Both the position numbers and the translations under genes were made by a program. From positions 62,001-126,000 of the forward strand of contig NZ_VCBA01000010.1 in assembly GCF_007995245.1 (NCBI RefSeq): a stretch of DNA of 64,000 bases, written 5' to 3'. This document shows, one piece after another, positions 1-64,000 of this stretch; within the stretch, counting starts at the first letter, position 1, and each line of letters begins with the position of its first letter. The notes beneath the pieces were generated by a model, which did no database searches, had not been told where the DNA came from, and saw nothing but the letters and a program-made list of their open reading frames with translations. The stretch comes from Tateyamaria sp. syn59 (GTDB lineage: Bacteria; Pseudomonadota; Alphaproteobacteria; Rhodobacterales; Rhodobacteraceae).

Positions 1-1866
1 CACCATCCCGGCGTCGTTCAGATCGGCCCAGATCGCGGGTAGGTCCTCGCCCTTCACGCCCAGCAAGTCGATGCGCTGCCCACCGGTCACTTTCACCGTT
101 GGCACATCGTACTTGTCGGCGGCATCAGCAATCGCGCGCAGCTCATCCGGCGTGGTGATCCCACCCCACATCCGCGGCACGACACTAAACGTGCCGTCTT
201 TCTGGATGTTTGCGTGCTTGCGCTCGTTGATAAAGCGCGACTGCGGGTCGTCCAGATATTCCAGCGGCCAGTCCGCAATCAGGTAATAGTTCAGGGCAGG
301 GCGGCACACATGGCAACCATCCCGCGTCTTCCAGCCACATTCCTGCCAGACGGCATCCATGGACTTGAGTTCCTGGGACTTGATCATCCGCCGCACGTCT
401 TCGTGCGTCAGATCGGTGCAGCCACAGATCGACTGCGCCGCGGGCATGACGAAATCATCGCCCAGCGTGACGGCCAGCACCTGCTCCACAAGTCCGGTGC
501 ATGTCCCGCAGGACGCAGATGCCTTGGTCACCGCTTTCACAGCCGTAAGGTCGGTCGCCCCACCTTCGATTGCATCTACGATGGTGCCTTTGCAAATGCC
601 GTTGCAGCCACAGATTTCCGCATCACGCGGTAAGGCTGCAACGGCTGCTAAAGGGTCCACGGGGGCACCCCCCTGGTAGGCCGGGCCAAAGATCACCCTA
701 TCGCGCATCTCGGCGATGTCGGTCTTGTCGCGGATCAGGCCGAAGAACCAATTGCTGTCAGCGGTGTCGCCATACATGACGGTGCCGACCACGACATTGT
801 CCTCAATGACAAGCCGTCGATACACCCCGCGCCCGGGATCCCTGAACACAATGTCCTCGCGCCCCTCGGCATCGGCAAAGTCCCCGGCAGAGAACAGGTC
901 ACACCCTGTCACCTTAAGCTTCGTGCTCAGTTCCTTCTGCACAAACGCTGCCTCGTCCCCAAGGATCGTCTGTGCCGCCACCTTCGCTTGATCGTAAAGC
1001 GGAGCGACCAGGCCGAAGATCGCTCCGTTGTGCTCCACACATTCGCCGACAGCGAGGATGTTCTCGTCCGACGTCACCATTTGGTCATCCACGTGGATGC
1101 CTTTGCCAACAGCCAGGCCCGCTTCCTGCGCCAGCGCAACGTTGGGCCGGATACCGACGGCCATCACCAGCAGGTCGCAAGGCAGTTCGGTACCATCATC
1201 CAGCAGCAACGCCTTCACCTTGCCATCTTCGCCCAGGATTTCCTTAGAGTTCGCCTGACACAGCACCGTGATGCCCTTGTCCACCAGCGCCTTGCGCAGC
1301 AGATAGCCTGCGGCCTCGTCCAGCTGACGCTCCATCAGGTGGCCCATGATGTGCACGACAGTCACGTCGACACCGCGTGCGGCCATGCCAGCCGCTGCTT
1401 CAAGCCCCAGAAGGCCGCCGCCAATGACTACAACCTTGTTCTGCGGCCCCATCGACATCATCAGTTCGGTGTCTTCCAGATCGCGATAGGCGATCACACC
1501 GTCCAAATCATGGCCGGGCAGGGGGATCATGAACGGGTTCGACCCGGTGCCGAAGATCAGCTTGTCATAGGGCAGCACGTCACCGTTCTCTGCGGTGACT
1601 GTCTTAGCTGTCCGATCCACCGATGCGACCCGCTCGCCAAAGCGGCAGGTGACACCGTTGGCTTCGTACCAATCGGCATCGTGTGTCACGATCTCTTCGT
1701 AGGTCTTGTCGCCCGCCAGCACTGGCGACAGCATGATGCGGTTGTAGTTCCCGCGCGGCTCAGCGTTGAACAGCGTGACGTTCACGTCCGCGCCCGCGTC
1801 AAACAGGTGCTCCAGCGCACGGCCCGAGGCCATGCCGGCACCAATGACGATGATATTCTGTGTCAT
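1..1866 (-). CDS. nirB: Nitrite reductase [NAD(P)H] large subunit NirB, C-terminus cut off by the window edge
   Basis: Assimilatory cytoplasmic nitrite reductase, which reduces nitrite to ammonium with NAD(P)H through FAD, Fe-S clusters and siroheme. 622 residues are visible. They show an FAD-binding GAGMASG near residue 9 and an NAD-binding GGGLLG near residue 150. Two BFD-like cysteine segments follow (CGCNGICKGT near residue 420, then a second ending in CHMCRPALNYY), and then the start of the ferredoxin-like half domain (RFINERKHANIQ). The siroheme/4Fe-4S half lies outside the window. The ATG at 1866 follows the transporter ATPase stop by 5 bp, with an AAAGAG Shine-Dalgarno, so it is co-transcribed with nrtABCD. 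Family assignment is secure; only the end is missing. Confidence 0.95.
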   Translation of the reverse strand, partial: MTQNIIVIGAGMASGRALEHLFDAGADVNVTLFNAEPRGNYNRIMLSPVLAGDKTYEEIVTHDADWYEANGVTCRFGERVASVDRTAKTVTAENGDVLPYDKLIFGTGSNPFMIPLPGHDLDGVIAYRDLEDTELMMSMGPQNKVVVIGGGLLGLEAAAGMAARGVDVTVVHIMGHLMERQLDEAAGYLLRKALVDKGITVLCQANSKEILGEDGKVKALLLDDGTELPCDLLVMAVGIRPNVALAQEAGLAVGKGIHVDDQMVTSDENILAVGECVEHNGAIFGLVAPLYDQAKVAAQTILGDEAAFVQKELSTKLKVTGCDLFSAGDFADAEGREDIVFRDPGRGVYRRLVIEDNVVVGTVMYGDTADSNWFFGLIRDKTDIAEMRDRVIFGPAYQGGAPVDPLAAVAALPRDAEICGCNGICKGTIVDAIEGGATDLTAVKAVTKASASCGTCTGLVEQVLAVTLGDDFVMPAAQSICGCTDLTHEDVRRMIKSQELKSMDAVWQECGWKTRDGCHVCRPALNYYLIADWPLEYLDDPQSRFINERKHANIQKDGTFSVVPRMWGGITTPDELRAIADAADKYDVPTVKVTGGQRIDLLGVKGEDLPAIWADLNDAGMV

Positions 1867-1871
1867 CTCTT

Positions 1872-3548
1872 TCACTCCGCTGCCATGGCTTTTGGCTTGG
1901 GTTTCGGCTTGGCGCCGTGCTCGTACTCTTCAAGGAAATCGAGCACATCCTGCCGGTAGTTGTAGTAATCTGGATGCTCCAACAGCGCCTTGCGCGTCCT
2001 TGGTCGGGGCAGGTCCACATCTACAATCTTACCAATGGTCGCCTGCGGCCCGTTGGTCATCATGACCACCCGGTCAGCCAACAGAATGGCCTCATCCACG
2101 TCATGCGTCACACAGATGGCAGTCACCTTGGTACGCGACCACACCTCCATGAGAACTTCCTGCAATTCCCAGCGCGTCAGGCTGTCGAGCATCCCAAACG
2201 GCTCATCCAGCAGCAGCAGCTTCGGCGACAGAGCAAAGGCACGCGCAATGCCAACCCGCTGCTTCATCCCGTTCGAGAGGTCCGCGGCCTGCTTGTCCAT
2301 CGCGTCGGCCAGTCCCACCCGCTCAAGGTAATACTCCACCACATCCTGCCGCTCTTCACGCGACGCGCGGGGATAAACCTTGTCCACACCAATCGCCACG
2401 TTCTCCTTGGCGCTCAGCCACGGGAACAGGTTGGGTGACTGGAAGACCACGGCCCGCTCGGGGTCCGCACCCTCCACATGGCGACCATCCAGCTTGATGG
2501 CCCCTTTGGAGATCTCGTTCAGCCCCGCCGCCATCGTCAGCACGGTCGACTTGCCGCAGCCCGAATGGCCAATCAGCGAAATAAACTCGCCCTTGTTGAT
2601 CTTCAGATCGAAATCCTCGACCACGGTAAGCGGCCCCTTCGGCGTCGGATACACCTTGTGCAACTGCGAGAAATCTAGGAACCGGTTCTCGATCATCCCC
2701 TTCTGCGCCTCGGCCACAGCCGATGGCACACCATGAATTGGGGTCACATCGGGCAGCACCTTGGTGCCCTCGACCTTGGCCTCGATCCCCACATCCATCA
2801 GGTACTTGGTCACATGCGCCCGCAACCGCTTGAACTGATCGTTATGGTTCATCTCCATGCGATCACGCGGGCGAGGGATGGAAACAGAGAACTCGTTACC
2901 CAACGTGCCGTCCGGGTTCAGCGCAATGATGCGGTCGGCCAGGATAATCGCCTCATCCACATCATTGGTAATCAGCACACAGGTCTTCTTGTCGGCTTCC
3001 CAGATATGTTCGATCTCGTCGGCCAGATTGGCGCGGGTCAGTGCGTCCAGCGCCGAAAGCGGCTCATCCAGCAGCAACACCTCGGGGTTCATCGCCAGCG
3101 CACGGGCCACATTCACCCGCTGCCGCATCCCGCCGGACAACTCGGCAGGACGGCGCGTGGTCGCGTGACCCAAACCCACCATCTTCACATAGTGATCGAC
3201 CTTCTCGGCCCGCTCCGCCTTCGACAGGTTGGGGAAAATGGTGTCCACAGCCAGACCCACATTCCCATTCACCGTCAGCCAGGGCATCAGCGAATAGCTC
3301 TGAAAGATCACCCCACGCTCCGGCCCCGGCCCGGTGATGGGCGCGCCCTTGAACGTCACCTCACCGAAGGACGGGGTATCCAGACCCGCCATCAGGTTGA
3401 TCAGGGTCGTCTTGCCGGTGCCCGAGAAGCCAAGGAGGACCAGAAACTCCCCCTCTTTCACGGACAGAGAGATGTCTTTCAAAACCTCCGTCCGCTCGGT
3501 GCCTGCGTCGAAATACTTCGATACGTTTTTGAACTCGATCATGCTCAT
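1872..3548 (-). CDS. nrtCD: Nitrate/nitrite ABC transporter, two fused ATP-binding domains (NrtC/NrtD-like)
   Basis: ATPase of the nitrate/nitrite importer, with two complete nucleotide-binding domains in one 558-residue chain. Domain 1 (about residues 1-250) has Walker [10 protein letters not shown], signature LSGGMRQR and Walker B LLLDEP, but ITNDVDEA where the switch histidine is expected. Domain 2 (about 285-540) has Walker [10 protein letters not shown], signature [14 protein letters not shown] and a normal VTHDVDEA. It lacks the NrtA-like C-terminal domain of cyanobacterial NrtC; a second ATPase is there instead. I prefer the ATG at 3548 (MSMIEFKNV). An in-frame GTG at 3557 overlaps the nrtB stop as GTGA and is also possible. 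It lies between nrtB and nirB in one operon. Confidence 0.92.
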
Positions 3549-3553
3549 GGCGA

Positions 3554-4633
3554 TCACCGGTTGTTCGTGAAGGTGAACATGGACTGGATGGCGTACATCA
3601 GGCGGTCCAGCAGGAAGCCGATGATGCCGATGGTGAACACGGCCACCATGATCTTGGCGAGAGACTGGCTCGATCCGTTCTGGAACTCATCCCAGACAAA
3701 CTTGCCCAGACCGGGGTTCTGCGCCAGCATTTCGGCGGCGATCAGCACCATCCAGCCAACACCCAAGCTCAGACGCAGACCGGTAAAGATCAGCGGCAGG
3801 GCGGAGGGCAGGACCAGCTTGGTGATCTTGGTCCAAGTGTTCATTTTCAGCACCTTCGACACGCTCACCAGATCCTTGTCGATGCTGGCCACCCCAAGCG
3901 CGGTGTTGATCAGCGTCGGCCAAAGCGAGCAGAGTGTCACGGTGATGGCCGATGTAAGGAAGGATTTGGCAAAGAAGCCGTCGGCGGCATAAGTGGCCGA
4001 CACAACCATCGTCACGATGGGTAACCATGCCAGCGGCGACACGGGCTTGAAGATTTGAATCAGCGGGTTGATGGCCGCGTTCACCGTCGGGCTCAGACCG
4101 GCAGCGATGCCCAGCGGGATGGCAACAACAGACGCGATCAGGAAGCCAAAAAACACCGTTTGGATCGAGGTCCAGATCTGATCGTAGTAAGTCGGCTTGC
4201 CGGTATAAACGCGCTCTTTCACACGGTCGGCCTGACCATCTGCGATCAGCTTGGCGTTACGCTCGTCCTGACGGACATAGAACGCGGCTTCTTTCTCTTT
4301 CTCACGCTGCGCGTCTTCGTGCAGCTTACCGACTTGCTCCCAAACCTGTGCGGGTCCGGGGATCGCACCCAGCGAAGTCTGCACCGTTGGTGCCAGCGAG
4401 GCCCATGCGACGAGGAAAAAACCGATGGCGACAAGCGGCACACCCAGCAGGCGCCAGATTTCCTTGGTCTGGGCCTTTGGGTTGTCACCGGCCGCTGCCT
4501 TCAGCACCGGTGTCAGCCAGGCGAGGCCAAGAACCTGAAACCATTTGTCTGCGGCGTTGATGCGGGTGAATGTCCGCTGTTTGCGTTCTTCGCGCGCTGC
4601 GGCGTCCAGATCGGATGGGTCGATGGCGGTCAT
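3554..4633 (-). CDS. nrtB: Nitrate/nitrite ABC transporter permease
   Basis: Inner-membrane subunit of the nitrate/nitrite importer, 359 residues. A hydrophobic segment near residues 55-80 is followed by a long charged stretch ([16 protein letters not shown] onward). The BPD_transp_1 domain then supplies about five further membrane segments and the ATPase-contact loop (around [14 protein letters not shown]). The frame stays open upstream to 4753, but I place the start at the ATG at 4633 ([10 protein letters not shown]). AGGAGAG lies just upstream, and the extra residues would be read from a repeat array rather than protein-like sequence. It is separated from nrtA by 243 bp that hold the 11-bp-period GTGCAC array. 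Confidence 0.92.
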
Positions 4634-4710
4634 GTCAGGCTCTCCTGGCGTGGATGCAGATGGCTTGGATGTGCTCTGCAAGGCTCGAATGGGCGGATGC
4701 TGCGATGCAG

Positions 4711-4762
4711 CGGTGTACGGGCTGTGCACGCTCTGTGCACAGGTTGTGCACACGATGTGACA
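4711..4762. repeat. Array of GTGCAC-type hexamers with 11-bp period (first copy)
   Basis: Five hexamers start at 4713 (GTGTAC), 4724, 4735 and 4746 (GTGCAC) and 4757 (GTGACA), every one exactly 11 bp from the next. The three central units are palindromic. The array lies in the nrtA-nrtB spacer. A second array with the same layout and the same leading CGGT lies at 50011-50056. The period equals about one helical turn, which suits stacked protein binding or a folded RNA. The function is unknown. Confidence 0.7.
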
Positions 4763-4876
4763 GGGTGTTTCGCGGCACGGCAGTGTGCTTGTTTTTTGAG
4801 CAGATGCACCGCCTTTGGGGCCGGTTTGCTGCGAGGCAGCGTGAGGTGGGCATCGCTGCCCACCCCCTCATGGCTT

Positions 4877-6247
4877 TCAACCTTCGACAGCGTTGCCGAC
4901 GACCTTCTGCTCACCCTTCAGGCCGATGGGCAGGCTGTCGATGTAAGCGTTGGGCGCTTTCCCGTCGTAGGGGATGCCGTCGATGATGTCGGCGGCAGGC
5001 GTCGGTGCCTTGAACCCATCGCTGTCCCAGGGGAAGTCAGCCTCATTGGCCAAACCTTCGTCCACCAGCAGGCGGGCTGCTTCAAGGTAGATTTCGGGCT
5101 TGTAGACCTTGGCGGCCATGTCGAAATACCACTGGTCAGGCTTGGCTTCCGAGATCTGACCCCAGCGGCGCATCTGCGTCAGGTACCAGATCGCGTCGGA
5201 ATAGAACGGGTAGGTCGCGTTGTAGCGGAAGAACACGTTGAAGTCGGGGGCCGGGCGGCGGTCGCCCTTCTCGAATTCAAAGAAACCGGTCATCGAGTTC
5301 GCGATCACGTCGTAATCCGCGCCCACATATTCCGAGCGGCTCAAGATCTCGACCGCTTCCTCGCGGTTGGCGTTGTCGTTCTCGTCCAGCCAGATGGCCG
5401 CACGGATCAGCGCCTTGGTGATGGCCTTTGTGGTGTTGGGATGTTCTTCGGCGAACTCGTTGGTGATGCCGAACACTTTTTCAGGGTTGTTCTTCCACAT
5501 GTCATAGTCGGTGATGACCGGAACGCCGATCCCTTTGAACACGGCCTGCTGGTTCCATGGCTCACCCACGGCGTAGCCATATATTGTGCCCGCTTCCATC
5601 GTGGCGGGCATTTGTGGGGGCGGGGTCACGCTCAACAGCACGTCCGCACCGATCTGGCCGGTGATGTTGTCGGGGCTGTAATAGCCAGGCTCCAGACCAC
5701 CGGCGGCCAGCCAGTAGCGGATTTCGTAGTTGTGAGTGGAGACAGGGAACACCATGCCCATGTTGAAGGGCAGGCCTTGGTCTTTGTAGTCTTCAACGAC
5801 CGGCGCCAGAGCTTCAGCACTGATCGGGTGCTGCGGGCGGCCATCGTCCATCAGCGGAACGTGGGGCTTCATCTGCTCCCAGATTTCATTGGAAACCGTG
5901 ATGCCGTTGCCGTTCAGGTCCATCGAGAAGGGCGTGATGATGTGGGCCTCGGTGCCGTAGCCGATGGTAGCGGCGAGGGGCTGGCCCGCCAGCATGTGTG
6001 CACCATCAAGTTGGCCGTCGATTACGCCGTCCAGCAGCACTTTCCAGTTCGCTTGCGCTTCCAGCGTCACGAACAGACCTTCGTCTTCGAAGTAGCCGTT
6101 TTCATACGCGATGGCCAAGGGGGCCATGTCGGTCAGCTTGATGAAGCCAAACTTCAGCTCATCCTTTTCCAGATCCAGCAGCTCGGCATGTGCTGCCGTG
6201 CCAAGCAGGGCAGCCATGGCACCTGCGAAAGTAAAGAGACGGGTCAT
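4877..6247 (-). CDS. nrtA: Nitrate/nitrite ABC transporter periplasmic substrate-binding protein
   Basis: Periplasmic receptor delivering nitrate or nitrite to NrtB, NrtA/CmpA family, 456 residues. The start at 6247 ([10 protein letters not shown]) gives a clean Sec signal peptide with probable cleavage after AHA at residue 21. No lipobox cysteine is seen. Family segments include [49 protein letters not shown] and [29 protein letters not shown] provides the ribosome site. The frame remains open upstream, but that part would be read from the attenuator hairpin. It is the first gene after the NasT-type leader, so antitermination should control it and the genes behind it. Confidence 0.95.
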
Positions 6248-6268
6248 CCTGTCGGTCCTTTTTATAAC

Positions 6269-6332
6269 AAAAAAGTCGCCCGTTCCCTGGTGCGCACGGG
6301 AGGAGGTGTACGCAGTAGGAACGAGCGACTTT
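6269..6332 (-). terminator. Leader attenuator (intrinsic terminator) upstream of nrtA
   Basis: On the minus strand, arm AAAGTCGCTCGTTCC (6332 to 6318) pairs with GGAACGGGCGACTTT (6286 to 6272) over 15 positions with a single G-U. The second arm runs directly into six T residues (6274-6269). The 31-base loop separates the arms. The hairpin ends about 22 bp before the nrtA start, so unless it is disrupted it should stop transcription before nrtA. Its 5' arm shares bases with the second ANTAR-type hairpin (6323-6336), which makes the two structures mutually exclusive. Confidence 0.85.
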
Positions 6333-6382
6333 GCTCTTGATAGAGCCTCCTTCATGGAGGCGGAGGGAAGCATCTTTGCTTC
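6323..6382 (-). promoter_or_regulatory. Two-hexaloop ANTAR (NasT) RNA target in the nrtA leader
   Basis: Two small hairpins with six-base loops are read on the minus strand. P1 (6382-6367) is GAAGC-AAAGAT-GCTTC. P2 (6336-6323) is GAGC-AAAGTC-GCTC. Both loops have A at position 1 and G at position 4, the signature of RNAs bound by ANTAR antiterminators. The 3' half of P2 is the beginning of the terminator's 5' arm, so NasT binding would block terminator formation. A competing GCCTCC/GGAGGC hairpin lies between them (6345-6361). The upstream nasT and nasS genes fit this role. Confidence 0.8.
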
Positions 6383-6391
6383 GTTGAATCA

Positions 6392-6421
6392 CTGATAGCG
6401 ACTCAATCGGGCGTCAGCCAA
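6392..6421 (-). promoter_or_regulatory. Candidate sigma-70-type promoter for nrtA
   Basis: Minus-strand TTGGCT (6421-6416) and TATCAG (6397-6392) are separated by 18 bp. Transcription would begin close to 6385, just before the first ANTAR hairpin. The match to consensus is moderate, and the operon could also be read from nasT. An ATTGGCT heptamer occurs twice nearby, at the -35 position and about 23 bp upstream. Confidence 0.3.
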
Positions 6422-6481
6422 TTGGATTTTGGTCGTAGCCAATGATTTTCTGCTGCGATGCAGCAACTGCCCAAAAACTAA

Positions 6482-7660
6482 TCATTCCGCTCCGCCAAAA
6501 TCGAAAATCTCGCCATCAAAAAAAGCATCCGGCCCCAGAATCATCTCCCCCCGCGTCGACGCGACGGCCATGGGGTGGGTCAGGGCGCCCTCGATTTTGG
6601 CGGAGGCGCCAGGCATGTCGACGCCTATGGGACCCAGATGCTGACGGTAGCAATCTGGGCGCATCGTGCGCTGGGCAATTTCAATGGCGTGGTCGCGGTT
6701 GATACCTGCAAGGCGCGCAATCTCGGCCCCGATCCACGCGGCCTGGCTGCGCCACGGAAAGTTGGCTGCTCGATCATGAAAGCGCAAGAAGCCGGGCACA
6801 TCTACGGGGGCTGCACCAAATTGCGTAGCAAAGCGGCCCATCAATGCGTGATCGAGTGCGGCGTGCGGCAGGTCCAGATGCGCGCTCCGGGCCAGGATCT
6901 CGATGGCGAGGGGCCGGTTCTTGGGCGTATCGAGCCACGCAGCTGCCCGCGCAACAGCCCGCATCAACGCGCCCACAAGGCTTGGATTGTCTTCAACCCA
7001 GGCATGCCGTGCGGCCAGAACCTTTTCCGGGGCATGCGCCCAGATCGCAGCGCCTGGCAGGATCAATTCGCCTACGTTGTTGCCAACGGCAACAGACCCC
7101 CATGGCTCACCTACGCAGAAGACGTCAATCTCGTCTGATGCGACGGCGTCCGCCATCAGCGGCGGCGGCGTTGTAATGATGTGCAGGGCGGACGGATCTC
7201 GCAGCCCCACGTGACCAATCCAGTATTCAAAAAGCAGCCGGTGCATCGAATAGGGAAACGGCACGCCAACCCGCAGCGGGCGATCAAGGGCAGACAGCAT
7301 CGGACCTGCGGTGTCCTGCGGTGGTGCAAAACCGCCCGGCCAACCCTTGTGCCGCATCGCATCCGCCATCGCGTTCGATACACCGATGACCGTCCCGTTC
7401 ACCGACAAGACCATCAACGCGTCGATCCGTGCCATCGGCCCGCTCAGCCCAAGCGACATTGCTATGGGCATAGGCGCGAGCATATGTGCGACATCTAGAT
7501 GCCCCAAGGCGAGCAGGTCGCGTAACGCGGCCCAAGAAGGCTGGCGCAGCAGATTGAGCGACAACCCCTCATCGGCTGCAAAATTCAATTCCTGCGCCAC
7601 GATGAGTGGGGCGCTGTCGACCAGGGGCACGTAGCCACAATTCAGGCGGGCGGTACTCAT
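6482..7660 (-). CDS. nasS: NasS-type nitrate/nitrite sensor, cytoplasmic NrtA homologue
   Basis: Cytoplasmic sensor related to NrtA, expected to hold NasT inactive until nitrate or nitrite binds. The 392 residues start MSTARLNCGYVPLVDSAPL with no signal peptide, unlike the exported paralogue encoded next to it. Shared segments include GHLDVAHMLAPMPIAM, SVNGTVIGVSN, VGEPWGSVAV and APEKVLAARHAWVEDNP. The ATG at 7660 overlaps the nasT stop by 4 bp (ATGA), so translation of the pair is coupled, as expected for partners that bind each other. Family membership is clear; the sensor role is inferred from missing export signal, the nasT partner and the antitermination leader. Confidence 0.92.
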   Translation of the reverse strand: MSTARLNCGYVPLVDSAPLIVAQELNFAADEGLSLNLLRQPSWAALRDLLALGHLDVAHMLAPMPIAMSLGLSGPMARIDALMVLSVNGTVIGVSNAMADAMRHKGWPGGFAPPQDTAGPMLSALDRPLRVGVPFPYSMHRLLFEYWIGHVGLRDPSALHIITTPPPLMADAVASDEIDVFCVGEPWGSVAVGNNVGELILPGAAIWAHAPEKVLAARHAWVEDNPSLVGALMRAVARAAAWLDTPKNRPLAIEILARSAHLDLPHAALDHALMGRFATQFGAAPVDVPGFLRFHDRAANFPWRSQAAWIGAEIARLAGINRDHAIEIAQRTMRPDCYRQHLGPIGVDMPGASAKIEGALTHPMAVASTRGEMILGPDAFFDGEIFDFGGAE

Positions 7661-8229
7661 GTCAGCAAATCCGATGCGGTCAGCAGGGCCTGGGCCACCT
7701 CGATCACCTTGCGATTCTGCGACATGGCGGTCTTGCGCAACAGGGCATAGGCCTCTTCCTCGCCCACGCCCTTGGCGCGCATGATCATGCCCTTGGCGCG
7801 GTCTACGGTCTTGCGGTCGGCCAGCGCCTGCTTGGCCGCCTCAAGCTCATTGCGCATCTGGCTCATCATCTGGAAGCGGGCAATGGCCGTTTGCAGGACC
7901 GGTTTGATCCGGTCGGGCTGCAATTCTCCGACCACATAGGCAGATAGGCCCGCGGCAACTGCAGCTTGCGTCATCTCGTCGTCCGAGCGGTCCACGAACA
8001 TCGCGACGGGGCGGCTTTGCGCTTCGGATGCGACACTGACCTGCTCCAAAGCATCGCGGGAAGGGTTGGCAAGGTCGATCAACACCAGGTCCGGATCCAG
8101 AGCGGCGAGCTTGCGCGCCAGCCCAGTTACATCGCCCAGCACGACAACGTCGTTCCAGCCCCCTTCCATCAGCGCGTCGATAATGTCCCGCGCGCGGTCC
8201 GGGTCCGGTTCGATTACAGCAATTTTCAT
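7657..8229 (-). CDS. nasT: NasT, response-regulator-like ANTAR transcription antiterminator
   Basis: RNA-binding antiterminator of the nitrate assimilation genes, 190 residues. The N-terminal receiver-like domain (MKIAVIEPDPDRARDIIDAL, then LVLIDLANPSRDA) carries the usual acidic residues. The C-terminal ANTAR domain (about residues 125-185) includes LADRKTVDRAKGMIMRAKG and EEAYALLRKTAM. The start at 8229 (MKIAVIEP) matches the family; the frame is open further upstream, but that sequence is not domain-like. It is first in the operon and its predicted RNA target lies just downstream of nasS. The 212-bp spacer to the divergent gene at 8442 must hold promoters for both directions, and I could not assign them. 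Confidence 0.93.
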   Translation of the reverse strand: MKIAVIEPDPDRARDIIDALMEGGWNDVVVLGDVTGLARKLAALDPDLVLIDLANPSRDALEQVSVASEAQSRPVAMFVDRSDDEMTQAAVAAGLSAYVVGELQPDRIKPVLQTAIARFQMMSQMRNELEAAKQALADRKTVDRAKGMIMRAKGVGEEEAYALLRKTAMSQNRKVIEVAQALLTASDLLT

Positions 8230-8441
8230 TTCTTCGGTCACGGAAGATGTGGTGCGCGATGGGCGCGGCCTGATCCATCCGCGACGCACAGGCTGCTCCC
8301 TGATGTCGCATGACGCACAGATTGTGTCCCAAGGTGTGAGCAATGCGCACAAAAAACTGGCAGGAAGTGAACAAAGCGCTGGCGTAACTTCGTTATCCAC
8401 CGCACGGTCTGTGATGTCGGAACGGCGACACGGAGGTGAAG

Positions 8442-9650
8442 GTGGCGCAGACACCACAACATACCAACTACGATGTCATCATCGTCGGCGGCGCCATAAT
8501 GGGTGCGTCCACAGCGTGGTTTTTGGCAGACAATCCGGATTTCGATGGTCGTGTGCTGGTGGTCGAGCGTGACCCGACTTATTCAGCGTGCTCAACTGCC
8601 CATACCAATAGCTGTATGCGGCAACAGTTCTCGACCGAGCTAAATGTCCGCGTCAGTCAGTTTGCGGCCGATTTTGTAAAGAACATCAGGGACTACATGG
8701 GTGGCGATGCGCGGGTGCCCGAGCTTGGCATTCGCAGCTTTGGCTACATGTATCTGGCCGATAGCGACGCTTTTGCCGACACCCTTCGACAGAACATCCA
8801 TGTGCAACATGCCGCGGGTGCTGCGACACAGCTTATGAGCCCGGACCAGATCAAGGCGGCCTATCCATTCTATAATGTTGACGACATCGTTTTGGGGTCG
8901 ATCAATACCGTGGACGAAGGGTATTGGGACGGTGCGACGGTCTTTGACTGGTGGCGCCGCCAGTCCCGCGAACGTGGGGTAGAGTATATCGAGAACGAAG
9001 TCGTCGCGATGACGCGCAACCCGGCAGGCACCCGCATCGAAAGCGTGACACTGGCCAGTGGTGACATCATCGCCTGTGGTCAGATCGTGAACGCCACGGG
9101 CCCGCGGGCAGCGCGTACGGCGCAAATGGCGGGCATTGATCTGCCGGTTGAGCCGCGCAAGCGCTTTTCCTGGGTCTTCAAGGCCGAGCAGCCGCTTGAT
9201 CGTGATCTGCCGCTCACCATCGACCCATCAGGTGTGCATGTGCGTGAAAACGGGGGCGGCACATATCAGGCGGGGGGGCATTCCGACATCGACCCCGCCG
9301 TTGACTATGACGACTTCGACATGGATCACAGCATTTGGGGAAACCACGTTTGGCCGATCCTAGCCACGCGTATCCCTCAATTCGAGGCGATCAAGGTCAC
9401 CAGTGAGTGGGCTGGGCACTATGCCATGAACACGTTTGACCACAATGCCATCCTAGGTCCGCATCCTGAGGTCAAGAACTTCAATTTTCTCAACGGGTTT
9501 TCCGGCCACGGTTTGCAGCAGTCTCCGGCCATGGGGCGCGGCATGGCCGAATGGCTGACCTATGGCGCGTTCCGAAGCCTCGATCTGTCGCCCTTTGCCT
9601 ACGACCGGCTGGTGACGGACCGACCCATCCTTGAAAAAGCAGTGATCTGA
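8442..9650 (+). CDS. FAD-dependent amine/amino-acid oxidoreductase (DadA/SoxB-like)
   Basis: Flavoenzyme of the D-amino-acid oxidase fold, predicted to oxidise an N-substituted amino acid or similar amine. An FAD-binding VGGAIMGASTAWFLA lies near the N-terminus, followed by VVERD and, near residue 50, STAHTNSCMRQQFS. Near the C-terminus are GLQQSPAMGRGMAEW and GPHPEVKNFNFLNGFSGHG. Length (about 402) is normal. I prefer the GTG at 8442, with GGAGG at 8432-8436; a GTG at 8436 is in frame. It leads a run of four plus-strand genes up to 12486 whose combined substrate I cannot name. It resembles FOXRED1-like and dimethylglycine/sarcosine oxidising enzymes more than classical DadA. Confidence 0.85.
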   Translation: MAQTPQHTNYDVIIVGGAIMGASTAWFLADNPDFDGRVLVVERDPTYSACSTAHTNSCMRQQFSTELNVRVSQFAADFVKNIRDYMGGDARVPELGIRSFGYMYLADSDAFADTLRQNIHVQHAAGAATQLMSPDQIKAAYPFYNVDDIVLGSINTVDEGYWDGATVFDWWRRQSRERGVEYIENEVVAMTRNPAGTRIESVTLASGDIIACGQIVNATGPRAARTAQMAGIDLPVEPRKRFSWVFKAEQPLDRDLPLTIDPSGVHVRENGGGTYQAGGHSDIDPAVDYDDFDMDHSIWGNHVWPILATRIPQFEAIKVTSEWAGHYAMNTFDHNAILGPHPEVKNFNFLNGFSGHGLQQSPAMGRGMAEWLTYGAFRSLDLSPFAYDRLVTDRPILEKAVI

Positions 9651-9660
9651 AGGACCTGAC

Positions 9661-10500
9661 ATGAAGAAACTCGTATTGACCGGCGCGGCCGGTCGGCTGG
9701 GCTCATATCTGCGCGCACCGCTCGCTGAGTTGTGCGACACGTTGGTGTCCACCGACATCGTCGATGCCATCGACTCGCCCTTGCCGAATGAGACTTATGT
9801 CCAAGCCGACCTCGCTGATTTCGACGCGATGGAGGCGGTCGTGAAAGGTGCGGACATGGTCGTGCACTTCGGCGCCTTCGTGGACGAGGGCCCGTTCGAG
9901 ACGCTGCTTGGTCCGAACTTCATAGGGTCCTACAACATTTGGGAGGCGGCCCGGCGCCATGGCACGCGCCGCATAGTCTATGCCTCGTCTATCCATGCAG
10001 TCGGCATGCACCCAAAGACCGACGCCATCGGGATCGACGCCGCCCATCGCCCGGACGGGTTCTATGGCCTCGCGAAGTGCTTTACCGAAGACTTGGCCCG
10101 CATGTACTGGGACAAGGAAGGGATTGAGGCGGTGTGCCTGCGCATCCTGTCCTGCGCCAATGTCACCAACCCGCGTGCTGTCGGGTCATGGCTCAGCTAT
10201 GACGACATGATCCATCTTGTTGAGCGCGCCATCGACACACCCATCGCCGGGTTTTCCATTGTATACGGCGTGTCCGACAACGACCGTGCTCCGGTCGACA
10301 ATTCAGGCGCGCGCCACCTTGGGTTCCGGCCCAAGGACAATGCCGAACAGTTCGCCGACAAGATCTATGCCGAGGCCGGTGTTCTTGACCCGCAGGATCC
10401 CGGCAATTTCTGCCATGGCGGCCCATTTGCCAGCACGCCCATCGGGCGCAGTGCGATGACGGCGCTTAATCTGGATGAGGAAGATACGGGCAAAGACTGA
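9661..10500 (+). CDS. NAD-dependent epimerase/dehydratase-family protein, uronate-dehydrogenase-like
   Basis: Extended short-chain dehydrogenase of 279 residues. It shows a Rossmann GAAGRLG at residues 8-14, an acid after the second strand (STDIVDA) for NAD specificity, VVHFGAF, the catalytic serine in IVYASSIHAVG and the YGLAK motif (YxxxK). FIGSYNIWEAARRHG, CFTEDLARMYWDK and the later GFRPKDNAEQF resemble uronate dehydrogenase, which oxidises galacturonate or glucuronate to the lactone. That is memory-based similarity. The surrounding genes do not otherwise suggest uronate breakdown, so a related polyol or hydroxy acid is equally possible. The gene starts 8 bp after the upstream stop with AAGGACC nearby. 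Confidence 0.8.
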   Translation: MKKLVLTGAAGRLGSYLRAPLAELCDTLVSTDIVDAIDSPLPNETYVQADLADFDAMEAVVKGADMVVHFGAFVDEGPFETLLGPNFIGSYNIWEAARRHGTRRIVYASSIHAVGMHPKTDAIGIDAAHRPDGFYGLAKCFTEDLARMYWDKEGIEAVCLRILSCANVTNPRAVGSWLSYDDMIHLVERAIDTPIAGFSIVYGVSDNDRAPVDNSGARHLGFRPKDNAEQFADKIYAEAGVLDPQDPGNFCHGGPFASTPIGRSAMTALNLDEEDTGKD

Positions 10501-10503
10501 ACC

Positions 10504-11478
10504 ATGCGTATCGACAATCTTCAGTACTGCAACTGGTCAGAGAAGGTCTTTCGTCAAATGCGCGAAGGGCAGGTGGACGCGGTGCATGTCACCATCGCGT
10601 ATCACGAAAACTTCCGCGAAACGGTGCTGAACTTCGAGGCTTGGAACCGCTGGTTCGAGCTGTACCCTGACTTGATCACCAGGGGACTGTGGGCCAGCGA
10701 CATCGACCGTGCGCGGGCCGAGGGCAAGACGGCGATCTTTTTCGGCTTTCAGAACCCTAGCCCCATCGAGGACGATATCGGTCTGGTCGAGATTGTGCAC
10801 ACGCTTGGCGCGCGGTTCATGCAGCTGACGTACAACAACCAGTCGCTGCTCGCGACCGGGTGTTACGAGGATAACGACACCGGCATCACTCGCATGGGCA
10901 AGCAGGTGATCAAAGAGATGAACCGCGTGGGGCTGGTCGTGGACATGAGCCATTCCGCTGACCGTTCGACAATCGAGGCGGCAGACATTTCTGAACGCCC
11001 CATCGCGATCACCCATGCCAACCCGCATGACTGGCACCCCGCGCTGCGCAACAAGCGCGACAACGTGATCAGGGCAGTGACGTCGAACGGGGGTATGTTG
11101 GGCTTTTCCCTGTATCCGCATCACCTCCGGGACGGGTCGAACTGCACGCTTCAGTCTTTTTGTGAGGCGGTCGCACGCACAGCGGATAAATACGGTACGG
11201 ACAGGATCGGCATCGGCTCTGATCTCTGCCAGGACCAGCCCGACAGCGTGGTCGAATGGATGCGTGTGGGCCGCTGGTCCAAGGACATCGACTACGGCGA
11301 AGGGTCGGCCGCAAACCCCGGATTTCCGCCGCAGCCTGACTGGTTCCGCGACAATCGCGATTTCGGCAACATAGAAAACGGCCTGCGTGCCATAGGCATG
11401 TCCGAAGACGAAGTGGCAGGCATCATGGGCCGCAACTGGTATCGTTTTTACGCCGAGAATTTCGGAGCGGCGTCGTAA
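10504..11478 (+). CDS. Membrane-dipeptidase (peptidase M19) homologue with a depleted metal site
   Basis: 324-residue amidohydrolase-fold protein of the renal dipeptidase family (GVEGGH-type enzymes). The conserved core is present: ARFMQLTYNNQSLLATGCYE, LVVDMSHSADRS, IAITHANPH and IGIGSDLCQD. The N-terminal metal motif DGHND is replaced by DNLQYC, and the bridging glutamate position reads FGFQNP. So three usual zinc ligands are lost while two histidines and the aspartate remain. A similar subgroup is, from memory, encoded near dimethylglycine demethylase genes in pseudomonads. The gene follows the SDR by 3 bp and belongs to the same operon. A dipeptidase reaction should not be assumed. Confidence 0.82.
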   Translation: MRIDNLQYCNWSEKVFRQMREGQVDAVHVTIAYHENFRETVLNFEAWNRWFELYPDLITRGLWASDIDRARAEGKTAIFFGFQNPSPIEDDIGLVEIVHTLGARFMQLTYNNQSLLATGCYEDNDTGITRMGKQVIKEMNRVGLVVDMSHSADRSTIEAADISERPIAITHANPHDWHPALRNKRDNVIRAVTSNGGMLGFSLYPHHLRDGSNCTLQSFCEAVARTADKYGTDRIGIGSDLCQDQPDSVVEWMRVGRWSKDIDYGEGSAANPGFPPQPDWFRDNRDFGNIENGLRAIGMSEDEVAGIMGRNWYRFYAENFGAAS

Positions 11479-11541
11479 ACAAGACGGACAGCGCCAGGCA
11501 AACGCCATTCCTTGATCTGAAAGATACAAGGGAGAATTGCC

Positions 11542-12486
11542 ATGACCATCGGATTTATCGGTCTGGGAAATGTGGGTGGCAAGCTGTCCGGCAGTCTGAT
11601 CCGTAATGGCCACTACGTTTCTGTGCATGATCTGAACGCGGATTTCGTGGCCGCAAAGGTTGCGGATGGTGCGCGTGATGGGCAAAGCCCGGCGGCGTTG
11701 ATGCAAAGCTGTGATACCGTGATCACCTGCCTGCCCAGCCCTGCAGCGTCCGCCGCGGTGATGCAGGAGATGCTGCCCCATGTCCGCCCCGGCAAGATCT
11801 GGATGGAGATGTCGACCACCGACGAGGCCGAGGTCAAACGTATCGGCGCGCAGGTGAGCGCGGCGGGTGGTGCGGCCGTCGATTGCCCGGTTTCCGGCGG
11901 TTGTCATCGCGCGGACACCGGCAACATCAGTATCTTTGCAGGCTGTGACCGCCCGACCTTCGAACGCATTCTGCCGCTGCTGACGACGATGGGCCGGCGG
12001 GTCCTGCACACGGGCGATCTGGGCAGCGCGTCGGTGTTGAAGGTGCTCACGAACTACCTTGCGACGGCGAACCTCGTTAGCTGTGCCGAGGCACTGACCG
12101 TGGCCAAGGGCGCGGGCATGGATCTGGGCGTCGCCTATGAGGCGATGGCGATCAGCTCCGGTACCTCTTTTGTGCACGAAACCGAAAGCCAGGTGATCCT
12201 GAACGGATCACGCGACATCTCGTTCACCATGGATCTGGTTGCCAAGGATATCGGTCTGTTTCAGGACGTGGCGGACCGGGCGGGCGTGCCGCTGGACCTC
12301 AACCCGCTGCTGATCACTCTGTTCAACGACGCCATCGCGCGCTTTGGACCGCGTGAGCTGTCACCCAACATCATCAAGCGATTGGAAGAGGCGACTGGCC
12401 TTGACGTCACTGCGCCAGGTTTCCCGGCCCAAATGGTCGATGACGAACCGGAAGCGCGCGGGACAGAGGTGTTTGCCCGGCGCTGA
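11542..12486 (+). CDS. NAD(P)-dependent oxidoreductase, 3-hydroxyisobutyrate dehydrogenase family
   Basis: Beta-hydroxyacid dehydrogenase of 314 residues. It shows the cofactor motif GFIGLGNVGGKL at residues 4-15, the substrate-loop motif DCPVSGGCHRADTG near residue 117 and the catalytic lysine region SASVLKVLTNYL near residue 170. Enzymes of this family oxidise short 3-hydroxy acids such as 3-hydroxyisobutyrate, tartronate semialdehyde or 4-hydroxybutyrate. The substrate here is not evident. It sits 63 bp after the dipeptidase homologue with its own AAGGGAG site and probably closes the operon begun at 8442. The C-terminal extension (EPEARGTEVFARR) looks disordered. Confidence 0.87.
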   Translation: MTIGFIGLGNVGGKLSGSLIRNGHYVSVHDLNADFVAAKVADGARDGQSPAALMQSCDTVITCLPSPAASAAVMQEMLPHVRPGKIWMEMSTTDEAEVKRIGAQVSAAGGAAVDCPVSGGCHRADTGNISIFAGCDRPTFERILPLLTTMGRRVLHTGDLGSASVLKVLTNYLATANLVSCAEALTVAKGAGMDLGVAYEAMAISSGTSFVHETESQVILNGSRDISFTMDLVAKDIGLFQDVADRAGVPLDLNPLLITLFNDAIARFGPRELSPNIIKRLEEATGLDVTAPGFPAQMVDDEPEARGTEVFARR

Positions 12487-12525
12487 CCCCTTGCCCGAGC
12501 GCGACCTGCAAGCTAAGGGCGGGCC

Positions 12526-13020
12526 ATGCAAGGTCTGGATTTCAAAGAGGGCGAAGTCATCGCCACGATCAGCGCGTCCCAGGGACGGCGCATCCTCGGT
12601 ATCGGATCGCTTTGGATCCTGTCCCTGATGGTGATTTACGTGGGTGTCGCGCGCCCGCCAGAGCTTGGCTGGCAGCTGTTTCTGCTGGGCCTGGGCGGCG
12701 GGGCGCTTTGGATCGCGGAAAAGATGCGCCGCGCGACCGCGCTGACGCTGGAACTGACCCCGGAAGAGTTGCGCGATAGTACCGGTCAGATCGTGGCACG
12801 CACCGAAGACATCCATTCCATTGATCGCGGCATGTTCGCCTTCAAGCCGTCAAATGGTTTCTTGTTGCGGCTCAACACGTCCGGAGACCGCGCGTGGCGG
12901 CCGGGCTTGTGGTGGCGGCTTGGCAACCGGGTCGGCATCGGCGGGATGACACCGGGTCACCAAGCAAAATTCATGGCCGAGATCCTCTCGGCCATGATTG
13001 CAGAACGGTCGTCTGACTGA
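12526..13020 (+). CDS. Small membrane protein of unknown function
   Basis: 164 residues that I do not recognise. Two hydrophobic segments (about 25-42, ILGIGSLWILSLMVIYVGV, and 48-65, LGWQLFLLGLGGGALWIA) form a short hairpin. The remainder is soluble and resembles a bacterial PH-like fold: a short strand-rich region (LTLELTPEELRDSTGQIVA), RTEDIHSIDRG, then FLLRLNTSGDRAWRPGLWWRLGNRVGIGG. The C-terminus would be cytoplasmic if both segments span the membrane. It ends 1 bp before the convergent tad-type gene. It lies 39 bp after the dehydrogenase and may share its transcript, but the content is unrelated. Confidence 0.65.
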   Translation: MQGLDFKEGEVIATISASQGRRILGIGSLWILSLMVIYVGVARPPELGWQLFLLGLGGGALWIAEKMRRATALTLELTPEELRDSTGQIVARTEDIHSIDRGMFAFKPSNGFLLRLNTSGDRAWRPGLWWRLGNRVGIGGMTPGHQAKFMAEILSAMIAERSSD

Positions 13021-13021
13021 C

Positions 13022-13573
13022 TTACTCGCTCGTCCAAAGCACACGAGGTGCATATCGCGGGCGAGTGAAGACAAAGTTCTCGATCTCGCGATCTTTCAGC
13101 CCGGTTTCGAACGGCGCGTCATACTTGGCAAATGTCTCGACAACCATCACGCGTTCGTTGTGCGGCATCACCGGCAACAGGTGCTTGAGTTCCTTGACCT
13201 CGTTGTTCGACAGGCCCGGCTTCCAGCCACGTGATTGCGACCAATCGCGTTTGTAGACGTTGTTGTTCGCGTCGTACTTTACGCTGGTTACACGGATAGC
13301 AACGTCACTGGTGGCGTTGTTTGTCAGGTAGGCAAAGATCTCGTGCGTGCCGTTCATGTAGCTGCTGTCGAGCGGCGTTGTCTCGCGAGAGATGATGTCG
13401 CCCAGGGTGTAGGCCGCCTTCTGGTTGATCGCATGCTGGCGATAGGAGTCGAAGATCGCAAACATCGACAGGTAGGCCCAGAAGAGGAGCGGGATAAGGA
13501 TCACAGTTTCGATGGCGATACTGCCCTGATCCTCGTCGCGGAAGGCCCGCAGTTTGGTGATCATGCGTTTCAT
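13022..13573 (-). CDS. TadE/TadG-like pilus assembly protein (minor pseudopilin type)
   Basis: 183-residue protein beginning MKRMITKLRAFRDEDQGSIA. A short positively charged leader, DEDQGSIAIETVILIPLLFWAYL and one membrane helix are the TadE pattern: a prepilin-like segment processed by TadV-type peptidases, with the remainder exposed outside. The start at 13573 overlaps the preceding stop as TGATG. It is the last of three coupled minus-strand genes. No other tad genes (rcpAC, tadABC, flp, tadV) are in the window, so this set is detached from a full Tad locus or serves a different envelope role. Family confidence is good; function is inferred. Confidence 0.78.
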   Translation of the reverse strand: MKRMITKLRAFRDEDQGSIAIETVILIPLLFWAYLSMFAIFDSYRQHAINQKAAYTLGDIISRETTPLDSSYMNGTHEIFAYLTNNATSDVAIRVTSVKYDANNNVYKRDWSQSRGWKPGLSNNEVKELKHLLPVMPHNERVMVVETFAKYDAPFETGLKDREIENFVFTRPRYAPRVLWTSE

Positions 13574-14109
13574 CAGCTTGGCTCCTGCACAAATCCGGAC
13601 ATCGCGGTCATTTTGACCCGGCCTGCGCCGTCCTTGGAGAACGAGGCGCCCAGACCAGTCATCGGAAAGACCGGCTGGAAGGAATAGCACGCGCGCAGCA
13701 TCATCAGCTGGTGCTCACTGCCGTGCACAAAGGTGGTCGATGGCGTCACGGGCAGCGATACGTCGGCGCAATCCACCGTGTTCGGAAAGCCGGAGAACGA
13801 CCGCGCCGAAACAGGCATCATTTCCAGTTTGAGCGCGTTGTCGCAGTCTTCAAGGAAGCCCGAGAACTCACAGACCATCTGCTTGATGTCGCTGTGCGAG
13901 TAGTTGGCCGATGTGTTCAGGCGGACGTTGCGCACCGCCATGTCGAGGCCGCGGTCAAGAAAGCCCTGGCGCACCTGGTAAATGCCAAGCTCGACAGACG
14001 TCATGAAGAGGGTGAACATCAGCGGGATGGCGAGGGCGAATTCCACCACCATGTGGCCGTCTTCGTCACGCCGGAACCGGCGCAGAAGCGTTTTGGGATT
14101 GAAGGTCAT
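13573..14109 (-). CDS. TadE-like pilus assembly protein
   Basis: 178 residues. The N-terminus reads LLRRFRRDEDGHMVVEFALAIPLMFTLF, the canonical TadE leader with E at the fifth mature position followed by a hydrophobic helix, and continues VELGIYQVRQGFLDRGLDMAVRNVR. The exported part has four or five cysteines (CEFSGFLEDC, then VDCADV and RACYSF) that could form disulfides. Its start overlaps the upstream vWA gene stop by ATGA and its stop overlaps the next start by TGATG, so the three proteins are made together and may form one membrane complex. Confidence 0.8.
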   Translation of the reverse strand: MTFNPKTLLRRFRRDEDGHMVVEFALAIPLMFTLFMTSVELGIYQVRQGFLDRGLDMAVRNVRLNTSANYSHSDIKQMVCEFSGFLEDCDNALKLEMMPVSARSFSGFPNTVDCADVSLPVTPSTTFVHGSEHQLMMLRACYSFQPVFPMTGLGASFSKDGAGRVKMTAMSGFVQEPS

Positions 14110-15545
14110 TGGGTCAGCCTCAGTTGGTTGATTTGCTTGGCAATTGCCTCAAAGGCTTCGGTAATCTCGACGCCTTCCACCCGGAAGAAGTGACTGGGCG
14201 ACGATGCGCAGTCTTCCATGACGCCCGCCGAATAGTCGGTGACTTCGAAGCCGACGGACCACACCACGATGCCTTTGGCCTTGGCCGCGTCGCAGATGTC
14301 TTCAAGCATGTCGTCGGCCTGACTGGAGGTATACTTGGTGTAGCGCCAGTTGCTCCAGCTGTTGCGCACGTAGTTGTTCAGATACCAGTGCAGCGGATAC
14401 CGGTTCCAGTGCGCGTACTCCGATGGGCTGTTGTAGTACCACGGTTGAATGCGCGTCGTGTCCACGTTCTGGCCGTCTGTCATCAGAACAACGGTCTTCA
14501 GCGTTTCAACGTCGGTGTATGAGGCCGGGCGGTTTGCAAAGGCGTCATCGACGACGTCGGTGCCCGGCAGCGCAAGATCTTGCGTGATCGGCCGGAAGGA
14601 TGGGTCGAGCAGTGCCACGCCCCACTTCATGCCGAGGTGGATCGACGTATTTGCCCGCGCACGGTAGTTGTTAATTGTGTTCTTGAGCGTGGTCGCGTTC
14701 TGGCTGAACGGCACAATCTCTTCGAAACTCTGCTTTGGGCAGCCGGGATTGCTAACCGGATTTGAATAGTTCCAGCCTTCGTCGAAGTGCTGCATGTGCT
14801 CGTATTCGTTTTCGAGGTCGAGCCCGGCTTCGGAAAAGTCTGCAATCTCGAAATCAATACAATACGAGTAATTGTGCAGCTGGTTCGTCTCCATCCGCGA
14901 GAAGATGTCGTAACCTGCGTTCACCTGCGCGGTGTAGGGGATGAGCGAGACCGAAATGAGGTCGTCGTTCTCGTCCCGGATCACCGTGTCGACAAAGGTT
15001 GTCGCGGCAGTCTGCAGGTTGGCCATCTTGTTGTTCCGACCCATGGAGCCGGAGATGTCCAGAACCATCGAAATCTCGACATTAGACACCCGCTCTTCCG
15101 CTTGCGCCTTGGCTGGCACAGGCAGGGAGTCCACGCCCATCAGGCGCATGAACTGGGTTGCTGTCGTGACATTCGCGGTTGCCGTCACTGTTCGGAAGTT
15201 CAAGCCTTCGTCCACGGTGACTGAACTGAGGTAATTGCTCATACCGGACTTGTCGAAGTAGTCGCGCACGACCGCCTCCGGTTCCAGCGGCTGGTCGAGG
15301 TCGGCGGCGGCCAGCACGGCACGGTCCACCGTGGCCTGCATGCGCGTCCGCTCCATCTCGTTGCGCATCAGATCGACACCGATACCACCTACCAAAATCA
15401 TCATCATAAACATTGCGACGGCGAAGATGGTCATTGCCCCTGACTCTTCCCGCGCAAATCCGGCGACGCTGCTTTTCAGCCCCGCCTTCGTTGTCAATTT
15501 CCGTGTCCACTTCATTGGCTTCGAGCACCTTATCGTTTTGGTCAT
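14106..15545 (-). CDS. TadG-like pilus assembly protein with a von Willebrand factor A domain
   Basis: 479 residues. An N-terminal Flp/TadG segment (EESGAMTIFAVAMFMMMILVGGIGVDLMR, about residues 33-61) provides one membrane helix. A vWA domain follows at about 155-470, with the metal-ion adhesion motif DISGSMG near residue 165 and a later TDGQNVD. An insert rich in Trp, Tyr and Asn lies within the vWA region (around YNSPSEYAHWNRYPLHWYL). The family acts in Tad pilus assembly or adhesion, with the vWA domain outside the membrane. The ATG at 15545 is used. A 273-bp divergent spacer separates it from gdhA. No tad motor genes are in view. Confidence 0.82.
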   Translation of the reverse strand: MTKTIRCSKPMKWTRKLTTKAGLKSSVAGFAREESGAMTIFAVAMFMMMILVGGIGVDLMRNEMERTRMQATVDRAVLAAADLDQPLEPEAVVRDYFDKSGMSNYLSSVTVDEGLNFRTVTATANVTTATQFMRLMGVDSLPVPAKAQAEERVSNVEISMVLDISGSMGRNNKMANLQTAATTFVDTVIRDENDDLISVSLIPYTAQVNAGYDIFSRMETNQLHNYSYCIDFEIADFSEAGLDLENEYEHMQHFDEGWNYSNPVSNPGCPKQSFEEIVPFSQNATTLKNTINNYRARANTSIHLGMKWGVALLDPSFRPITQDLALPGTDVVDDAFANRPASYTDVETLKTVVLMTDGQNVDTTRIQPWYYNSPSEYAHWNRYPLHWYLNNYVRNSWSNWRYTKYTSSQADDMLEDICDAAKAKGIVVWSVGFEVTDYSAGVMEDCASSPSHFFRVEGVEITEAFEAIAKQINQLRLTQ

Positions 15546-15818
15546 ACCGGGCCAGCACGGCCCTTTCGTCCAATGATTGGTGTGGTCTCGGAATGTGGCT
15601 GAATTCGGGCAGAAACAGGAAAGCTGTGAGGAGATTTTGACCGCATTGTCGTCAATCCGGCAGCGTATGCCCGACTGTTTACAATTCGATTAGAAAAGGA
15701 AGCAATCGCGGTCGCAATGCGGCACCGCACAAAAAAGTCGCACCTGTTAATGGAACCGTCATAGGCTGGGATCACAGACTCGTCTCAAGTGAGTCGTGCC
15801 GGAAAGAGGAGAGCCCGG

Positions 15819-17249
15819 ATGAGCCCCAAAAACGAACCCAGTTTCCGTGAAAGTGTGGACATCATGTTCAACCGGGCGGTGGCCCTGATGGATCTGCCGC
15901 CGGGCCTCGAGGAAAAGATACGGGTCTGCAACGCGACTTACACCGTGCGTTTCGGCGTGCGCCTGCGCGGGCAAATCCAGACGTTCACCGGCTACCGGTC
16001 GGTTCACTCCGAACATATGGAACCGGTCAAGGGTGGCATCCGCTTTGCCTTGGGTGTCAACCAGGACGAAGTGGAGGCCCTTGCGGCCCTGATGACCTAC
16101 AAATGCGCGCTGGTCGAAGCGCCCTTTGGCGGATCAAAAGGTGGGCTGCATGTGGACCCCCGCGAATATGACGACCACGAGATGGAACTGATCACGCGCC
16201 GCTTTGCCTATGAGCTGATCAAGCGCGATATGATCAACCCGGCACAAAACGTGCCTGCGCCCGACATGGGCACGGGCGAACGCGAAATGGCGTGGATTGC
16301 GGACCAGTACAAACGCATGAACACGACCGACATCAATGGCGTCGCTTGCGTGACGGGCAAACCGACGAACGCTGGCGGCATTCAGGGCCGGACGGAAGCG
16401 ACAGGGCGCGGCGTGCAATACGCCCTGCGGGAATTCTTTCGCGACACCGAAGGCGTGAAAAAGGCCGGCATGTCCGGCACGCTGGATGGCAAGACCGTGG
16501 TCGTGCAGGGCCTTGGCAACGTGGGATACCACGCCGCCAAGTTCCTGGCTGAAGAGGACGGCTGCAAGATTGTCGGAATTATCGAGCGTGATGGCGCGTT
16601 GGTCGATGATCGTGGCCTCGATGTCGACGCGATACGCAACTGGATTGCGGGCCATGGCGGCGTCGCAGGCTATGCAGACGGCACATATGTCGAGGACGGT
16701 GCATCCGTTCTGGAAAAGGAGTGTGACATCCTCGTCCCGGCCGCTTTGGAAGGTGTGATCAATCTTTCGAACGCGGAAAAGGTCAAGGCGCCGCTGATCA
16801 TCGAGGCTGCGAACGGCCCGGTCACCGCCGGTGCAGACAGCGTTCTGCGGGAAAAGGGAACGGTCATCATACCGGACATGTATGCCAATGCCGGCGGTGT
16901 GACCGTGTCCTACTTCGAGTGGGTCAAGAACCTCAGCCACATCCGATTTGGTCGCATGCAACGCCGTCAGGAAGAAGCGCGACACCAATTGGTCGTCGAT
17001 GAGCTTGAACGCCTCAGCCGTCATCTGGGCGATGCCTGGACGATCACGCCGGATTTCAAGGACAAGTATCTGCGCGGCGCGGACGAGTTGGAGCTGGTCC
17101 GTTCGGGCCTCGATGACACGATGCGTGCGGCTTATCAGTCGATGGCCTCTGTGTGGCATGCGCGCGATGATGTCGATGACCTGCGTACGGCAGCTTATCT
17201 GGTGGCGATTGGGAAGGTCGCGGACAGTTACCGCGCCAAAGGGCTCTGA
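15819..17249 (+). CDS. gdhA: Glutamate dehydrogenase (Glu/Leu/Phe/Val dehydrogenase family)
   Basis: Interconverts glutamate with 2-oxoglutarate and ammonium in the cytoplasm; 476 residues. The substrate-binding half contains EPVKGGIRFALGV, the catalytic-lysine region MTYKCALVEAPFGGSKGG, and PAPDMGTGEREMAWI. The nucleotide-binding half contains VVVQGLGNVGYHAAKF, then PAALEGVINLSNA and VIIPDMYANAGGVTVSYFEW. I use the ATG at 15819 because GGAAAGAGGAGAG precedes it; an upstream GTG is in frame. It is divergent from the tadG-like gene. A GC-rich hairpin follows at 17280. It links ammonium from nitrite reduction, or from amine oxidation, to central metabolism. Confidence 0.93.
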   Translation: MSPKNEPSFRESVDIMFNRAVALMDLPPGLEEKIRVCNATYTVRFGVRLRGQIQTFTGYRSVHSEHMEPVKGGIRFALGVNQDEVEALAALMTYKCALVEAPFGGSKGGLHVDPREYDDHEMELITRRFAYELIKRDMINPAQNVPAPDMGTGEREMAWIADQYKRMNTTDINGVACVTGKPTNAGGIQGRTEATGRGVQYALREFFRDTEGVKKAGMSGTLDGKTVVVQGLGNVGYHAAKFLAEEDGCKIVGIIERDGALVDDRGLDVDAIRNWIAGHGGVAGYADGTYVEDGASVLEKECDILVPAALEGVINLSNAEKVKAPLIIEAANGPVTAGADSVLREKGTVIIPDMYANAGGVTVSYFEWVKNLSHIRFGRMQRRQEEARHQLVVDELERLSRHLGDAWTITPDFKDKYLRGADELELVRSGLDDTMRAAYQSMASVWHARDDVDDLRTAAYLVAIGKVADSYRAKGL

Positions 17250-17279
17250 CAAGCGCTGGGGCGACCCGGAAAACGGCAG

Positions 17280-17298
17280 CACCCGGACCCACCGGGTG
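17280..17298 (+). terminator. GC hairpin after gdhA, possible terminator
   Basis: CACCCGG (17280-17286) pairs perfectly with CCGGGTG (17292-17298) across a five-base loop, 31 bp after the gdhA stop. No real T run follows, so termination would be weak or factor-assisted. The remainder of the 238-bp gdhA-soxB gap shows no gene. Confidence 0.35.
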
Positions 17299-17487
17299 TT
17301 ACGCACCAAAGCGGGGAATCCTCAGCGCTGGATATTCGGTGGCTTGACCCAATGTCCGCCATACGCGCGGCATAATCAGTCGCTGACAGACCAGCCCGTG
17401 TCGAAAAGCGCCGCAGTTGGCGCAGCGCCTCTTGCTACACCCGATCAGATGATGATGGTGGTGCCATGTGATCAGGCGGAGGGGTAG

Positions 17488-18741
17488 ATGCGCTTTTCAG
17501 GGCTGAAGGTTCTGACCGAAGGGCTGACCGGGAACCAGGGTTGGGGGCCTCACTGGCGCAATCCCGAGCCCAAGCCCGAATATGATATCGTCCTCATCGG
17601 CGGTGGCGGACATGGCCTTGCCACTGCGCATTATCTCGCCAAAGTGCATGGTCTGACCAACGTCGCGGTGCTGGAGAAGGGTTATCTTGGTGGCGGCAAT
17701 GTGGGGCGTAACACCACCATCGTTCGCGCAAACTACATGCTGCCCGGAAACTCGGAATTCTATTCGCATTCGCTGAAGCTGTGGGAGGGTCTGGAAGAGG
17801 ACCTGAACTATAACGTCATGCACTCCCAGCGCGGGATCATCAACCTGGTGCATTCGGACGGACAGCGCGACGCCTTTGTGCGCCGGGCCAACTCCATGTG
17901 CGGGCAGGGTGATGACGGCGCGATGCTTGACCGGGCAGGCGTGGAAAAACTGCTGCCCTTCCTCGACTTCGAACAGACCCGCTTCCCGATCTATGGCGGG
18001 CTTTACCACAAGCGCGGCGGCACCGCCCGTCACGATGCGGTGGCCTGGGGGTTTGCCCGCTCCGCCAGCGACCGCGGCGTGGACCTGATCCAGCAATGTG
18101 AGGTCACAGGTATCGATGTCGAAAACGGTGTCGTCAAAGGCGTGCAAACCACGAAGGGACCGATCCGCGCCAAGAAGGTTGGTATGGTTGCTGCGGGCCG
18201 CTCGTCACAAGTGGCAGCGATGGCCGGGATGAGCCTACCCATCGAAAGCCATGTGCTGCAAGCCTTTGTCACCGAAGGGCTGAAGCCCTGCATCGATCAC
18301 GTCATTACCTACGGCATGGGCCACTTCTATATCAGCCAGTCCGACAAGGGCGGGCTGGTCTTTGGCGGCGATTTGGACATGTACGCCAGCTATGCCTCAC
18401 GTGGGAATCTGCCGTTGGTCGAACATGTGGCTGAGGCGGCGATGACGCTGATGCCCGCGATTGGCAAGGCCAAAATGCTGCGCAGTTGGGGCGGTGTGAT
18501 GGACATGTCTCCCGACGGCTCCTTCATCATCGACAAGACGGATATCGAGGGGCTCTTCGTCAATTGCGGCTGGTGCTATGGCGGTTTCAAGGCAACACCG
18601 GCCTCGGGCCACACGTTCGCTCACTTGCTCGCTACTGGCAACTCGCATCCCACCACCGTGCGTCACCGTCTGGACCGTTTCCGCACCGGGCGCGGGATCA
18701 TGGATGAAGAGGCCACCGGGTCTCAGCACAATCTGCACTAG
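17488..18741 (+). CDS. soxB: Sarcosine oxidase beta subunit
   Basis: Flavin subunit of heterotetrameric sarcosine oxidase, which oxidises sarcosine to glycine, with formaldehyde or methylene-tetrahydrofolate and H2O2 as products. 417 residues: FAD-binding VLIGGGGHGLATAHYLA near residue 35, GGGNVGRNTTIVR and, near 174-182, HKRGGTARHDAVAWG, where a histidine is expected to bind FMN covalently. The C-terminal half carries SWGGVMDMSPDGSFI and GLFVNCGWCYGGFKATPASG, typical of SoxB. GGCGGAGGGG gives a strong ribosome site. It heads soxB-soxD-soxA-soxG in the usual order. Confidence 0.96.
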   Translation: MRFSGLKVLTEGLTGNQGWGPHWRNPEPKPEYDIVLIGGGGHGLATAHYLAKVHGLTNVAVLEKGYLGGGNVGRNTTIVRANYMLPGNSEFYSHSLKLWEGLEEDLNYNVMHSQRGIINLVHSDGQRDAFVRRANSMCGQGDDGAMLDRAGVEKLLPFLDFEQTRFPIYGGLYHKRGGTARHDAVAWGFARSASDRGVDLIQQCEVTGIDVENGVVKGVQTTKGPIRAKKVGMVAAGRSSQVAAMAGMSLPIESHVLQAFVTEGLKPCIDHVITYGMGHFYISQSDKGGLVFGGDLDMYASYASRGNLPLVEHVAEAAMTLMPAIGKAKMLRSWGGVMDMSPDGSFIIDKTDIEGLFVNCGWCYGGFKATPASGHTFAHLLATGNSHPTTVRHRLDRFRTGRGIMDEEATGSQHNLH

Positions 18742-18752
18742 GGATGGTTGAG

Positions 18753-18827
18753 ATGACGGGAGCCTCCGGCGGGGATTTTTTTGAAACAGGGAAGGGGTGG
18801 ACCTTGCACTCCTTTGGTGAAGCCTGA
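18753..18827 (+). other. Possible 24-residue micro-ORF overlapping an intergenic hairpin, between soxB and soxD
   Basis: ATG at 18753 opens 24 codons (MTGASGGDFFETGKGWTLHS, then FGEA) ending in a TGA that overlaps the soxD ATG as TGATG, a coupling arrangement. The first part coincides with GGGAGCCTCCGGCGGGGATTTTTTT (hairpin plus T run, 18758-18782), which I recall as a recurrent terminator-like intergenic element in Rhodobacterales. The element could partly attenuate soxDAG, or the peptide could be real. The sequence alone does not decide. Confidence 0.3.
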
Positions 18828-19090
18828 TGCGGTTGCGATGTCCGATCTGCGGTGCGCGCGACCGGCGCGAGTTCTACTATCAGGGATCTGCCGTGATGCT
18901 TGACCGCCCAGGACCTGATGCGGGCGAAGTTGCGTGGGACGACTACCTGCACTTGCGCGAAAACCCGGCAGGCGACTTGGAGGAGTTGTGGAGCCATGAC
19001 GCGGGCTGTGGCGCGTGGTTGAAAGTGACGCGCAACGTGTCCACGCACGAGATCAAGAGCGTGGAGTTGGCGCGGGAGGTCAAGCGATGA
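18827..19090 (+). CDS. soxD: Sarcosine oxidase delta subunit
   Basis: Small zinc-binding subunit of heterotetrameric sarcosine oxidase, 87 residues. The predicted zinc ligands are visible: C5 and C8 (RCPICG), H57 (ELWSH) and C61. The family segments YLHLRENPAGDLEELW and WLKVTRNVSTHEI are complete. Its stop overlaps the soxA ATG by 4 bp (ATGA at 19087-19090). The delta subunit lies against the alpha subunit and stabilises the complex. It begins 85 bp after soxB. Confidence 0.95.
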   Translation: MRLRCPICGARDRREFYYQGSAVMLDRPGPDAGEVAWDDYLHLRENPAGDLEELWSHDAGCGAWLKVTRNVSTHEIKSVELAREVKR

Positions 19091-22020
19091 GGGTCGAGGG
19101 CAAAGGGCTGATCGACCGCACCCAGCGGCTGTCCTTCCGCTTCGACGGGACCATCTATCGCGGCTTTGCGGGCGACACGCTGGCCTCGGCCCTGCTGGCC
19201 AACGACGTCCGGCACGTGGCGCGGTCCTTCAAATACCACCGCCCGCGCGGCATCCTGACCGCGGGGTCCGAAGAGCCAAATGCGCTTGTCACAATCGGAG
19301 AGGATGGGGCCACAGACCCGAACGTGCGCGCGACGGTGCAGGAACTTTATGAGGGTCTTGAGGCGCGCAGCCAGAATGCCTGGCCGTCGCTGGGTTTTGA
19401 TCTGCTGGTTATCAACGACCTCGCCGCACCGTTTCTGGGAGCTGGGTTCTACTACAAGACGTTCATGTGGCCGCGCGCCTTCTGGGAAAAGGTCTATGAG
19501 CCGTTTATCCGCCGTGCTGCGGGCCTGGGCGCGCTGAGTGGTGAGAAGGACGCTGACCACTATGAAAAGGCATATGCGTTCTGCGACGTGCTGGTGATCG
19601 GGGCCGGACCGTCAGGACTGATGGCCGCGTGGACGGCGGGGCAGGCAGGCGCCCAGGTGATCCTCGTGGATGAAGACAGCCTTATGGGTGGTCGCCTCAA
19701 CGCGGAAACACTGACCGTCGACGGCACGCCCGGTGCGGACTGGGCGGATGACATGGTGTCGAAACTCGCGGCCATGGACAACGTCCGCCTGATGCCGCGC
19801 GTGACCGTGACGGGCGCGCATGACGGCGGCACATTCGGCGCGCTCGAACGGGTTGCGCATCACGCGGGGGCTGTGCCGAAGGGCGGAGTGAAGGAAACCT
19901 TTTGGCGCATTGTCGCCAAACGCTCGATCCTGGCTGCCGGGGCCATCGAACGGCACATCGCGTTCCGGAACAACGACCGCCCGGGCATCATGGCGGCAGG
20001 GGCCGTGCGCACCTATCTGAACCGTTTCGGCGTGAGCCCCGGCAAAGCGGTGACGATCTTTGCCAACAACGACGACGCGCACCGTACGGCGATGGACCTG
20101 CAGGACGCAGGTGTGCATATCGCCGCAGTCATCGATAGCCGCAAGGACGCCCAAGCCCTGGGCGACTACCGCCTGATGCAAAGCGCGGTCGTGGCTGGCG
20201 CGGATGGGCGCAGGGGGCTGGAGGCCATCCGGGTCCAGACCGCATCCGGCAGCGAAAAGATTGCGACTGACTGCCTCGCTGTGTCAGGCGGCTGGAACCC
20301 GACAGTGCACATGACCTGCCATATGAACGGGCGTCCCACCTGGGACGAAGGCATCGCGAGTTTCGTGCCAACCCCGGGTGCTATTCCGGGGATGGAGACA
20401 GCGGGGGCCTGCAACGGCGCCTTCTCGACTGCTGCTTGCTTGGCCGCAGGGGTTGCTGCAGCCAAGACGACCCTCGAAGTCCTCGGCCTGGCCGCACCTG
20501 ACATCGACATCCCCCAAGCCGATGATAGCCCCTACGCCATAGAACCGCTCTGGGCCGTGCCGGGCAATGGGCGCGCCTGGCTCGACTTCCAGAACGATGT
20601 GAGCGTGAAGGACGTCAAACAGGCCGCACAGGAAAACTTTGCCTCCGTCGAGCATATGAAGCGCTACACGACCCAAGGCATGGCGACCGATCAAGGCAAG
20701 AACTCTAACGTCGCTGCGCTCGCGCTGCTGGCGGATGCGACCGGGCGCGGCATCCCGGAAACCGGCACAACCACCTTCCGTCCGCCGTATACGCCCGTCG
20801 CTCTCGCGGCCCTTGGGGCAGGGGCGCAAGGCAAAGGATTTGCCCCTGAACGCAAAACCACCAGCCATGCAGCCAGCGTGGCCGCAGGCGCGCCGATGAT
20901 TGAGGCAGGTCTGTGGTATCGCCCCTCTTACTTCCCGCTGCGGGACGAAAAGACCTGGCGCCAGTCCTGCGACCGCGAGGTGGGGTGGGTCCGCAGCGCG
21001 GTGGGCATCTGCGATGTCTCGACCCTGGGTAAAATCGACATTCAGGGCCCGGATGCGGCCAAACTGCTCGATTTCGTCTACACCAACACGTTCTCGACTC
21101 TGAAAGAGAACCGGGTGCGCTACGGCCTGATGCTGCGCGAAGACGGGTTGGTCATGGATGACGGCACGACCGCGCGGCTCGGCGAAAACCATTATGTTAT
21201 GACCACGACCACTGCTGCGGCAGGTCAGGTCATGCGGCACCTCGAATTCGTTACTCAAGCGCTACACCCCGAATGGGACGTGCGGATCATGTCCGTCACC
21301 GAACAATGGGCGCAGTTTGCGGTTGCCGGGCCGCAGTCGCGGGAGTTGCTGAACGGTCTGTTCGATGACACCATCGACGACAGCAAATGGCCCTTCATGT
21401 CCTGCGGTCTGGTCACGGTCCAAGGGGTCAAGGGGAGGCTCTTCCGCATCTCATTCTCCGGCGAACATGCGTATGAACTGGCCGTCCCGTCCCGCTACGG
21501 TGACAGCTTGTTCCGACTGCTCGTCGCACGGGCCGAAGCGCTGGGCGGCGGTGCCTACGGTATGGAGGCTCTGAACGTGCTGCGCATCGAAAAGGGGTTC
21601 ATCACGCATGCCGAAATCGACGGTCGGGTCACCGCGCAGGACATTGGCATGGAGCGGATGCTGTCCAAGAAGAAAGACTTCATCGGGGCCACCATGGCGC
21701 AACGTCCGGGTCTAACCGAAACGGGCCGCGCGCAATTGGTCGGCCTAAAACCGGCCGGCCCGGTCAAGCAACTCACCGCGGGCGCGCACATCTATGCGGA
21801 CGGGCAAGAGCCCGTGGCAGAGCGCGACCAGGGCTATGTCACGTCCGTGGGCTTCTCACCCACGCTTGGCCACTTCATCGGCCTCGGCTTTGTCACTGAC
21901 GGGCTGTCGCGTCACGGCGATGTGTTGAACATGGTGGACCATGTGCGTGGCATCCAAACGCGGGTTGAGCTGTGCGATCCGGTGTTCTTTGATCCAAAGG
22001 GGGAGCGCACACGTGGCTGA
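19087..22020 (+). CDS. soxA: Sarcosine oxidase alpha subunit
   Basis: Largest subunit (977 residues). The N-terminal ferredoxin-like fold (FRFDGTIYRGFAGDTLASALL) lacks cluster cysteines, as normal for this subunit. A dinucleotide-binding domain follows with VIGAGPSGLMAAWTAGQAG near residue 175. The C-terminal 370 or so residues form a GcvT-like, folate-binding aminomethyltransferase domain (GWVRSAVGICDVSTLGKIDI, RVRYGLMLREDG, FRISFSGEHAYELAVPS). It channels the methyl carbon to tetrahydrofolate. The start is the ATG at 19087 within the soxD stop. The upstream in-frame extension is dismissed because it lies in soxD. Confidence 0.96.
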   Translation: MRVEGKGLIDRTQRLSFRFDGTIYRGFAGDTLASALLANDVRHVARSFKYHRPRGILTAGSEEPNALVTIGEDGATDPNVRATVQELYEGLEARSQNAWPSLGFDLLVINDLAAPFLGAGFYYKTFMWPRAFWEKVYEPFIRRAAGLGALSGEKDADHYEKAYAFCDVLVIGAGPSGLMAAWTAGQAGAQVILVDEDSLMGGRLNAETLTVDGTPGADWADDMVSKLAAMDNVRLMPRVTVTGAHDGGTFGALERVAHHAGAVPKGGVKETFWRIVAKRSILAAGAIERHIAFRNNDRPGIMAAGAVRTYLNRFGVSPGKAVTIFANNDDAHRTAMDLQDAGVHIAAVIDSRKDAQALGDYRLMQSAVVAGADGRRGLEAIRVQTASGSEKIATDCLAVSGGWNPTVHMTCHMNGRPTWDEGIASFVPTPGAIPGMETAGACNGAFSTAACLAAGVAAAKTTLEVLGLAAPDIDIPQADDSPYAIEPLWAVPGNGRAWLDFQNDVSVKDVKQAAQENFASVEHMKRYTTQGMATDQGKNSNVAALALLADATGRGIPETGTTTFRPPYTPVALAALGAGAQGKGFAPERKTTSHAASVAAGAPMIEAGLWYRPSYFPLRDEKTWRQSCDREVGWVRSAVGICDVSTLGKIDIQGPDAAKLLDFVYTNTFSTLKENRVRYGLMLREDGLVMDDGTTARLGENHYVMTTTTAAAGQVMRHLEFVTQALHPEWDVRIMSVTEQWAQFAVAGPQSRELLNGLFDDTIDDSKWPFMSCGLVTVQGVKGRLFRISFSGEHAYELAVPSRYGDSLFRLLVARAEALGGGAYGMEALNVLRIEKGFITHAEIDGRVTAQDIGMERMLSKKKDFIGATMAQRPGLTETGRAQLVGLKPAGPVKQLTAGAHIYADGQEPVAERDQGYVTSVGFSPTLGHFIGLGFVTDGLSRHGDVLNMVDHVRGIQTRVELCDPVFFDPKGERTRG

Positions 22021-22552
22021 CCTGATCGCAAAGACCCCGCTTGATGGCATTGCCCCCGTCACCATCGGCACCTGCACGGTGGCTGAGGTCGGCCTCGGCA
22101 CCCTGACCTCTATCGCGCCCTATGCCGGGGCAAAGATCGCGGACACATTCAAGACCGCCCACGGCATCGCGTGGCCTGCGCCCAATCGGGCTACGGGCAA
22201 AGAGGGCGCACGGGCCATCTGGTTCGGGCGCGATATGGTTCTTCTTGCCGGGCCGGAGCCGGACAAGGCGCTGGCCAAACATGCAGCCCTCACGGACCAA
22301 TCGGATGCCTGGACGGCGGTCACTCTGTTCGGCCCGGAGGCTGAGGCCGTGCTGGCGCGCCTAATCCCGCTCGACCTGTCGGCAGGTACATTCAAACGCG
22401 GCCACACTGCGCGCACGCAGATCCAGCATATGAGCGGGTCGGTCACACGCATCGGGGCCGACATGTTCCTGCTGATGGTGTTCCGCTCCATGGCGGGCAC
22501 GCTGCTTCACGATCTGGAAAGGGCAATGGCAAGCGTCGCGGCGCGGAGGTAA
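22013..22552 (+). CDS. soxG: Sarcosine oxidase gamma subunit
   Basis: Fourth subunit of sarcosine oxidase, 179 residues, with a degenerate GcvT-like fold. The start is GTG at 22013 (reading VADLIAKTPLDG), inside the last codons of soxA, preceded by GGGGGAGCG. Recognisable segments are DAWTAVTLFGPEAEAVLARLIPLDLS, FKRGHTARTQIQHMSG and DMFLLMVFRSMAGTLLHDLE, typical of SoxG. It completes the oxidase genes. No glyA, purU or folD accompanies the cluster in this window, so processing of the one-carbon product depends on genes elsewhere. Confidence 0.93.
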   Translation: MADLIAKTPLDGIAPVTIGTCTVAEVGLGTLTSIAPYAGAKIADTFKTAHGIAWPAPNRATGKEGARAIWFGRDMVLLAGPEPDKALAKHAALTDQSDAWTAVTLFGPEAEAVLARLIPLDLSAGTFKRGHTARTQIQHMSGSVTRIGADMFLLMVFRSMAGTLLHDLERAMASVAARR

Positions 22553-22590
22553 AATATCGTAAATCGATTCCAATCTGTCGGAGCCTGCCC

Positions 22591-22893
22591 ATGATCCGTT
22601 TTGCAATCACCGCCGCACTTGCCTTCGTCGCGGCACCCGCCTTTGCACAGGAAACCAAGGAAGAAAGCTGCGCCCTGCAAGCGCAGGTCGTTGCTGCCGT
22701 TCAGCAGGCCCGCCTTGATCGTGTGAAAGAGCGTGAAGTGCAGGACCATATCCTGGCTCAAGGCCCAACATGGCCCGAAAAGTACAACAACGCGATCCCG
22801 CTGATTGCCCCTTGGGTCTATGAACAGCCGCGCCGCATTGTCCGCAACGAAAGCCTGTCGGACGCGTGGAGCGAACTTTGCCTGCAGCAGTGA
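22591..22893 (+). CDS. Small exported protein of unknown function
   Basis: 100 residues with a clear signal peptide (MIRFAITAALAFVAAPAFA, cleavage before QETKEE). The mature part has only two cysteines (C30 and C97), about one per end, which could form a disulfide. It is mostly helical, with QVVAAVQQARLDRVKEREVQDH and WPEKYNNAIPLIAPWVYEQPRR. I do not recognise a named family. It stands 38 bp after soxG with a weak GGAGCC site and ends 36 bp before dnaG. The periplasmic location is the only supported statement. Confidence 0.7.
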   Translation: MIRFAITAALAFVAAPAFAQETKEESCALQAQVVAAVQQARLDRVKEREVQDHILAQGPTWPEKYNNAIPLIAPWVYEQPRRIVRNESLSDAWSELCLQQ

Positions 22894-22929
22894 CTCGACT
22901 CGTAGGCCCACACGCCCAATATTAGGGGC

Positions 22930-24888
22930 ATGAGCCTGCCCCCCGGATTTCTGGATGAACTGCGCACCCGCCTGTCGCTGACACAGGTTGTCGGGCGCAA
23001 GGTTATGTGGGATGCGCGCAAGTCGAACCAGGGCAAGGGCGACATGTGGGCGCCATGCCCCTTCCACCACGAAAAGACGGCCAGCTTTCACGTCGATGAT
23101 CGCAAGGGCTACTATTATTGTTTCGGCTGCCACGCCAAAGGCGACGCGATCAGCTTCGTGCGCGAGACCGAGAATGTTGGCTTTATGGAGGCCGTCGAAA
23201 TCCTCGCCGGTGAGGCCGGGATGCCCATGCCCGCGCGCGACCCGCGTGCACAGGAAAAGGCCGACAAGCGAACGCAACTGGCCGACGTCATGGAAATGGC
23301 CGTCCAGCACTTCCGCTTGCAATTAAAAACCGGCGCTGCGGGTCCTGCCCGAGATTATCTGGAACGCCGTGGGCTGGACCCGGTAGCACAGCAACGCTGG
23401 GAAATCGGCTTTGCTCCGGATGCGTGGCAGGGGTTGTGGGACGTGCTCAAGGGCAAGGGGGTCGAGGATGAGTTGATCCTTGGCGCGGGCCTCGCCAAAC
23501 CCAGCCAGAAGGGCGGCAAGCCCTACGACACGTTCCGCGGGCGCATCATGTTCCCGATCCGCGACGCGCGCGGTCGCTGCATCGCCTTTGGCGGACGGGC
23601 GATGGACCCGAATGACAACGCCAAATACCTGAACTCGCCCGAGACCGAACTCTTCGACAAGGGGCGCAGCCTCTACAACCACGGCCCGGCCCGCACGGCG
23701 GCGGGCAAGGGCCAGCCCCTGATTGTGGCCGAAGGGTACATGGACGTCATCGCGCTGGCCGAATACGGCTTTGGCGCCTCCGTTGCCCCCCTCGGCACAG
23801 CGGTCACGGAAAACCAGCTCGCCATGCTCTGGCGCATCGCGGATGAGCCGATCATCGCGCTTGATGGGGACAAGGCGGGCCTGCGCGCCGCCATGCGCCT
23901 GATCGACCTCGCCCTGCCCATGCTCGAAGCAGGCAAATCCCTGCGCTTTGCGCTCATGCCCGACGGTCAGGACCCCGACGATCTGCTCAAGGCCCAAGGG
24001 GCGGGCGCGCTGCAAAAGCTGCTCGATGACGCGATGCCCATGGTCAAACTGCTTTGGCAGCGCGAGACCGAGGGCAAGAACTTCGACAGCCCCGAACGCA
24101 AGGCCGCACTCGACAAGGCGCTGCGCGACAAGATCACGCTGATCAAGGATCCGTCGATTCGCCAGCACTACGGCCAGGCGATCAAGGACATGCGCTGGGA
24201 CCTTTTTCGCCCTCAACGTGGCGGCGGGCAGGGGCCGAAACGCAACTGGCAAAAGGGCCGCGGCTGGCAGCCCCCCCCGGTGCCGATGGCCAGCACCAAA
24301 AGTTCCGCATTGGCCGCTGGCGATGCGCAGGTCACCGACCACTTGCGCGAAACGGTCATCCTCGCGGCGCTGATCTGCACGCCCGAAGTGGCCGAAGACT
24401 TCGAAAACGGGCTCGAAAGCCTCGCCTGTAACGATCCGGACCATGCCGTATTGCGCGACCTGATTCTGCGCCACGCGCATGCCGGTTCAGAGGTGTTGCG
24501 CGAAAACATTTTCGCCGCACTTGGCCCGGAAGCCCTTGATAACCTGCTGACTTCACGCCATGTGGCAATTGTCCCGTGTATCCGCACCCCGGGCGACGCT
24601 GACATGGCCCGTATGACCGTGGCCGAAGAGCTCGCAAAACTCAGCGCGGCAAAGGGACTGAATGCCGAGATCGCGGATGCGGTGCAGGACCTGGAAGGTG
24701 TAGCAGATGAAGGCGTGACATGGCGCCTTGCCCAAGCGGCTCAAGCCGCAACCCAGGCCAGCCGCAGCGGGAAAGAAGATGATGCCGAATACGAAACGGG
24801 CGACAACGGCGCCCGAATCAGTCGGAGCGAACGGGACGCTTTTGCGGCCCTGATGGACCAGATCAGCTTCTCCAAACGCCGCAACTGA
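22930..24888 (+). CDS. dnaG: DNA primase
   Basis: Replicative primase that makes RNA primers at the fork, 652 residues. The N-terminal CHC2 zinc finger is seen as CPFHHEKTASFHV and YYYCFGCHAKGD (about residues 41-68). The TOPRIM catalytic core contains VAEGYMDVIALAEYGF and IALDGDKAGLRAAMRL, with the conserved Glu and Asp residues. The C-terminal helicase-interaction region begins around residue 450 after a linker rich in Gly, Gln and Pro (GGGQGPKRNWQKGRGWQPPP). It precedes rpoD, as in the classical macromolecular synthesis arrangement, but rpsU is absent. Confidence 0.96.
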   Translation: MSLPPGFLDELRTRLSLTQVVGRKVMWDARKSNQGKGDMWAPCPFHHEKTASFHVDDRKGYYYCFGCHAKGDAISFVRETENVGFMEAVEILAGEAGMPMPARDPRAQEKADKRTQLADVMEMAVQHFRLQLKTGAAGPARDYLERRGLDPVAQQRWEIGFAPDAWQGLWDVLKGKGVEDELILGAGLAKPSQKGGKPYDTFRGRIMFPIRDARGRCIAFGGRAMDPNDNAKYLNSPETELFDKGRSLYNHGPARTAAGKGQPLIVAEGYMDVIALAEYGFGASVAPLGTAVTENQLAMLWRIADEPIIALDGDKAGLRAAMRLIDLALPMLEAGKSLRFALMPDGQDPDDLLKAQGAGALQKLLDDAMPMVKLLWQRETEGKNFDSPERKAALDKALRDKITLIKDPSIRQHYGQAIKDMRWDLFRPQRGGGQGPKRNWQKGRGWQPPPVPMASTKSSALAAGDAQVTDHLRETVILAALICTPEVAEDFENGLESLACNDPDHAVLRDLILRHAHAGSEVLRENIFAALGPEALDNLLTSRHVAIVPCIRTPGDADMARMTVAEELAKLSAAKGLNAEIADAVQDLEGVADEGVTWRLAQAAQAATQASRSGKEDDAEYETGDNGARISRSERDAFAALMDQISFSKRRN

Positions 24889-24967
24889 TGCGATTTGGTC
24901 TCAAAACATAAAGAAAATGCGCTTAGACGGGTGGCCGAATCACTCAAAGCGCTAAATGTTTCTAGCA

Positions 24968-24989
24968 GCGATTCGCGGGGACGAATCGC
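24968..24989 (+). promoter_or_regulatory. Hairpin and duplicated Shine-Dalgarno in the rpoD leader
   Basis: GCGATTCG (24968-24975) pairs perfectly with CGAATCGC (24982-24989) around the loop CGGGGA, about 28 bp before the rpoD start. Two copies of AAGGAGCCC follow (about 24991-24999 and 25005-25013); the second is at Shine-Dalgarno distance from the ATG at 25017. There is no T run, so this is a leader structure rather than a terminator. Confidence 0.5.
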
Positions 24990-25016
24990 CAAGGAGCCCC
25001 GGTAAAGGAGCCCGTT

Positions 25017-26998
<1,982 letters not shown>

Positions 26999-27002
<4 letters not shown>

Positions 27003-27490
27003 GGGGGCTGCTCGCCGCTCTGACGCTGGCGCTGACCCCTGGGGCGGCGGCAGCGTTTTGCGGCGATATGTATCCGGTCCTGCAATGTCAGATCGGAACC
27101 AAATCGGTGAAAGTGTGTGTCGGCCAAGGGCAAGCAACCTACGCCTTTGGCCCGCGCGGCGCAGAACCGGAACTGTCTCTCACGCGGTCCTTGGCAGATG
27201 TCCAGGCAACCCCATGGCCCGGCATCGGTCGCTCGATCTGGGAAGACATCACCTTTGAAAACAAGGGCACACGGTACAGAGTCTGGGTTGCCGTCGACCG
27301 CATGGCAGGAGAATTGCCCGGCAGGGGTGGCGTCGTGGTTTCGCAAGGTGACGAGACGCTGGCCAATCTCGAATGCCAGGACGGGTCCGTGGATTTGTCG
27401 ATCTTCGCCATAGCAGATGCCATGCTTGAGGCGGGCTTTTGCGCGGATTACGACAGTCAGCTCTATTCAAAAGCCGCATGCGCTGACTGA
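26999..27490 (+). CDS. Exported protein of unknown function
   Basis: 163 residues beginning at a GTG that overlaps the rpoD stop (GTGA at 26999-27002). A signal peptide ([15 protein letters not shown], cleavage near AFC) suggests periplasmic export. Six or seven cysteines are spread along the mature part ([41 protein letters not shown]), suggesting disulfides. Segments [19 protein letters not shown] and YRVWVAVDR look beta-rich. I do not know the family. The coupling to rpoD is more likely an accident of compact packing than a functional link. Confidence 0.65.
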
Positions 27491-27550
27491 GCACAACCCC
27501 AAGACAGACCCGGCAAATAACCCGCGCCTCATTTCACCCCGGATCTTGTC

Positions 27551-27958
27551 ATGCAAACTATCTTCGAAATCGCAACACACGGTCAGGGCCTCTACGAATT
27601 CACCCGCGACGTGACACGATGGTGCGAGGGCGACGGCCTGCTGACGCTCTTTGTCCAACACACCTCCTGCTCTCTCCTGATCCAGGAAAACGCGGATCCC
27701 GAGGTGCAAACGGACCTGCAGAACTTCTTCTCCCGCCTCGTGCCGCCCACGACCGACCCGTCTATGTCCTACCTCACACACACCTACGAGGGCCCGGACG
27801 ACATGCCCGCGCACATCAAGGCAGCGATGATGCCGGTCAGCCTGCAAATCCCGGTCTACGGCGGGCGGCCCCAGCTTGGCACCTGGCAGGGCATCTACCT
27901 TTTTGAACACCGCACGGCGCCGCATCATCGCCGCGTTATTGGGCATCTCTGCGTCTAA
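27551..27958 (+). CDS. YjbQ/UPF0047-family protein
   Basis: 135-residue single-domain protein of the YjbQ family, sometimes annotated as secondary thiamine-phosphate synthase on the basis of weak activity. It has the family signatures FVQHTSCSLLIQENADPEV (residues 34-52), PSMSYLTHTYEGPDDMPAHIKAAM and the C-terminal LGTWQGIYLFEHR. Three conserved histidines (in QHTS, THTYEG and PAHIKA) would form a metal or active site. The physiological role is not established. A short 60-bp gap separates it from the gene before. Confidence 0.85.
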   Translation: MQTIFEIATHGQGLYEFTRDVTRWCEGDGLLTLFVQHTSCSLLIQENADPEVQTDLQNFFSRLVPPTTDPSMSYLTHTYEGPDDMPAHIKAAMMPVSLQIPVYGGRPQLGTWQGIYLFEHRTAPHHRRVIGHLCV

Positions 27959-28062
27959 TTCCGCGTGTGCCGACGCGCATGTGACCGCGCGTGACCTCTT
28001 TGGTTCGCCTCGCGGTTTCAAATCCACGCTCGGTGCCTAAATGATTGGGAAAGGAGACAACG

Positions 28063-28491
28063 ATGTTCAAACCTCTTTCGCTCGCCATCCTGATCACACT
28101 CCCCACGCTTAGCCACGCCGAGGCGTTCGTGCAGCGCGAGCGCTATACGATCCCGGTCAACCAGATCAACGCGACCAGTTTCGAGGTGATCGAGGCCGAT
28201 GGCGCAGGCGGAACGCAAATGTGGTGTGCTGCAGGCCTTTATGCACGCAACGTGCTGGGGCAACGCGGCGGTGATCTGACCATCGAAACCGGCCGAGGCG
28301 ATGCGTTGACAGCACCTGGGCGCAAGGGCGTCGTGTTTACCACAGCACCGCTTGAGGGTGCTTTTTCTTCGTTCAGTCAAGGCGTGCGCCGCTCGGGCAA
28401 GGTGTTTTCCATGACCCACGCCTTTGCTCTGTGCCAGACTTTGCCATTCCTGCGAGTGCGTACGGCCGACAATCAACTGGTCCGCCGGTAA
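28063..28491 (+). CDS. Small exported protein of unknown function
   Basis: 142 residues. The ATG at 28063 follows AAGGAG (28051-28056) and gives a Sec signal peptide (MFKPLSLAILITLPTLSHA, cleavage before EAF). The mature protein has two cysteines (MWCAAGLYARN and FALCQTL) and looks beta-rich: RYTIPVNQINATSFEVIEADG, GGDLTIETGRG, VRRSGKVFSMTHAFALCQ. I recognise no named domain, though similar proteins are often seen in Rhodobacterales. No clear operon partner. Confidence 0.7.
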   Translation: MFKPLSLAILITLPTLSHAEAFVQRERYTIPVNQINATSFEVIEADGAGGTQMWCAAGLYARNVLGQRGGDLTIETGRGDALTAPGRKGVVFTTAPLEGAFSSFSQGVRRSGKVFSMTHAFALCQTLPFLRVRTADNQLVRR

Positions 28492-28608
28492 AACGCTTAT
28501 CTAGCGGTCGCATTTCCCCTCTACCCAAAACCTTGACAACCGCCTATAGTTTCGTGGAACGGGGGAAAACCCCCACTACAGGCGGGACAAATACGAAGGG
28601 GATGGGCG

Positions 28609-29076
28609 ATGCGCTGTCCGTTTTGCGGGAATATCGACACTCAAGTCAAAGACAGCCGACCGGCAGAGGATCACGTTTCGATCCGCCGCCGCCGCTTTTG
28701 TCCGGCCTGTGGCGGGCGGTTTACCACCTATGAGCGGGTGCAGCTGCGCGACCTCGTGGTGATCAAGTCAAATGGCAAGCGCGAAGACTTCGACCGCGAC
28801 AAGCTTGAACGTTCCATCCGCATCTCGATGCAGAAACGCCCCATCGACCCCGAGCGGATCGACCAGATGATCTCTGGCATCGTCCGGCGGCTCGAAAGCA
28901 TGGGCGAGACCGATATCCAGTCCAAGCAGATTGGCGAGATCGTGATGGAAGCGCTGAACCGCATCGACACGGTCGCCTACGTCCGTTTCGCGAGCGTGTA
29001 CAAGAATTTCCAGGCCGCTGACGACTTTGACAAGTTTGTCGCCGAATTGCGGCCCGAGGGCACTGGCGAAGAGTGA
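28609..29076 (+). CDS. nrdR: Transcriptional repressor NrdR
   Basis: Represses ribonucleotide reductase genes in response to (d)ATP levels. 155 residues, a typical length: the N-terminal zinc ribbon MRCPFCGN (C3, C6) with [14 protein letters not shown], then the ATP-cone domain starting [17 protein letters not shown] and ending [17 protein letters not shown]. It precedes ribD with a 4-bp GTGA overlap, the standard nrdR-rib-nusB arrangement. A small G5-A4-C5 hairpin (GGGGGAAAACCCCC) lies about 40 bp upstream. I found no NrdR-box pair around it. Confidence 0.96.
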
Positions 29077-30170
29077 CCGCCGCGGACGACACCCGCTTTA
29101 TGTCTTTGGCCCTTGCGCTGGGACGGCGCGGGCAGGGGCGGACAGCCCCCAATCCGTCCGTGGGTTGCGTCATCGTTCAGGGCACTCGGATCGTGGGGCG
29201 GGGCTGGACCCAGCCGGGCGGCCGGCCGCATGCTGAAACGGAAGCAATTGCGCAAGCGGGCGCCAAAGCGGCAGGCGCCACCGCCTATGTCACCCTGGAA
29301 CCTTGCGCCCACCACGGCAAAACCCCGCCCTGCGCCGACGCGCTCGTGGCCGCAGGCATCGCGCGCGTCGTCATCGCCATGCGGGACAGCGACACGCGAG
29401 TGGATGGCCGGGGGATTGCGATCCTTGAAGCGGCGGGCATCGACGTGACCACCGGCATCTGCGAAGCGGAGGCTGAGGCCGATCACATCGGCTTCACGCT
29501 GCGCACCGAACAGGGCCGCCCCTTCGTCACCCTCAAACTCGCCAGCAGCTTTGATGGGCGCATCGCCACAGGCTCAGGTCAAAGCCAATGGATCACCGGC
29601 CCCATGGCGCGCCGCCATGTGCATGCCATGCGCGCGCGGCACGACGCGGTGATGGTGGGCGGCGGCACCGCGCGGTACGACGACCCGTCGCTGACCGTCC
29701 GTGATATGGGCGACATCCAGCAACCGGCCCGTGTGGTGGTCTCGCGCCGGATCGACGTGCCGCTCATGTCCAAACTCGCCACGACGGCGCGCGAGGTGCC
29801 GGTCATCCTCTGCCACGGGCGCGACGCCGACCCGATGCTGCAACGCACGTGGCGCGACATGGGGGCAACGCTCCTGCCGTGTGCCACCCAAGGCACGCAA
29901 CTTGATGCGCAGGACATCCTGCAAAAACTGGGCGACCACGGCCTCACCCGCGTCTTCTCCGAAGGGGGCAGCGCGCTCGCCGCCTCCCTGATCGAAGCAG
30001 ACCTGGTAGATGAGCTTGTCGGCTTTACCGCAGGGCTGGCAATCGGGGCGGAAGGGTTGCCTAACATCGGTGCGCTTGGCCTCGGCTCACTGGACGCCGC
30101 GCAACGCTATCGTCTTAAATCCGTCGTGCGCATCGGCGACGACATCTGCCACATCTGGAAACGGCGTTAA
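29073..30170 (+). CDS. ribD: Bifunctional riboflavin biosynthesis deaminase/reductase
   Basis: Deaminates and then reduces the pyrimidine intermediates of riboflavin synthesis; 365 residues. The N-terminal cytidine-deaminase-like domain has HAETEAI and [11 protein letters not shown] (zinc ligands His and two Cys). The C-terminal reductase has [32 protein letters not shown] and [18 protein letters not shown]. Translation starts at GTG 29073, overlapping the nrdR stop. The end (30170) overlaps the convergent kpsC end by 4 bp. The remaining rib genes resume at 34922, beyond the capsule cassette. Confidence 0.95.
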
Positions 30171-32161
30171 CGCCATAGATGCGCCTGGCTGGCAAGCAAG
30201 CCTTGCAGCTTCGACAGCATCCGATTGGCAAGTCCGAGCCGGGGCAGTGGGCCGTTCCGCAACCGCTCGACCACCACCTCCACAGCGCACGCCGCCCCAG
30301 TTACAGGATCGAAGTAACGCGGGTAGTCAATCAAGGTGGCATGGACCAACCCGGCCAGCGGCACATCCTCGCGCCGCCGGGGCGGGACTGGTCCGCGATC
30401 TTCAGTGAGGCCCCAGCCCGCGTAGAACGGCGCACCGGTTGTCACAACCCGCACACCACGCAACAGCGCCTCGAACCCGGTGAGCGAGGTCATAGTCCAC
30501 AGTTCCTCCACCTGATCCAGCAGCGCGGCAATGTCGGCCCGGCTGGCTACAACATCCGCAATGTCAGCGTCATCAAAAGCTCCCTCACGCAGGCCCGCCT
30601 CCACATCCGGGTGCGGCTTGTAGATCAGCACCGCGTCAGGCCGCGCCGCCCGCGCTGCTTCCAACAGCGCACGGTTGGTTCGGATTTCCCCCGCACCCAG
30701 CCGGATCGAGGCATCATCCTCAACCTGCCCCACAACCAGCACCCGCTGGCCTTCGGGCAAGTTGGGCACATCGCCCGATAGGTTGTACTTGCTCAACCCC
30801 GCCGCCGTCAGCGACCGCACCAGTGCGTCAGCGCGTTCCACCTGATCGGGCCGCAATACCCGGCGCTCACGGATCAGATGCTCCAACCGGCTGGGCCGCG
30901 AGGGATCATAGTAAATGCCTAGATCATCTGTCACCAGCGACAGGGCCGGGATCAACTCGGCCCCAAGGCCCCGCGACCGCAGAAACCCGTCCTCAACCCG
31001 CACGGCATCGTCATGCATCACATCCGCCTTGCCCGCCCAAACCATCCAGGGTCGTTCCATCGCACGTGCCCGACCTGGATCCTCCTCAAAGCGCATCGGC
31101 ACGTACCGCCCAAACACTCTTTGCAAAGGCCGCCGCTTCCACAGCCGCATCCCGCTTGCTACCCAGCCGCGATGATCTGCCCGCCACGCGTGGGTCTCTG
31201 CGGCCAGCGCCTCCATCGCTGTCGGCAGATCACACAGGCAATCGCGATGCGGATCGTACCAGGTCGGGTACAGGATCATCGCCCCTGCAAAAAGCTGCGT
31301 GCGGGTCAGCGTGCGCTGGCGCCGCTGTACCGGAAACTCATCCGCCGTCAGACCCCACCCAGCATAGAAGGGTTGGCCAAAGACGCGGGGCTTATGCCCT
31401 GCCATGATCGCCTCAAAGCCCACCCCCGAAGACACGGTATAGACCGCAATCGCCCCCTCCATCAGCGCCCACGGGCTGACAGCATCGGCAAAGAGTCTCA
31501 CCCGGTCATTGCAGTCCTCATCGGTGAAGTACCCGTCACGAAATCCCTGAACCGTCTCCGGGTGCGCTTTTATGATGATCCGGGCGCGCGGATGCTCTTC
31601 CTGCGCGACAAAGAGCATTTCCAGAAACCTGTTCCGGTCCGCCCCGCAGGCGGTGACGGACGCATCGCCGCGCGTCTGATCAATGACCAGGACATATCCC
31701 GGCTCAGGCACAGCCGCGTCAGGATCAAACCCGGTATACTTGCTCAGATGCGCCTCCTGCATTCGGGCCATGGCACCCCGCGCGACGTTCAGAACAGCGG
31801 TGTCGTCCAGCGGCTCTTCCGCCAGGATCCGTTCCAGATCGGATGGGCTTGAGGGATCAAAATGCACGCCCGCATGATCAATGAGCAGGCCGATGGGTTG
31901 GCTGCCGGCGCGGCCCGGCAGGACGGAGCGCAAGAACGCATCCTCCACCCGCACAACGCTGGCATCCCGGCGCTCTGCCATAGCTTCGCCCCGATAGGCG
32001 GTGGGCGAGTTACCCCACACGCCTACCATCCCGTTCGGGCCGGGCAGACCCACGGCGATGTCATAGCCTGCCAGCTCGACGATCCGTCGCACGCGGCCCC
32101 GCGCCAGGAAGCCACCATTATAAACGTAAAGCCGCCGGGCCCCATCGGGTCCGGCGGCCAT
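30167..32161 (-). CDS. kpsC: Capsule polysaccharide Kdo transferase KpsC
   Basis: Cytoplasmic enzyme that adds the beta-Kdo linker on phospholipid for group 2-type capsule, 664 residues. Two repeated glycosyltransferase modules are visible. Each has FLRS near its beginning (VEDAFLRSVLPG; VEDGFLRSRGLG), a D-x-G-x2-F/Y-D-P segment (AGVHFDPSSPSDLERIL; LGIYYDPSRPSRLEHLI), a KxHP motif (IIIKAHPETV; LIYKPHPDVE) and PFYAGWGLT. The ATG at 32161 is preferred to the GTG at 32179 because GGACAGGAC precedes it. Together with kpsS and a Wza-like gene it forms a capsule cassette. No KpsM, KpsT or KpsE is in view. Confidence 0.9.
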   Translation of the reverse strand: MAAGPDGARRLYVYNGGFLARGRVRRIVELAGYDIAVGLPGPNGMVGVWGNSPTAYRGEAMAERRDASVVRVEDAFLRSVLPGRAGSQPIGLLIDHAGVHFDPSSPSDLERILAEEPLDDTAVLNVARGAMARMQEAHLSKYTGFDPDAAVPEPGYVLVIDQTRGDASVTACGADRNRFLEMLFVAQEEHPRARIIIKAHPETVQGFRDGYFTDEDCNDRVRLFADAVSPWALMEGAIAVYTVSSGVGFEAIMAGHKPRVFGQPFYAGWGLTADEFPVQRRQRTLTRTQLFAGAMILYPTWYDPHRDCLCDLPTAMEALAAETHAWRADHRGWVASGMRLWKRRPLQRVFGRYVPMRFEEDPGRARAMERPWMVWAGKADVMHDDAVRVEDGFLRSRGLGAELIPALSLVTDDLGIYYDPSRPSRLEHLIRERRVLRPDQVERADALVRSLTAAGLSKYNLSGDVPNLPEGQRVLVVGQVEDDASIRLGAGEIRTNRALLEAARAARPDAVLIYKPHPDVEAGLREGAFDDADIADVVASRADIAALLDQVEELWTMTSLTGFEALLRGVRVVTTGAPFYAGWGLTEDRGPVPPRRREDVPLAGLVHATLIDYPRYFDPVTGAACAVEVVVERLRNGPLPRLGLANRMLSKLQGLLASQAHLWR

Positions 32162-32184
32162 GTCCTGTCCGCTGTGCACGGTCG

Positions 32185-33321
32185 TTACTCGCCCGATAGA
32201 CCCGTCGCCAGGTTGTTCACGCCTGTGATCGGGGTCGTGATCGAGGTGATGATCTTGGCAAATTGCGTGTACGGCGCCTCGGTCACGTAAAGCGTGTCGC
32301 CGTCGCGAATGACAAAGTCACGCGCTTGGAACATGCCGTTGGGCTGGGTCAGGTCCAGCACATAGACCATGCGCTGCGCCCCGATCAGATCGTCACGGCC
32401 CAGCACCACATTGGCCACTTCCGCAGGCTCGTTGCGCAGCACGAAAATACCCGTGGGGTCCGACGTATTGGTCTGCAACCCACCCACCTGAGCCAGCGCC
32501 TCCAGCGCGCTCAGCGTCGCTGTCTCGAAGGGTACACGGGCCTGCCCGCCGGTCGCCCCCAGCGCGGTAAAGGCGCGGGTGTCGGCCTCAATCAGTACCC
32601 GGTCTCCGCCACGCAGTGCGATGTCGAGATGCGGGTTTTCATACAGATCCTGGAAGAAGATGCGGCTGCGCATCCCCCCGCGCAACACGGTCACGCGCGC
32701 AATTTCGGGTTCGATGGTGACGCCACCGGCCTGGGCCAGCATCGTGGACAAGGTACGCGTGGGCCGCTCGATGGGGTAAACGCCTTGCGCCCCGATGGCA
32801 CCGATCAGCGACACGGTCGACCCGTCACCTGCAACGCGACGCACCTGCACCTGCGGGTCCGGCGTCTGGTCTTCCAGTTTGGTGGTGATGATGCGTCGGA
32901 TCGCTTCGGGGCTGTTGCCAGCGGCACGAATGCGGCCCGCGTAAGGCACAAATATAAAGCCCGCGCCATCCACCTGTACCTCTTCGAGAATGGTGGAGTT
33001 CTGCGCCTCACCGGCGAGCAGGCCATCATCCACGTTCTCCCAGATCGTCAGGCCCAGCACGTCGCCGGGACGGATTGTGTCCGATCCCAGCAGACCTGCA
33101 TTGCGGAACTCTTCGGAAAAGCCCAAGGCCGGGGTCACTGCGGTGGCTTCGGTCACGCGATCGCTGACCGACACGATGAATGCATCCCCTTCACGTTGTA
33201 CAGAGCCGGAGAAGATCTGGCGCTTGTTCGGACCAATCTGCGGCAGACCGCAGGATGCAAGAATCCCCAAAAGGGCCAAAGACGCGACCATACGCGTCCA
33301 GCGGAATGACTGGAAAATCAC
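32185..33321 (-). CDS. Outer-membrane polysaccharide export lipoprotein (Wza/KpsD family)
   Basis: 378-residue exporter subunit. The GTG start at 33321, with GAGGAGAC upstream, gives a lipoprotein signal (LLGILASCGL, lipobox cysteine near residue 24). The Poly_export domain follows (IRPGDVLGLTIWENV; VDGAGFIFVPYAGRIRAAG), then SLBB-like domains (VSLIGAIGAQGVYPIERP; LEALAQVGGLQTNTSDPTGIF). It probably forms an outer-membrane channel for the Kdo-linked capsule. At about 380 residues it is closer to Wza than to E. coli KpsD in length. Located between kpsS and kpsC, same strand. Confidence 0.88.
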   Translation of the reverse strand: MIFQSFRWTRMVASLALLGILASCGLPQIGPNKRQIFSGSVQREGDAFIVSVSDRVTEATAVTPALGFSEEFRNAGLLGSDTIRPGDVLGLTIWENVDDGLLAGEAQNSTILEEVQVDGAGFIFVPYAGRIRAAGNSPEAIRRIITTKLEDQTPDPQVQVRRVAGDGSTVSLIGAIGAQGVYPIERPTRTLSTMLAQAGGVTIEPEIARVTVLRGGMRSRIFFQDLYENPHLDIALRGGDRVLIEADTRAFTALGATGGQARVPFETATLSALEALAQVGGLQTNTSDPTGIFVLRNEPAEVANVVLGRDDLIGAQRMVYVLDLTQPNGMFQARDFVIRDGDTLYVTEAPYTQFAKIITSITTPITGVNNLATGLSGE

Positions 33322-33473
33322 TGCTCGGTCTCCTCGACCTGTTCTTGTCTGCCTCTGGCCGCAGCTTGATCTGCGCCCGTATTCTTTTTGGTATCGCGAC
33401 GATTTTCCGCCGGTGATTTGGTGTCAACCTACCGGAGTCCGGTGATAAAATCTAGCCATAGAGGTAGTGGTGG

Positions 33474-34766
33474 TCAGTTCACCAACCGCAACTGTTGCCG
33501 TGGCGCCGCGGTGCCAGAGGCCAGCGCATCATAGGGATCGTCGGGTGACAACATCATGTCGACAACCTGCCGCAGCAGCTGCCTGCGGCCCTGCGCCGAA
33601 TAGAAGCCGCCGGGGATCTGGCTGGTTTCCAGCAGGTAGCGCCGGTAATCCTTGTAGGCGCGATTGTCCGGGCGGGAGGCACCGGCAAAGAAATCCGGCA
33701 ATGGCTGATCGCTTACAAACTCCGGTTTTGAAAAAACGGCCTTGCCAAAGACTTTCAGGGGGATGCCGCGCCACAACACCTGTTGGGCGGCGGTCGAATT
33801 CACGGTCACCGCACTGCGCGCATCATTCAGAAGCTGTGCGAGCTTTCCGCCACGAACATAGTGGACCCGGCCCTGCAGGCCCAGTTTGCGGGCAAGATCT
33901 CGTATCGTTTTGCGGATGGGCGACCGGCCGTCCTCAAGCGGATGCGCCTTGATCACCAAATGGTGATGTGCCGGTGCGCCTTCAGCAAAGCCCCGGATGA
34001 CGAGGTCCAGAAAGTCGGGCATCGTGTCAAAGGGCGAGTGTTCTTGGAAGCTGCTATCATGTTCCAGCTGCAAAAGCGCCAGGTGATAGGGAAAGCCGCC
34101 ATAGCGGATGCGCAGCGTCGCCTGCATCCGGTCGAGTGTCTGGAACGGCATCAGCAGCAACCGTTTCAGGTATAGCTGAAATTCGCGACCGACGGTCAGC
34201 GCGCGGTGCGGCTGAAAATTGCGGTATTGTCCGTTCCGGAACAACACGAACCAGTGATAGAGCGCGCCGTAAAATACATGTTGGCGCATGTCGCCCCAAT
34301 GGCCGGGCGGCAACGGAGCCTCCATATCCGACAGGGCAAGGGCCGCCTGCATGTCGGCGACCGACATCTCCATCAAGCGCGAATTCCCGTTGGATCCGCC
34401 ACGCTCGTAAGTGACCCAGTAGGGACGCATATACCCTTCTTCGAACACGTGTACGGTGATGCCACGGCGCTTTGCTTCGGCGACCGCTTGGGCGTGGATC
34501 GGGCGCACATCGCCGTACAGCACAATGTCGGTCACGTTTTTGGCCTCGGCCAGGCGGGCAAAGGTATCGGGCCAATCTGCAGCCGCGCCGCGATAGGGAA
34601 CATAGCTGCGCGGATGAAACCAGAAGGCCCGGTCGCCTGCATTGAACCCTACACGCCAGACTGTCGCCCCCGCACGGCGCAGCATGGCGCCAAGGCGGTT
34701 GAAAAACGGTCCATGGGGTCCTTGCAGAAACAGAAAGACCCGCGAGGTTGGGGCATGCAGCGTCAT
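33474..34766 (-). CDS. kpsS: Capsule polysaccharide transferase KpsS-like
   Basis: 430-residue cytoplasmic protein of the Capsule_synth family, which adds the first Kdo to the lipid acceptor for capsule export. The N-terminus FLFLQGPHGPFFNRLGAML is the KpsS signature; others are VLYGDVRPIHAQAVAEAKRRG, FEEGYMRPYWVTYERGG and VIKAHPLEDGR. The single transferase module contrasts with the two modules of KpsC. I use the ATG at 34766 with AGGGATCAG, not the TTG at 34787. It is divergent from ribE (155 bp). The chain between this and KpsC is presumably made by genes outside the window. Confidence 0.87.
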   Translation of the reverse strand: MTLHAPTSRVFLFLQGPHGPFFNRLGAMLRRAGATVWRVGFNAGDRAFWFHPRSYVPYRGAAADWPDTFARLAEAKNVTDIVLYGDVRPIHAQAVAEAKRRGITVHVFEEGYMRPYWVTYERGGSNGNSRLMEMSVADMQAALALSDMEAPLPPGHWGDMRQHVFYGALYHWFVLFRNGQYRNFQPHRALTVGREFQLYLKRLLLMPFQTLDRMQATLRIRYGGFPYHLALLQLEHDSSFQEHSPFDTMPDFLDLVIRGFAEGAPAHHHLVIKAHPLEDGRSPIRKTIRDLARKLGLQGRVHYVRGGKLAQLLNDARSAVTVNSTAAQQVLWRGIPLKVFGKAVFSKPEFVSDQPLPDFFAGASRPDNRAYKDYRRYLLETSQIPGGFYSAQGRRQLLRQVVDMMLSPDDPYDALASGTAAPRQQLRLVN

Positions 34767-34921
34767 CTGATCCCTGATATGCGGCAAACTCTTACTCTCA
34801 GATGAACATCTGACTGGGGCGGTTTTATGGCGTATTGGGAGGATTTTCGCAATGCGCTAGGTGCTTGCCCTCGTGCTCATGCGCCGCTACGTCACAAAGG
34901 CGTACGGCAAGGAGCACCAGT

Positions 34922-35509
34922 ATGTTCACAGGGATCATCACTGATATCGGCACCATTGCAGACCTCACGCAAGAGGGCGATCTGCGCGTGCGGATCCAGA
35001 CCGGCTATGACACCGCCGGTATCGACATGGGTGCGTCCATCGCCTCGGACGGCGTGTGCCTGACCGTCGTGGATCTGGGGGCCGACTGGTATGACGTGCA
35101 GGTCAGCGCCGAAACCGTATCCAAGACCAACCTTGGGGCATGGGTCGTTGGCAAGCGCCTGAACCTCGAACGCGCTTTGCGCGTGGGCGACGAGTTGGGC
35201 GGCCACATCGTGTCGGGCCACGTCGACGGCGTGGCCGAGGTCGTGTCGGTCGTGGACGAGGGCGACAGCACCCGCGTGCAATTGCGCGCGCCGGATGATC
35301 TGGCGCGGTTCATTGCGCCCAAAGGGTCAGTGGCGCTGAACGGCACGTCCCTCACAGTGAACGAGGTGGAGGGGGCCGTCTTCGGCGTCAACTTCATCCC
35401 GCACACCAAAGAGGTGACAACCTGGGGCGACGTGGCCGTTGGCGACGCTGTGAACCTGGAGATCGACACGCTCGCCCGCTATGTCGCACGGCTCGCTGAG
35501 GTGGCGTGA
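34922..35509 (+). CDS. ribE: Riboflavin synthase (alpha subunit)
   Basis: Dismutates two lumazine molecules to give riboflavin; 195 residues. Two homologous lumazine-binding repeats: MFTGIITDIGTI with SIASDGVCLTVVD and FNVSAETVS-type segment (VQVSAETVSKTNL), then LGGHIVSGHVDGVAEVV with VALNGTSLTVNEV and NFIPHTKEVT. The start is fixed by MFTGI and by AAGGAGCACC. It resumes the riboflavin genes after the capsule cassette. I see no FMN riboswitch in front of it. Confidence 0.95.
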   Translation: MFTGIITDIGTIADLTQEGDLRVRIQTGYDTAGIDMGASIASDGVCLTVVDLGADWYDVQVSAETVSKTNLGAWVVGKRLNLERALRVGDELGGHIVSGHVDGVAEVVSVVDEGDSTRVQLRAPDDLARFIAPKGSVALNGTSLTVNEVEGAVFGVNFIPHTKEVTTWGDVAVGDAVNLEIDTLARYVARLAEVA

Positions 35510-35586
35510 TCCTGCGGACAGGCCTATCGGCCTGACGCCATTTTCGGCGCCTTTGGTACGCGTGCTCGCATCATGCGATATATGGT

Positions 35587-35721
35587 GTGTTTGGCGGATC
35601 GGCCCTCCGGGGGCGGTTTATCTGGCGAAATGAAGCTGCACGGGATCTGTGCGTCGGGGCACTGGCATTGGGGGGCGTGATCCTCTATGTCGCGGGCAAT
35701 GTTGCCACAGGTGCCCCATGA
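35587..35721 (+). CDS. Possible 44-residue membrane peptide between ribE and ribBX
   Basis: A GTG at 35587 opens 44 codons whose TGA overlaps the ribBX ATG (ATGA at 35718-35721). The encoded peptide contains a hydrophobic stretch (LCVGALALGGVILYVAGNVA) long enough to span the membrane, preceded by positive residues. No Shine-Dalgarno is visible. The overlap suggests it could couple translation into ribBX, which also lacks a good ribosome site. Conservation would decide. It may equally be chance in a high-GC spacer. Confidence 0.3.
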   Translation: MFGGSALRGRFIWRNEAARDLCVGALALGGVILYVAGNVATGAP

Positions 35722-36839
35722 GCTTTGAGACCCCCGGTCCAGTCGAGACCGATCTTGCCGCCGCCATTTCGCCCATCGAGGAGATCATCGAAGAGGCGAA
35801 GTACGGCCGGATGTTCATTCTGGTAGATCACGAGGATCGCGAGAATGAGGGCGATCTGGTTATCCCCGCCAACTTTGCCGATGCGGCAGCCGTGAACTTC
35901 ATGGCGACCCATGGGCGCGGTTTGATTTGTGTGACATTGCCTGCCGAGCGGATTGACGACCTGGGCCTGCCGATGATGGCGATGCACAATTCTTCGCGTC
36001 ATGAGACGGCCTTTACCGTGTCGGTCGAGGCGCGCGAGGGGGTGAGCACCGGGATTTCTGCAGGTGATCGGGCGCTGACCATTTCGACGCTGGTGAACCC
36101 GCAAGCGACCGCGGCTGATCTGGCGACACCGGGGCATGTCTTTCCGTTGCGCGCGCGCAAGGGCGGGGTGCTGGTGCGGGCAGGGCATACTGAGGCGGGC
36201 TGCGATGTTGCACGTCTGGCCGGGCACTACCCGTCGAGTGTCATCTGCGAGATCATGAACGAGGACGGGTCCATGGCCCGCCTGCCCGACCTCGTGGACT
36301 ATGCTGCCACGCATAAGCTCAAGATCGGCACCATCTCTGACCTCATCGCCTATCGCCGCCGCCACGACAATCTCGTGGTGGAAACCGACCGCCGCATGGT
36401 CACCTCGCAGCATGGCGGGGAATGGGACATGCGCATCTTCACCGACCAGACCTATGGGATCGAGCACGTGACGCTGTCCAAGGGTGACCTGAGCACCGAC
36501 GAGCCGGTCCTGGTCCGCACCCATGCGCTGGCGGAAGTCACCGACATCCTGGGCCTCTCGGACAAACCCGTGGGCGAGCTGCCCCGCGCCATGGAGCTGA
36601 TCGCCGCCGAAGGGCGCGGCGTGGTCTGCCTGTTCCGTGAGCCGCGCAAATCGCTCTTCACCGACGAGGAACCCGGCCCCCGCATCGTCAAGAACACCGG
36701 CCTCGGCGCTCAGATGTTGTCGAATATGGGCCTCTCCCGCCTCATCCTGCTGACCGACAGCCCGCGCACGACCTATATCGGCATCGACGCCTACGGGCTC
36801 GAAATCGTCGGCACCCGCCCCATCCTTGGAGAGAAATGA
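35718..36839 (+). CDS. ribB: 3,4-dihydroxy-2-butanone 4-phosphate synthase fused to a degenerate GTP cyclohydrolase II domain
   Basis: 373 residues. The N-terminal RibB domain (about 15-215) is intact: REDREN-type acidic loop ([12 protein letters not shown]), [24 protein letters not shown] and [16 protein letters not shown]. It should convert ribulose 5-phosphate to the four-carbon precursor of riboflavin. The C-terminal RibA-like domain lacks the zinc cysteines: where GTP cyclohydrolase II has C-x10-C-x-C, this reads [19 protein letters not shown] with no cysteine, and the catalytic REQEGRG-type loop is replaced. This is the RibBX form described in alphaproteobacteria. A separate RibA must exist elsewhere. 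Start at 35718 ([12 protein letters not shown]). Confidence 0.9.
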
Positions 36840-37381
36840 TGGCTTCGATAGACCACCACGTGCTGGGCCGCCCCAGCTTTGATGAGCCAACCAAACTGCT
36901 GATCGTCGTCTCGCCCTACTACAAACAGATCGCCGTCAACCTCGTGGCCGGGGCTAAGGCCGAAATCGAAGCCGCGGGCGCCACCTGGGACCTCGTCGAA
37001 ATGCCCGGCGCGCTCGAAATCCCCACGGCTATCGGCATCGCCGAACGCATGTCGAACTTCGACGGCTACGTGGCCCTCGGCTGCGTGATCCGGGGCGAGA
37101 CGACCCACTACGAAACGGTCTGCAACGACTCGTCTCGCGCCATTCAGCTTTTGGGCCTCCAGGGCCTCTGCATCGGCAATGGCATTCTGACGGTCGAGAA
37201 CACGGATCAAGCCGAGGTCCGCGCCGACCCCGCCAAGCAGAATAAAGGCGGCGGGGCGGCAGCCGCGGCCTTGCACCTGATCGCGCTCAGCCGTAAGTGG
37301 GGCCGCTCCACCAAAGGGGTCGGGTTTAAACCGGCCACCGAATACCAGCTGGCTTCCAAGACAGGATCCACAACCGCATGA
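36836..37381 (+). CDS. ribH: 6,7-dimethyl-8-ribityllumazine synthase
   Basis: Penultimate riboflavin step, condensing the RibB and RibD/pyrimidine products to lumazine; 181 residues. Typical segments: LLIVVSPYYKQIAVNLVAGA, VEMPGALEIPTAI, ALGCVIRGETTHYETVCNDSS (with the catalytic histidine) and GNGILTVENTDQAEVRA, then NKGGGAAAAAL. The first ATG (36836) overlaps the ribBX stop as ATGA and has GGAGAG upstream; the next ATG (36839) is equally close. It overlaps nusB by 4 bp at its end. Confidence 0.96.
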   Translation: MMASIDHHVLGRPSFDEPTKLLIVVSPYYKQIAVNLVAGAKAEIEAAGATWDLVEMPGALEIPTAIGIAERMSNFDGYVALGCVIRGETTHYETVCNDSSRAIQLLGLQGLCIGNGILTVENTDQAEVRADPAKQNKGGGAAAAALHLIALSRKWGRSTKGVGFKPATEYQLASKTGSTTA

Positions 37382-37845
37382 CCCTTTCGGGCAACCAGAA
37401 ACGCAAGATGCGCTCCGCCGCGCGGCTCTATGCCGTGCAGGCCCTGTTCCAGATGGAGCAGACGGCACAGACCGTCGACCAGATCAAGGTCGAGTTCATG
37501 GACCACCGCTTTGGCGCGTCCTACGAGGGCGACGAGATGGCGGAGGGTGACCCCGATCACTTCGCGCGGGTCATGGATGACGCGGTGAACTACCAGGCGC
37601 CGATCGACCAGATGACGGACCGTGCGCTTGTGGCGAAATGGCCGATCGCACGGATTGATCCCACCTTGCGGGCACTGTTCCGGGCGGCAGGGGCCGAGTT
37701 TCGGGACACGGGCACGCCGCCCAAGGTGGTGATCGTGGAATACGTGGACGTGGCGCGGGCGTTCTTTCCGGAAGGGAAAGAACCCAAATTCGTGAACGCT
37801 GTGCTCGATCACATGGCGCGGGAAGCGCGGCCAGAGGCGTTCTGA
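37378..37845 (+). CDS. nusB: Transcription antitermination factor NusB
   Basis: RNA-binding component of the rRNA antitermination complex, 155 residues, all-helical. The N-terminal RNA-binding patch KRKMRSAARLYAVQALFQMEQT and the C-terminal KVVIVEYVDVARAFFPEGKEPKFVNAVLD are typical. The ATG overlaps the ribH stop (ATGA). It closes the nrdR-rib-nusB gene run, a common bacterial grouping. No terminator is evident in the following spacer. Confidence 0.95.
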   Translation: MTLSGNQKRKMRSAARLYAVQALFQMEQTAQTVDQIKVEFMDHRFGASYEGDEMAEGDPDHFARVMDDAVNYQAPIDQMTDRALVAKWPIARIDPTLRALFRAAGAEFRDTGTPPKVVIVEYVDVARAFFPEGKEPKFVNAVLDHMAREARPEAF

Positions 37846-38189
37846 GACCCGCACGCTCTTCACTCAAGTATGACAGCTATTTCGAACCCGTCTGATTGTT
37901 GTTCAAAGCGCTGACAGGAGCGGAATCAAGCCGAAGGCGCCGGTCCAACATGGGGCCCGTCCCGGCGGGCTGGTGTTTCGGACACTATAGCGAACCGAAA
38001 TTCTGTGAGATGTACTTGGCTGCCCTAAAGTGCTGCCGAACTTCGGGGGTTACACCAGCCCACGGGCTTGTGTTGGGCCGACCTATGTCTGGTATGCGGA
38101 CGAAGCTGCCGTTCGTTCAAGGTCTGTTTTCAGTCAAACGCCAACAAGGGGTCGAAAGGAAATACTTGGCAATATATTAACTGGTGAAA
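37846..38189. other. Non-coding spacer, lower GC than its surroundings
   Basis: 344 bp between nusB and the GFA gene without a convincing gene. Open frames here are short, lack ribosome sites and do not look like proteins. The composition is visibly less GC-rich than the flanking operons, and so is the adjacent GFA gene. The stretch may be remnant DNA of an insertion, but I see no repeat or integrase boundary. Confidence 0.5.
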
Positions 38190-38618
38190 TTAGCCGGGCC
38201 AGCCAACCAGTATGGTCGGTATCCAGTTTTGTTTTCGCCGCTGAATGCGTTCTGCTTTACTCTCGTTGTCATAGACACGAGGTCGTGCTTCTTGGATAAA
38301 CCGCGCCCGCTCGTCCAGTGTATCAATATTCAGCACGCTCAACACACCTTCGTCGTCACGCAGGGTCATGGCTACATAAACGCCGCAGCGGTTGCATAGT
38401 ACCTGTTTCGAAGTACGCAGGCCAAACTCATACTCGTGTACAGCGCCCCAATCCAATGCAGTTATCTCAAGCCTAGCTGAAGGATCGGAAAAGGCTCTTG
38501 CATTGTGTTTACGGCAGAAAGTGCACTGACAAGCACCCAGAATTTGGTCTTCTGGTCTGCGCGAAGTTTCAAGTTCAACGCGGATCGCACCACAGTGACA
38601 GCCTCCAGGAAATTTCAA
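38190..38618 (-). CDS. GFA-family (glutathione-dependent formaldehyde-activating enzyme/CENP-V) protein
   Basis: 142 residues with the zinc-binding layout of the family: GGCHCGAIRVELE (C7, C9), ACQCTFCRKHNARAFS and VLCNRCGVYVAM. Such proteins bind two zinc ions in a Mss4-like fold. Activity on the formaldehyde-glutathione adduct is claimed for Gfa of Paracoccus but is disputed and cannot be assumed for homologues. The base composition is less GC-rich than the neighbours, pointing to acquisition. No gene for glutathione-dependent formaldehyde dehydrogenase is adjacent. Confidence 0.85.
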   Translation of the reverse strand: MKFPGGCHCGAIRVELETSRRPEDQILGACQCTFCRKHNARAFSDPSARLEITALDWGAVHEYEFGLRTSKQVLCNRCGVYVAMTLRDDEGVLSVLNIDTLDERARFIQEARPRVYDNESKAERIQRRKQNWIPTILVGWPG

Positions 38619-38749
38619 GGTGTTCCCTTTCCAGCATTCAGCCCAAGGCTACCAACCGCACCATCGGCCATTCGCTGCACTGCGTCAAATGTCGGGGGGG
38701 CTCACTCCCAACATTAGACAACCCCACCCCACTGCCCTACCTTCCCCCC

Positions 38750-38995
38750 ATGCAGCCAGAGCAACCAAACCCCCTCATCCGCCTTTTCCTCAACGGCACC
38801 GCCGTGGGCTTCGCCCTCTCGGCCCTCTTCGTCACCGGCATCTGGCTCCTCGACATCGCGGGCATCCACACGCGGGCTGCAAATAGCGATGACGCCTTCC
38901 TCATCCTCTTCATCCTGTGGTTCTTTCACGGCCTCCTGTTCGGCGCTGTTCAGATCAGCTATCAGGTCTGGCAAATCGGTCGCGACGGCCACTAG
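38750..38995 (+). CDS. Small two-helix membrane protein
   Basis: 81 residues that I do not recognise. Two hydrophobic segments (NGTAVGFALSALFVTGIWLLDIAG and FLILFILWFFHGLLFGAVQISYQVW) joined by a short polar loop (HTRAANSDD). The start at 38750 has no clear Shine-Dalgarno, so it might be leaderless. It ends 15 bp before the quinone oxidoreductase gene and may share a transcript with it. Only membrane localisation can be inferred. Confidence 0.65.
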   Translation: MQPEQPNPLIRLFLNGTAVGFALSALFVTGIWLLDIAGIHTRAANSDDAFLILFILWFFHGLLFGAVQISYQVWQIGRDGH

Positions 38996-39010
38996 ACGAG
39001 GGATAGCAGA

Positions 39011-39976
39011 ATGCGCGCCATGCAAGTCACCGCCCTTGGGCAGCCTCTCGAACTGCGCGAGATCGACATGCCCACCCCCAAGGCGGGCGAAGTGCTGGTG
39101 CGCATCCACACCTGCGGGCTCAACTTCGGCGACACGCTGATCGTCAAGGGCACCTATCAGGAAAAACCCCAACTCCCCGCCACCATCGGGATGGAGATGT
39201 GCGGCACCGTCGAAGCGGTCGGCACAGACGTCACCCACCTGAAACCCGGCCAGCGCATCGCGGCCTATGCAGGCTTCGGCGGTCTTGGTGAATACGCTGC
39301 CCTGCCAGCCAATATCTGCGTGCCCATCCCGGACGAGATGTCCGAAGTGGACGCTGCGGCCTTCCTCGTCGCCTACGGCACCAGCCACGTGGCCCTCGAC
39401 TACAAGGCGCATATGAAACCCGGCGAGCGGCTGCTGGTCCTCGGCGCTTCGGGCGGCGTCGGCCTCACGGCGGTGGAATTGGGCAAGCTGATGGGGGCAG
39501 AGGTCATCGCCTGCGCCCGCGGCGCCGACAAGCTGAAAATTGCGTCCAAGGCGGGGGCCGATCACCTGCTCGACAGCGACACCTGCGACCTAAAGGCAGA
39601 TGTAAAGGCGCTGGGCGGCGCCGATGTCGTTTATGATCCCGTCGGCGGCGACCTCTTCGACGCAGCCCTGCGCGCCTGCAATCCCGAGGCGCGGCTGTTG
39701 CCCCTCGGCTTTGCCTCCGGCACCGTCCCGCAGATCCCCGCCAACTACCTGCTGGTCAAAAATCTGCACGTCCTTGGTTTCTACTGGGGCGGCTACATGC
39801 GGGTGAACCCCAAGGTGCTGACCGACAGTTTCGAGGTGCTGTTCGGCTGGTATGCCGAAGGCCAGCTCAAACCCCATGTCAGCCACGTGCTGCCACTGGC
39901 CGACGCCAATGACGGTCTCGACCTGCTGCGCACGCGCAAGGCCACGGGCAAGGTCGTGATCCAGGTCGACGGCTAA
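39011..39976 (+). CDS. NADPH:quinone oxidoreductase family protein (zinc-independent MDR)
   Basis: 321-residue medium-chain dehydrogenase/reductase. It shows an N-terminal GroES-like domain (MRAMQVTALGQPLELREI; GLNFGDTLIVKGTYQ), IGMEMCGTVEAVGTDV, and the cofactor motif ASGGVGLTAVELGKLMGA. Zinc ligands of alcohol dehydrogenases are missing, fitting the quinone oxidoreductase branch (Qor or crotonyl-reductase-like). It would reduce quinones or activated alkenes with NADPH in the cytoplasm. A GAGGGATAGC site precedes the ATG. The gene converges on the DMT transporter gene. Confidence 0.88.
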   Translation: MRAMQVTALGQPLELREIDMPTPKAGEVLVRIHTCGLNFGDTLIVKGTYQEKPQLPATIGMEMCGTVEAVGTDVTHLKPGQRIAAYAGFGGLGEYAALPANICVPIPDEMSEVDAAAFLVAYGTSHVALDYKAHMKPGERLLVLGASGGVGLTAVELGKLMGAEVIACARGADKLKIASKAGADHLLDSDTCDLKADVKALGGADVVYDPVGGDLFDAALRACNPEARLLPLGFASGTVPQIPANYLLVKNLHVLGFYWGGYMRVNPKVLTDSFEVLFGWYAEGQLKPHVSHVLPLADANDGLDLLRTRKATGKVVIQVDG

Positions 39977-39979
39977 GGG

Positions 39980-40043
39980 TTAAGCCAAAGTTAAAGGCCG
40001 CGCGCAAACCTTAACGCTGTGGATAAGTGAAGGGATGGTTAAC
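39980..40043. promoter_or_regulatory. CtrA-like full site, DnaA box and extra TTAAC half-sites in a convergent spacer
   Basis: TTAA-N7-TTAA, the alphaproteobacterial CtrA recognition pattern, lies at 39980-39994. A perfect DnaA box (TGTGGATAA, reverse of TTATCCACA) lies at 40018-40026. Further TTAAC half-sites lie at 40011 and within GTTAAC at 40038-40043. Both flanking genes end here (plus-strand stop at 39976, minus-strand stop at 40195), so an ordinary promoter is not expected. Binding is not shown; this is motif recognition only. Confidence 0.5.
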
Positions 40044-40058
40044 GCCGTTCGCTTGTTC

Positions 40059-40167
40059 AAAACACGCAATTTCCCGGCCAAAATGTGCAGTTTGTCCACA
40101 ATGGGCCGAAAAACCGGGGTTTGCGCCCGCTCAAAACACGCAGTTTGGCCCCGAAAACTCGCAGTTT
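40059..40167. repeat. Four copies of an AAAACNCGCAGTTT-type dyad in two pairs 21 bp apart
   Basis: Copies begin at 40059 (AAAACACGCAATTT), 40080 (AAAATGTGCAGTTT), 40133 (AAAACACGCAGTTT) and 40154 (AAAACTCGCAGTTT). Each is an imperfect inverted repeat of the form AAACnCGCnGTTT. The two members of each pair are exactly 21 bp apart, two helical turns, and the pairs are separated by 53 bp start to start. The whole lies in the spacer between convergent genes. The function is unknown. Confidence 0.6.
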
Positions 40168-40194
40168 CGCGAAATCCCCCCACCGTACGCTCCG

Positions 40195-41178
40195 TTAACC
40201 CCTGCGCCCCGGCGCAGGCCTCTGTCCTCCGATCGGCGCCTTCTGCCGCTCGCGCAAAAACACGAACAGACCCGCGCCCAGGATCAGCAAAATGCCAACC
40301 CACACCTCCCAAGTCGGCAATTCGCCAAAAACGACCCAGCCCCAGAACACGGCCAGAGGCAGGCCCACATATTCAAACGGGGCCACGGTTGCCGCATCAG
40401 CGATACGGTAGGCTTGGCTCAGGCAATAAACAACGATGGCTGAGTTCAGTCCGAGGCCCAAAAATACCCATAAATCAGCGCCTTGCGGCCAGATCCACGC
40501 TCGCAGCAGAAAGATCACCGATCCGTTTGTCGCCCCTTCAGCAAAGCGTCCATCGCCTGCCACCACGAAGAAGGCCACCGACACGAGGATAAACATGCCA
40601 TGGATATAGACCGCCATTGCACTGGCCTTGCTCGCGACCCCCAGCTTGCGTGTAAGTATTTGATTTAAAGCATAAGTCAGCGCTGCCAGCACCGGCAGGG
40701 CCAGCACAAACCGGCTGACCTCAAGGCTGTCCGCATCGGCCCACGGCCGCTGCATCACAACCACGCCGACAAAGCCAACAGCCACCGCTATCAGGCGCAG
40801 CACGCCAACGCGCTCGCCCAAAATTGGTATAGATAACAATGTGATAAACAAAGGTGCGACAAAGAATAGGGCCGTCACATCGGCCAACGGCAGCACCGCG
40901 AGGCCAACGAAAAACGTCATATTCGCGATAACGATCAGAATACCTCGCAGCGCGTGTTGCCAGGGCGTGTCGGTCCGCAAGATCCCGAACCCGCCCTCGT
41001 ATTGCACCACGATCAAGGTGAACAGAATGCCGCTCCCCGCCCGCGCAAAGACGATCTGATGCAGGGGGTAATCGCCCGATAACTTTTTGATCAGCATGTC
41101 ATTTACGGAAATGCAGACAACCCCGATCAGCACGAATAGGATGCCCAGTCCGGCAATATTCTGACGTGTCGTCTCCAT
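40195..41178 (-). CDS. DMT-superfamily (EamA) inner-membrane transporter
   Basis: 327 residues with about ten membrane segments in two EamA repeats. Repeat 1 contains LGILFVLIGVVCISVNDMLIKKL and ALRGILIVIANMTFFVGLAVLPLADVTALFF. Repeat 2 contains ALTYALNQILTRKLG and ATVAPFEYVGLPLAVFWGWVVFGELP, the typical conserved end. The family exports or imports small metabolites such as amino acids, nucleosides or S-adenosylmethionine; the substrate is not readable. The start is the ATG at 41178 (METTRQNIAGLG). It is divergent from the coxG-like gene. Confidence 0.9.
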   Translation of the reverse strand: METTRQNIAGLGILFVLIGVVCISVNDMLIKKLSGDYPLHQIVFARAGSGILFTLIVVQYEGGFGILRTDTPWQHALRGILIVIANMTFFVGLAVLPLADVTALFFVAPLFITLLSIPILGERVGVLRLIAVAVGFVGVVVMQRPWADADSLEVSRFVLALPVLAALTYALNQILTRKLGVASKASAMAVYIHGMFILVSVAFFVVAGDGRFAEGATNGSVIFLLRAWIWPQGADLWVFLGLGLNSAIVVYCLSQAYRIADAATVAPFEYVGLPLAVFWGWVVFGELPTWEVWVGILLILGAGLFVFLRERQKAPIGGQRPAPGRRG

Positions 41179-41281
41179 GGGGTCAGCCCTACCACAGCCG
41201 ATCACCCGCTGACTTGCGAATAGCGCATAGCGCAATTGCAGGCTCTGCGGTATCACGGACCAAATCCAAGGGAGACTGCCG

Positions 41282-41800
41282 ATGCAAATGTCCGACACCC
41301 GCCAGATCGCCGCTCCGCCAGCCGAGGTCTACGCCGCCCTTCTGAACCCGGACGTGCTGAAGGCCTGCGTGCCCGGCGCAACAGAAGTCACTGGCAACCC
41401 GGAAGACGGGTTCGAGGCATCCGTGACGCAAAAAGTCGGGCCAGTGAAGGCGACGTTCAAAGGGCAGGTCACGCTGTCTGAAATGACAGAGAATCAAAGC
41501 CTTACCATCACGGGTGAAGGTAAGGGCGGTGCCGCTGGATTTGCCAAGGGCGGCGCCGAAGTGCGCATGGCTCCGGTAGATGGCGGCACAGAACTCAGCT
41601 ACGATGTCGAGGCGAAAGTAGGGGGTAAGCTGGCGCAGTTGGGTAGCCGCATCATCGACGGGTTCGCCAAAAAGATGGCCGACCAATTTTTTGCCAACCT
41701 TCAGGAAACGCTCGAAGGGCCCGCTCAAGCCGCAGAGGCCTCCGAGGCCGATGAGACCCCCAAAAAAGGTTGGCTCGGTCGTTTGACGGCCAAGGATTGA
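41282..41800 (+). CDS. CoxG-like SRPBCC-domain protein
   Basis: 172 residues of the CoxG family (carbon monoxide dehydrogenase subunit G), START-like fold. The family segment is ISGTRQIAAPPAEV-like (MSDTRQIAAPPAEVYAALLN), then LKACVPGATEV, GPVKATFKGQVTLSE and SYDVEAKVGGKLAQLGSRII. The C-terminal tail is charged with TPKKGWLGRL at the end. CoxG recruits CO dehydrogenase to the membrane in carboxydotrophs, but stand-alone homologues occur widely. No coxMSL genes are present in this window, so a carbon monoxide role should not be assumed. Confidence 0.85.
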   Translation: MQMSDTRQIAAPPAEVYAALLNPDVLKACVPGATEVTGNPEDGFEASVTQKVGPVKATFKGQVTLSEMTENQSLTITGEGKGGAAGFAKGGAEVRMAPVDGGTELSYDVEAKVGGKLAQLGSRIIDGFAKKMADQFFANLQETLEGPAQAAEASEADETPKKGWLGRLTAKD

Positions 41801-41889
41801 CGCCTCGCACATCCGCCTGTGCATCCATGCGCTGGTGATGAATCCAAAAGCGCCATACCTCTCGTTTCCGTGAACGGCCCGGAGTCTTT

Positions 41890-42825
41890 ATGTCCACGAT
41901 CCTGAGTATCCAGAACCTGCGCAAATCCTACGCGGGTGGCTTTGAGGCGCTCAAAGGCGTCAGCCTGGATATCGAAGAAGGCGAGATTATCGCGCTTCTC
42001 GGTCCCAACGGCGCTGGAAAAACAACTCTGATTTCAACGGTCTGCGGCATCACGATGCCCACCTCCGGCACCGTCACTGTAGCCGGGTTCGACACGCTCA
42101 ATGACTTTCGCGAAGCGCGCCGCTTGATCGGTCTCGTTCCGCAGGAAATCGCGCTCGAGCCCTTCGAGAAGGTGATTAATACCGTCCGCTTTTCCCGCGG
42201 TCTCTTCGGCAAGGGGCGCAAGGACAGTGCTGTTGAGGACATCCTGAAACGCCTTTCGCTCTGGGACAAACGCGACAATCAGATTCGCGAGTTGTCCGGT
42301 GGCATGAAACGCCGCGTGCTGATCGCCAAGGCGCTAGCGCATGAGCCACGGGTGCTGTTTCTGGACGAGCCAACTGCGGGGGTCGACGTGGAACTGCGCA
42401 AGGACATGTGGGAGATTGTTGAACAGTTACGCGCCGATGGCGTCACCACAATCCTCACCACCCACTACATCGAAGAGGCCGAGGCCATTGCCGACCGCGT
42501 GGGCGTCATCAGCAAGGGAGAGATCCTGCTGGTCGAGGACAAGGACAAGCTGATGGCGCGCATGGGCAAGAAGCAACTCGACGTGCAATTGACCACTCAG
42601 ATCGACACTGTGCCAGAGGCGCTGGCCGCGTATGACCTGACTCTGAGCGACGAAGGCTGGACGCTTGTTTACAGCTACGATGTCAATGCCGAACGGACGG
42701 GCATAACCATGCTGCTGAACGATGTGCAAAAGGCCGGGCTGCAATTGAAGGACGTGGTGACACGGCAATCCAGCCTAGAGGACATTTTTGTCTCGCTGGT
42801 CAATCAGCCGGAGGGCAATGCATGA
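41890..42825 (+). CDS. ABC-2 type exporter ATP-binding protein
   Basis: 311-residue ATPase of the DrrA/NodI/CcmA type. Walker [14 protein letters not shown]-loop VPQEIALEP, signature [16 protein letters not shown], Walker [13 protein letters not shown] and switch histidine [18 protein letters not shown]-terminal regulatory extension ([14 protein letters not shown] to [13 protein letters not shown]) is typical of ABC-2 ATPases. The gene overlaps the permease by 4 bp (ATGA at 42822). The transported substrate is unknown; drug, lipid or polysaccharide exporters all use this architecture. Confidence 0.93.
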
Positions 42826-43583
42826 ATTGGACCGCCATCCGCGCCATCTATCTTTTTGAAATGGCGCGTTTCTTTCGCACAATAGCGCAATCGCTCATTT
42901 CGCCTGTGCTCTCCACGTCGCTTTACTTCGTGGTGTTTGGTGCTGCCATAGGTAGCCGTATCGACGAGGTCGAAGGGGTCAGCTACGGCGCTTTCATCGT
43001 ACCCGGCCTCATCATGCTGACGGTGATGACCCAGGGCATATCGAACGCCTCCTTTGGTATCTATTTCCCGAAATTCATCGGAACAATTTACGAACTCTTG
43101 TCGGCGCCAGTGAACTTCCTTGAGATCGTCATGGGCTATGTAGGGGCCGCAGCGACAAAGGCCTTGTTCATCGGGATCATCATCCTCGTGACCTCGTTCT
43201 TCTTCGTCGACATCCAGATCCAGAACCCGGCCGCCATGATCGCTTTCCTTATCCTGACCTGCATCAGTTTTGCCCTCTTCGGCTTTATCATAGGCATCTG
43301 GGCGGGCAACTTTGAACAGCTGCAACTGGTGCCTCTGCTGATCGTGACACCCCTCGTGTTCCTGGGGGGCTCGTTCTACTCCATCTCCATGCTGCCACCG
43401 GTTTGGCAGACGATCTCGATGTTCAATCCGGTGGTCTATCTGATCTCAGGCTTTCGCTGGGCCTTCTTCGGGGTCGAGGACGTACCCATCGTCACCTCTC
43501 TTCTGGCCATCGGCCTCTTCACCTCGCTGTGCTTGGGCGCAGTCTGGTGGATTTTCAAGACGGGCTGGCGCATTCGGCAATAA
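42822..43583 (+). CDS. ABC-2 type exporter permease
   Basis: 253-residue membrane subunit with about six helices. Segments: [69 protein letters not shown] and [17 protein letters not shown]. This is the NodJ/DrrB/YadH pattern with a cytoplasmic N-terminus carrying the E-loop-like [20 protein letters not shown]. It pairs with the ATPase upstream through an ATGA overlap. An SppA-like peptidase gene follows after 69 bp. No specific substrate can be inferred. Confidence 0.92.
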
Positions 43584-43652
43584 CGTAACGGCTTGAAACT
43601 CCTTTGCCGTGTGGCCTTGTTCTGTGCGGGGCCGCATTCTACATGGGCGTGG

Positions 43653-44450
43653 ATGAAACGCTGGATCCCCTTCATGAAATCCGACCCCACAGTCGCAATC
43701 GTACGACTGCAAGGGGTCATCGCAGGCGGCACGCGTGGCGCGTTGAATGACCGTGCTTTGGCAAGCGCCATCGACAAGGCATTCAGCCGTGGCAAGCCTG
43801 CTGCTGTCGCGCTAGAGGTGAACTCGCCCGGCGGCAGCCCTGTCCAATCGTCGCTGATCGGCAGCCGCATCCGGCGCCTGGCCGAGGAAAAGGATGTGCC
43901 CGTCATCGCCTTTGTCGAAGATGTTGCCGCATCCGGCGGCTACTGGCTGGCAGCCGCAGCGGACGAGATCTATGCGGATCCGTCTTCCGTCGTGGGGTCC
44001 ATCGGCGTGATCTCAGCCAGCTTCGGCGCGCATGAGCTGATGACACGGCAAGGGGTCGAACGGCGCGTGTACACCGCGGGCAAATCCAAAAGCATGCTGG
44101 ACCCGTTTCGCCCGGAAAAGCCCGAGGATGTGGAGCGGCTCAAGGGCCTTCTGGAGGACATTCACACCAACTTTATCGACCACGTGCAGGCGCGGCGGTC
44201 TGACAAGCTCGACACGGAAACCGAGTTGTTCACTGGCGAAGTGTGGCTGGCCGAAAAGGCCAAGGCGCTTGGCCTGATCGATGGTATCGGGCATCTCAAA
44301 CCGATGATGCAGGACCGGTTCGGCGAAAAGGTGCAGTTCCGCCGCTACGGCGTGAAAAAGCCGTTCTTCTCTCGACTGGGGGCGCAGTTGCTCGACGACG
44401 CGGTGACCACAATTGAAGAGCGCGCAGCTTACGCGCGGTTTGGACTGTAA
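43653..44450 (+). CDS. S49-family peptidase (SppA/SohB-like)
   Basis: 265-residue serine-lysine peptidase. Visible features are VAIVRLQGVIAGG at the fold start, LEVNSPGGSPVQSSLIGSRI, the catalytic serine in DVAASGGYWLAAAADEIYADP, GSIGVISASFGAHELMTRQGV and the catalytic lysine expected in YTAGKSKSMLDPFRPE. No signal peptide or membrane segment is evident from the ATG at 43653 (MKRWIPFMKSDP). The frame is open to a TTG at 43593. Family members degrade signal peptides or membrane-associated fragments. It lies 4 bp upstream of the 54-residue CxCG protein gene. Confidence 0.88.
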   Translation: MKRWIPFMKSDPTVAIVRLQGVIAGGTRGALNDRALASAIDKAFSRGKPAAVALEVNSPGGSPVQSSLIGSRIRRLAEEKDVPVIAFVEDVAASGGYWLAAAADEIYADPSSVVGSIGVISASFGAHELMTRQGVERRVYTAGKSKSMLDPFRPEKPEDVERLKGLLEDIHTNFIDHVQARRSDKLDTETELFTGEVWLAEKAKALGLIDGIGHLKPMMQDRFGEKVQFRRYGVKKPFFSRLGAQLLDDAVTTIEERAAYARFGL

Positions 44451-44453
44451 TCC

Positions 44454-44618
44454 ATGTTGTCCAAAATTGTCCTGCTGTTCCTCGCTTTCATCGCGGTGCT
44501 CGCTGTGTTCGGCAAATTGCACTGGATCGGCGGCAAGCGTTTTTCCTCCGCCAAATGTGCCTGCGGTCGCTATAGGATCGGCAAGGGCAAGTGTTCCTGT
44601 GGGCGGGGTGGCACCTGA
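44454..44618 (+). CDS. 54-residue single-helix membrane protein with two CxCG motifs
   Basis: The ATG at 44454 opens 54 codons. The N-terminal helix (residues 4-20, KIVLLFLAFIAVLAVFG) is followed by KLHWIGGKRFSS. Two matched clusters come next: AKCACGRYRIG and KGKCSCGRGGT, each C-x-C-G followed by a basic residue. Four cysteines in this spacing suit a zinc or Fe-S site, or a disulfide pair. The TGA at 44616-44618 overlaps the start of the exchanger gene as TGATG, and the gene begins 3 bp after the S49 peptidase stop. This tight coupling argues it is genuine. Function unknown. Confidence 0.7.
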   Translation: MLSKIVLLFLAFIAVLAVFGKLHWIGGKRFSSAKCACGRYRIGKGKCSCGRGGT

Positions 44619-45580
44619 TGGCTGCCGCAATGCCGTGGCTGCTCAGCGGTCTGGGCCTGTTGATCTTGCTGCTGGCGGGCGACTCGCTGGTCAAGGGCGC
44701 CGTGAACCTGTCTTTGAGGTTGGGGGTGCCAGCGCTGATCGTCAGCCTGACAATTGTCGCCTTCGGCACATCCGCCCCCGAGTTGTTGATCGCGATCCAG
44801 GCGGTTCTGGACGACGCGCCGGGCATCGCCATCGGCAACGTCGTTGGGTCAAACACCGCCAATATCCTTCTTGTGTTGGGCATTCCGGCCCTGCTGGCCA
44901 CAATGCACACGTCCGAATGCGAGACGAAGAAAACCTTCAATTTCATGATCGCGGCGTCGATCCTGTTTATCGCGCTGGCGTTTCGCGGAGTTTTTGACTG
45001 GATTGCTGCGGTCGTCTTGCTGTTCGGGCTTAGCCTCGTATTGTGGGATGCCGCGCGCGAGGCCAAAGGGCATCGCGCGGTAAATCCCGGTGCCGATGAA
45101 GAAGAGGAAGACATAGAGGGCGTGGACCCCGACCTGCCAGGGTGGCGCATCGCGATCTTCCTCATACTGGGTCTGATCGGCCTGCCTTTGGGCGCGGATC
45201 TGCTGGTCGATAATGCCACGATCATCGCCAAGATGTATGGCGTCAGCGACACGGTTATTGGCCTGACGCTTGTTGCTGTGGGGACATCGCTGCCGGAACT
45301 GGCCACAACCGTGATGGCCGCGTTGCGCCGTCAGGCCGACGTCGCCTTGGGCAACGTGATCGGGTCGAACATGTTCAACCTGCTGGCCATCATCGGCGTC
45401 GCCAGCTTTGTCGGACCCATCCCGGTTGATCCCTCGTTCCTTCGGTTCGATCTTTGGGTCATGCTCGGCGCGTCTCTTCTGCTGCTGCCATTTGTATACA
45501 TGCGCCGTGATATTACGCGTTTGTGGGGCGTGATCTTGACCGCCCTCTATCTGACCTATCTGGCTGTCGTACTGAGCTAA
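44618..45580 (+). CDS. Sodium/calcium exchanger (CaCA) family protein
   Basis: 320-residue inner-membrane cation antiporter with about ten helices. Two inverted alpha-repeats are readable: VAFGTSAPELLIAIQA with GNVVGSNTANILLVLG, and VAVGTSLPELATTVMAA with GNVIGSNMFNLLAIIG. A central acidic loop (GADEEEEDIEGVDPD) lies on the cytoplasmic side. It resembles YrbG/CaxA-type K+-independent exchangers. The start at 44618 overlaps the stop of the small CxCG gene; GGGCGGGGTGG precedes it. It may form one unit with that protein. Confidence 0.92.
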   Translation: MAAAMPWLLSGLGLLILLLAGDSLVKGAVNLSLRLGVPALIVSLTIVAFGTSAPELLIAIQAVLDDAPGIAIGNVVGSNTANILLVLGIPALLATMHTSECETKKTFNFMIAASILFIALAFRGVFDWIAAVVLLFGLSLVLWDAAREAKGHRAVNPGADEEEEDIEGVDPDLPGWRIAIFLILGLIGLPLGADLLVDNATIIAKMYGVSDTVIGLTLVAVGTSLPELATTVMAALRRQADVALGNVIGSNMFNLLAIIGVASFVGPIPVDPSFLRFDLWVMLGASLLLLPFVYMRRDITRLWGVILTALYLTYLAVVLS

Positions 45581-45603
45581 CAATAACAAAAGGGGAGGGT
45601 GCG

Positions 45604-46383
45604 ATGACACGCGCACTTGTGACAGGGGCGGGACACCGTTTGGGCCGGGCGATGGCTGTTTATCTGGCCGGGCGGGGCTATGACGTGGCGGTGCATTACG
45701 CCAGCTCGGATGTCGGCGCGCGCGAGACGGTTGCGCAGATCGAGAAGGCGGGCAAGCGCGCCGTTGCGCTTCAGGCGGACCTGACGGATGAAGGGGATAC
45801 ACAAGCCCTGTTCGGCAAAGCGGTTGAGGCGCTGAGCGGCCCGATCACCTGCCTGATCAACAACGCCTCCATCTTTGAATACGACACCGTCGAAACTGCG
45901 ACGCGCACCAGTTGGGACCGGCATATAGAAAGCAACCTGCGCGCGCCCTTTGTGCTGACGCAAGCGATGGCGGCGCAAGGACTGGAAGCGGCGCAGGACG
46001 ACATGAACGAACCGCTCGCGCCAGGCCTGATCGTGAATATGATCGATCAGCGCGTGCGCAAGCTGACGCCGGAATTCATGACCTATACGCTGGCCAAGAT
46101 GGGCCTTTGGGCGCTGACTCAAACCAGCGCGCAGGCCCTGACACCTGCGATCCGGGTCAATGCCATCGGTCCGGGCCCAACCCTGCAGGGGGGGCGCCAA
46201 AGCACAGAGCATTTCGCCAAGCAACGGGCGGCGACTGTTCTGGGCCGCGGTTCAAACCCATCAGATATTGTCGGTGCCTTGTGCTATTTTCTCGACGCTC
46301 CGGGCGTGACGGGACAATTGCTCTGCGTGGATGGCGGGCAGCATCTGGCCTGGGAAACACCCGATGTGATTGGCGTTGAATGA
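45604..46383 (+). CDS. SDR-family oxidoreductase with pteridine-reductase-type signature
   Basis: 259-residue classical short-chain dehydrogenase. The cofactor motif TGAGHRLG (residues 7-14) has Arg at the position seen in TGx3RxG pteridine reductases rather than the usual TGxxxGxG. NNASIFEYD, NMIDQRVRKLTPEF and YTLAKMGLWALTQT (catalytic Tyr and Lys) also match FolM/PTR1-like enzymes. The C-terminus VTGQLLCVDGGQHLAW is typical SDR. It may reduce dihydropterin or dihydromonapterin. AAAAGGGGAGG precedes the ATG at 45604. Confidence 0.8.
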   Translation: MTRALVTGAGHRLGRAMAVYLAGRGYDVAVHYASSDVGARETVAQIEKAGKRAVALQADLTDEGDTQALFGKAVEALSGPITCLINNASIFEYDTVETATRTSWDRHIESNLRAPFVLTQAMAAQGLEAAQDDMNEPLAPGLIVNMIDQRVRKLTPEFMTYTLAKMGLWALTQTSAQALTPAIRVNAIGPGPTLQGGRQSTEHFAKQRAATVLGRGSNPSDIVGALCYFLDAPGVTGQLLCVDGGQHLAWETPDVIGVE

Positions 46384-46672
46384 GGTGACGTAGGGTGAGT
46401 TTTGCACCGCGTTAATGTTCGTTACAATTCTGTTACCAAAACGCGTGTGTTTTCAGTGACTTGTTCGATACCAAACAAAATATGCAGCAAAATCAAGATC
46501 TTAATCGCTTGCTTAAAAAGTAGGCAAAATCAGGAAGCGCCCAAAAAACAACAGAAAATTCCCGACGCCCAGAAGTTACCCGCACACTTATCCACAGCTT
46601 TCGTGGATGTATGATCGCTTGAACACGTGTTCAAATCAGTGCAGCCAAAACAGGTGAAATGGCACGAATCGC
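46384..46672. other. AT-rich uvrC upstream region with DnaA box and a perfect 16-bp palindrome
   Basis: 289 bp without a gene, much more AT-rich than the neighbourhood. It has a perfect DnaA box (TTATCCACA, 46588-46596), which is also the left part of an inverted repeat ATCCAC/GTGGAT. A perfect palindrome TTGAACACGTGTTCAA lies at 46619-46634, 39 bp before uvrC. AAAACGCGTGTGTTTT lies about 46437 and TTAA-N8-TTAA near 46500. These are candidate regulator sites for uvrC. Confidence 0.5.
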
Positions 46673-48559
46673 ATGGCGAACCAGGACCCTTCAGAACAGC
46701 CTCAGATTGAGCAGCGCGTGCCTGTCGGGCACGACGTCATTCAGGGATACCTGAAGACACTGGACAGCTCACCCGGTGTGTACCGCATGCTCGACCGCGA
46801 AAGCCGCGTGCTTTACGTGGGCAAGGCCCGCAATCTGCGTGCGCGGGTGTCGAATTACGCGCGGCCATCCGGGCACAGCCCGCGGATCGCCCGCATGATT
46901 TCGATGACCGCGTCGATGATGTTCCTCACCACCCGGACGGAAACCGAGGCGCTGTTGCTGGAACAGAACCTGATCAAGCAGCTTAAGCCCAAGTTCAATG
47001 TCCTGCTGCGTGACGACAAATCCTTTCCAAACATTCTGGTGACCGGCGATCACCCCTATCCCCAGATCAAAAAGCACCGCGGTGCCAAGAAACAAAAGGG
47101 GGCCTATTACGGGCCGTTTGCCAGTGCGGGCGCCGTGAACCGCACGCTTAATCAACTCCAGAAAGTCTTTCTCCTTCGTAACTGCACCGATTCCATGTTC
47201 GACAGCCGCACGCGGCCTTGCCTGCTGTACCAGATCAAGCGGTGCTCCGGCCCTTGCGTAGGGCTGATTTCCGAAGCGGACTATGCGCAGTCGGTTAAGG
47301 ATGCGGAGCGATTCCTGACCGGTAAGTCGACCGACATCCAGGCCAAGTTGGCTGGGCAGATGCAGGAAGCCTCCGAAGACATGGAGTTCGAGCGGGCTGC
47401 GGCCCTACGCGACCGTATACGCGCCATGACGCAGGTGCAGACTGCGCAGGGAATCAACCCGCGCAGCGTGACCGAGGCGGATATAGTCGCCCTGCATATG
47501 GAACAGGGACAGGCCTGCGTGCAGGTCTTTTTCATCCGCGCCAACCAGAACTGGGGCAACCGCGACTTTTACCCGCGTGTTGGGGCGGATGTGGACGCCG
47601 CCGAGGTGCTGGAGGCGTTCTTGGGCCAGTTCTACGACACCAAGGAACCGCCGCGGCAGTTGATCCTGTCGAACGAGATCGAGAACCCCGACCTGATGGG
47701 CGAGGCGCTGAGCCAGAAGCTGGGCCGCAAGGTTGAGTTGCTGGTGCCCAAGCGCGGCGAGAAGGCGGAGCTGGTCGACAGCGCTCTGCGCAATGCGCGC
47801 GAAAGCTTGGCACGTAAGATGGCCGAGAGTGCGACGCAGGCGAAGCTGTTGCGCGGTGTGGCGGAGGCCTTTGAGTTGCCGGAAGCCCCCGAGCGGATCG
47901 AAGTCTATGATAACTCGCACATTCAGGGCACCAATGCTGTGGGCGCTATGATCGTCGCGGGCCCGGACGGGTTCATGAAAAACAGCTACCGCAAGTTCAA
48001 TATCAAGGGCGATGACCTGACCCCCGGTGACGACTTCGGTATGATGAAGGAAGTGCTGCATCGCCGTTTCAAACGGCTGCTGTCCGAGGATCCTGACCGT
48101 CAAAAGGGCATGTGGCCGGACCTGCTCTTGATCGACGGCGGGGCAGGGCAGGTATCTGCCGTGGCCGAGATCATGCGCGAGCACGGGGTCGAGGATATCC
48201 CTATGGTCGGTGTTGCCAAAGGCGTCGACCGCGATGCGGGTAAGGAAGAGTTTCACCGCACGGGCAAGCGTCCCTTTGCCCTGCGCCACAACGATCCGGT
48301 GCTCTATTTCGTGCAGCGCATGCGGGACGAGGCGCACCGATTTGCCATCGGGACACACCGGGCCAAGCGGGCCAAGTCCAACATGAAAAACCCGCTGGAT
48401 GACATCCCCGGCGTGGGGGCGTCGCGCAAGCGCGCGCTGCTGGCGCATTTCGGATCAGCTAAGGCTGTTGCCCGGGCCAACCTCGCGGATCTAAAGGCGG
48501 TCGATGGGGTGTCCGAGGGGCTTGCGCAGAAGGTCTATGACTTCTTTCACGACCAGTAA
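46673..48559 (+). CDS. uvrC: Excinuclease ABC subunit C
   Basis: Nucleotide-excision-repair nuclease that makes the dual incision; 628 residues. The GIY-YIG domain has [10 protein letters not shown] and [14 protein letters not shown] near the N-terminus. The UVR motif lies around [15 protein letters not shown]. The C-terminal endonuclease has [28 protein letters not shown] and [22 protein letters not shown] tandem helix-hairpin-helix end reads [17 protein letters not shown] and [16 protein letters not shown]. The start at 46673 has a weak AGGTGAAATGG upstream. The upstream region holds a perfect palindrome. Confidence 0.96.
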
Positions 48560-48616
48560 GGCGCATGCGCCTTGCGCCCCCTTCCGGACCAGCGCGGGAC
48601 AGGCTAGAGATTGCGC

Positions 48617-49276
48617 ATGATTTGGACGATACCGAACATCCTGACGACGCTGCGCCTGATCGCTGCCCCACTTGTCGCCGTGATGTTCCTTTACTTCACG
48701 CGGCCGTGGGCGGACATCCTCGCCGTCATCCTGTTCGTGGGTGCCGCCATCACCGACTGGTTTGACGGCTACCTCGCCCGCGCCTGGGGTCAGCAGACAA
48801 AGCTTGGCACCATGCTCGATCCCATTGCGGACAAGGCAATGGTGGTGATTGCGTTGATGGTGATCATCGGGTTTTCCAGCTGGTCCCCATGGCTCGTTCT
48901 GCCCGCCACGATGATCCTGTTTCGGGAGGTTTTCGTGTCGGGTCTGCGGGAGTTTCTGGGGGATACCGCTGGGACCTTGAAGGTCACAAATATTGCGAAG
49001 TGGAAGACCACTTTGCAGATGATCGCCATTGCGGTTCTGTTCTCCCAAGGCGTGTTCGAGCACTACTTCGGCATGTCGATCTGGGGCATGGATGAGGCAA
49101 TGGTGAACGCCATCCTGAACGGTGAAGAACCCGATCATATGGGTCTTTGGTGGAAGCTCGCCGGGGCCGACTGGTCGGGGCGTATAGGCCTTTGGTTGCT
49201 GTGGATTGCGGCTGCCCTTACCTTTATCAGCGGATGGGATTACTTCCGTAAGGCCATGCCGTACTTGAAAGGGTAA
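48617..49276 (+). CDS. pgsA: CDP-diacylglycerol-glycerol-3-phosphate 3-phosphatidyltransferase
   Basis: Phosphatidylglycerol-phosphate synthase of the inner membrane, 219 residues. The CDP-alcohol transferase signature is complete: DWFDGYLARAWGQQTKLGTM followed by LDPIADK, giving D-x2-D-G-x2-A-R-x8-G-x3-D-x3-D. Several membrane helices follow, including LTTLRLIAAPLVAVMFLYF, AMVVIALMVIIGF and IGLWLLWIAAALTFISG. The ATG at 48617 is used; an upstream TTG (48611) is in frame. It lies between uvrC and moaD, 5 bp before moaD, and shares their transcript. Confidence 0.95.
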   Translation: MIWTIPNILTTLRLIAAPLVAVMFLYFTRPWADILAVILFVGAAITDWFDGYLARAWGQQTKLGTMLDPIADKAMVVIALMVIIGFSSWSPWLVLPATMILFREVFVSGLREFLGDTAGTLKVTNIAKWKTTLQMIAIAVLFSQGVFEHYFGMSIWGMDEAMVNAILNGEEPDHMGLWWKLAGADWSGRIGLWLLWIAAALTFISGWDYFRKAMPYLKG

Positions 49277-49281
49277 CTGAT

Positions 49282-49527
49282 ATGGACGTGCTCTATTTCG
49301 CCTGGGTCCGTGAAAGGATCGGCATCCCGCGCGAGGCAGTCGAGACGCAGGCCGGTACGGTCATGGACCTGGTCGAGGAGTTGCGCGGCAAGGAAGAGCG
49401 TTATGCAGCCGCCTTTGCTGACATCAGCGCGTTACGCGTGGCTGTGGATCAGCAACTGACAGACTTTGACGCGTCCCTGTCTGGAGCGCGGGAAGTGGCG
49501 TTTTTCCCTCCCATGACAGGCGGTTAG
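49282..49527 (+). CDS. moaD: Molybdopterin synthase small subunit MoaD
   Basis: Ubiquitin-like sulfur carrier of molybdopterin synthase, 81 residues. The required C-terminal Gly-Gly is present (FFPPMTGG), preceded by the usual AFFPP pattern. The N-terminus MDVLYFAWVRERIG is typical. The thiocarboxylate formed on the last glycine delivers sulfur to the MoaE-bound precursor. It lies 5 bp before moaE and is translated with it. Molybdopterin made by this pathway would serve, for example, an assimilatory nitrate reductase, though that gene is outside the window. Confidence 0.95.
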   Translation: MDVLYFAWVRERIGIPREAVETQAGTVMDLVEELRGKEERYAAAFADISALRVAVDQQLTDFDASLSGAREVAFFPPMTGG

Positions 49528-49531
49528 GCGG

Positions 49532-49972
49532 ATGCGCGTCGTCGTTCAGGAGGCCCCATTCGACTTTGGTGTGGAGGCTGCCGCGTTTGCTGAAGGGCGC
49601 GCTGTTTCGGGCGCTGTTGTAACCTTTACCGGCATCGTGCGGGACGTCGATGGCGGGCTGCAGGCGATGGAAATCGAGCATTATCCGGGCATGACCGAAA
49701 GCGCGCTGACCGACATCGCGGCCGAAGCCAAGACCCGATGGTCGCTGGAAGATGCACTTGTCATCCACCGGCATGGGCGGCTTGAGGTGGGTGAGATGAT
49801 TATGATGGTGGCGACCGCCGCCCGCCACCGCAAGGATGCGTTTGAGGCGGCGGAGTTCCTGATGGACTACCTCAAGTCGCGGGCGCCGTTTTGGAAGCGT
49901 GAGGTCACTGCGGACGGAGCCGATTGGGTGGCGGCGCGGGACGAGGATGAGGACGCACTGACGCGGTGGTGA
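49532..49972 (+). CDS. moaE: Molybdopterin synthase catalytic subunit MoaE
   Basis: 146-residue large subunit converting precursor Z to molybdopterin with MoaD. The family segments are GAVVTFTGIVRDVDGG, MEIEHYPGMTESALTDIA, LVIHRHGRLEVGEMIMMVA, ARHRKDAFEAAEFLMDYLKSR and the active-site lysine region PFWKREVTADG. The start at 49532 follows moaD by 4 bp. After its stop comes a 168-bp non-coding spacer that carries the second 11-bp-period array. Confidence 0.95.
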   Translation: MRVVVQEAPFDFGVEAAAFAEGRAVSGAVVTFTGIVRDVDGGLQAMEIEHYPGMTESALTDIAAEAKTRWSLEDALVIHRHGRLEVGEMIMMVATAARHRKDAFEAAEFLMDYLKSRAPFWKREVTADGADWVAARDEDEDALTRW

Positions 49973-50010
49973 TTTACCCTTTGTTTATATGGCTGAATTG
50001 CTGAATCTGC

Positions 50011-50056
50011 CGGTACACATCCCGTGCACAAGGCGTGCATAACCTGTGCACAGCTT
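50011..50056. repeat. Array of GTGCAC-type hexamers with 11-bp period (second copy)
   Basis: Four hexamers start at 50013 (GTACAC), 50024 (GTGCAC), 50035 (GTGCAT) and 50046 (GTGCAC), each exactly 11 bp from the next. The leading bases (CGGT) and the order of a degenerate first unit followed by GTGCAC units match the array at 4711-4762. It lies between moaE (plus) and the minus-strand gene at 50141, whose 3' ends face each other. The function is unknown. Confidence 0.65.
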
Positions 50057-50140
50057 ATGCTGCAGAACTGCTGATTAGCGGACGGAACGATAGTTAAGAA
50101 AGGGTGCAGATCGTAAGGCGGATCTTGATCCGCCCAGCCG

Positions 50141-50467
50141 TCAGCTGGCTTGCTGGCGGTCGATCCAGGCGCGCAGCTCTTCGGTCTCGTGACGGGCATC
50201 GCGCAGCCCGTCCATGGCAGCGCGCAGTTCCGCTTCGGTCTGGGCCAGCTGGTTGGTCAGCTCTGCCTCGCGCTGCTGCAGGTAGGTGATGGCCTGATCG
50301 CGGGTTTCCTCGGCCTCGTGCAGCTCCTGGCTCATCCGGTCCAGTTCGGCCACATCGCCCGAGGCAACACGCGTGAAGCGGTGGATCAGCCAGTTCGCAA
50401 ACCAGCCCAGGCAGAACGCAATGAAGAGAATGATAGCTGTCGCAATGACAAACTCAGCTCTGCTCAT
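50141..50467 (-). CDS. Single-helix membrane protein with coiled coil
   Basis: 108 residues. One N-terminal membrane helix (FVIATAIILFIAFCLGWFANWLI, about residues 6-28) precedes a long charged coiled coil (about 45-105; SQELHEAEETRDQAITYLQQ, then AELTNQLAQTEAELRAAMDG). The start at 50467 has AGGACG upstream and lies 4 bp after the OmpA-family gene, so the two are made together. It might be a partner that anchors or organises the OmpA/BON protein in the envelope, but this is inference. Confidence 0.75.
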   Translation of the reverse strand: MSRAEFVIATAIILFIAFCLGWFANWLIHRFTRVASGDVAELDRMSQELHEAEETRDQAITYLQQREAELTNQLAQTEAELRAAMDGLRDARHETEELRAWIDRQQAS

Positions 50468-50471
50468 CGTC

Positions 50472-52373
50472 CTATTGTCCTTCGGCGCTGTCCTCGGTTG
50501 CGGCTTCTGTATCGCCGTTTCCGGCCAAGGATTCCAGCGTTGTTTCACCTTCCGGTGCTGAAGGTGTTGGTCGGATCAGCTTGAATTCGATGCGCCGATT
50601 GGCTTCACGGCCTTCTTCGGTGTCGTTCTCGGCAATCGGGTCGACCTCGCCATAGCCCTTGGCGGAATAGGTCGAGGTCAGCACCCGGCGCGCGCGCAAT
50701 TCGTTCAGCACCGACTGCGCGCGGGCCTGGCTGAGGTTCAGGTTCATCTCTTCCCGGCCTTGGCTGTCGGTGTGGCCCTGAATCTCAAGCCGAATATCGC
50801 CGCAGATCCGCAGCACTTCGGCGATGTCATCCATCGTCCCCAGCGCGCTGGCATCGATAGTGGCGCTGCCCGGCTCGAACGTGATTTTCGAGGCTGACAG
50901 GATGCCTGCAATCTCGGCCTCGCATTCCGCCGGGGTGGGCAGGGCAGCCACCGGGTCCAGCTTTTCCTGGTAGGTGACGCGGATGTCGAACTCTTCCGCC
51001 TCGCCCAGTTTGGAGGCGAGCAGGGTTGCGATATTCGTGCTGGCCTTCGGATTGCCAGTGTTGCCTGAAATGGTGACCGCATCTGGCGTGACCGTCACGG
51101 CCCCGTTGGAAAGCTGCGCGAGTGACTCGAGGCCTGTGAGCACCCGCACCGGCCAATCCCCCGGCAGGTCGTCGACAATCCGCGTCGCCACATAGACGCT
51201 GTTGGTGCCAAAGGCGGCCTGGGCGTAGCTGTCGACCAGCGCGCGCAGGTTCGAGTCGGACAGACGGCCACGCAACTGTACCAGTCCTTCGGGGCTGAGT
51301 GTGGCCACAAATTCGGGCGGGCCCTGGTTGGGATCCACGGTTTCGGGCAGCTTGGCATAGAGCGCAAAGACTGGGGGCAGGGCGTTTTCCAGTTCACCCA
51401 CGACACGGTCAAAGTCGGCCTGCGGCGTGCCTTCGGCCGCGATGAGGGTGATGTCCGCGTCCGAGAATGTCACGGACCCTGCGCCCAGTGTGTCCAGCGC
51501 GCCGATGGCCTGTTCCACGGCAACACTCCATTTCGGGCTGGGCACGCCCATGCCGACGGTGCAGGTGCCCGGTCCGGTCAGGCCTGCAGCCGTGGCGGCG
51601 TTCACGATCCGGGTGCGGGCCGCTTCAGTATCGGCCGAGCAGGCATCGAACCGTGTGCCTGCCGCGTCCTTTACCAACCGCAAAGTGAAGGGGGTGATGA
51701 CGGGCCGGGGCGCTGCGATGTCGAGGGCCACGCGCAGGCCCGGAGGGGCGGCGCGGTTCAACTGCGCTTCGAGATTGGTTTTCTCTTCGGCGCTGTCGGT
51801 GATGGCGCGGATCGACACGCGGCCCGCCTCGACCGACACCTTGGCGCGCGGCAGACGCTCCATCGCCGCGAGAGCAAAGCCCAAGGCGTCACTCCATCCA
51901 TCCGGTGCCGGATAGTCGGCCACTTCGATCAGGTCGGTGACGGGAGTGTCGCCCGCGATTGCGGTAATCCGGTCCATGACAGCGGTCCGGTTCGTGGCCG
52001 CCGGGATCAGTCCGATGATCGACAGGCCCGCATCGTTGCGCAGCAGTTCAGCCGAAAAGCGCGGGGGTGCGATGGCGGCGGCAGCTTCCACCTGCATCTC
52101 GTCAATGACGCGGGCGGCGTCAACGATACTGCCTGCGGTGGATAGGGCGGCAAAGCGCACCGCTTCGGTCGGCGCAATGCCCGCGAGTGTCACCTTCAAG
52201 CCGTCGGCTTCGACCTCGGCCCAGGTCATCCCCTCGTCATCGAGCGCGTCGCGCACACCGATTTCCGAGTTTTCCTCGATCAGCTGTACCGATAGGTTGG
52301 CGGTGATCAAGGCGAGCACGGCGGCCACCGAGAACGTGACAACTATGATCAGAAGGGATGACAATCGCATCAT
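50472..52373 (-). CDS. OmpA-family protein with N-terminal membrane helix and BON-like repeats
   Basis: 633 residues from the ATG at 52373. A membrane helix (SLLIIVVTFSVAAVLALITANL) is followed by BON-like repeats (EADGLKVTLAGIAPTEAVR; DDLPGDWPVRVLTGLESLAQ; AVTVTPDAVTISGNTGNPKA). A C-terminal OmpA peptidoglycan-binding domain (about 490-600) contains FEPGSATIDASAL, LEIQGHTDSQGREEMNLNLS and EANRRIEFKLI. The last 30 residues are acidic and disordered. It is inner-membrane anchored, bound to peptidoglycan and of unknown cell-envelope function. It is followed by the coiled-coil gene. Confidence 0.88.
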   Translation of the reverse strand: MMRLSSLLIIVVTFSVAAVLALITANLSVQLIEENSEIGVRDALDDEGMTWAEVEADGLKVTLAGIAPTEAVRFAALSTAGSIVDAARVIDEMQVEAAAAIAPPRFSAELLRNDAGLSIIGLIPAATNRTAVMDRITAIAGDTPVTDLIEVADYPAPDGWSDALGFALAAMERLPRAKVSVEAGRVSIRAITDSAEEKTNLEAQLNRAAPPGLRVALDIAAPRPVITPFTLRLVKDAAGTRFDACSADTEAARTRIVNAATAAGLTGPGTCTVGMGVPSPKWSVAVEQAIGALDTLGAGSVTFSDADITLIAAEGTPQADFDRVVGELENALPPVFALYAKLPETVDPNQGPPEFVATLSPEGLVQLRGRLSDSNLRALVDSYAQAAFGTNSVYVATRIVDDLPGDWPVRVLTGLESLAQLSNGAVTVTPDAVTISGNTGNPKASTNIATLLASKLGEAEEFDIRVTYQEKLDPVAALPTPAECEAEIAGILSASKITFEPGSATIDASALGTMDDIAEVLRICGDIRLEIQGHTDSQGREEMNLNLSQARAQSVLNELRARRVLTSTYSAKGYGEVDPIAENDTEEGREANRRIEFKLIRPTPSAPEGETTLESLAGNGDTEAATEDSAEGQ

Positions 52374-52440
52374 CGGCAAACCTGTTTTTTGGGCGTCTTG
52401 CGCGCGCCTACGGTGTACGCGGCTTGGCCCCCGGGTTCAA

Positions 52441-53403
52441 TCACACGAGCAGTGCGGCGCAGAAAAACACCAGCGGGATCGCGCCAGTATCGCGGTTGGC
52501 GCGGAAGAGTTGCAAGCATTTGGCAGGGTCCTCGATGTCGAGGCCGCGCAGCTGCCACGCCATGTGCCAGCCCATGGCCCATGGCCCGCCAAGGGCGATG
52601 ACTAGAGCCAGCACGTTGACTTCGTCAATGGCGGCAAAGATAACGGCGATGCCCATCAGCCCCACGGTTGCCATCAGGAAGCGGCGGAGCCATTGGGGCG
52701 TTTGGGTGCCAAAGAGGCGCGCAGTGGATTTCACGCCGATCAGCGCGTCATCCTCGGTGTCCTGGTGGGCGTAGATTGTGTCGTAGAACAGGGTCCATGC
52801 GATGCCAGCGAGGTACAGCACGATAGCTGGCGCTTCGAGTTGGCCTGTGTGCGCCGTCCAGGCCAGCAGCGCGCCCCAGTTGAAGGCGAGGCCGAGGAAC
52901 ACTTGCGGCCACCACGTGAACCGCTTGGCGAAAGGGTAGACGGCCACGGGTAGGAGGGCGAGGATGCCCAGAAGGATGGCGGCTGTGTTGAACGTGAGCA
53001 GGATGGCGAAGGCGATCAGTGCTTGGAGGCACATCCAGATGACTGCGCCGCGCACGGTCACCTGACCCGAAGGGATCGGGCGGGAGCGTGTGCGTTCCAC
53101 CTGTTCGTCGAAGTCACGGTCGGTGATGTCGTTCCACGTACAGCCCGCACCGCGCATCAGCCACGCGCCCGCCGCGCAGCCGATGGCGATCCAGGCGTCC
53201 TCCCACCGGGGCGACTGGTCGTGCAGTATGGCGAGGGCGAGGCCCCACCAGCAGGGCAGGAGCAGGAGCCATGTGCCGATGGATCGATCTGCGCGGCTGA
53301 GCCGGAGATAGGGCCGCGTCCACTCGGGCGCCAGCGTGTCGACCCAGTTGCCGGTGACGGCATCGGCGACCTGACCCTCTGGTGATGGCTGCGAGTTGGT
53401 CAT
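52441..53403 (-). CDS. ubiA: 4-hydroxybenzoate polyprenyltransferase
   Basis: Membrane prenyltransferase attaching the isoprenoid tail to 4-hydroxybenzoate in ubiquinone synthesis; 320 residues, about eight or nine helices. The two Asp-rich motifs are present: CTWNDITDRDFDEQVERT with RSRPIPSG, and FYDTIYAHQDTEDDALIGVK. The ATG at 53403 is directly adjacent, in divergent orientation, to the rsmE gene (starts at 53404 or 53416). No Shine-Dalgarno is visible, so the message may be leaderless. Confidence 0.95.
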   Translation of the reverse strand: MTNSQPSPEGQVADAVTGNWVDTLAPEWTRPYLRLSRADRSIGTWLLLLPCWWGLALAILHDQSPRWEDAWIAIGCAAGAWLMRGAGCTWNDITDRDFDEQVERTRSRPIPSGQVTVRGAVIWMCLQALIAFAILLTFNTAAILLGILALLPVAVYPFAKRFTWWPQVFLGLAFNWGALLAWTAHTGQLEAPAIVLYLAGIAWTLFYDTIYAHQDTEDDALIGVKSTARLFGTQTPQWLRRFLMATVGLMGIAVIFAAIDEVNVLALVIALGGPWAMGWHMAWQLRGLDIEDPAKCLQLFRANRDTGAIPLVFFCAALLV

Positions 53404-53415
53404 ATGTGTGGGCCC

Positions 53416-54138
53416 ATGAGTGACGCGAAGATACGCCTTTATGTAGAGCAGCCCTTGGGGCAGGGGCAATCGGTTCCGCTGTCGCGGGAGCAGGCGCATT
53501 ATCTCTTTGGCGTGATGCGGTTGTGGGTGGGGGCGGCGGTGCTGTTGTTCAATGGCACGGAAGGCGAGTGGCGGGCCGAGGTGGTCGAAGCGGGCAAGCG
53601 GGGTGGGACGCTTGTGTGTGAGGCGCAGACGCGGCCTTTGCAGATGCCGCCCGACCTGTGGCTGCTGTTTGCGCCCATCAAGAAGGCGCGCACGGATTTC
53701 ATTGTGGAAAAGGCGGCAGAGATGGGCGCGCGGCGGATTGTGCCGGTGCAGACGGAGTTTACCAATGCGGGCCGTATCCAGCGCGACCGGTTGCAGGCCC
53801 ACGCCGTCGAGGCTGCAGAGCAATGCGGTGGAACTTACGTACCGGAGGTGGCCGACATGCAGCGGCTTGACCGGGCGCTCGCTGATCTGGGCGACCGGCA
53901 GGTGATGTTCTGTGACGAGGCGCTCGCGGAGGCGGAGGATGCCTCTGCCTTACCCGACATCCCAGGCCCATGGGCGATCCTGATCGGGCCCGAAGGCGGG
54001 TTTTCCGACAAGGAACGCGTCAGATTGCACAGGATGGAAACGGCGCATGCCGTCCAGCTTGGCCCGCGCATCCTGCGGGCGGACACGGCTGCGGTGGTGG
54101 CGCTGACGGTCTGGCAGCAGCGACTGGGGGATTGGTGA
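53416..54138 (+). CDS. rsmE: 16S rRNA (uracil-1498-N3)-methyltransferase
   Basis: SPOUT-class enzyme that methylates U1498 of 16S rRNA using S-adenosylmethionine; 240 residues from MSDAKIRLYVEQP. The N-terminal PUA-like domain has HYLFGVMRLWVGAAVLLFNG. The C-terminal knotted domain has KKARTDFIVEKAAEMGARRI, AVEAAEQCGGTYVPEV, AILIGPEGGFSDKERVRL and LGPRILRADTAAVVAL. The ATG at 53404 is in frame (MCGPMSDAK) and directly abuts the divergent ubiA start. Its stop overlaps the GNAT gene start as TGATG. Confidence 0.95.
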   Translation: MSDAKIRLYVEQPLGQGQSVPLSREQAHYLFGVMRLWVGAAVLLFNGTEGEWRAEVVEAGKRGGTLVCEAQTRPLQMPPDLWLLFAPIKKARTDFIVEKAAEMGARRIVPVQTEFTNAGRIQRDRLQAHAVEAAEQCGGTYVPEVADMQRLDRALADLGDRQVMFCDEALAEAEDASALPDIPGPWAILIGPEGGFSDKERVRLHRMETAHAVQLGPRILRADTAAVVALTVWQQRLGDW

Positions 54139-55007
54139 TGGCGCAGGACACCTGCGCCTTACGATTGGCGCACCCCGCAGATGCACCATGGATCGAGGCG
54201 TTTCTGGCCGATTACGCGGACACTTCGATGTTTCTGCGATCGAACCTCGCCGCACATGGGTTGGAGCCGTCTGCTGATGGCCACGCAACCGAGATGTTTG
54301 TGCAAGACCGCGGCGATGCCGTGCGCGGCGTTCTCGGGCTGAGCAACAGTGGCTATCTGATGGCGCAGATGCCTTATGACGGCGACATTGCACCCGCGCG
54401 GGCACATTGGCAGGGTCGGAGCGTGCTTGGCATGACCGGCGTGCCAGAACAGGCTGTGCAGGTTCAAGCGGCGCTTGGGCTAAGCAATGCGCCCGCCAGC
54501 CTGGTCGAGAATGAGCCGCTTTACACGCTTGATCTGGCCGATCTGGCAGGCCCTTTTGACATTCTGCGTGCGACCCGTGCAGATGATGCCGAGATGCTTG
54601 AGACGTGGTTTTTCAACTACCGACGCGACACAGGCTCGACCGGGACGGATGAGGCAGCGTGGGCAGAGGCGCGGGCGCGGACCAGACGCGCTTTGGACGG
54701 TACGGGCACGCGAATTCCGGAACGAGATGGACAGCCTGTTGCCATGACGACATTCAACGCACAGGTTGCGGATATCGTACAGGTGGGCGGTGTCTTTGTC
54801 TCTCGCGCCTTGCGCAACAAAGGCTATGGCCGCCGGGTCGTCGCCGCGCATCTGGCAGAGGCACGTGCGCGCGGTGTGACCCGTGCGATCCTCTTTGCCG
54901 CATCAGCCACTGCTGCGCGCGCTTATGAAGGCATCGGCTTCCGGCGCATTGGTGCCTACCGAGTGGTGCTGTTCGAGCCACCCGCAACGATCAAGGGAGC
55001 GACCTGA
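54138..55007 (+). CDS. GNAT-family acetyltransferase
   Basis: 289 residues. The C-terminal half is a typical GNAT domain: FNAQVADIVQVGGVFVSRA, the acetyl-CoA binding loop RNKGYGRRVVAAHLAEARAR, then AILFAASATAARAYEGIGFR. The N-terminal half (CALRLAHPADAPWIEAFLAD) looks like a degenerate second acetyltransferase domain. The acceptor substrate is unknown. Its ATG overlaps the rsmE stop and its stop overlaps the next start (TGATG at 55005-55009), so it is translated with both. Confidence 0.85.
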   Translation: MAQDTCALRLAHPADAPWIEAFLADYADTSMFLRSNLAAHGLEPSADGHATEMFVQDRGDAVRGVLGLSNSGYLMAQMPYDGDIAPARAHWQGRSVLGMTGVPEQAVQVQAALGLSNAPASLVENEPLYTLDLADLAGPFDILRATRADDAEMLETWFFNYRRDTGSTGTDEAAWAEARARTRRALDGTGTRIPERDGQPVAMTTFNAQVADIVQVGGVFVSRALRNKGYGRRVVAAHLAEARARGVTRAILFAASATAARAYEGIGFRRIGAYRVVLFEPPATIKGAT

Positions 55008-55540
55008 TGTTTTTTCGTCCCGAGGCCAAGGCCGCCCTGTGGCGCTGGCGCGAAGTGCTGGCGGGTGTCGCCCTCGCCATTCTGGCGCTGTGGTGGCTGG
55101 CGCAGGCGCGGGGCGTGCTGGGCTATGTTGCGCCGGTCATGCTTGTGGGCGCGGGGGCGCTGATCATGGTGGGCCTGCAACGCGAGCGGTTTCGCGGTGC
55201 GGGCGGTGGTTTGGGCACCGTGCAGGTGGTCGAGGGTGAGGTGATCTATTTTGGTCCGCTCTCCGGCGGGTCCGTGTCTTTGCGCGAGGTGCAGCGCGTG
55301 ATCCTGGATGGGGCGCAAAGTCCGGCCCATTGGCGGCTCGATCAGCCGCAACAGCCGACGCTTATGATCCCGGTAGATGCGGACGGGGCAGATTCGCTGT
55401 TTGACGCCTTCGCCGCGCTGCCGGGGCTCAGGACCGAACGGATGCTGGCAAAACTGAATGCGGGTGCAGACACGCCTGTCCTGATTTGGGAACGCAGCGC
55501 GCCGACACTTGCGCAGATGGAGCCGCGCAGTCGTGCATAG
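55007..55540 (+). CDS. Membrane protein of unknown function
   Basis: 177 residues. Two hydrophobic helices (VLAGVALAILALWWLAQARG and GYVAPVMLVGAGALIMVGL, about residues 18-56) are followed by a soluble domain (TVQVVEGEVIYFGPLSGG; SLREVQRVILDG). The pattern is similar to small bacterial membrane proteins with a PH-like C-terminal domain. I do not recognise a named family. Coupled by TGATG to the acetyltransferase gene, so it belongs to the ubiA/rsmE-side plus-strand unit. The 121-bp gap before gshA has scattered TGCGCA-like words. Confidence 0.65.
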   Translation: MFFRPEAKAALWRWREVLAGVALAILALWWLAQARGVLGYVAPVMLVGAGALIMVGLQRERFRGAGGGLGTVQVVEGEVIYFGPLSGGSVSLREVQRVILDGAQSPAHWRLDQPQQPTLMIPVDADGADSLFDAFAALPGLRTERMLAKLNAGADTPVLIWERSAPTLAQMEPRSRA

Positions 55541-55661
55541 GGACCGCGCATAAATGCGCACATCTCCGTGACCCTGTGCACGGGCACTGCGCATTGACAC
55601 CTTCGCAAATTCGCACCAAGGCTTGCACCCCTGACAGAACGGCAAAAAGCGGAGCGCGCCC

Positions 55662-57032
55662 ATGTCCATACCCCAATCCGGCGGCGGGCCCATCGAACAT
55701 CACGATCAGTTGGCGCAATACCTCGCCGATGGGTGTAAGCCCAAGGCAGACTGGCGCATCGGCACGGAACACGAGAAGTTTGGCTATTGCCGGGATACTC
55801 TTAAGCCGCTGCCCTATGAAGGCGACCGGTCGATCGAAGCTGTTTTGTCGGCGCTGCGCGACCGACACAACTGGTCAGAATTGCGCGAGGGCGGCAAGCT
55901 GATCGGGTTGGAAAAGGACGGTGCCAATGTCTCGCTGGAACCCGGTGGCGCGTTGGAACTTTCCGGTGCACCGCTTGAGACGATCCACGAGACCTGCGAC
56001 GAGGTGAATAGCCATCTGCGCGAAGTGATGGACATCGCGAACGAGATTGGCGTGGGCTTTATTGGTCTGGGTGCCGCGCCCATCTGGACGCATGAGGAAA
56101 TGCCCCTTATGCCCAAGGGGCGTTACAAGCTGATGGACGCCTATATGGGCAAGGTCGGCACCATGGGCCGCACGATGATGCGGCGGACCTGCACTGTGCA
56201 GGTCAATCTGGATTTCGGGTCAGAGGCGGACATGGTCCAGAAGATGCGTGTCGCCATCGCCCTTCAGCCGGTGGCGGTTGCCCTATTTGCCAACTCGCCG
56301 TTCTTTGAGGGTCAGCCCAACGGGCACAAATCCTGGCGCAGCCGTGTCTGGCGCGATCTCGATGCGTCGCGCACGGGCATGGTGCCGTTTGTGTTTGACG
56401 ATGGGTTTGGCTTTGAACGCTGGGTGGACTATGCGCTCGATGTGCCGATGTATTTCGTCTACCGCGATGGCAGGTATATCGACGCGCTGGGCCAGTCCTT
56501 CCGCGACTTCCTGCAGGGTAAGCTGCCCGCGTTGCCGGGCGAGACGCCGCTGATGAGCGATTGGGCGGATCACCTGACCACGGCCTTCCCCGAGGCGCGG
56601 GTCAAGAAGTTCATCGAAATGCGCGGGGCCGATGGCGGGCCTTGGCGGCGTTTGTGTGCGCTGCCCGCGTTCTGGGTCGGGCTGATGTATGATCAGGGCG
56701 CGCTGGATGCCGCCTGGGATCTGGTCAAGGGGCTCGACGCCGAAACCCGCGATGGCCTGCGTACTGCTGCGTCGGTCGACGGGCTGCAGGCCGAGGTGAA
56801 TGGGGTTCGAATGCATGACCTCGCGCGCGAGGCGGTTGCGATTTCACATGCCGGTCTTGCTGCGCGGGCGCGGCCTGGTGCGGGTGGCATGATCCCGGAT
56901 GAGACTCACTTCTTGAATGCGCTGCAAGAGAGTGTCGAGACGGGGAAAACCCCGGCAGATGAGTTGCTGGATCACTATAATGGGGATTGGCAGGGCGACA
57001 TCTCGCGCGTTTTCGCCGAGTATTCGTACTAG
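55662..57032 (+). CDS. gshA: Glutamate-cysteine ligase (plant/alphaproteobacterial type)
   Basis: Catalyses the first step of glutathione synthesis, cytoplasmic; 456 residues. Family motifs include GTEHEKFGYCRD (glutamate-binding acidic residues), VSLEPGGALELSGAPLETIH, PLMPKGRYKLMDAYM, MMRRTCTVQVNLDFGSE and GMVPFVFDDGFGFERWVDY, characteristic of the EgtA/plant-type GCS2 family rather than the E. coli type. GGAGCGCGCCC precedes the ATG at 55662. It is followed by a strong bidirectional-looking terminator (57127). Glutathione would also support formaldehyde detoxification. Confidence 0.95.
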   Translation: MSIPQSGGGPIEHHDQLAQYLADGCKPKADWRIGTEHEKFGYCRDTLKPLPYEGDRSIEAVLSALRDRHNWSELREGGKLIGLEKDGANVSLEPGGALELSGAPLETIHETCDEVNSHLREVMDIANEIGVGFIGLGAAPIWTHEEMPLMPKGRYKLMDAYMGKVGTMGRTMMRRTCTVQVNLDFGSEADMVQKMRVAIALQPVAVALFANSPFFEGQPNGHKSWRSRVWRDLDASRTGMVPFVFDDGFGFERWVDYALDVPMYFVYRDGRYIDALGQSFRDFLQGKLPALPGETPLMSDWADHLTTAFPEARVKKFIEMRGADGGPWRRLCALPAFWVGLMYDQGALDAAWDLVKGLDAETRDGLRTAASVDGLQAEVNGVRMHDLAREAVAISHAGLAARARPGAGGMIPDETHFLNALQESVETGKTPADELLDHYNGDWQGDISRVFAEYSY

Positions 57033-57126
57033 GCTGGGGTGGGGCCGAAGCCACCCGAGGCCCTCCCGTCAAAGGCTTTTTCAGCCCGTAATCACCCTGG
57101 CGGTGTATTGAAGCACGATTGTTGAG

Positions 57127-57148
57127 CCCCGCCTTTGGCGGGGTTTTT
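57127..57148 (+). terminator. Intrinsic terminator after gshA
   Basis: CCCCGCC (57127-57133) pairs perfectly with GGCGGGG (57137-57143) around a three-base loop, followed by five T residues (57144-57148). It lies about 95 bp after the gshA stop and just before the GntR promoter, so it separates the housekeeping unit from the catabolic operon. Confidence 0.85.
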
Positions 57149-57153
57149 CGTGG

Positions 57154-57184
57154 TTGACGTGTCGAAAATTCAAATTGTATACAA
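57154..57184 (+). promoter_or_regulatory. Promoter of the mttB operon with an overlapping GntR-type operator
   Basis: TTGACG (57154-57159) and TATACA (57178-57183), spaced 18 bp, form a good sigma-70-type promoter. The palindrome TTGTATACAA (57175-57184) covers the -10 element. TNGTNNNACNA-like palindromes of this type are bound by FadR/FCD GntR regulators. The regulator gene starts 20 bp downstream with GGAGAAG, which suggests autorepression of the whole operon, relieved by a pathway intermediate. Confidence 0.65.
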
Positions 57185-57203
57185 AAAGTATTGGAGAAGT
57201 ATT

Positions 57204-57908
57204 GTGGCAAAACACAAAAAATCGTTCTGCGCAGAGGACCTGCGTGCGCGCATCCTGACGCAAGACATCGCACCGGGCAGTGATTTGGATGAAGCCCGGC
57301 TCGCAGAAGAGTACGGCATCTCGCGCACACCTCTGCGCGAGGTGCTGCAGCGTCTGGCCGGTGGCGGTTTTGTCCGGCTTGAGGAAAACCGCGGGGCCAA
57401 GGTGGAATCCATGGACTTCGCGACCATGCGCGTATTCTTCCAGACGGCACCACTGATCTATTGCTCGGTCGCGCGGCAGGCGGCGGAAAACCGGACATCG
57501 CGGCAGGTGGCCGACCTCAAGGACATACAGCACGAATTTATCGGCGTAGCCCGCGCGGGCGATGCGGCTTCGGCCGGTCTGCTCAACCACGCCTTTCACG
57601 AAAAGATCGGGGACATGGCGCGGAACCCGTATCTTCTGGCCGGGCTCAGGCGGATGCTGATCGACCACACGCGTTTGGGCCAGACGTTTTTTGCACCGCA
57701 ATCCGAAGCTGACAAGACGCGCGTCACCAAGGCGATCGAGCAGCACGATGCGATGATCTCGGCCATCGAGGCGCAGGAGCCGAACCTCGCCACCGATCTG
57801 ACCCTGCAGCATTGGGATCTGTCGCGCGACCAGTTGGAAAAGTTCGTGCGGCCGGACCCGCTGCCGCTGGATGTTCTGTCTATGAAAGAGCGCCGCAATG
57901 CGCTTTGA
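57204..57908 (+). CDS. GntR-family (FCD-type) transcriptional regulator
   Basis: 234 residues from the GTG at 57204, with GGAGAAG at the right distance. The N-terminal winged helix-turn-helix contains LRARILTQDIAPGSDLDEARLAEEYGISRTPLREVLQRLAGGGFV. The C-terminal FCD ligand domain has LNHAFHEKIGDMARNPYLLAG and EQHDAMISAIEAQEP, with His/Asp residues likely to bind a metal or acid ligand. It leads the operon, overlaps the DapA-family gene by 11 bp, and has a candidate operator across its own -10 box. Regulation by an intermediate of the pathway is inferred. Confidence 0.92.
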   Translation: MAKHKKSFCAEDLRARILTQDIAPGSDLDEARLAEEYGISRTPLREVLQRLAGGGFVRLEENRGAKVESMDFATMRVFFQTAPLIYCSVARQAAENRTSRQVADLKDIQHEFIGVARAGDAASAGLLNHAFHEKIGDMARNPYLLAGLRRMLIDHTRLGQTFFAPQSEADKTRVTKAIEQHDAMISAIEAQEPNLATDLTLQHWDLSRDQLEKFVRPDPLPLDVLSMKERRNAL

Positions 57909-58806
57909 GGGTATCTACACGCCTGTCGTCACCCCGTTTTTCGACGACTTTTCCTGTAATGAGGCGGCGCTGGCGCAGACTATCGAACACCTGATCGCGG
58001 CGGGCGTGCATGGGATCATCGTCGCGGGTTCGACCGGCGAATACTATGCCCAGACCGAAGACGAGCGCATCTGGATGATGAACCGGTGCGCCGAACTGAT
58101 CGGTGGCCGGGTGCCCATGGTGGTGGGCACTGGCGCGATCCGGACCGAGGACAGCGTGCGTTTTGCCACTGCGGCCAAGGCGGCTGGGGCCGACGCGCTG
58201 CTCGTTGCGACCCCGCCCTACGCTTATCCCACGGGGCGCGAGATTGCGCTGCATGCGCTTGCCATCGACCGTGCGGCGAACCTGCCCGTGATGCTTTACA
58301 ACTATCCCGGCCGCATGTCCGTGAACATGGACGAGGACACGCTGGACCGGCTTGGCCGCTCCCCAAACTTCTGCGCGATCAAGGAAAGCTCTGGCGATAT
58401 CAACCGGTTGCACATGCTTGCACGGGACTACCCGCATATCGCGCTGAGTTGCGGGATGGATGATCAGGCGCTGGAATTCTTTGCCTGGGGCGCGCGGTCC
58501 TGGGTCTGTGCCGGATCGAACTTCGCGCCAGAGGCGCATATCGCGCTTTATACCGCTTGCGCGGTCGAGGGCGATTTCACCAAGGGCCGCGCGATCATGT
58601 CGGCGATGCTGCCTTTGATGCGCGTCCTGGAACAGGGCGGCAAGTTCGTTCAGTGCATCAAGTATGGCCTGACCCTGCGCGGCATCGACGCGGGCCCGCC
58701 GCGCAAGCCGCTGCACCCCCTGAACAAGGATGACAAGCGGCAGCTGACCGAGGTGATCCGCACCATGAACGCCACAGTGTCCACCATCACCGGAGAGCCG
58801 ATATGA
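57898..58806 (+). CDS. Dihydrodipicolinate synthase (DapA) family lyase/deaminase
   Basis: 302-residue TIM-barrel enzyme acting through a lysine Schiff base. The pattern is standard: YTPVVTPFFDDF, GIIVAGSTGEYYAQTEDER, ATPPYAYPTGRE, the catalytic tyrosine in MLYNYPGRMSV, the Schiff-base lysine in AIKESSGDINRL and LSCGMDDQALEFF. Biosynthetic DapA is unlikely, because the gene sits in a catabolic operon. Candidates are aldolases of 2-keto acids and 1-pyrroline-4-hydroxy-2-carboxylate deaminase. It overlaps the regulator and the aldehyde dehydrogenase genes. Confidence 0.88.
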   Translation: MRFEGIYTPVVTPFFDDFSCNEAALAQTIEHLIAAGVHGIIVAGSTGEYYAQTEDERIWMMNRCAELIGGRVPMVVGTGAIRTEDSVRFATAAKAAGADALLVATPPYAYPTGREIALHALAIDRAANLPVMLYNYPGRMSVNMDEDTLDRLGRSPNFCAIKESSGDINRLHMLARDYPHIALSCGMDDQALEFFAWGARSWVCAGSNFAPEAHIALYTACAVEGDFTKGRAIMSAMLPLMRVLEQGGKFVQCIKYGLTLRGIDAGPPRKPLHPLNKDDKRQLTEVIRTMNATVSTITGEPI

Positions 58807-60281
58807 GCGACCTGCTGACCCACGCCGAATACGTGGCACTGGCCGAAGACATGGATTTTCCGGCTACCGCCTTCATCGACGGCAAATACCGCGCGGGATC
58901 GGGCAAGTCCTTTGCCTCCATCAATCCCGCGACGGGGCAGCAGTTGGCCCAGATATCCGGCTGCAACGCTGGTGACGTCGATCTGGCCGCGCAAAAAGCG
59001 CGCGAGGCGTTCGCGCAGGGGCACTGGTCGAAACGGCACCCGTCGAACCGTAAGGATGTGCTGATCCGCCTGTGCAAGCTGATCACCCGCAATCGCCGCG
59101 AACTGGCGGTTATGGAAAGCCTCGAAAGTGGAAAGCCGATCCGTGATTGCGAGATGATCGACGTACCGGAAACTATCCACTGCATCAAATGGCACGCCGA
59201 AGCGGTGGACAAGATCTATGACCAGACGGGGCCGTCGGGTGACGATGCGCTGTCGATCATCGTGCGCGAACCCATTGGCGTGGTTGCTGCCGTGCTGCCC
59301 TGGAACTTTCCCCTGATGATGCTGGCGTGGAAGATTGGCCCGGCGCTGGCAGCAGGCTGTTCGGTGATCGTGAAACCGGCGGAGCAGACGTCTATGACCG
59401 CGCTGCGGGTCGCGGAATTGGCGCATCAGGCAGGCGTGCCGCGCGGTGTCCTGCAGGTGCTGCCCGGTGATGGACCATCGGTGGGCGAGCCGCTTGGGCG
59501 GCACATGGATGTGGACATGGTGAGCTTCACCGGCTCGACCGAGACGGGCAAGCGCTTCCTGCGCTACGCCGCTGACAGCAACCTGAAGAAGATTATGTTG
59601 GAGTGCGGCGGTAAGAACCCGGCGGTGGTCTTTGACGATGCCGAAAACCTGGATCATGTGGCCGAACATGTGGTCAACGCAGCCTTCTGGAATGCGGGCC
59701 AGAACTGCTCTGCCACCTCGCGGCTGATCGTCCACAAGGATGTCAAAGCGCCCTTGATGGAGTGCATCGACGCCCGTCTGCGCGATTGGAAGGTGGGTGA
59801 TCCGCTGGATCCCGGCAACCACATTGGTGCGCTGATCGACGCGGAGCATTGTCAAAAGGTACGCAGTTATCTGGATGAAACCGACAGATGCTACGGCCCC
59901 TTTGTCGCGCCCCGCGTCATTGATGTCGATGCCAAGGACACACGCGCGCACGACGAAATCTTTGGCCCGGTCCTTTGCGTGATCGAAGTGGCCAGCAATG
60001 ACGAGGCCATCGCGGTGGCCAACGATACGGACTACGGCCTTGCCGCTAGCGTGTTCACCGCCAACACCCGGCGCGCCATCCGGGCGGCCCGGGACATCGC
60101 GGCAGGCACGGTGACCGTCAACTGTTACGGCGAAGGTGATATCTCGACACCTTTTGGCGGCTACAAACAGTCCGGTTTTGGCGGGCGGGACAACGGGGTC
60201 CATGCCCATGATCAGTTCACCGAACTCAAGACCATCTGGATCGACCTGACCGATCCCAGCGAAGGGGACAATGTCGGATGA
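58803..60281 (+). CDS. NAD(P)-dependent aldehyde dehydrogenase
   Basis: 492-residue enzyme of the betaine-aldehyde/PuuC-like group. Visible motifs are VLPWNFPLMMLAWKIGPALA, KPAEQTSMTALR, VSFTGSTETGKRF, LECGGKNPAVVFDDA (catalytic Glu), AFWNAGQNCSATSRLIVHK (catalytic Cys) and EIFGPVLCVIE. It oxidises an aldehyde to a carboxylic acid. Within this operon the aldehyde probably comes from the DapA-family step or from the FAD oxidase. It overlaps both neighbours by 4 bp (ATGA). Confidence 0.93.
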   Translation: MSDLLTHAEYVALAEDMDFPATAFIDGKYRAGSGKSFASINPATGQQLAQISGCNAGDVDLAAQKAREAFAQGHWSKRHPSNRKDVLIRLCKLITRNRRELAVMESLESGKPIRDCEMIDVPETIHCIKWHAEAVDKIYDQTGPSGDDALSIIVREPIGVVAAVLPWNFPLMMLAWKIGPALAAGCSVIVKPAEQTSMTALRVAELAHQAGVPRGVLQVLPGDGPSVGEPLGRHMDVDMVSFTGSTETGKRFLRYAADSNLKKIMLECGGKNPAVVFDDAENLDHVAEHVVNAAFWNAGQNCSATSRLIVHKDVKAPLMECIDARLRDWKVGDPLDPGNHIGALIDAEHCQKVRSYLDETDRCYGPFVAPRVIDVDAKDTRAHDEIFGPVLCVIEVASNDEAIAVANDTDYGLAASVFTANTRRAIRAARDIAAGTVTVNCYGEGDISTPFGGYKQSGFGGRDNGVHAHDQFTELKTIWIDLTDPSEGDNVG

Positions 60282-61828
60282 GTGTTGACGCCGTTGGACG
60301 CATCCGCCGGGGACGCGGGGCGCGCAAAGCGATAAGGCAAAGCCGCGACATCACCATGTTGCCCGCCCTGAAACGCGGCCTGCCGCTGGTTGAGCCGATG
60401 GACGCGGAGCAGATTGCCCGGATTGACGATGCCTCCATGGGGATTCTTGAAGATGTGGGCGTGATGTTTCGCGATCCCATCGCGCTCGCAGACTGGAAGC
60501 AGGCCGGGGCGGATGTGCGCGGCGAAACGGTGCATCTGGACCGTGGCCTTGTCCGCGACCTGATCGCGTCGATCCCCTCCAACTTTACCTATGTGGCGCG
60601 GAACCCGGCGAACAACCTGCCCTTTGGCAACGATCACGCGATCTTTGTGCCTATGACCGGCGCGCCCTATCTGCGCGATCTCGACGATGTGCGCCGCAAT
60701 CCCACGCTCAAGGATCTGGCCGACTTTCACAAGCTCAGCCACATGCTGCCCGCGATGCATTCGACGGCGCACCACATCGTCGAACCCTATGATCATCCGA
60801 TCAGCCACAGACATCTGCGCATCACCTATTCGTCGATGAAACACTCCGACAAGACGTTCATGGGCATGACCACCAGCCCCAAAAACGCCGAAGACGTGAT
60901 GGAGATGTGCGCAATCCTGTTCGGCCGCGACTTCATGCTGCAAAACCCGGTCGTGACCGGCAATTGCAACGGCAACTCGCCGCTTGTCTGGGATGAGACG
61001 ATGTTGGGCGCGATGCGCGCCTTTGCCCGCTACCGACAGCCGGTGCTGTGCTCGCCCTTTGTGCTGGGCGGGGCGAACACGCCTGCGGGCGTGGCCCCGT
61101 CCGTTGCGCAACTCAATGCGGAGGCGCTGAGCGCGCTGGCCTACACGCAGGTGATCAATAAGGGGACGCCCGCGATCTACGGTCACTACCTGTCGACGGT
61201 GTCGATGAAGTCCGGGGCGCCCATGGCTGGGACACCGGAAATCGGCCTTATGAACATGATGATCGGCCAGATGGCGCGGTACTATGACGTGCCGTGGCGC
61301 ACATCGAACACGCTTGGCGGGGCCAAGACCTTTGACGCGCAGGCCGGATACGAGAGCGCCTCGACTCTCATGGCTGTCCTGATGTCGGGGGCAAACTACA
61401 TCTGGCATTCGGCGGGCTGGAACGAGGCGGGCATGCACTGTTCGATGGCCAAGTTCGTGGTGGACGCTGAACAATGCGCCATGGGCCATCGCATGATGTC
61501 CGGCGTGAACTGGGACGACTTTGACGACGCCCTGCAGGCTGTGCGGGATATCGGCCCCGGAGGGCACTACCTTGGCCATCCCCACACGTTGGAAAACTTC
61601 CAACGGGCATTTTTCATGCCCGAGATGTTCGACAACAACTCGATTGAGCAATGGCAAGCCGAAGGCGGGGTTGAAATCAACGAACGCGCGCTGACACGTG
61701 CCCGCGACTTGTTGAACGAATACGAAGAGCCCAAGCTCGACGCCGCCGTGGACGAGACCCTGCGCGACTATATTGCCCGCCGTGAACGCGAAATTCCTGC
61801 CGTCGATGCGCTGAACCAGGATCACTGA
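60278..61828 (+). CDS. Trimethylamine methyltransferase (MttB) family protein, non-pyrrolysine
   Basis: 516-residue TIM-barrel methyltransferase of the MttB superfamily, read straight through with no internal amber codon, so it is not a pyrrolysine enzyme. Family segments include RIDDASMGILEDVGVMF, NLPFGNDHAIFVPMTGAPYL, KTFMGMTTSPKNAEDVMEM, NPVVTGNCNGNSPLVWDETML and GLMNMMIGQMARYY. Characterised non-pyrrolysine relatives demethylate glycine betaine, carnitine or proline betaine with a corrinoid partner. No corrinoid protein or corrinoid-folate methyltransferase is in this window. It is coupled to the aldehyde dehydrogenase and FAD oxidase genes. Confidence 0.9.
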   Translation: MSVDAVGRIRRGRGARKAIRQSRDITMLPALKRGLPLVEPMDAEQIARIDDASMGILEDVGVMFRDPIALADWKQAGADVRGETVHLDRGLVRDLIASIPSNFTYVARNPANNLPFGNDHAIFVPMTGAPYLRDLDDVRRNPTLKDLADFHKLSHMLPAMHSTAHHIVEPYDHPISHRHLRITYSSMKHSDKTFMGMTTSPKNAEDVMEMCAILFGRDFMLQNPVVTGNCNGNSPLVWDETMLGAMRAFARYRQPVLCSPFVLGGANTPAGVAPSVAQLNAEALSALAYTQVINKGTPAIYGHYLSTVSMKSGAPMAGTPEIGLMNMMIGQMARYYDVPWRTSNTLGGAKTFDAQAGYESASTLMAVLMSGANYIWHSAGWNEAGMHCSMAKFVVDAEQCAMGHRMMSGVNWDDFDDALQAVRDIGPGGHYLGHPHTLENFQRAFFMPEMFDNNSIEQWQAEGGVEINERALTRARDLLNEYEEPKLDAAVDETLRDYIARREREIPAVDALNQDH

Positions 61829-61829
61829 C

Positions 61830-63170
61830 ATGGCCGCGATCAAGGTCAGCAAGCTGCCCGTGGATCCCGGCCCGGCCGCCTGGAACAGCTTGCTGCCGCC
61901 AGCAGAGCCAGCGCGCCCGTTGTCAGGGGATGTGACCGCCGACTGGCTGGTCATTGGTGCAGGCTTTGCGGGTCTGGCCGCCGCGCGGCGCCTGTCACAG
62001 CTGTGTCCGACCGACCGCGTTGTCGTGCTCGAGGCGCGGCGAGTCGCCGAAGGGCCTGCGGGGCGCAACTCCGGCTTCATGATCGACTTGCCGCACGATC
62101 TGTCATCCGCCGACTACGGTGGCGCGCTTGAGGCGGATAAGTCGCTGACTGCCGACAACCGGCATGCGATCCGCTTTGCCACCCAAATGGCCACAGATTT
62201 CGGCCTCGGGCCCGACGTGTTTTGTCAAAGCGGCAAGGTCAATGCGGCGGCCACGGATAAGGGCGACCGGCACAACCGCGACCACGCTGTGCACCTCTCT
62301 GCCATGGGCGAGGATCACACCTGGCTCGACCGGACCGATATGTGCGCACTCACCGGCACCGATTACTACTGCAGCGGTCTTTACACCGCAGGCACGGCCA
62401 TGATCCAACCCGCCGCTTTCGTGCGCGGAGTGGCGCGGGGCCTTGCCTCAAACCGTGTCCAGATTTTTGAGAACAGCCCCGTCACCGCGCTCAACCGGAC
62501 CGGCAACTGGACGGCGACGACACCCGGCGGATCTGTCATCGCGCCCAAGGTCATCCTTGCGGTCAACGGCCATCTCAACAGCTTTGGTTACCTCAAGAAC
62601 CGGCTCATGCACGTCTTTACCTACGCCTCCATGACGCGGCCACTGACAGCGCAGGAAAGCGCGTCGCTGGGCGGGCAGGCGGTCTGGGGCCTTACCCCGG
62701 CGGATCCGATGGGTACGACCGTGCGGCGGGTCCAAGCGCCCGGCGGCGACCGGATCATCGTGCGCAACCGCTTCACCTTTGACCCGACGCTTGAGGTCAG
62801 CGACCGCCGGATCGCCAGAGTCGCGCGCGACCACGACCGCGCCTTTCGCGCCCGCTTCCCGATGCTGCCCGAGGTCAGGATGCATTACCGTTGGGGCGGG
62901 CGTTTGTGCCTCAGCCGCAACAACGTGAGCGTTGTGCGCGTGCTTGACGATGGTCTCTATGTCGCGTGCTGCCAGAACGGGCTTGGCACCGCGCGTGGTA
63001 CCCTGTCGGGCATTCTGGCCGCAGAACTGGCCACCGGCACCCGGTCGGAGCGTCTGGACCGCGCGCTCGCTGCACCGGATCCGATACGGTTGCCGCCCGA
63101 TGTGCTGGCCAAGCCCGCGGCTAACGCCTTTCTCAGGTGGCAGGAGCACAAGGCAGGCGCAGAGCTGTGA
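61830..63170 (+). CDS. FAD-dependent oxidoreductase (DadA/OrdL/PuuB-like)
   Basis: 446 residues. FAD-binding WLVIGAGFAGLAAARRLS follows a 36-residue leader, then VVLEARRVAEGPAGRNSGFM, typical of the gamma-glutamylputrescine oxidase (PuuB/OrdL) group, and MHVFTYASMTRPL, HYRWGGRLCLSRNN and CCQNGLGTARGTLSG near the end. It probably oxidises a secondary or primary amine, such as the demethylated product of the MttB homologue, forming an imine or aldehyde. It begins 1 bp after the mttB stop and ends the operon. The lysE gene converges on it. Confidence 0.88.
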   Translation: MAAIKVSKLPVDPGPAAWNSLLPPAEPARPLSGDVTADWLVIGAGFAGLAAARRLSQLCPTDRVVVLEARRVAEGPAGRNSGFMIDLPHDLSSADYGGALEADKSLTADNRHAIRFATQMATDFGLGPDVFCQSGKVNAAATDKGDRHNRDHAVHLSAMGEDHTWLDRTDMCALTGTDYYCSGLYTAGTAMIQPAAFVRGVARGLASNRVQIFENSPVTALNRTGNWTATTPGGSVIAPKVILAVNGHLNSFGYLKNRLMHVFTYASMTRPLTAQESASLGGQAVWGLTPADPMGTTVRRVQAPGGDRIIVRNRFTFDPTLEVSDRRIARVARDHDRAFRARFPMLPEVRMHYRWGGRLCLSRNNVSVVRVLDDGLYVACCQNGLGTARGTLSGILAAELATGTRSERLDRALAAPDPIRLPPDVLAKPAANAFLRWQEHKAGAEL

Positions 63171-63180
63171 CGCGGCGCGA

Positions 63181-63804
63181 TCAGACGAGCCGCGCCGTCA
63201 GGATCCGCAGCGCAGCCGCGCCAAAGAACAGGGCAAAGACCGTCTCGAACCCGCGTTTGGCGCGAGCATACGCGCGGGTCAGCGGCGCACTGGAGAAGAT
63301 CAGCGCATAGCCGTGGAACACGGTAAAACTCAGTGCCCCCACGGCCAGAATGATAGTGATCAGCGACGTCACCGGCGTCCCGGGCGGCACGCCCACGGAA
63401 TAAAGCGCCCCGAAAAAGAGGATTGCTTTGGGATTGGTCAGGTGCAGCGCGAGCCCTTTGGCATAGTGCCCACGTACCGACCGCGCCGTGACCGGAGGCA
63501 TCTTGAGCGCCGCGCCCAACCAGGCCGAGCGCGCCGACTTGATCGCGAGCCACCCCAGATAAGTGGCCCCGGCGTAACGCACGATCTCGAACAGCCAAAC
63601 ATTGGCGAGCATGATCGCGCCCAGACCGAACGCAGCGGAGACGGACCACATGAACGATCCCGTGGTGACGCCCGAGGCAACGGCCAGGCCGGACCGACGC
63701 CCCGACGCCATGGACGTGCCTGCGATGGTCAGGGTGGCGGGGCCGGGGCTGGCACTGGCCAACAGCGCGGCCAGCAGGATCAGAGGCAGATTGATGTCGG
63801 TCAT
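63181..63804 (-). CDS. LysE/RhtB-family amino-acid exporter
   Basis: 207 residues, about six membrane helices. The start at 63804 (MTDINLPLILLAALL) leads into SASPGPATLTIAGTSMASGR, the family signature. Other segments are YAGATYLGWLAIKSARSAW, GLALHLTNPKAILFFGALYSVGV and AYARAKRGFETVFALFFGAAAL. It exports amino acids or similar compounds. It converges on the mttB operon (10 bp between stops), and its start overlaps the stop of the gene entering from the right, so it belongs to that minus-strand unit. Confidence 0.9.
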   Translation of the reverse strand: MTDINLPLILLAALLASASPGPATLTIAGTSMASGRRSGLAVASGVTTGSFMWSVSAAFGLGAIMLANVWLFEIVRYAGATYLGWLAIKSARSAWLGAALKMPPVTARSVRGHYAKGLALHLTNPKAILFFGALYSVGVPPGTPVTSLITIILAVGALSFTVFHGYALIFSSAPLTRAYARAKRGFETVFALFFGAAALRILTARLV

Positions 63805-64000
63805 GGGCACAGCCTAAGTTGTGGGGTCATCTTCGTAAACGCCATTGGAGGTCGTCGCTTGCACAATTGGCCCACCACGAACACTTGCCGCAGGGTGCGC
63901 ATTGCAAGCGATCCGAACATGGGTTCGGCTTCGTAGTCGGGGTGGAGCCAGTTTTCCTCGAGCGCTGTGCTCTGCTGCACAGCGCAAAAAAGGTCGGTCG
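63801..64000 (-). CDS. Partial gene entering from the right edge, C-terminus only
   Basis: An open frame of 65 codons reads in from the window edge and ends with a TGA at 63801-63803 that overlaps the lysE ATG (ATGA). The visible end reads DLFCAVQQSTALEENWLHPDYEAE, then MFGSLAMRTLRQVFVVGQLC and a basic tail ending QLRLCP, broken here only for clarity. I recognise no domain. The tight overlap and the protein-like composition support a real gene, but the short length means it is uncertain. Confidence 0.5.
   Translation of the reverse strand, partial: TDLFCAVQQSTALEENWLHPDYEAEPMFGSLAMRTLRQVFVVGQLCKRRPPMAFTKMTPQLRLCP

Follow-up and report, generated by a model that had tools for sequence, protein, structure and literature searches.

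An nrtA leader of Tateyamaria sp. syn59 as a very probable NasST-controlled transcription attenuator with a middle hairpin and an anti-Shine-Dalgarno-type terminator loop

What decides whether the marine roseobacter Tateyamaria sp. syn59 transcribes its nitrate assimilation operon? An initial annotation of the window, by which we mean the whole stretch of 64,000 nucleotides analysed here, read the leader upstream of nrtA as a NasT-type attenuator in which two hexaloop hairpins feed a terminator. We consider it very probable that the nrtA leader is a NasST-controlled transcription attenuator, on account of its anatomy, the exclusion of one structure by another through shared bases, covariation, synteny, one covariance model match, and the presence of one ANTAR protein in the genome. 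The binding of NasT to this leader, its release by nitrate and the direction of control are extrapolated from other species.

The genes that flank the leader, together with a promoter candidate, are as follows.

7657..8235, minus strand: nasT, 192 amino acids, with a receiver-like and an ANTAR RNA-binding domain, the presumed antiterminator (PF03861, 69.6 bits)
6482..7660, minus strand: nasS, an NrtA-like binding protein and presumed nitrate/nitrite sensor (PF13379, 217 bits)
6393..6421, minus strand: possible promoter, seen by eye only (TTGGCT-17-CTATCA)
4877..6247, minus strand: nrtA, the first gene under presumed control (PF13379, 313 bits)
3554..4633, minus strand: nrtB, nitrate ABC permease (PF00528; TIGR01183 at 155.7 bits, below the cut-off of 209.05)
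1872..3557, minus strand: nrtCD, a single protein with two ATP-binding halves (TIGR01184, 595.7 bits, in two stretches)
1..1875, minus strand: nirB, which runs past the window edge

These profile matches agree with the initial annotation in placing nasT and nasS directly upstream and nrtABCD-nirB downstream, with nrtC and nrtD fused. As in NasST systems, an NrtA-like nasS and a nasT adjoin nitrate assimilation genes; beyond the window, nirB is followed by genes for a nirD-like Rieske protein, a molybdopterin nitrate reductase and a CysG-type protein. The reading frames of nasS and nasT overlap by 4 bases, nasS lying between nasT and the leader, and the nrtA start codon at 6247 is preceded by AAGGA at 6260-6256. 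NasT is the sole PF03861 match in the 4.57 Mb genome at E<=0.001, which places the genome's one ANTAR gene in the nasTS pair directly upstream of the leader. By sequence, the solved chains closest to it are Rv1626 (1s8n) and EutV (6wsh/6ww6), then NasR (4akk), and the most similar NasT among named genomes comes from Tateyamaria.

Our guess that the transcript starts just upstream of the first hairpin derives from the possible promoter TTGGCT-17-CTATCA; a consensus scan found no sigma-70 site at 6393..6421. Just past nasS, at 6465-6451 on the minus strand, lies the palindrome TGCTGCATCGCAGCA, a candidate site for a regulator (NtrC or another), and a similar pattern stands upstream of the first hairpin in 37 of the 72 related leaders described below. 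Elsewhere in the alphaproteobacteria, sigma-54-like sites (TGGCAC-N5-(T)TGC) were seen by eye 5' of the hairpins at ten loci (L105, L106, L107, L108, L111, L112, L136, L138, L139 and L141); none was seen in the window.

Between nasTS and nrtA, the leader itself is made up of these elements.

6367..6382, minus strand: P1, the first ANTAR hairpin (GAAGC-AAAGAT-GCTTC, loop A1/G4)
6345..6361, minus strand: Pm, the middle hairpin (GCCTCC-ATGAA-GGAGGC, 6 bp, five-base loop ATGAA)
6323..6336, minus strand: P2, the second ANTAR hairpin and antiterminator (GAGC-AAAGTC-GCTC, loop A1/G4)
6269..6332, minus strand: intrinsic terminator, with a 16-pair lower helix in the predicted fold and a six-T run
6291..6314, minus strand: apical terminator hairpin with an anti-Shine-Dalgarno-type loop, CCTCCTCCC lying at 6306-6298

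Both hairpins with A1/G4 loops are present as first described, each string occurring once on the minus strand. That description, which spoke of two hexaloops, holds for P1 and P2 and is incomplete, as a third hairpin lies between them; Pm and the apical terminator hairpin, whose loop is ACCTCCTCCC (6307-6298), are two features that it lacked. It was likewise right about the six T residues, while its 15-position terminator stem gives way to a lower helix of 16 pairs in the RNAfold prediction, 3 of which are A-U pairs with the T run. Bases 6332-6323, the 5' arm of the terminator, are common to P2 and the terminator, so the two exclude each other, as had been claimed. The suggested folding check gave a leader (6386-6269) far more stable than its dinucleotide shuffles (-54.3 kcal/mol against -29.5, sd 3.6; z -6.96; 0 of 200 shuffles as stable), and the terminator part alone (6335-6269) reached -35.9 with z -7.05. 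RNAfold adds an A-U closing pair inside the P1 loop that leaves AAGA, whereas RNA bound by ANTAR proteins is described with a six-base loop.

The arrangement of these elements is shared by relatives. Matches to NrtA were found in 46 of 101 relatives, of which the best 30 were taken as loci, and a NasT scan of genome contigs gave 65 loci, those numbered L032-L085 having NasT, NasS and NrtA. NasS adjoins nrtA in 84/84 of the loci compared, which were chosen for holding nrtA or nasT, and NasT accompanies it in 54/54 of those fetched through NasT (L032-L085). From these 84 loci (L002-L085) came 74 nasS-nrtA intervals that were non-empty and distinct, among them that of the window, and P1 and P2 could be placed in 72 of them, 62 automatically and 10 by hand, with L030 and L031 left unplaced. 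The first loop position is A in 68 of the 72 P1 loops (G in 4) and in 70 of the 72 P2 loops (G in 2); the G at position 4 in 72/72 holds by construction, because the search rule demanded a purine at position 1 and G4. Since some loops have G at position 1 (L053, L078, L040 and L067 in P1; L027 and L053 in P2; L156 also), that position may accept any purine. Two loci are odd in other ways: at L051 the nrtA match is split over two frames and the interval is empty, perhaps because of an error in sequencing or because the gene is damaged, and L057, a record titled Nocardioides marinus, holds a nasT-nasS-leader-nrtA set of Rhodobacterales type and is probably mislabelled or contaminated.

Absence of covariation in relatives would have spoken against the attenuator, and covariation was found across Rhodobacterales leaders for P1, Pm and the terminator. 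In a MAFFT alignment of 44 leaders, Pm of the nearest relatives and Pm of other roseobacters fell into different registers, for which reason covariation was counted only on alignment A2, which comprises 27 of the 72 leaders, hand-picked and mostly of one middle-loop pattern, without L002-L017 and with one leader labelled as the same genus (L020, NrtA 84% identical). With P2 in the structure, A2 scored 0.292 against 0.135 (sd 0.014) when shuffled and at most 0.087 when slid by 1-3 columns; with the terminator replacing P2, it scored 0.284 against 0.138 when shuffled and at most 0.085 when slid. The shuffles ignore relatedness, which the slid control keeps. Pairing was possible in 84.2% of cells against 74.0% in shuffles, with 54 both-side changes against 21.1, and such changes occurred in 7 of 8 P1 pairs, 3 of 5 Pm pairs and 4 of 12 terminator pairs scored. 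In Pm most of them fall on the single pair that closes the loop (8 cells), and the CCC/GGG core is almost constant in A2; some P1 positions are often unpaired, the outermost pair in 14/27 leaders. P2 is nearly invariant in relatives, so that covariation says little about it.

A covariance model, R1, was built from the 27 A2 leaders, with the window and its closest relatives excluded and L020 included. R1 gave the window leader 49.1 bits, where the next best place in the window had 9.4. Within the genome the leader was the sole match at E<=10 among the 150 of 2408 first-look candidates scored, and the attenuator therefore probably has only one close copy in this genome. Run with strict filters over 385 genomes of the class, R1 had matches in 13 at E<=0.1, whereas 59 of the 385 encode NasS- or NrtA-like proteins at 1e-40, which marks the model as lineage-bound. 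Applied to 48 selected loci, R1 recognised the leader at E<=1 in 46, all but L136 and L152, with chance matches reaching about 19 bits.

Could this be an ordinary terminator region whose likeness to an ANTAR leader arose by chance? Short hairpins with G+C stems are common, and nothing in the window attained the gathering score of any Rfam family, a result that also weighs against the attenuator reading. Yet the covariation of P1, Pm and the terminator, the single strong R1 match and the adjacency of the leader to nasTS in the loci compared all oppose a chance likeness, which we regard as highly improbable. Six weak Rfam matches in 5900-6800 were all below cut-off, and those to PVT1_4, CC0196 and two snoRNAs were dismissed as chance; a search of a longer stretch, L157, likewise gave no Rfam family matching the leader at E<=1.

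Taking the leader as an attenuator, its operation can be pictured from what is known in other species. Transcription would start near P1. Without nitrate or nitrite, NasS would hold NasT, the terminator at 6332-6269 would fold and RNA polymerase would stop after the run of U. Once nitrate or nitrite is present, NasS would let NasT go, and the freed NasT would bind the A1/G4 hexaloop of P1 and then capture the emerging P2. Because P2 and the terminator have bases in common, P2 would block the terminator, and transcription would pass into nrtA-nrtB-nrtCD-nirB-nirD-nitrate reductase-cysG. Meanwhile Pm would fold away 17 of the 30 linker bases, so that only 5 on the P1 side and 8 on the P2 side would stay unpaired.

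Among the closest systems is the Paracoccus denitrificans nasA leader, which also lies directly downstream of nasTS and has hairpins, with premature termination (PMC3795266, PMC5424462). There, NasT binds the nasA leader RNA and nitrate splits NasS from NasT (PMC3795266), and expression of nasA requires hairpin HI (PMC5424462); NasT binding, premature termination and the nitrate-induced split would apply to the window leader by analogy. The Paracoccus leader, however, precedes nasABGHC rather than nrtA-nrtB-nrtCD with nirB, and in P. denitrificans strain HAMBI_2443 (L152) there are hexaloops with no clear overlap of P2 and terminator and no R1 match at E<=1. In Bradyrhizobium, NasT acts on the nosR leader (PMC6759348). 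The Klebsiella nasF leader likewise mediates nitrate-responsive antitermination and has A1/G4 in its P1 and P2 loops, but NasR itself senses nitrate, and nasF, in the portions of the report available, consists of P1, P2 and terminator, with no middle hairpin described (PMC3369936). Like the window leader, the Enterococcus faecalis eut RNA recognised by EutV has two six-base A1/G4 loops with P2 lying over the terminator (PMC3369931, PMC8934654); EutV is activated by phosphorylation (PMC8934654), NasT by release from NasS (PMC3795266, PMC5424462).

Several observations count against the attenuator reading. The stem of P2 is short, at 4 pairs, and is opposed by a terminator of great stability, the near invariance of P2 leaves little covariation support, and mutation of the second Paracoccus hairpin, HII, hardly altered expression on nitrate (PMC5424462). 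The leader has two A1/G4 hexaloop hairpins, a P2 over the 5' arm of the terminator and a cognate ANTAR protein, as ANTAR leaders do, but not their short linker: its P1-P2 linker measures 30 nt (5 nt after P1, 17 in Pm and 8 before P2), or 13 nt with Pm folded away, as against 5-12 nt in eut, while 2-25 nt were accepted in an actinobacterial survey (PMC8164766). Induction of E. faecalis eutP fell drastically when the linker was 3 or 14 nt long (PMC3369931), and lengthening the linker by 20 nt abolished antitermination by EutV in vitro (PMC8934654). As the 2012 definition of ANTAR leaders allows a "variable linker" (PMC3369931), we do not treat linker length as a strict rule of the family and class the window leader as a variant.

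Since EutV tolerates no long linkers, we think that Pm either hides the length of the linker or is a third protein site; its role is a guess. In the window, the linker folds with z -3.57, and over the 72 linkers the mean z is -1.31, with 24/72 at or below the 5th shuffle percentile and 36/72 at or below the 10th; in the 36/72 above the 10th percentile, Pm is unconvincing. To the first possibility, that Pm is a spacer hairpin, a tolerated insertion that folds away and leaves a near-ordinary linker while making no contact with NasT, we assign close to an even chance. Two leaders that have no Pm (L044, L048) possess plain linkers of 15 and 14 nt, close to the 13 nt that remain in the window once Pm is removed. 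Moreover, the A2 stems are mostly CCC/GGG plus a covarying pair around a five-base loop, which reads NNGAN in aligned columns of 23 of the 27 leaders; because this closing pair covaries (AU 8, UA 5, GC 3, GU 2, other 9), the A2 loops are five-base loops, not ANTAR six-base ones. A spacer needs no particular loop, though, and ANTAR-type hexaloops (stem of at least 4 pairs, purine 1, G4) are found in 21 of the 72 Rhodobacterales linkers against 1.9 in shuffles (sd 1.3, max 6), and in 12 of 18 other linkers against 0.6 (sd 0.7, max 3), with the reservation that these shuffles ignore relatedness and that several of the 21 are close relatives. One of the 21, L061 (GAAG-ACCGGG-TTTC), is off the Pm position and probably due to chance; two further leaders, L059 and L080, have two predicted hairpins between P1 and P2.

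This same enrichment favours the second possibility, a third NasT-binding hairpin, in which NasT would step from P1 to Pm to P2 across short gaps, or oligomers would fill all three, the copy in the window being degenerate. Because many related leaders have an ANTAR-type hexaloop there, Pm may be a third NasT site that has decayed in the window, where it does look degenerate. We find this plausible, if at somewhat less than an even chance. The near relatives L005-L007, L011 and L012 have a six-base A1/G4 Pm loop (L010 has G1/G4), while the window (ATGAA), L003, L004, L008 and L009 are parsed with a five-base loop. Three A1/G4 loops occur in Rhodobacter sp. CZR27 (AACGGC, AAGGAC, AATGAC) and in Sphingomonas parapaucimobilis (AATGGC, AATGAC, AACGAA), the third being identified in both by eye, on a 3-bp stem over the terminator. 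A dimer of EutV binds one hexaloop, a single hexaloop has been proposed as the minimal motif (PMC8934654), and NasT freed by nitrate is oligomeric (PMC3795266). Against a third site stand the window Pm loop, with its five bases and a G in third place, a pattern that most A2 leaders share, the existence of two leaders that do without Pm, and the relatedness that the shuffles ignore; in L005-L007, furthermore, loop bases 1 and 6 of Pm can pair to leave a four-base loop, as they can in P1 of the window.

A survey of other families covered 54 stretches, four of which belong to the window's own family; 25 had no candidate, 4 scored below 26 and 25 scored at least 26. Loops at least 36 nt apart were found in 15 of the latter and in 3 of five plasmid loci examined among 362 plasmid records with a NasS match, which together make up the 18 other linkers mentioned above. 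The last two hairpins of the remaining 10/25 are only 1-8 nt apart, and the three-hairpin form is therefore not universal. Left out were L152 (Paracoccus denitrificans), where P2 and terminator are not clear, and L154 (Sinorhizobium terangae), with a 4-nt gap. Across the phylum, NasT was present in 90 of the 299 genomes surveyed.

Beyond Pm, the leader has a second unusual part in its terminator loop, which carries CCUCCUCCC, unpaired in the fold. This is the anti-Shine-Dalgarno loop of the SmelA075/ar14 sRNAs (PMC3927594, PMC10746234), and it gives the CcsR RNAs their Rfam name. The leader resembles CcsR/ar14 (NfeR1) in having a hairpin loop with this motif (PMC3927594, PMC10746234), and the same genome has a CcsR-like array, but ar14 RNAs have three such loops (PMC10746234) where the window has one, inside an attenuator terminator, and its scores stay below the gathering scores of these families (ar14, 17.7 against 58.8 bits; CcsR1, 13.9 against 65.3).

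The motif recurs at this place in relatives. With the end of the terminator set at 60 nt where the T run was unrecognised, TCCTCCC occurs in 44 of the 72 leader terminators (0.7 in shuffles) and CTCCTCCC in 37 (0.26). Within L032-L085, CTCCTCC or TCCTCCC is present in 34/60 terminator-like sites of the nasS-nrtA interval and in 0/210 elsewhere, and CTCCTCCC, counted on both strands, occurs 30 times in 14.4 kb of intervals against 8 times in 1,045 kb elsewhere. A similar hairpin sits just 3' of the terminator in five further leaders (L015, L019, L022, L056 and L082); a sixth case, L053, was rejected, its motif hairpin lying inside the nrtA coding sequence. The motif is missing from 22/72 leaders, both in the terminator and just after it, and is rare outside Rhodobacterales-type loci, where TCCTCC falls within 65 nt after P2 in 4 of 25 leaders, once past the T run. 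In the window CTCCTCCC occurs once, against 2 expected, and in the genome CCTCCTCCC has 24 copies against 31 for the reversed pattern and is not over-represented; the signal is one of conservation at the leader terminator, not of genome-wide abundance. Six of the 24 copies lie in one 260-base array of hairpin-like repeats (L223, 369-665; G000:C2:432687-432947), which scores 55.9 bits (E 3.5e-12) against CcsR1, short of the 65.3 required, the ar14 match also being below cut-off.

These findings lead us to hypothesize that the stopped nrtA leader is an anti-Shine-Dalgarno sRNA. Taken further, nitrate would set NasT on a three-hairpin track that opens the operon, and without nitrate the stopped RNA would act in trans, its CCUCCUCCC loop silencing mRNAs with GGGAGGAG; such a two-output switch is a speculative and, in our judgement, unlikely reading. 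There is precedent for stopped leaders that double as sRNAs in Rhodobacter sphaeroides UpsM, which is produced when transcription partly terminates within a 5' UTR (PMC8625941), and NfeR1 silences ntrB in Sinorhizobium through this very motif (PMC10746234). The genome has 22 sites of the form GGGAGGAG-N3-10-ATG against 2 for the reversed pattern, as is expected of any Shine-Dalgarno-like pattern, which indicates a capacity and is no proof.

Alternatively, the CCUCCUCCC loop might act only in cis, for instance through base pairing to the ribosome-binding site of nrtA or as an aid to termination, the stopped leader having no targets. In the five leaders where the hairpin is downstream of the terminator, it would be made only on readthrough, which, like the 22/72 leaders that lack the motif and the absence of genome-wide over-representation of the 9-mer, fits a role in cis. 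However, AAGGA of nrtA can pair with only about four loop bases (by eye), and the motif is no general termination aid, because the 210 other terminator-like flank sites lack it. An action restricted to cis is possible and, on this evidence, rather doubtful.

The core mechanism of NasT/ANTAR antitermination is already known from Paracoccus, Bradyrhizobium and Klebsiella. To this, the leader and many of its relatives add a further hairpin within the motif bound by the protein and, in the terminator, a loop that looks like the tail of rRNA and through which the stopped transcript could regulate other genes. A third hairpin in ANTAR leaders was not found in the literature searched, which is weak evidence, as most subscription journals and supplements lay outside that search; a word search of the available text of PMC3369931 and PMC8164766 gave no third or triple hairpin, and EutX RNA has an additional single hexaloop (PMC8934654).

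The published ANTAR model has two hairpins at tight spacing, and the natural series of leaders in which Pm has a full ANTAR loop, a degenerate one or is missing offers a test of whether the protein hops along the RNA or holds two loops. The anti-Shine-Dalgarno loop, common in the leader terminators, makes it possible to ask directly whether terminated leader transcripts also serve as sRNAs through which nitrate would influence translation. If the two-output switch were true, the released RNA would measure about 110-120 nt, its targets would be mRNAs with GGGAGGAG ribosome-binding sites, and it would run parallel to the NfeR1/ar14 sRNAs that act on nitrogen genes, so that a single attenuator would give up an operon in exchange for a trans-acting sRNA.
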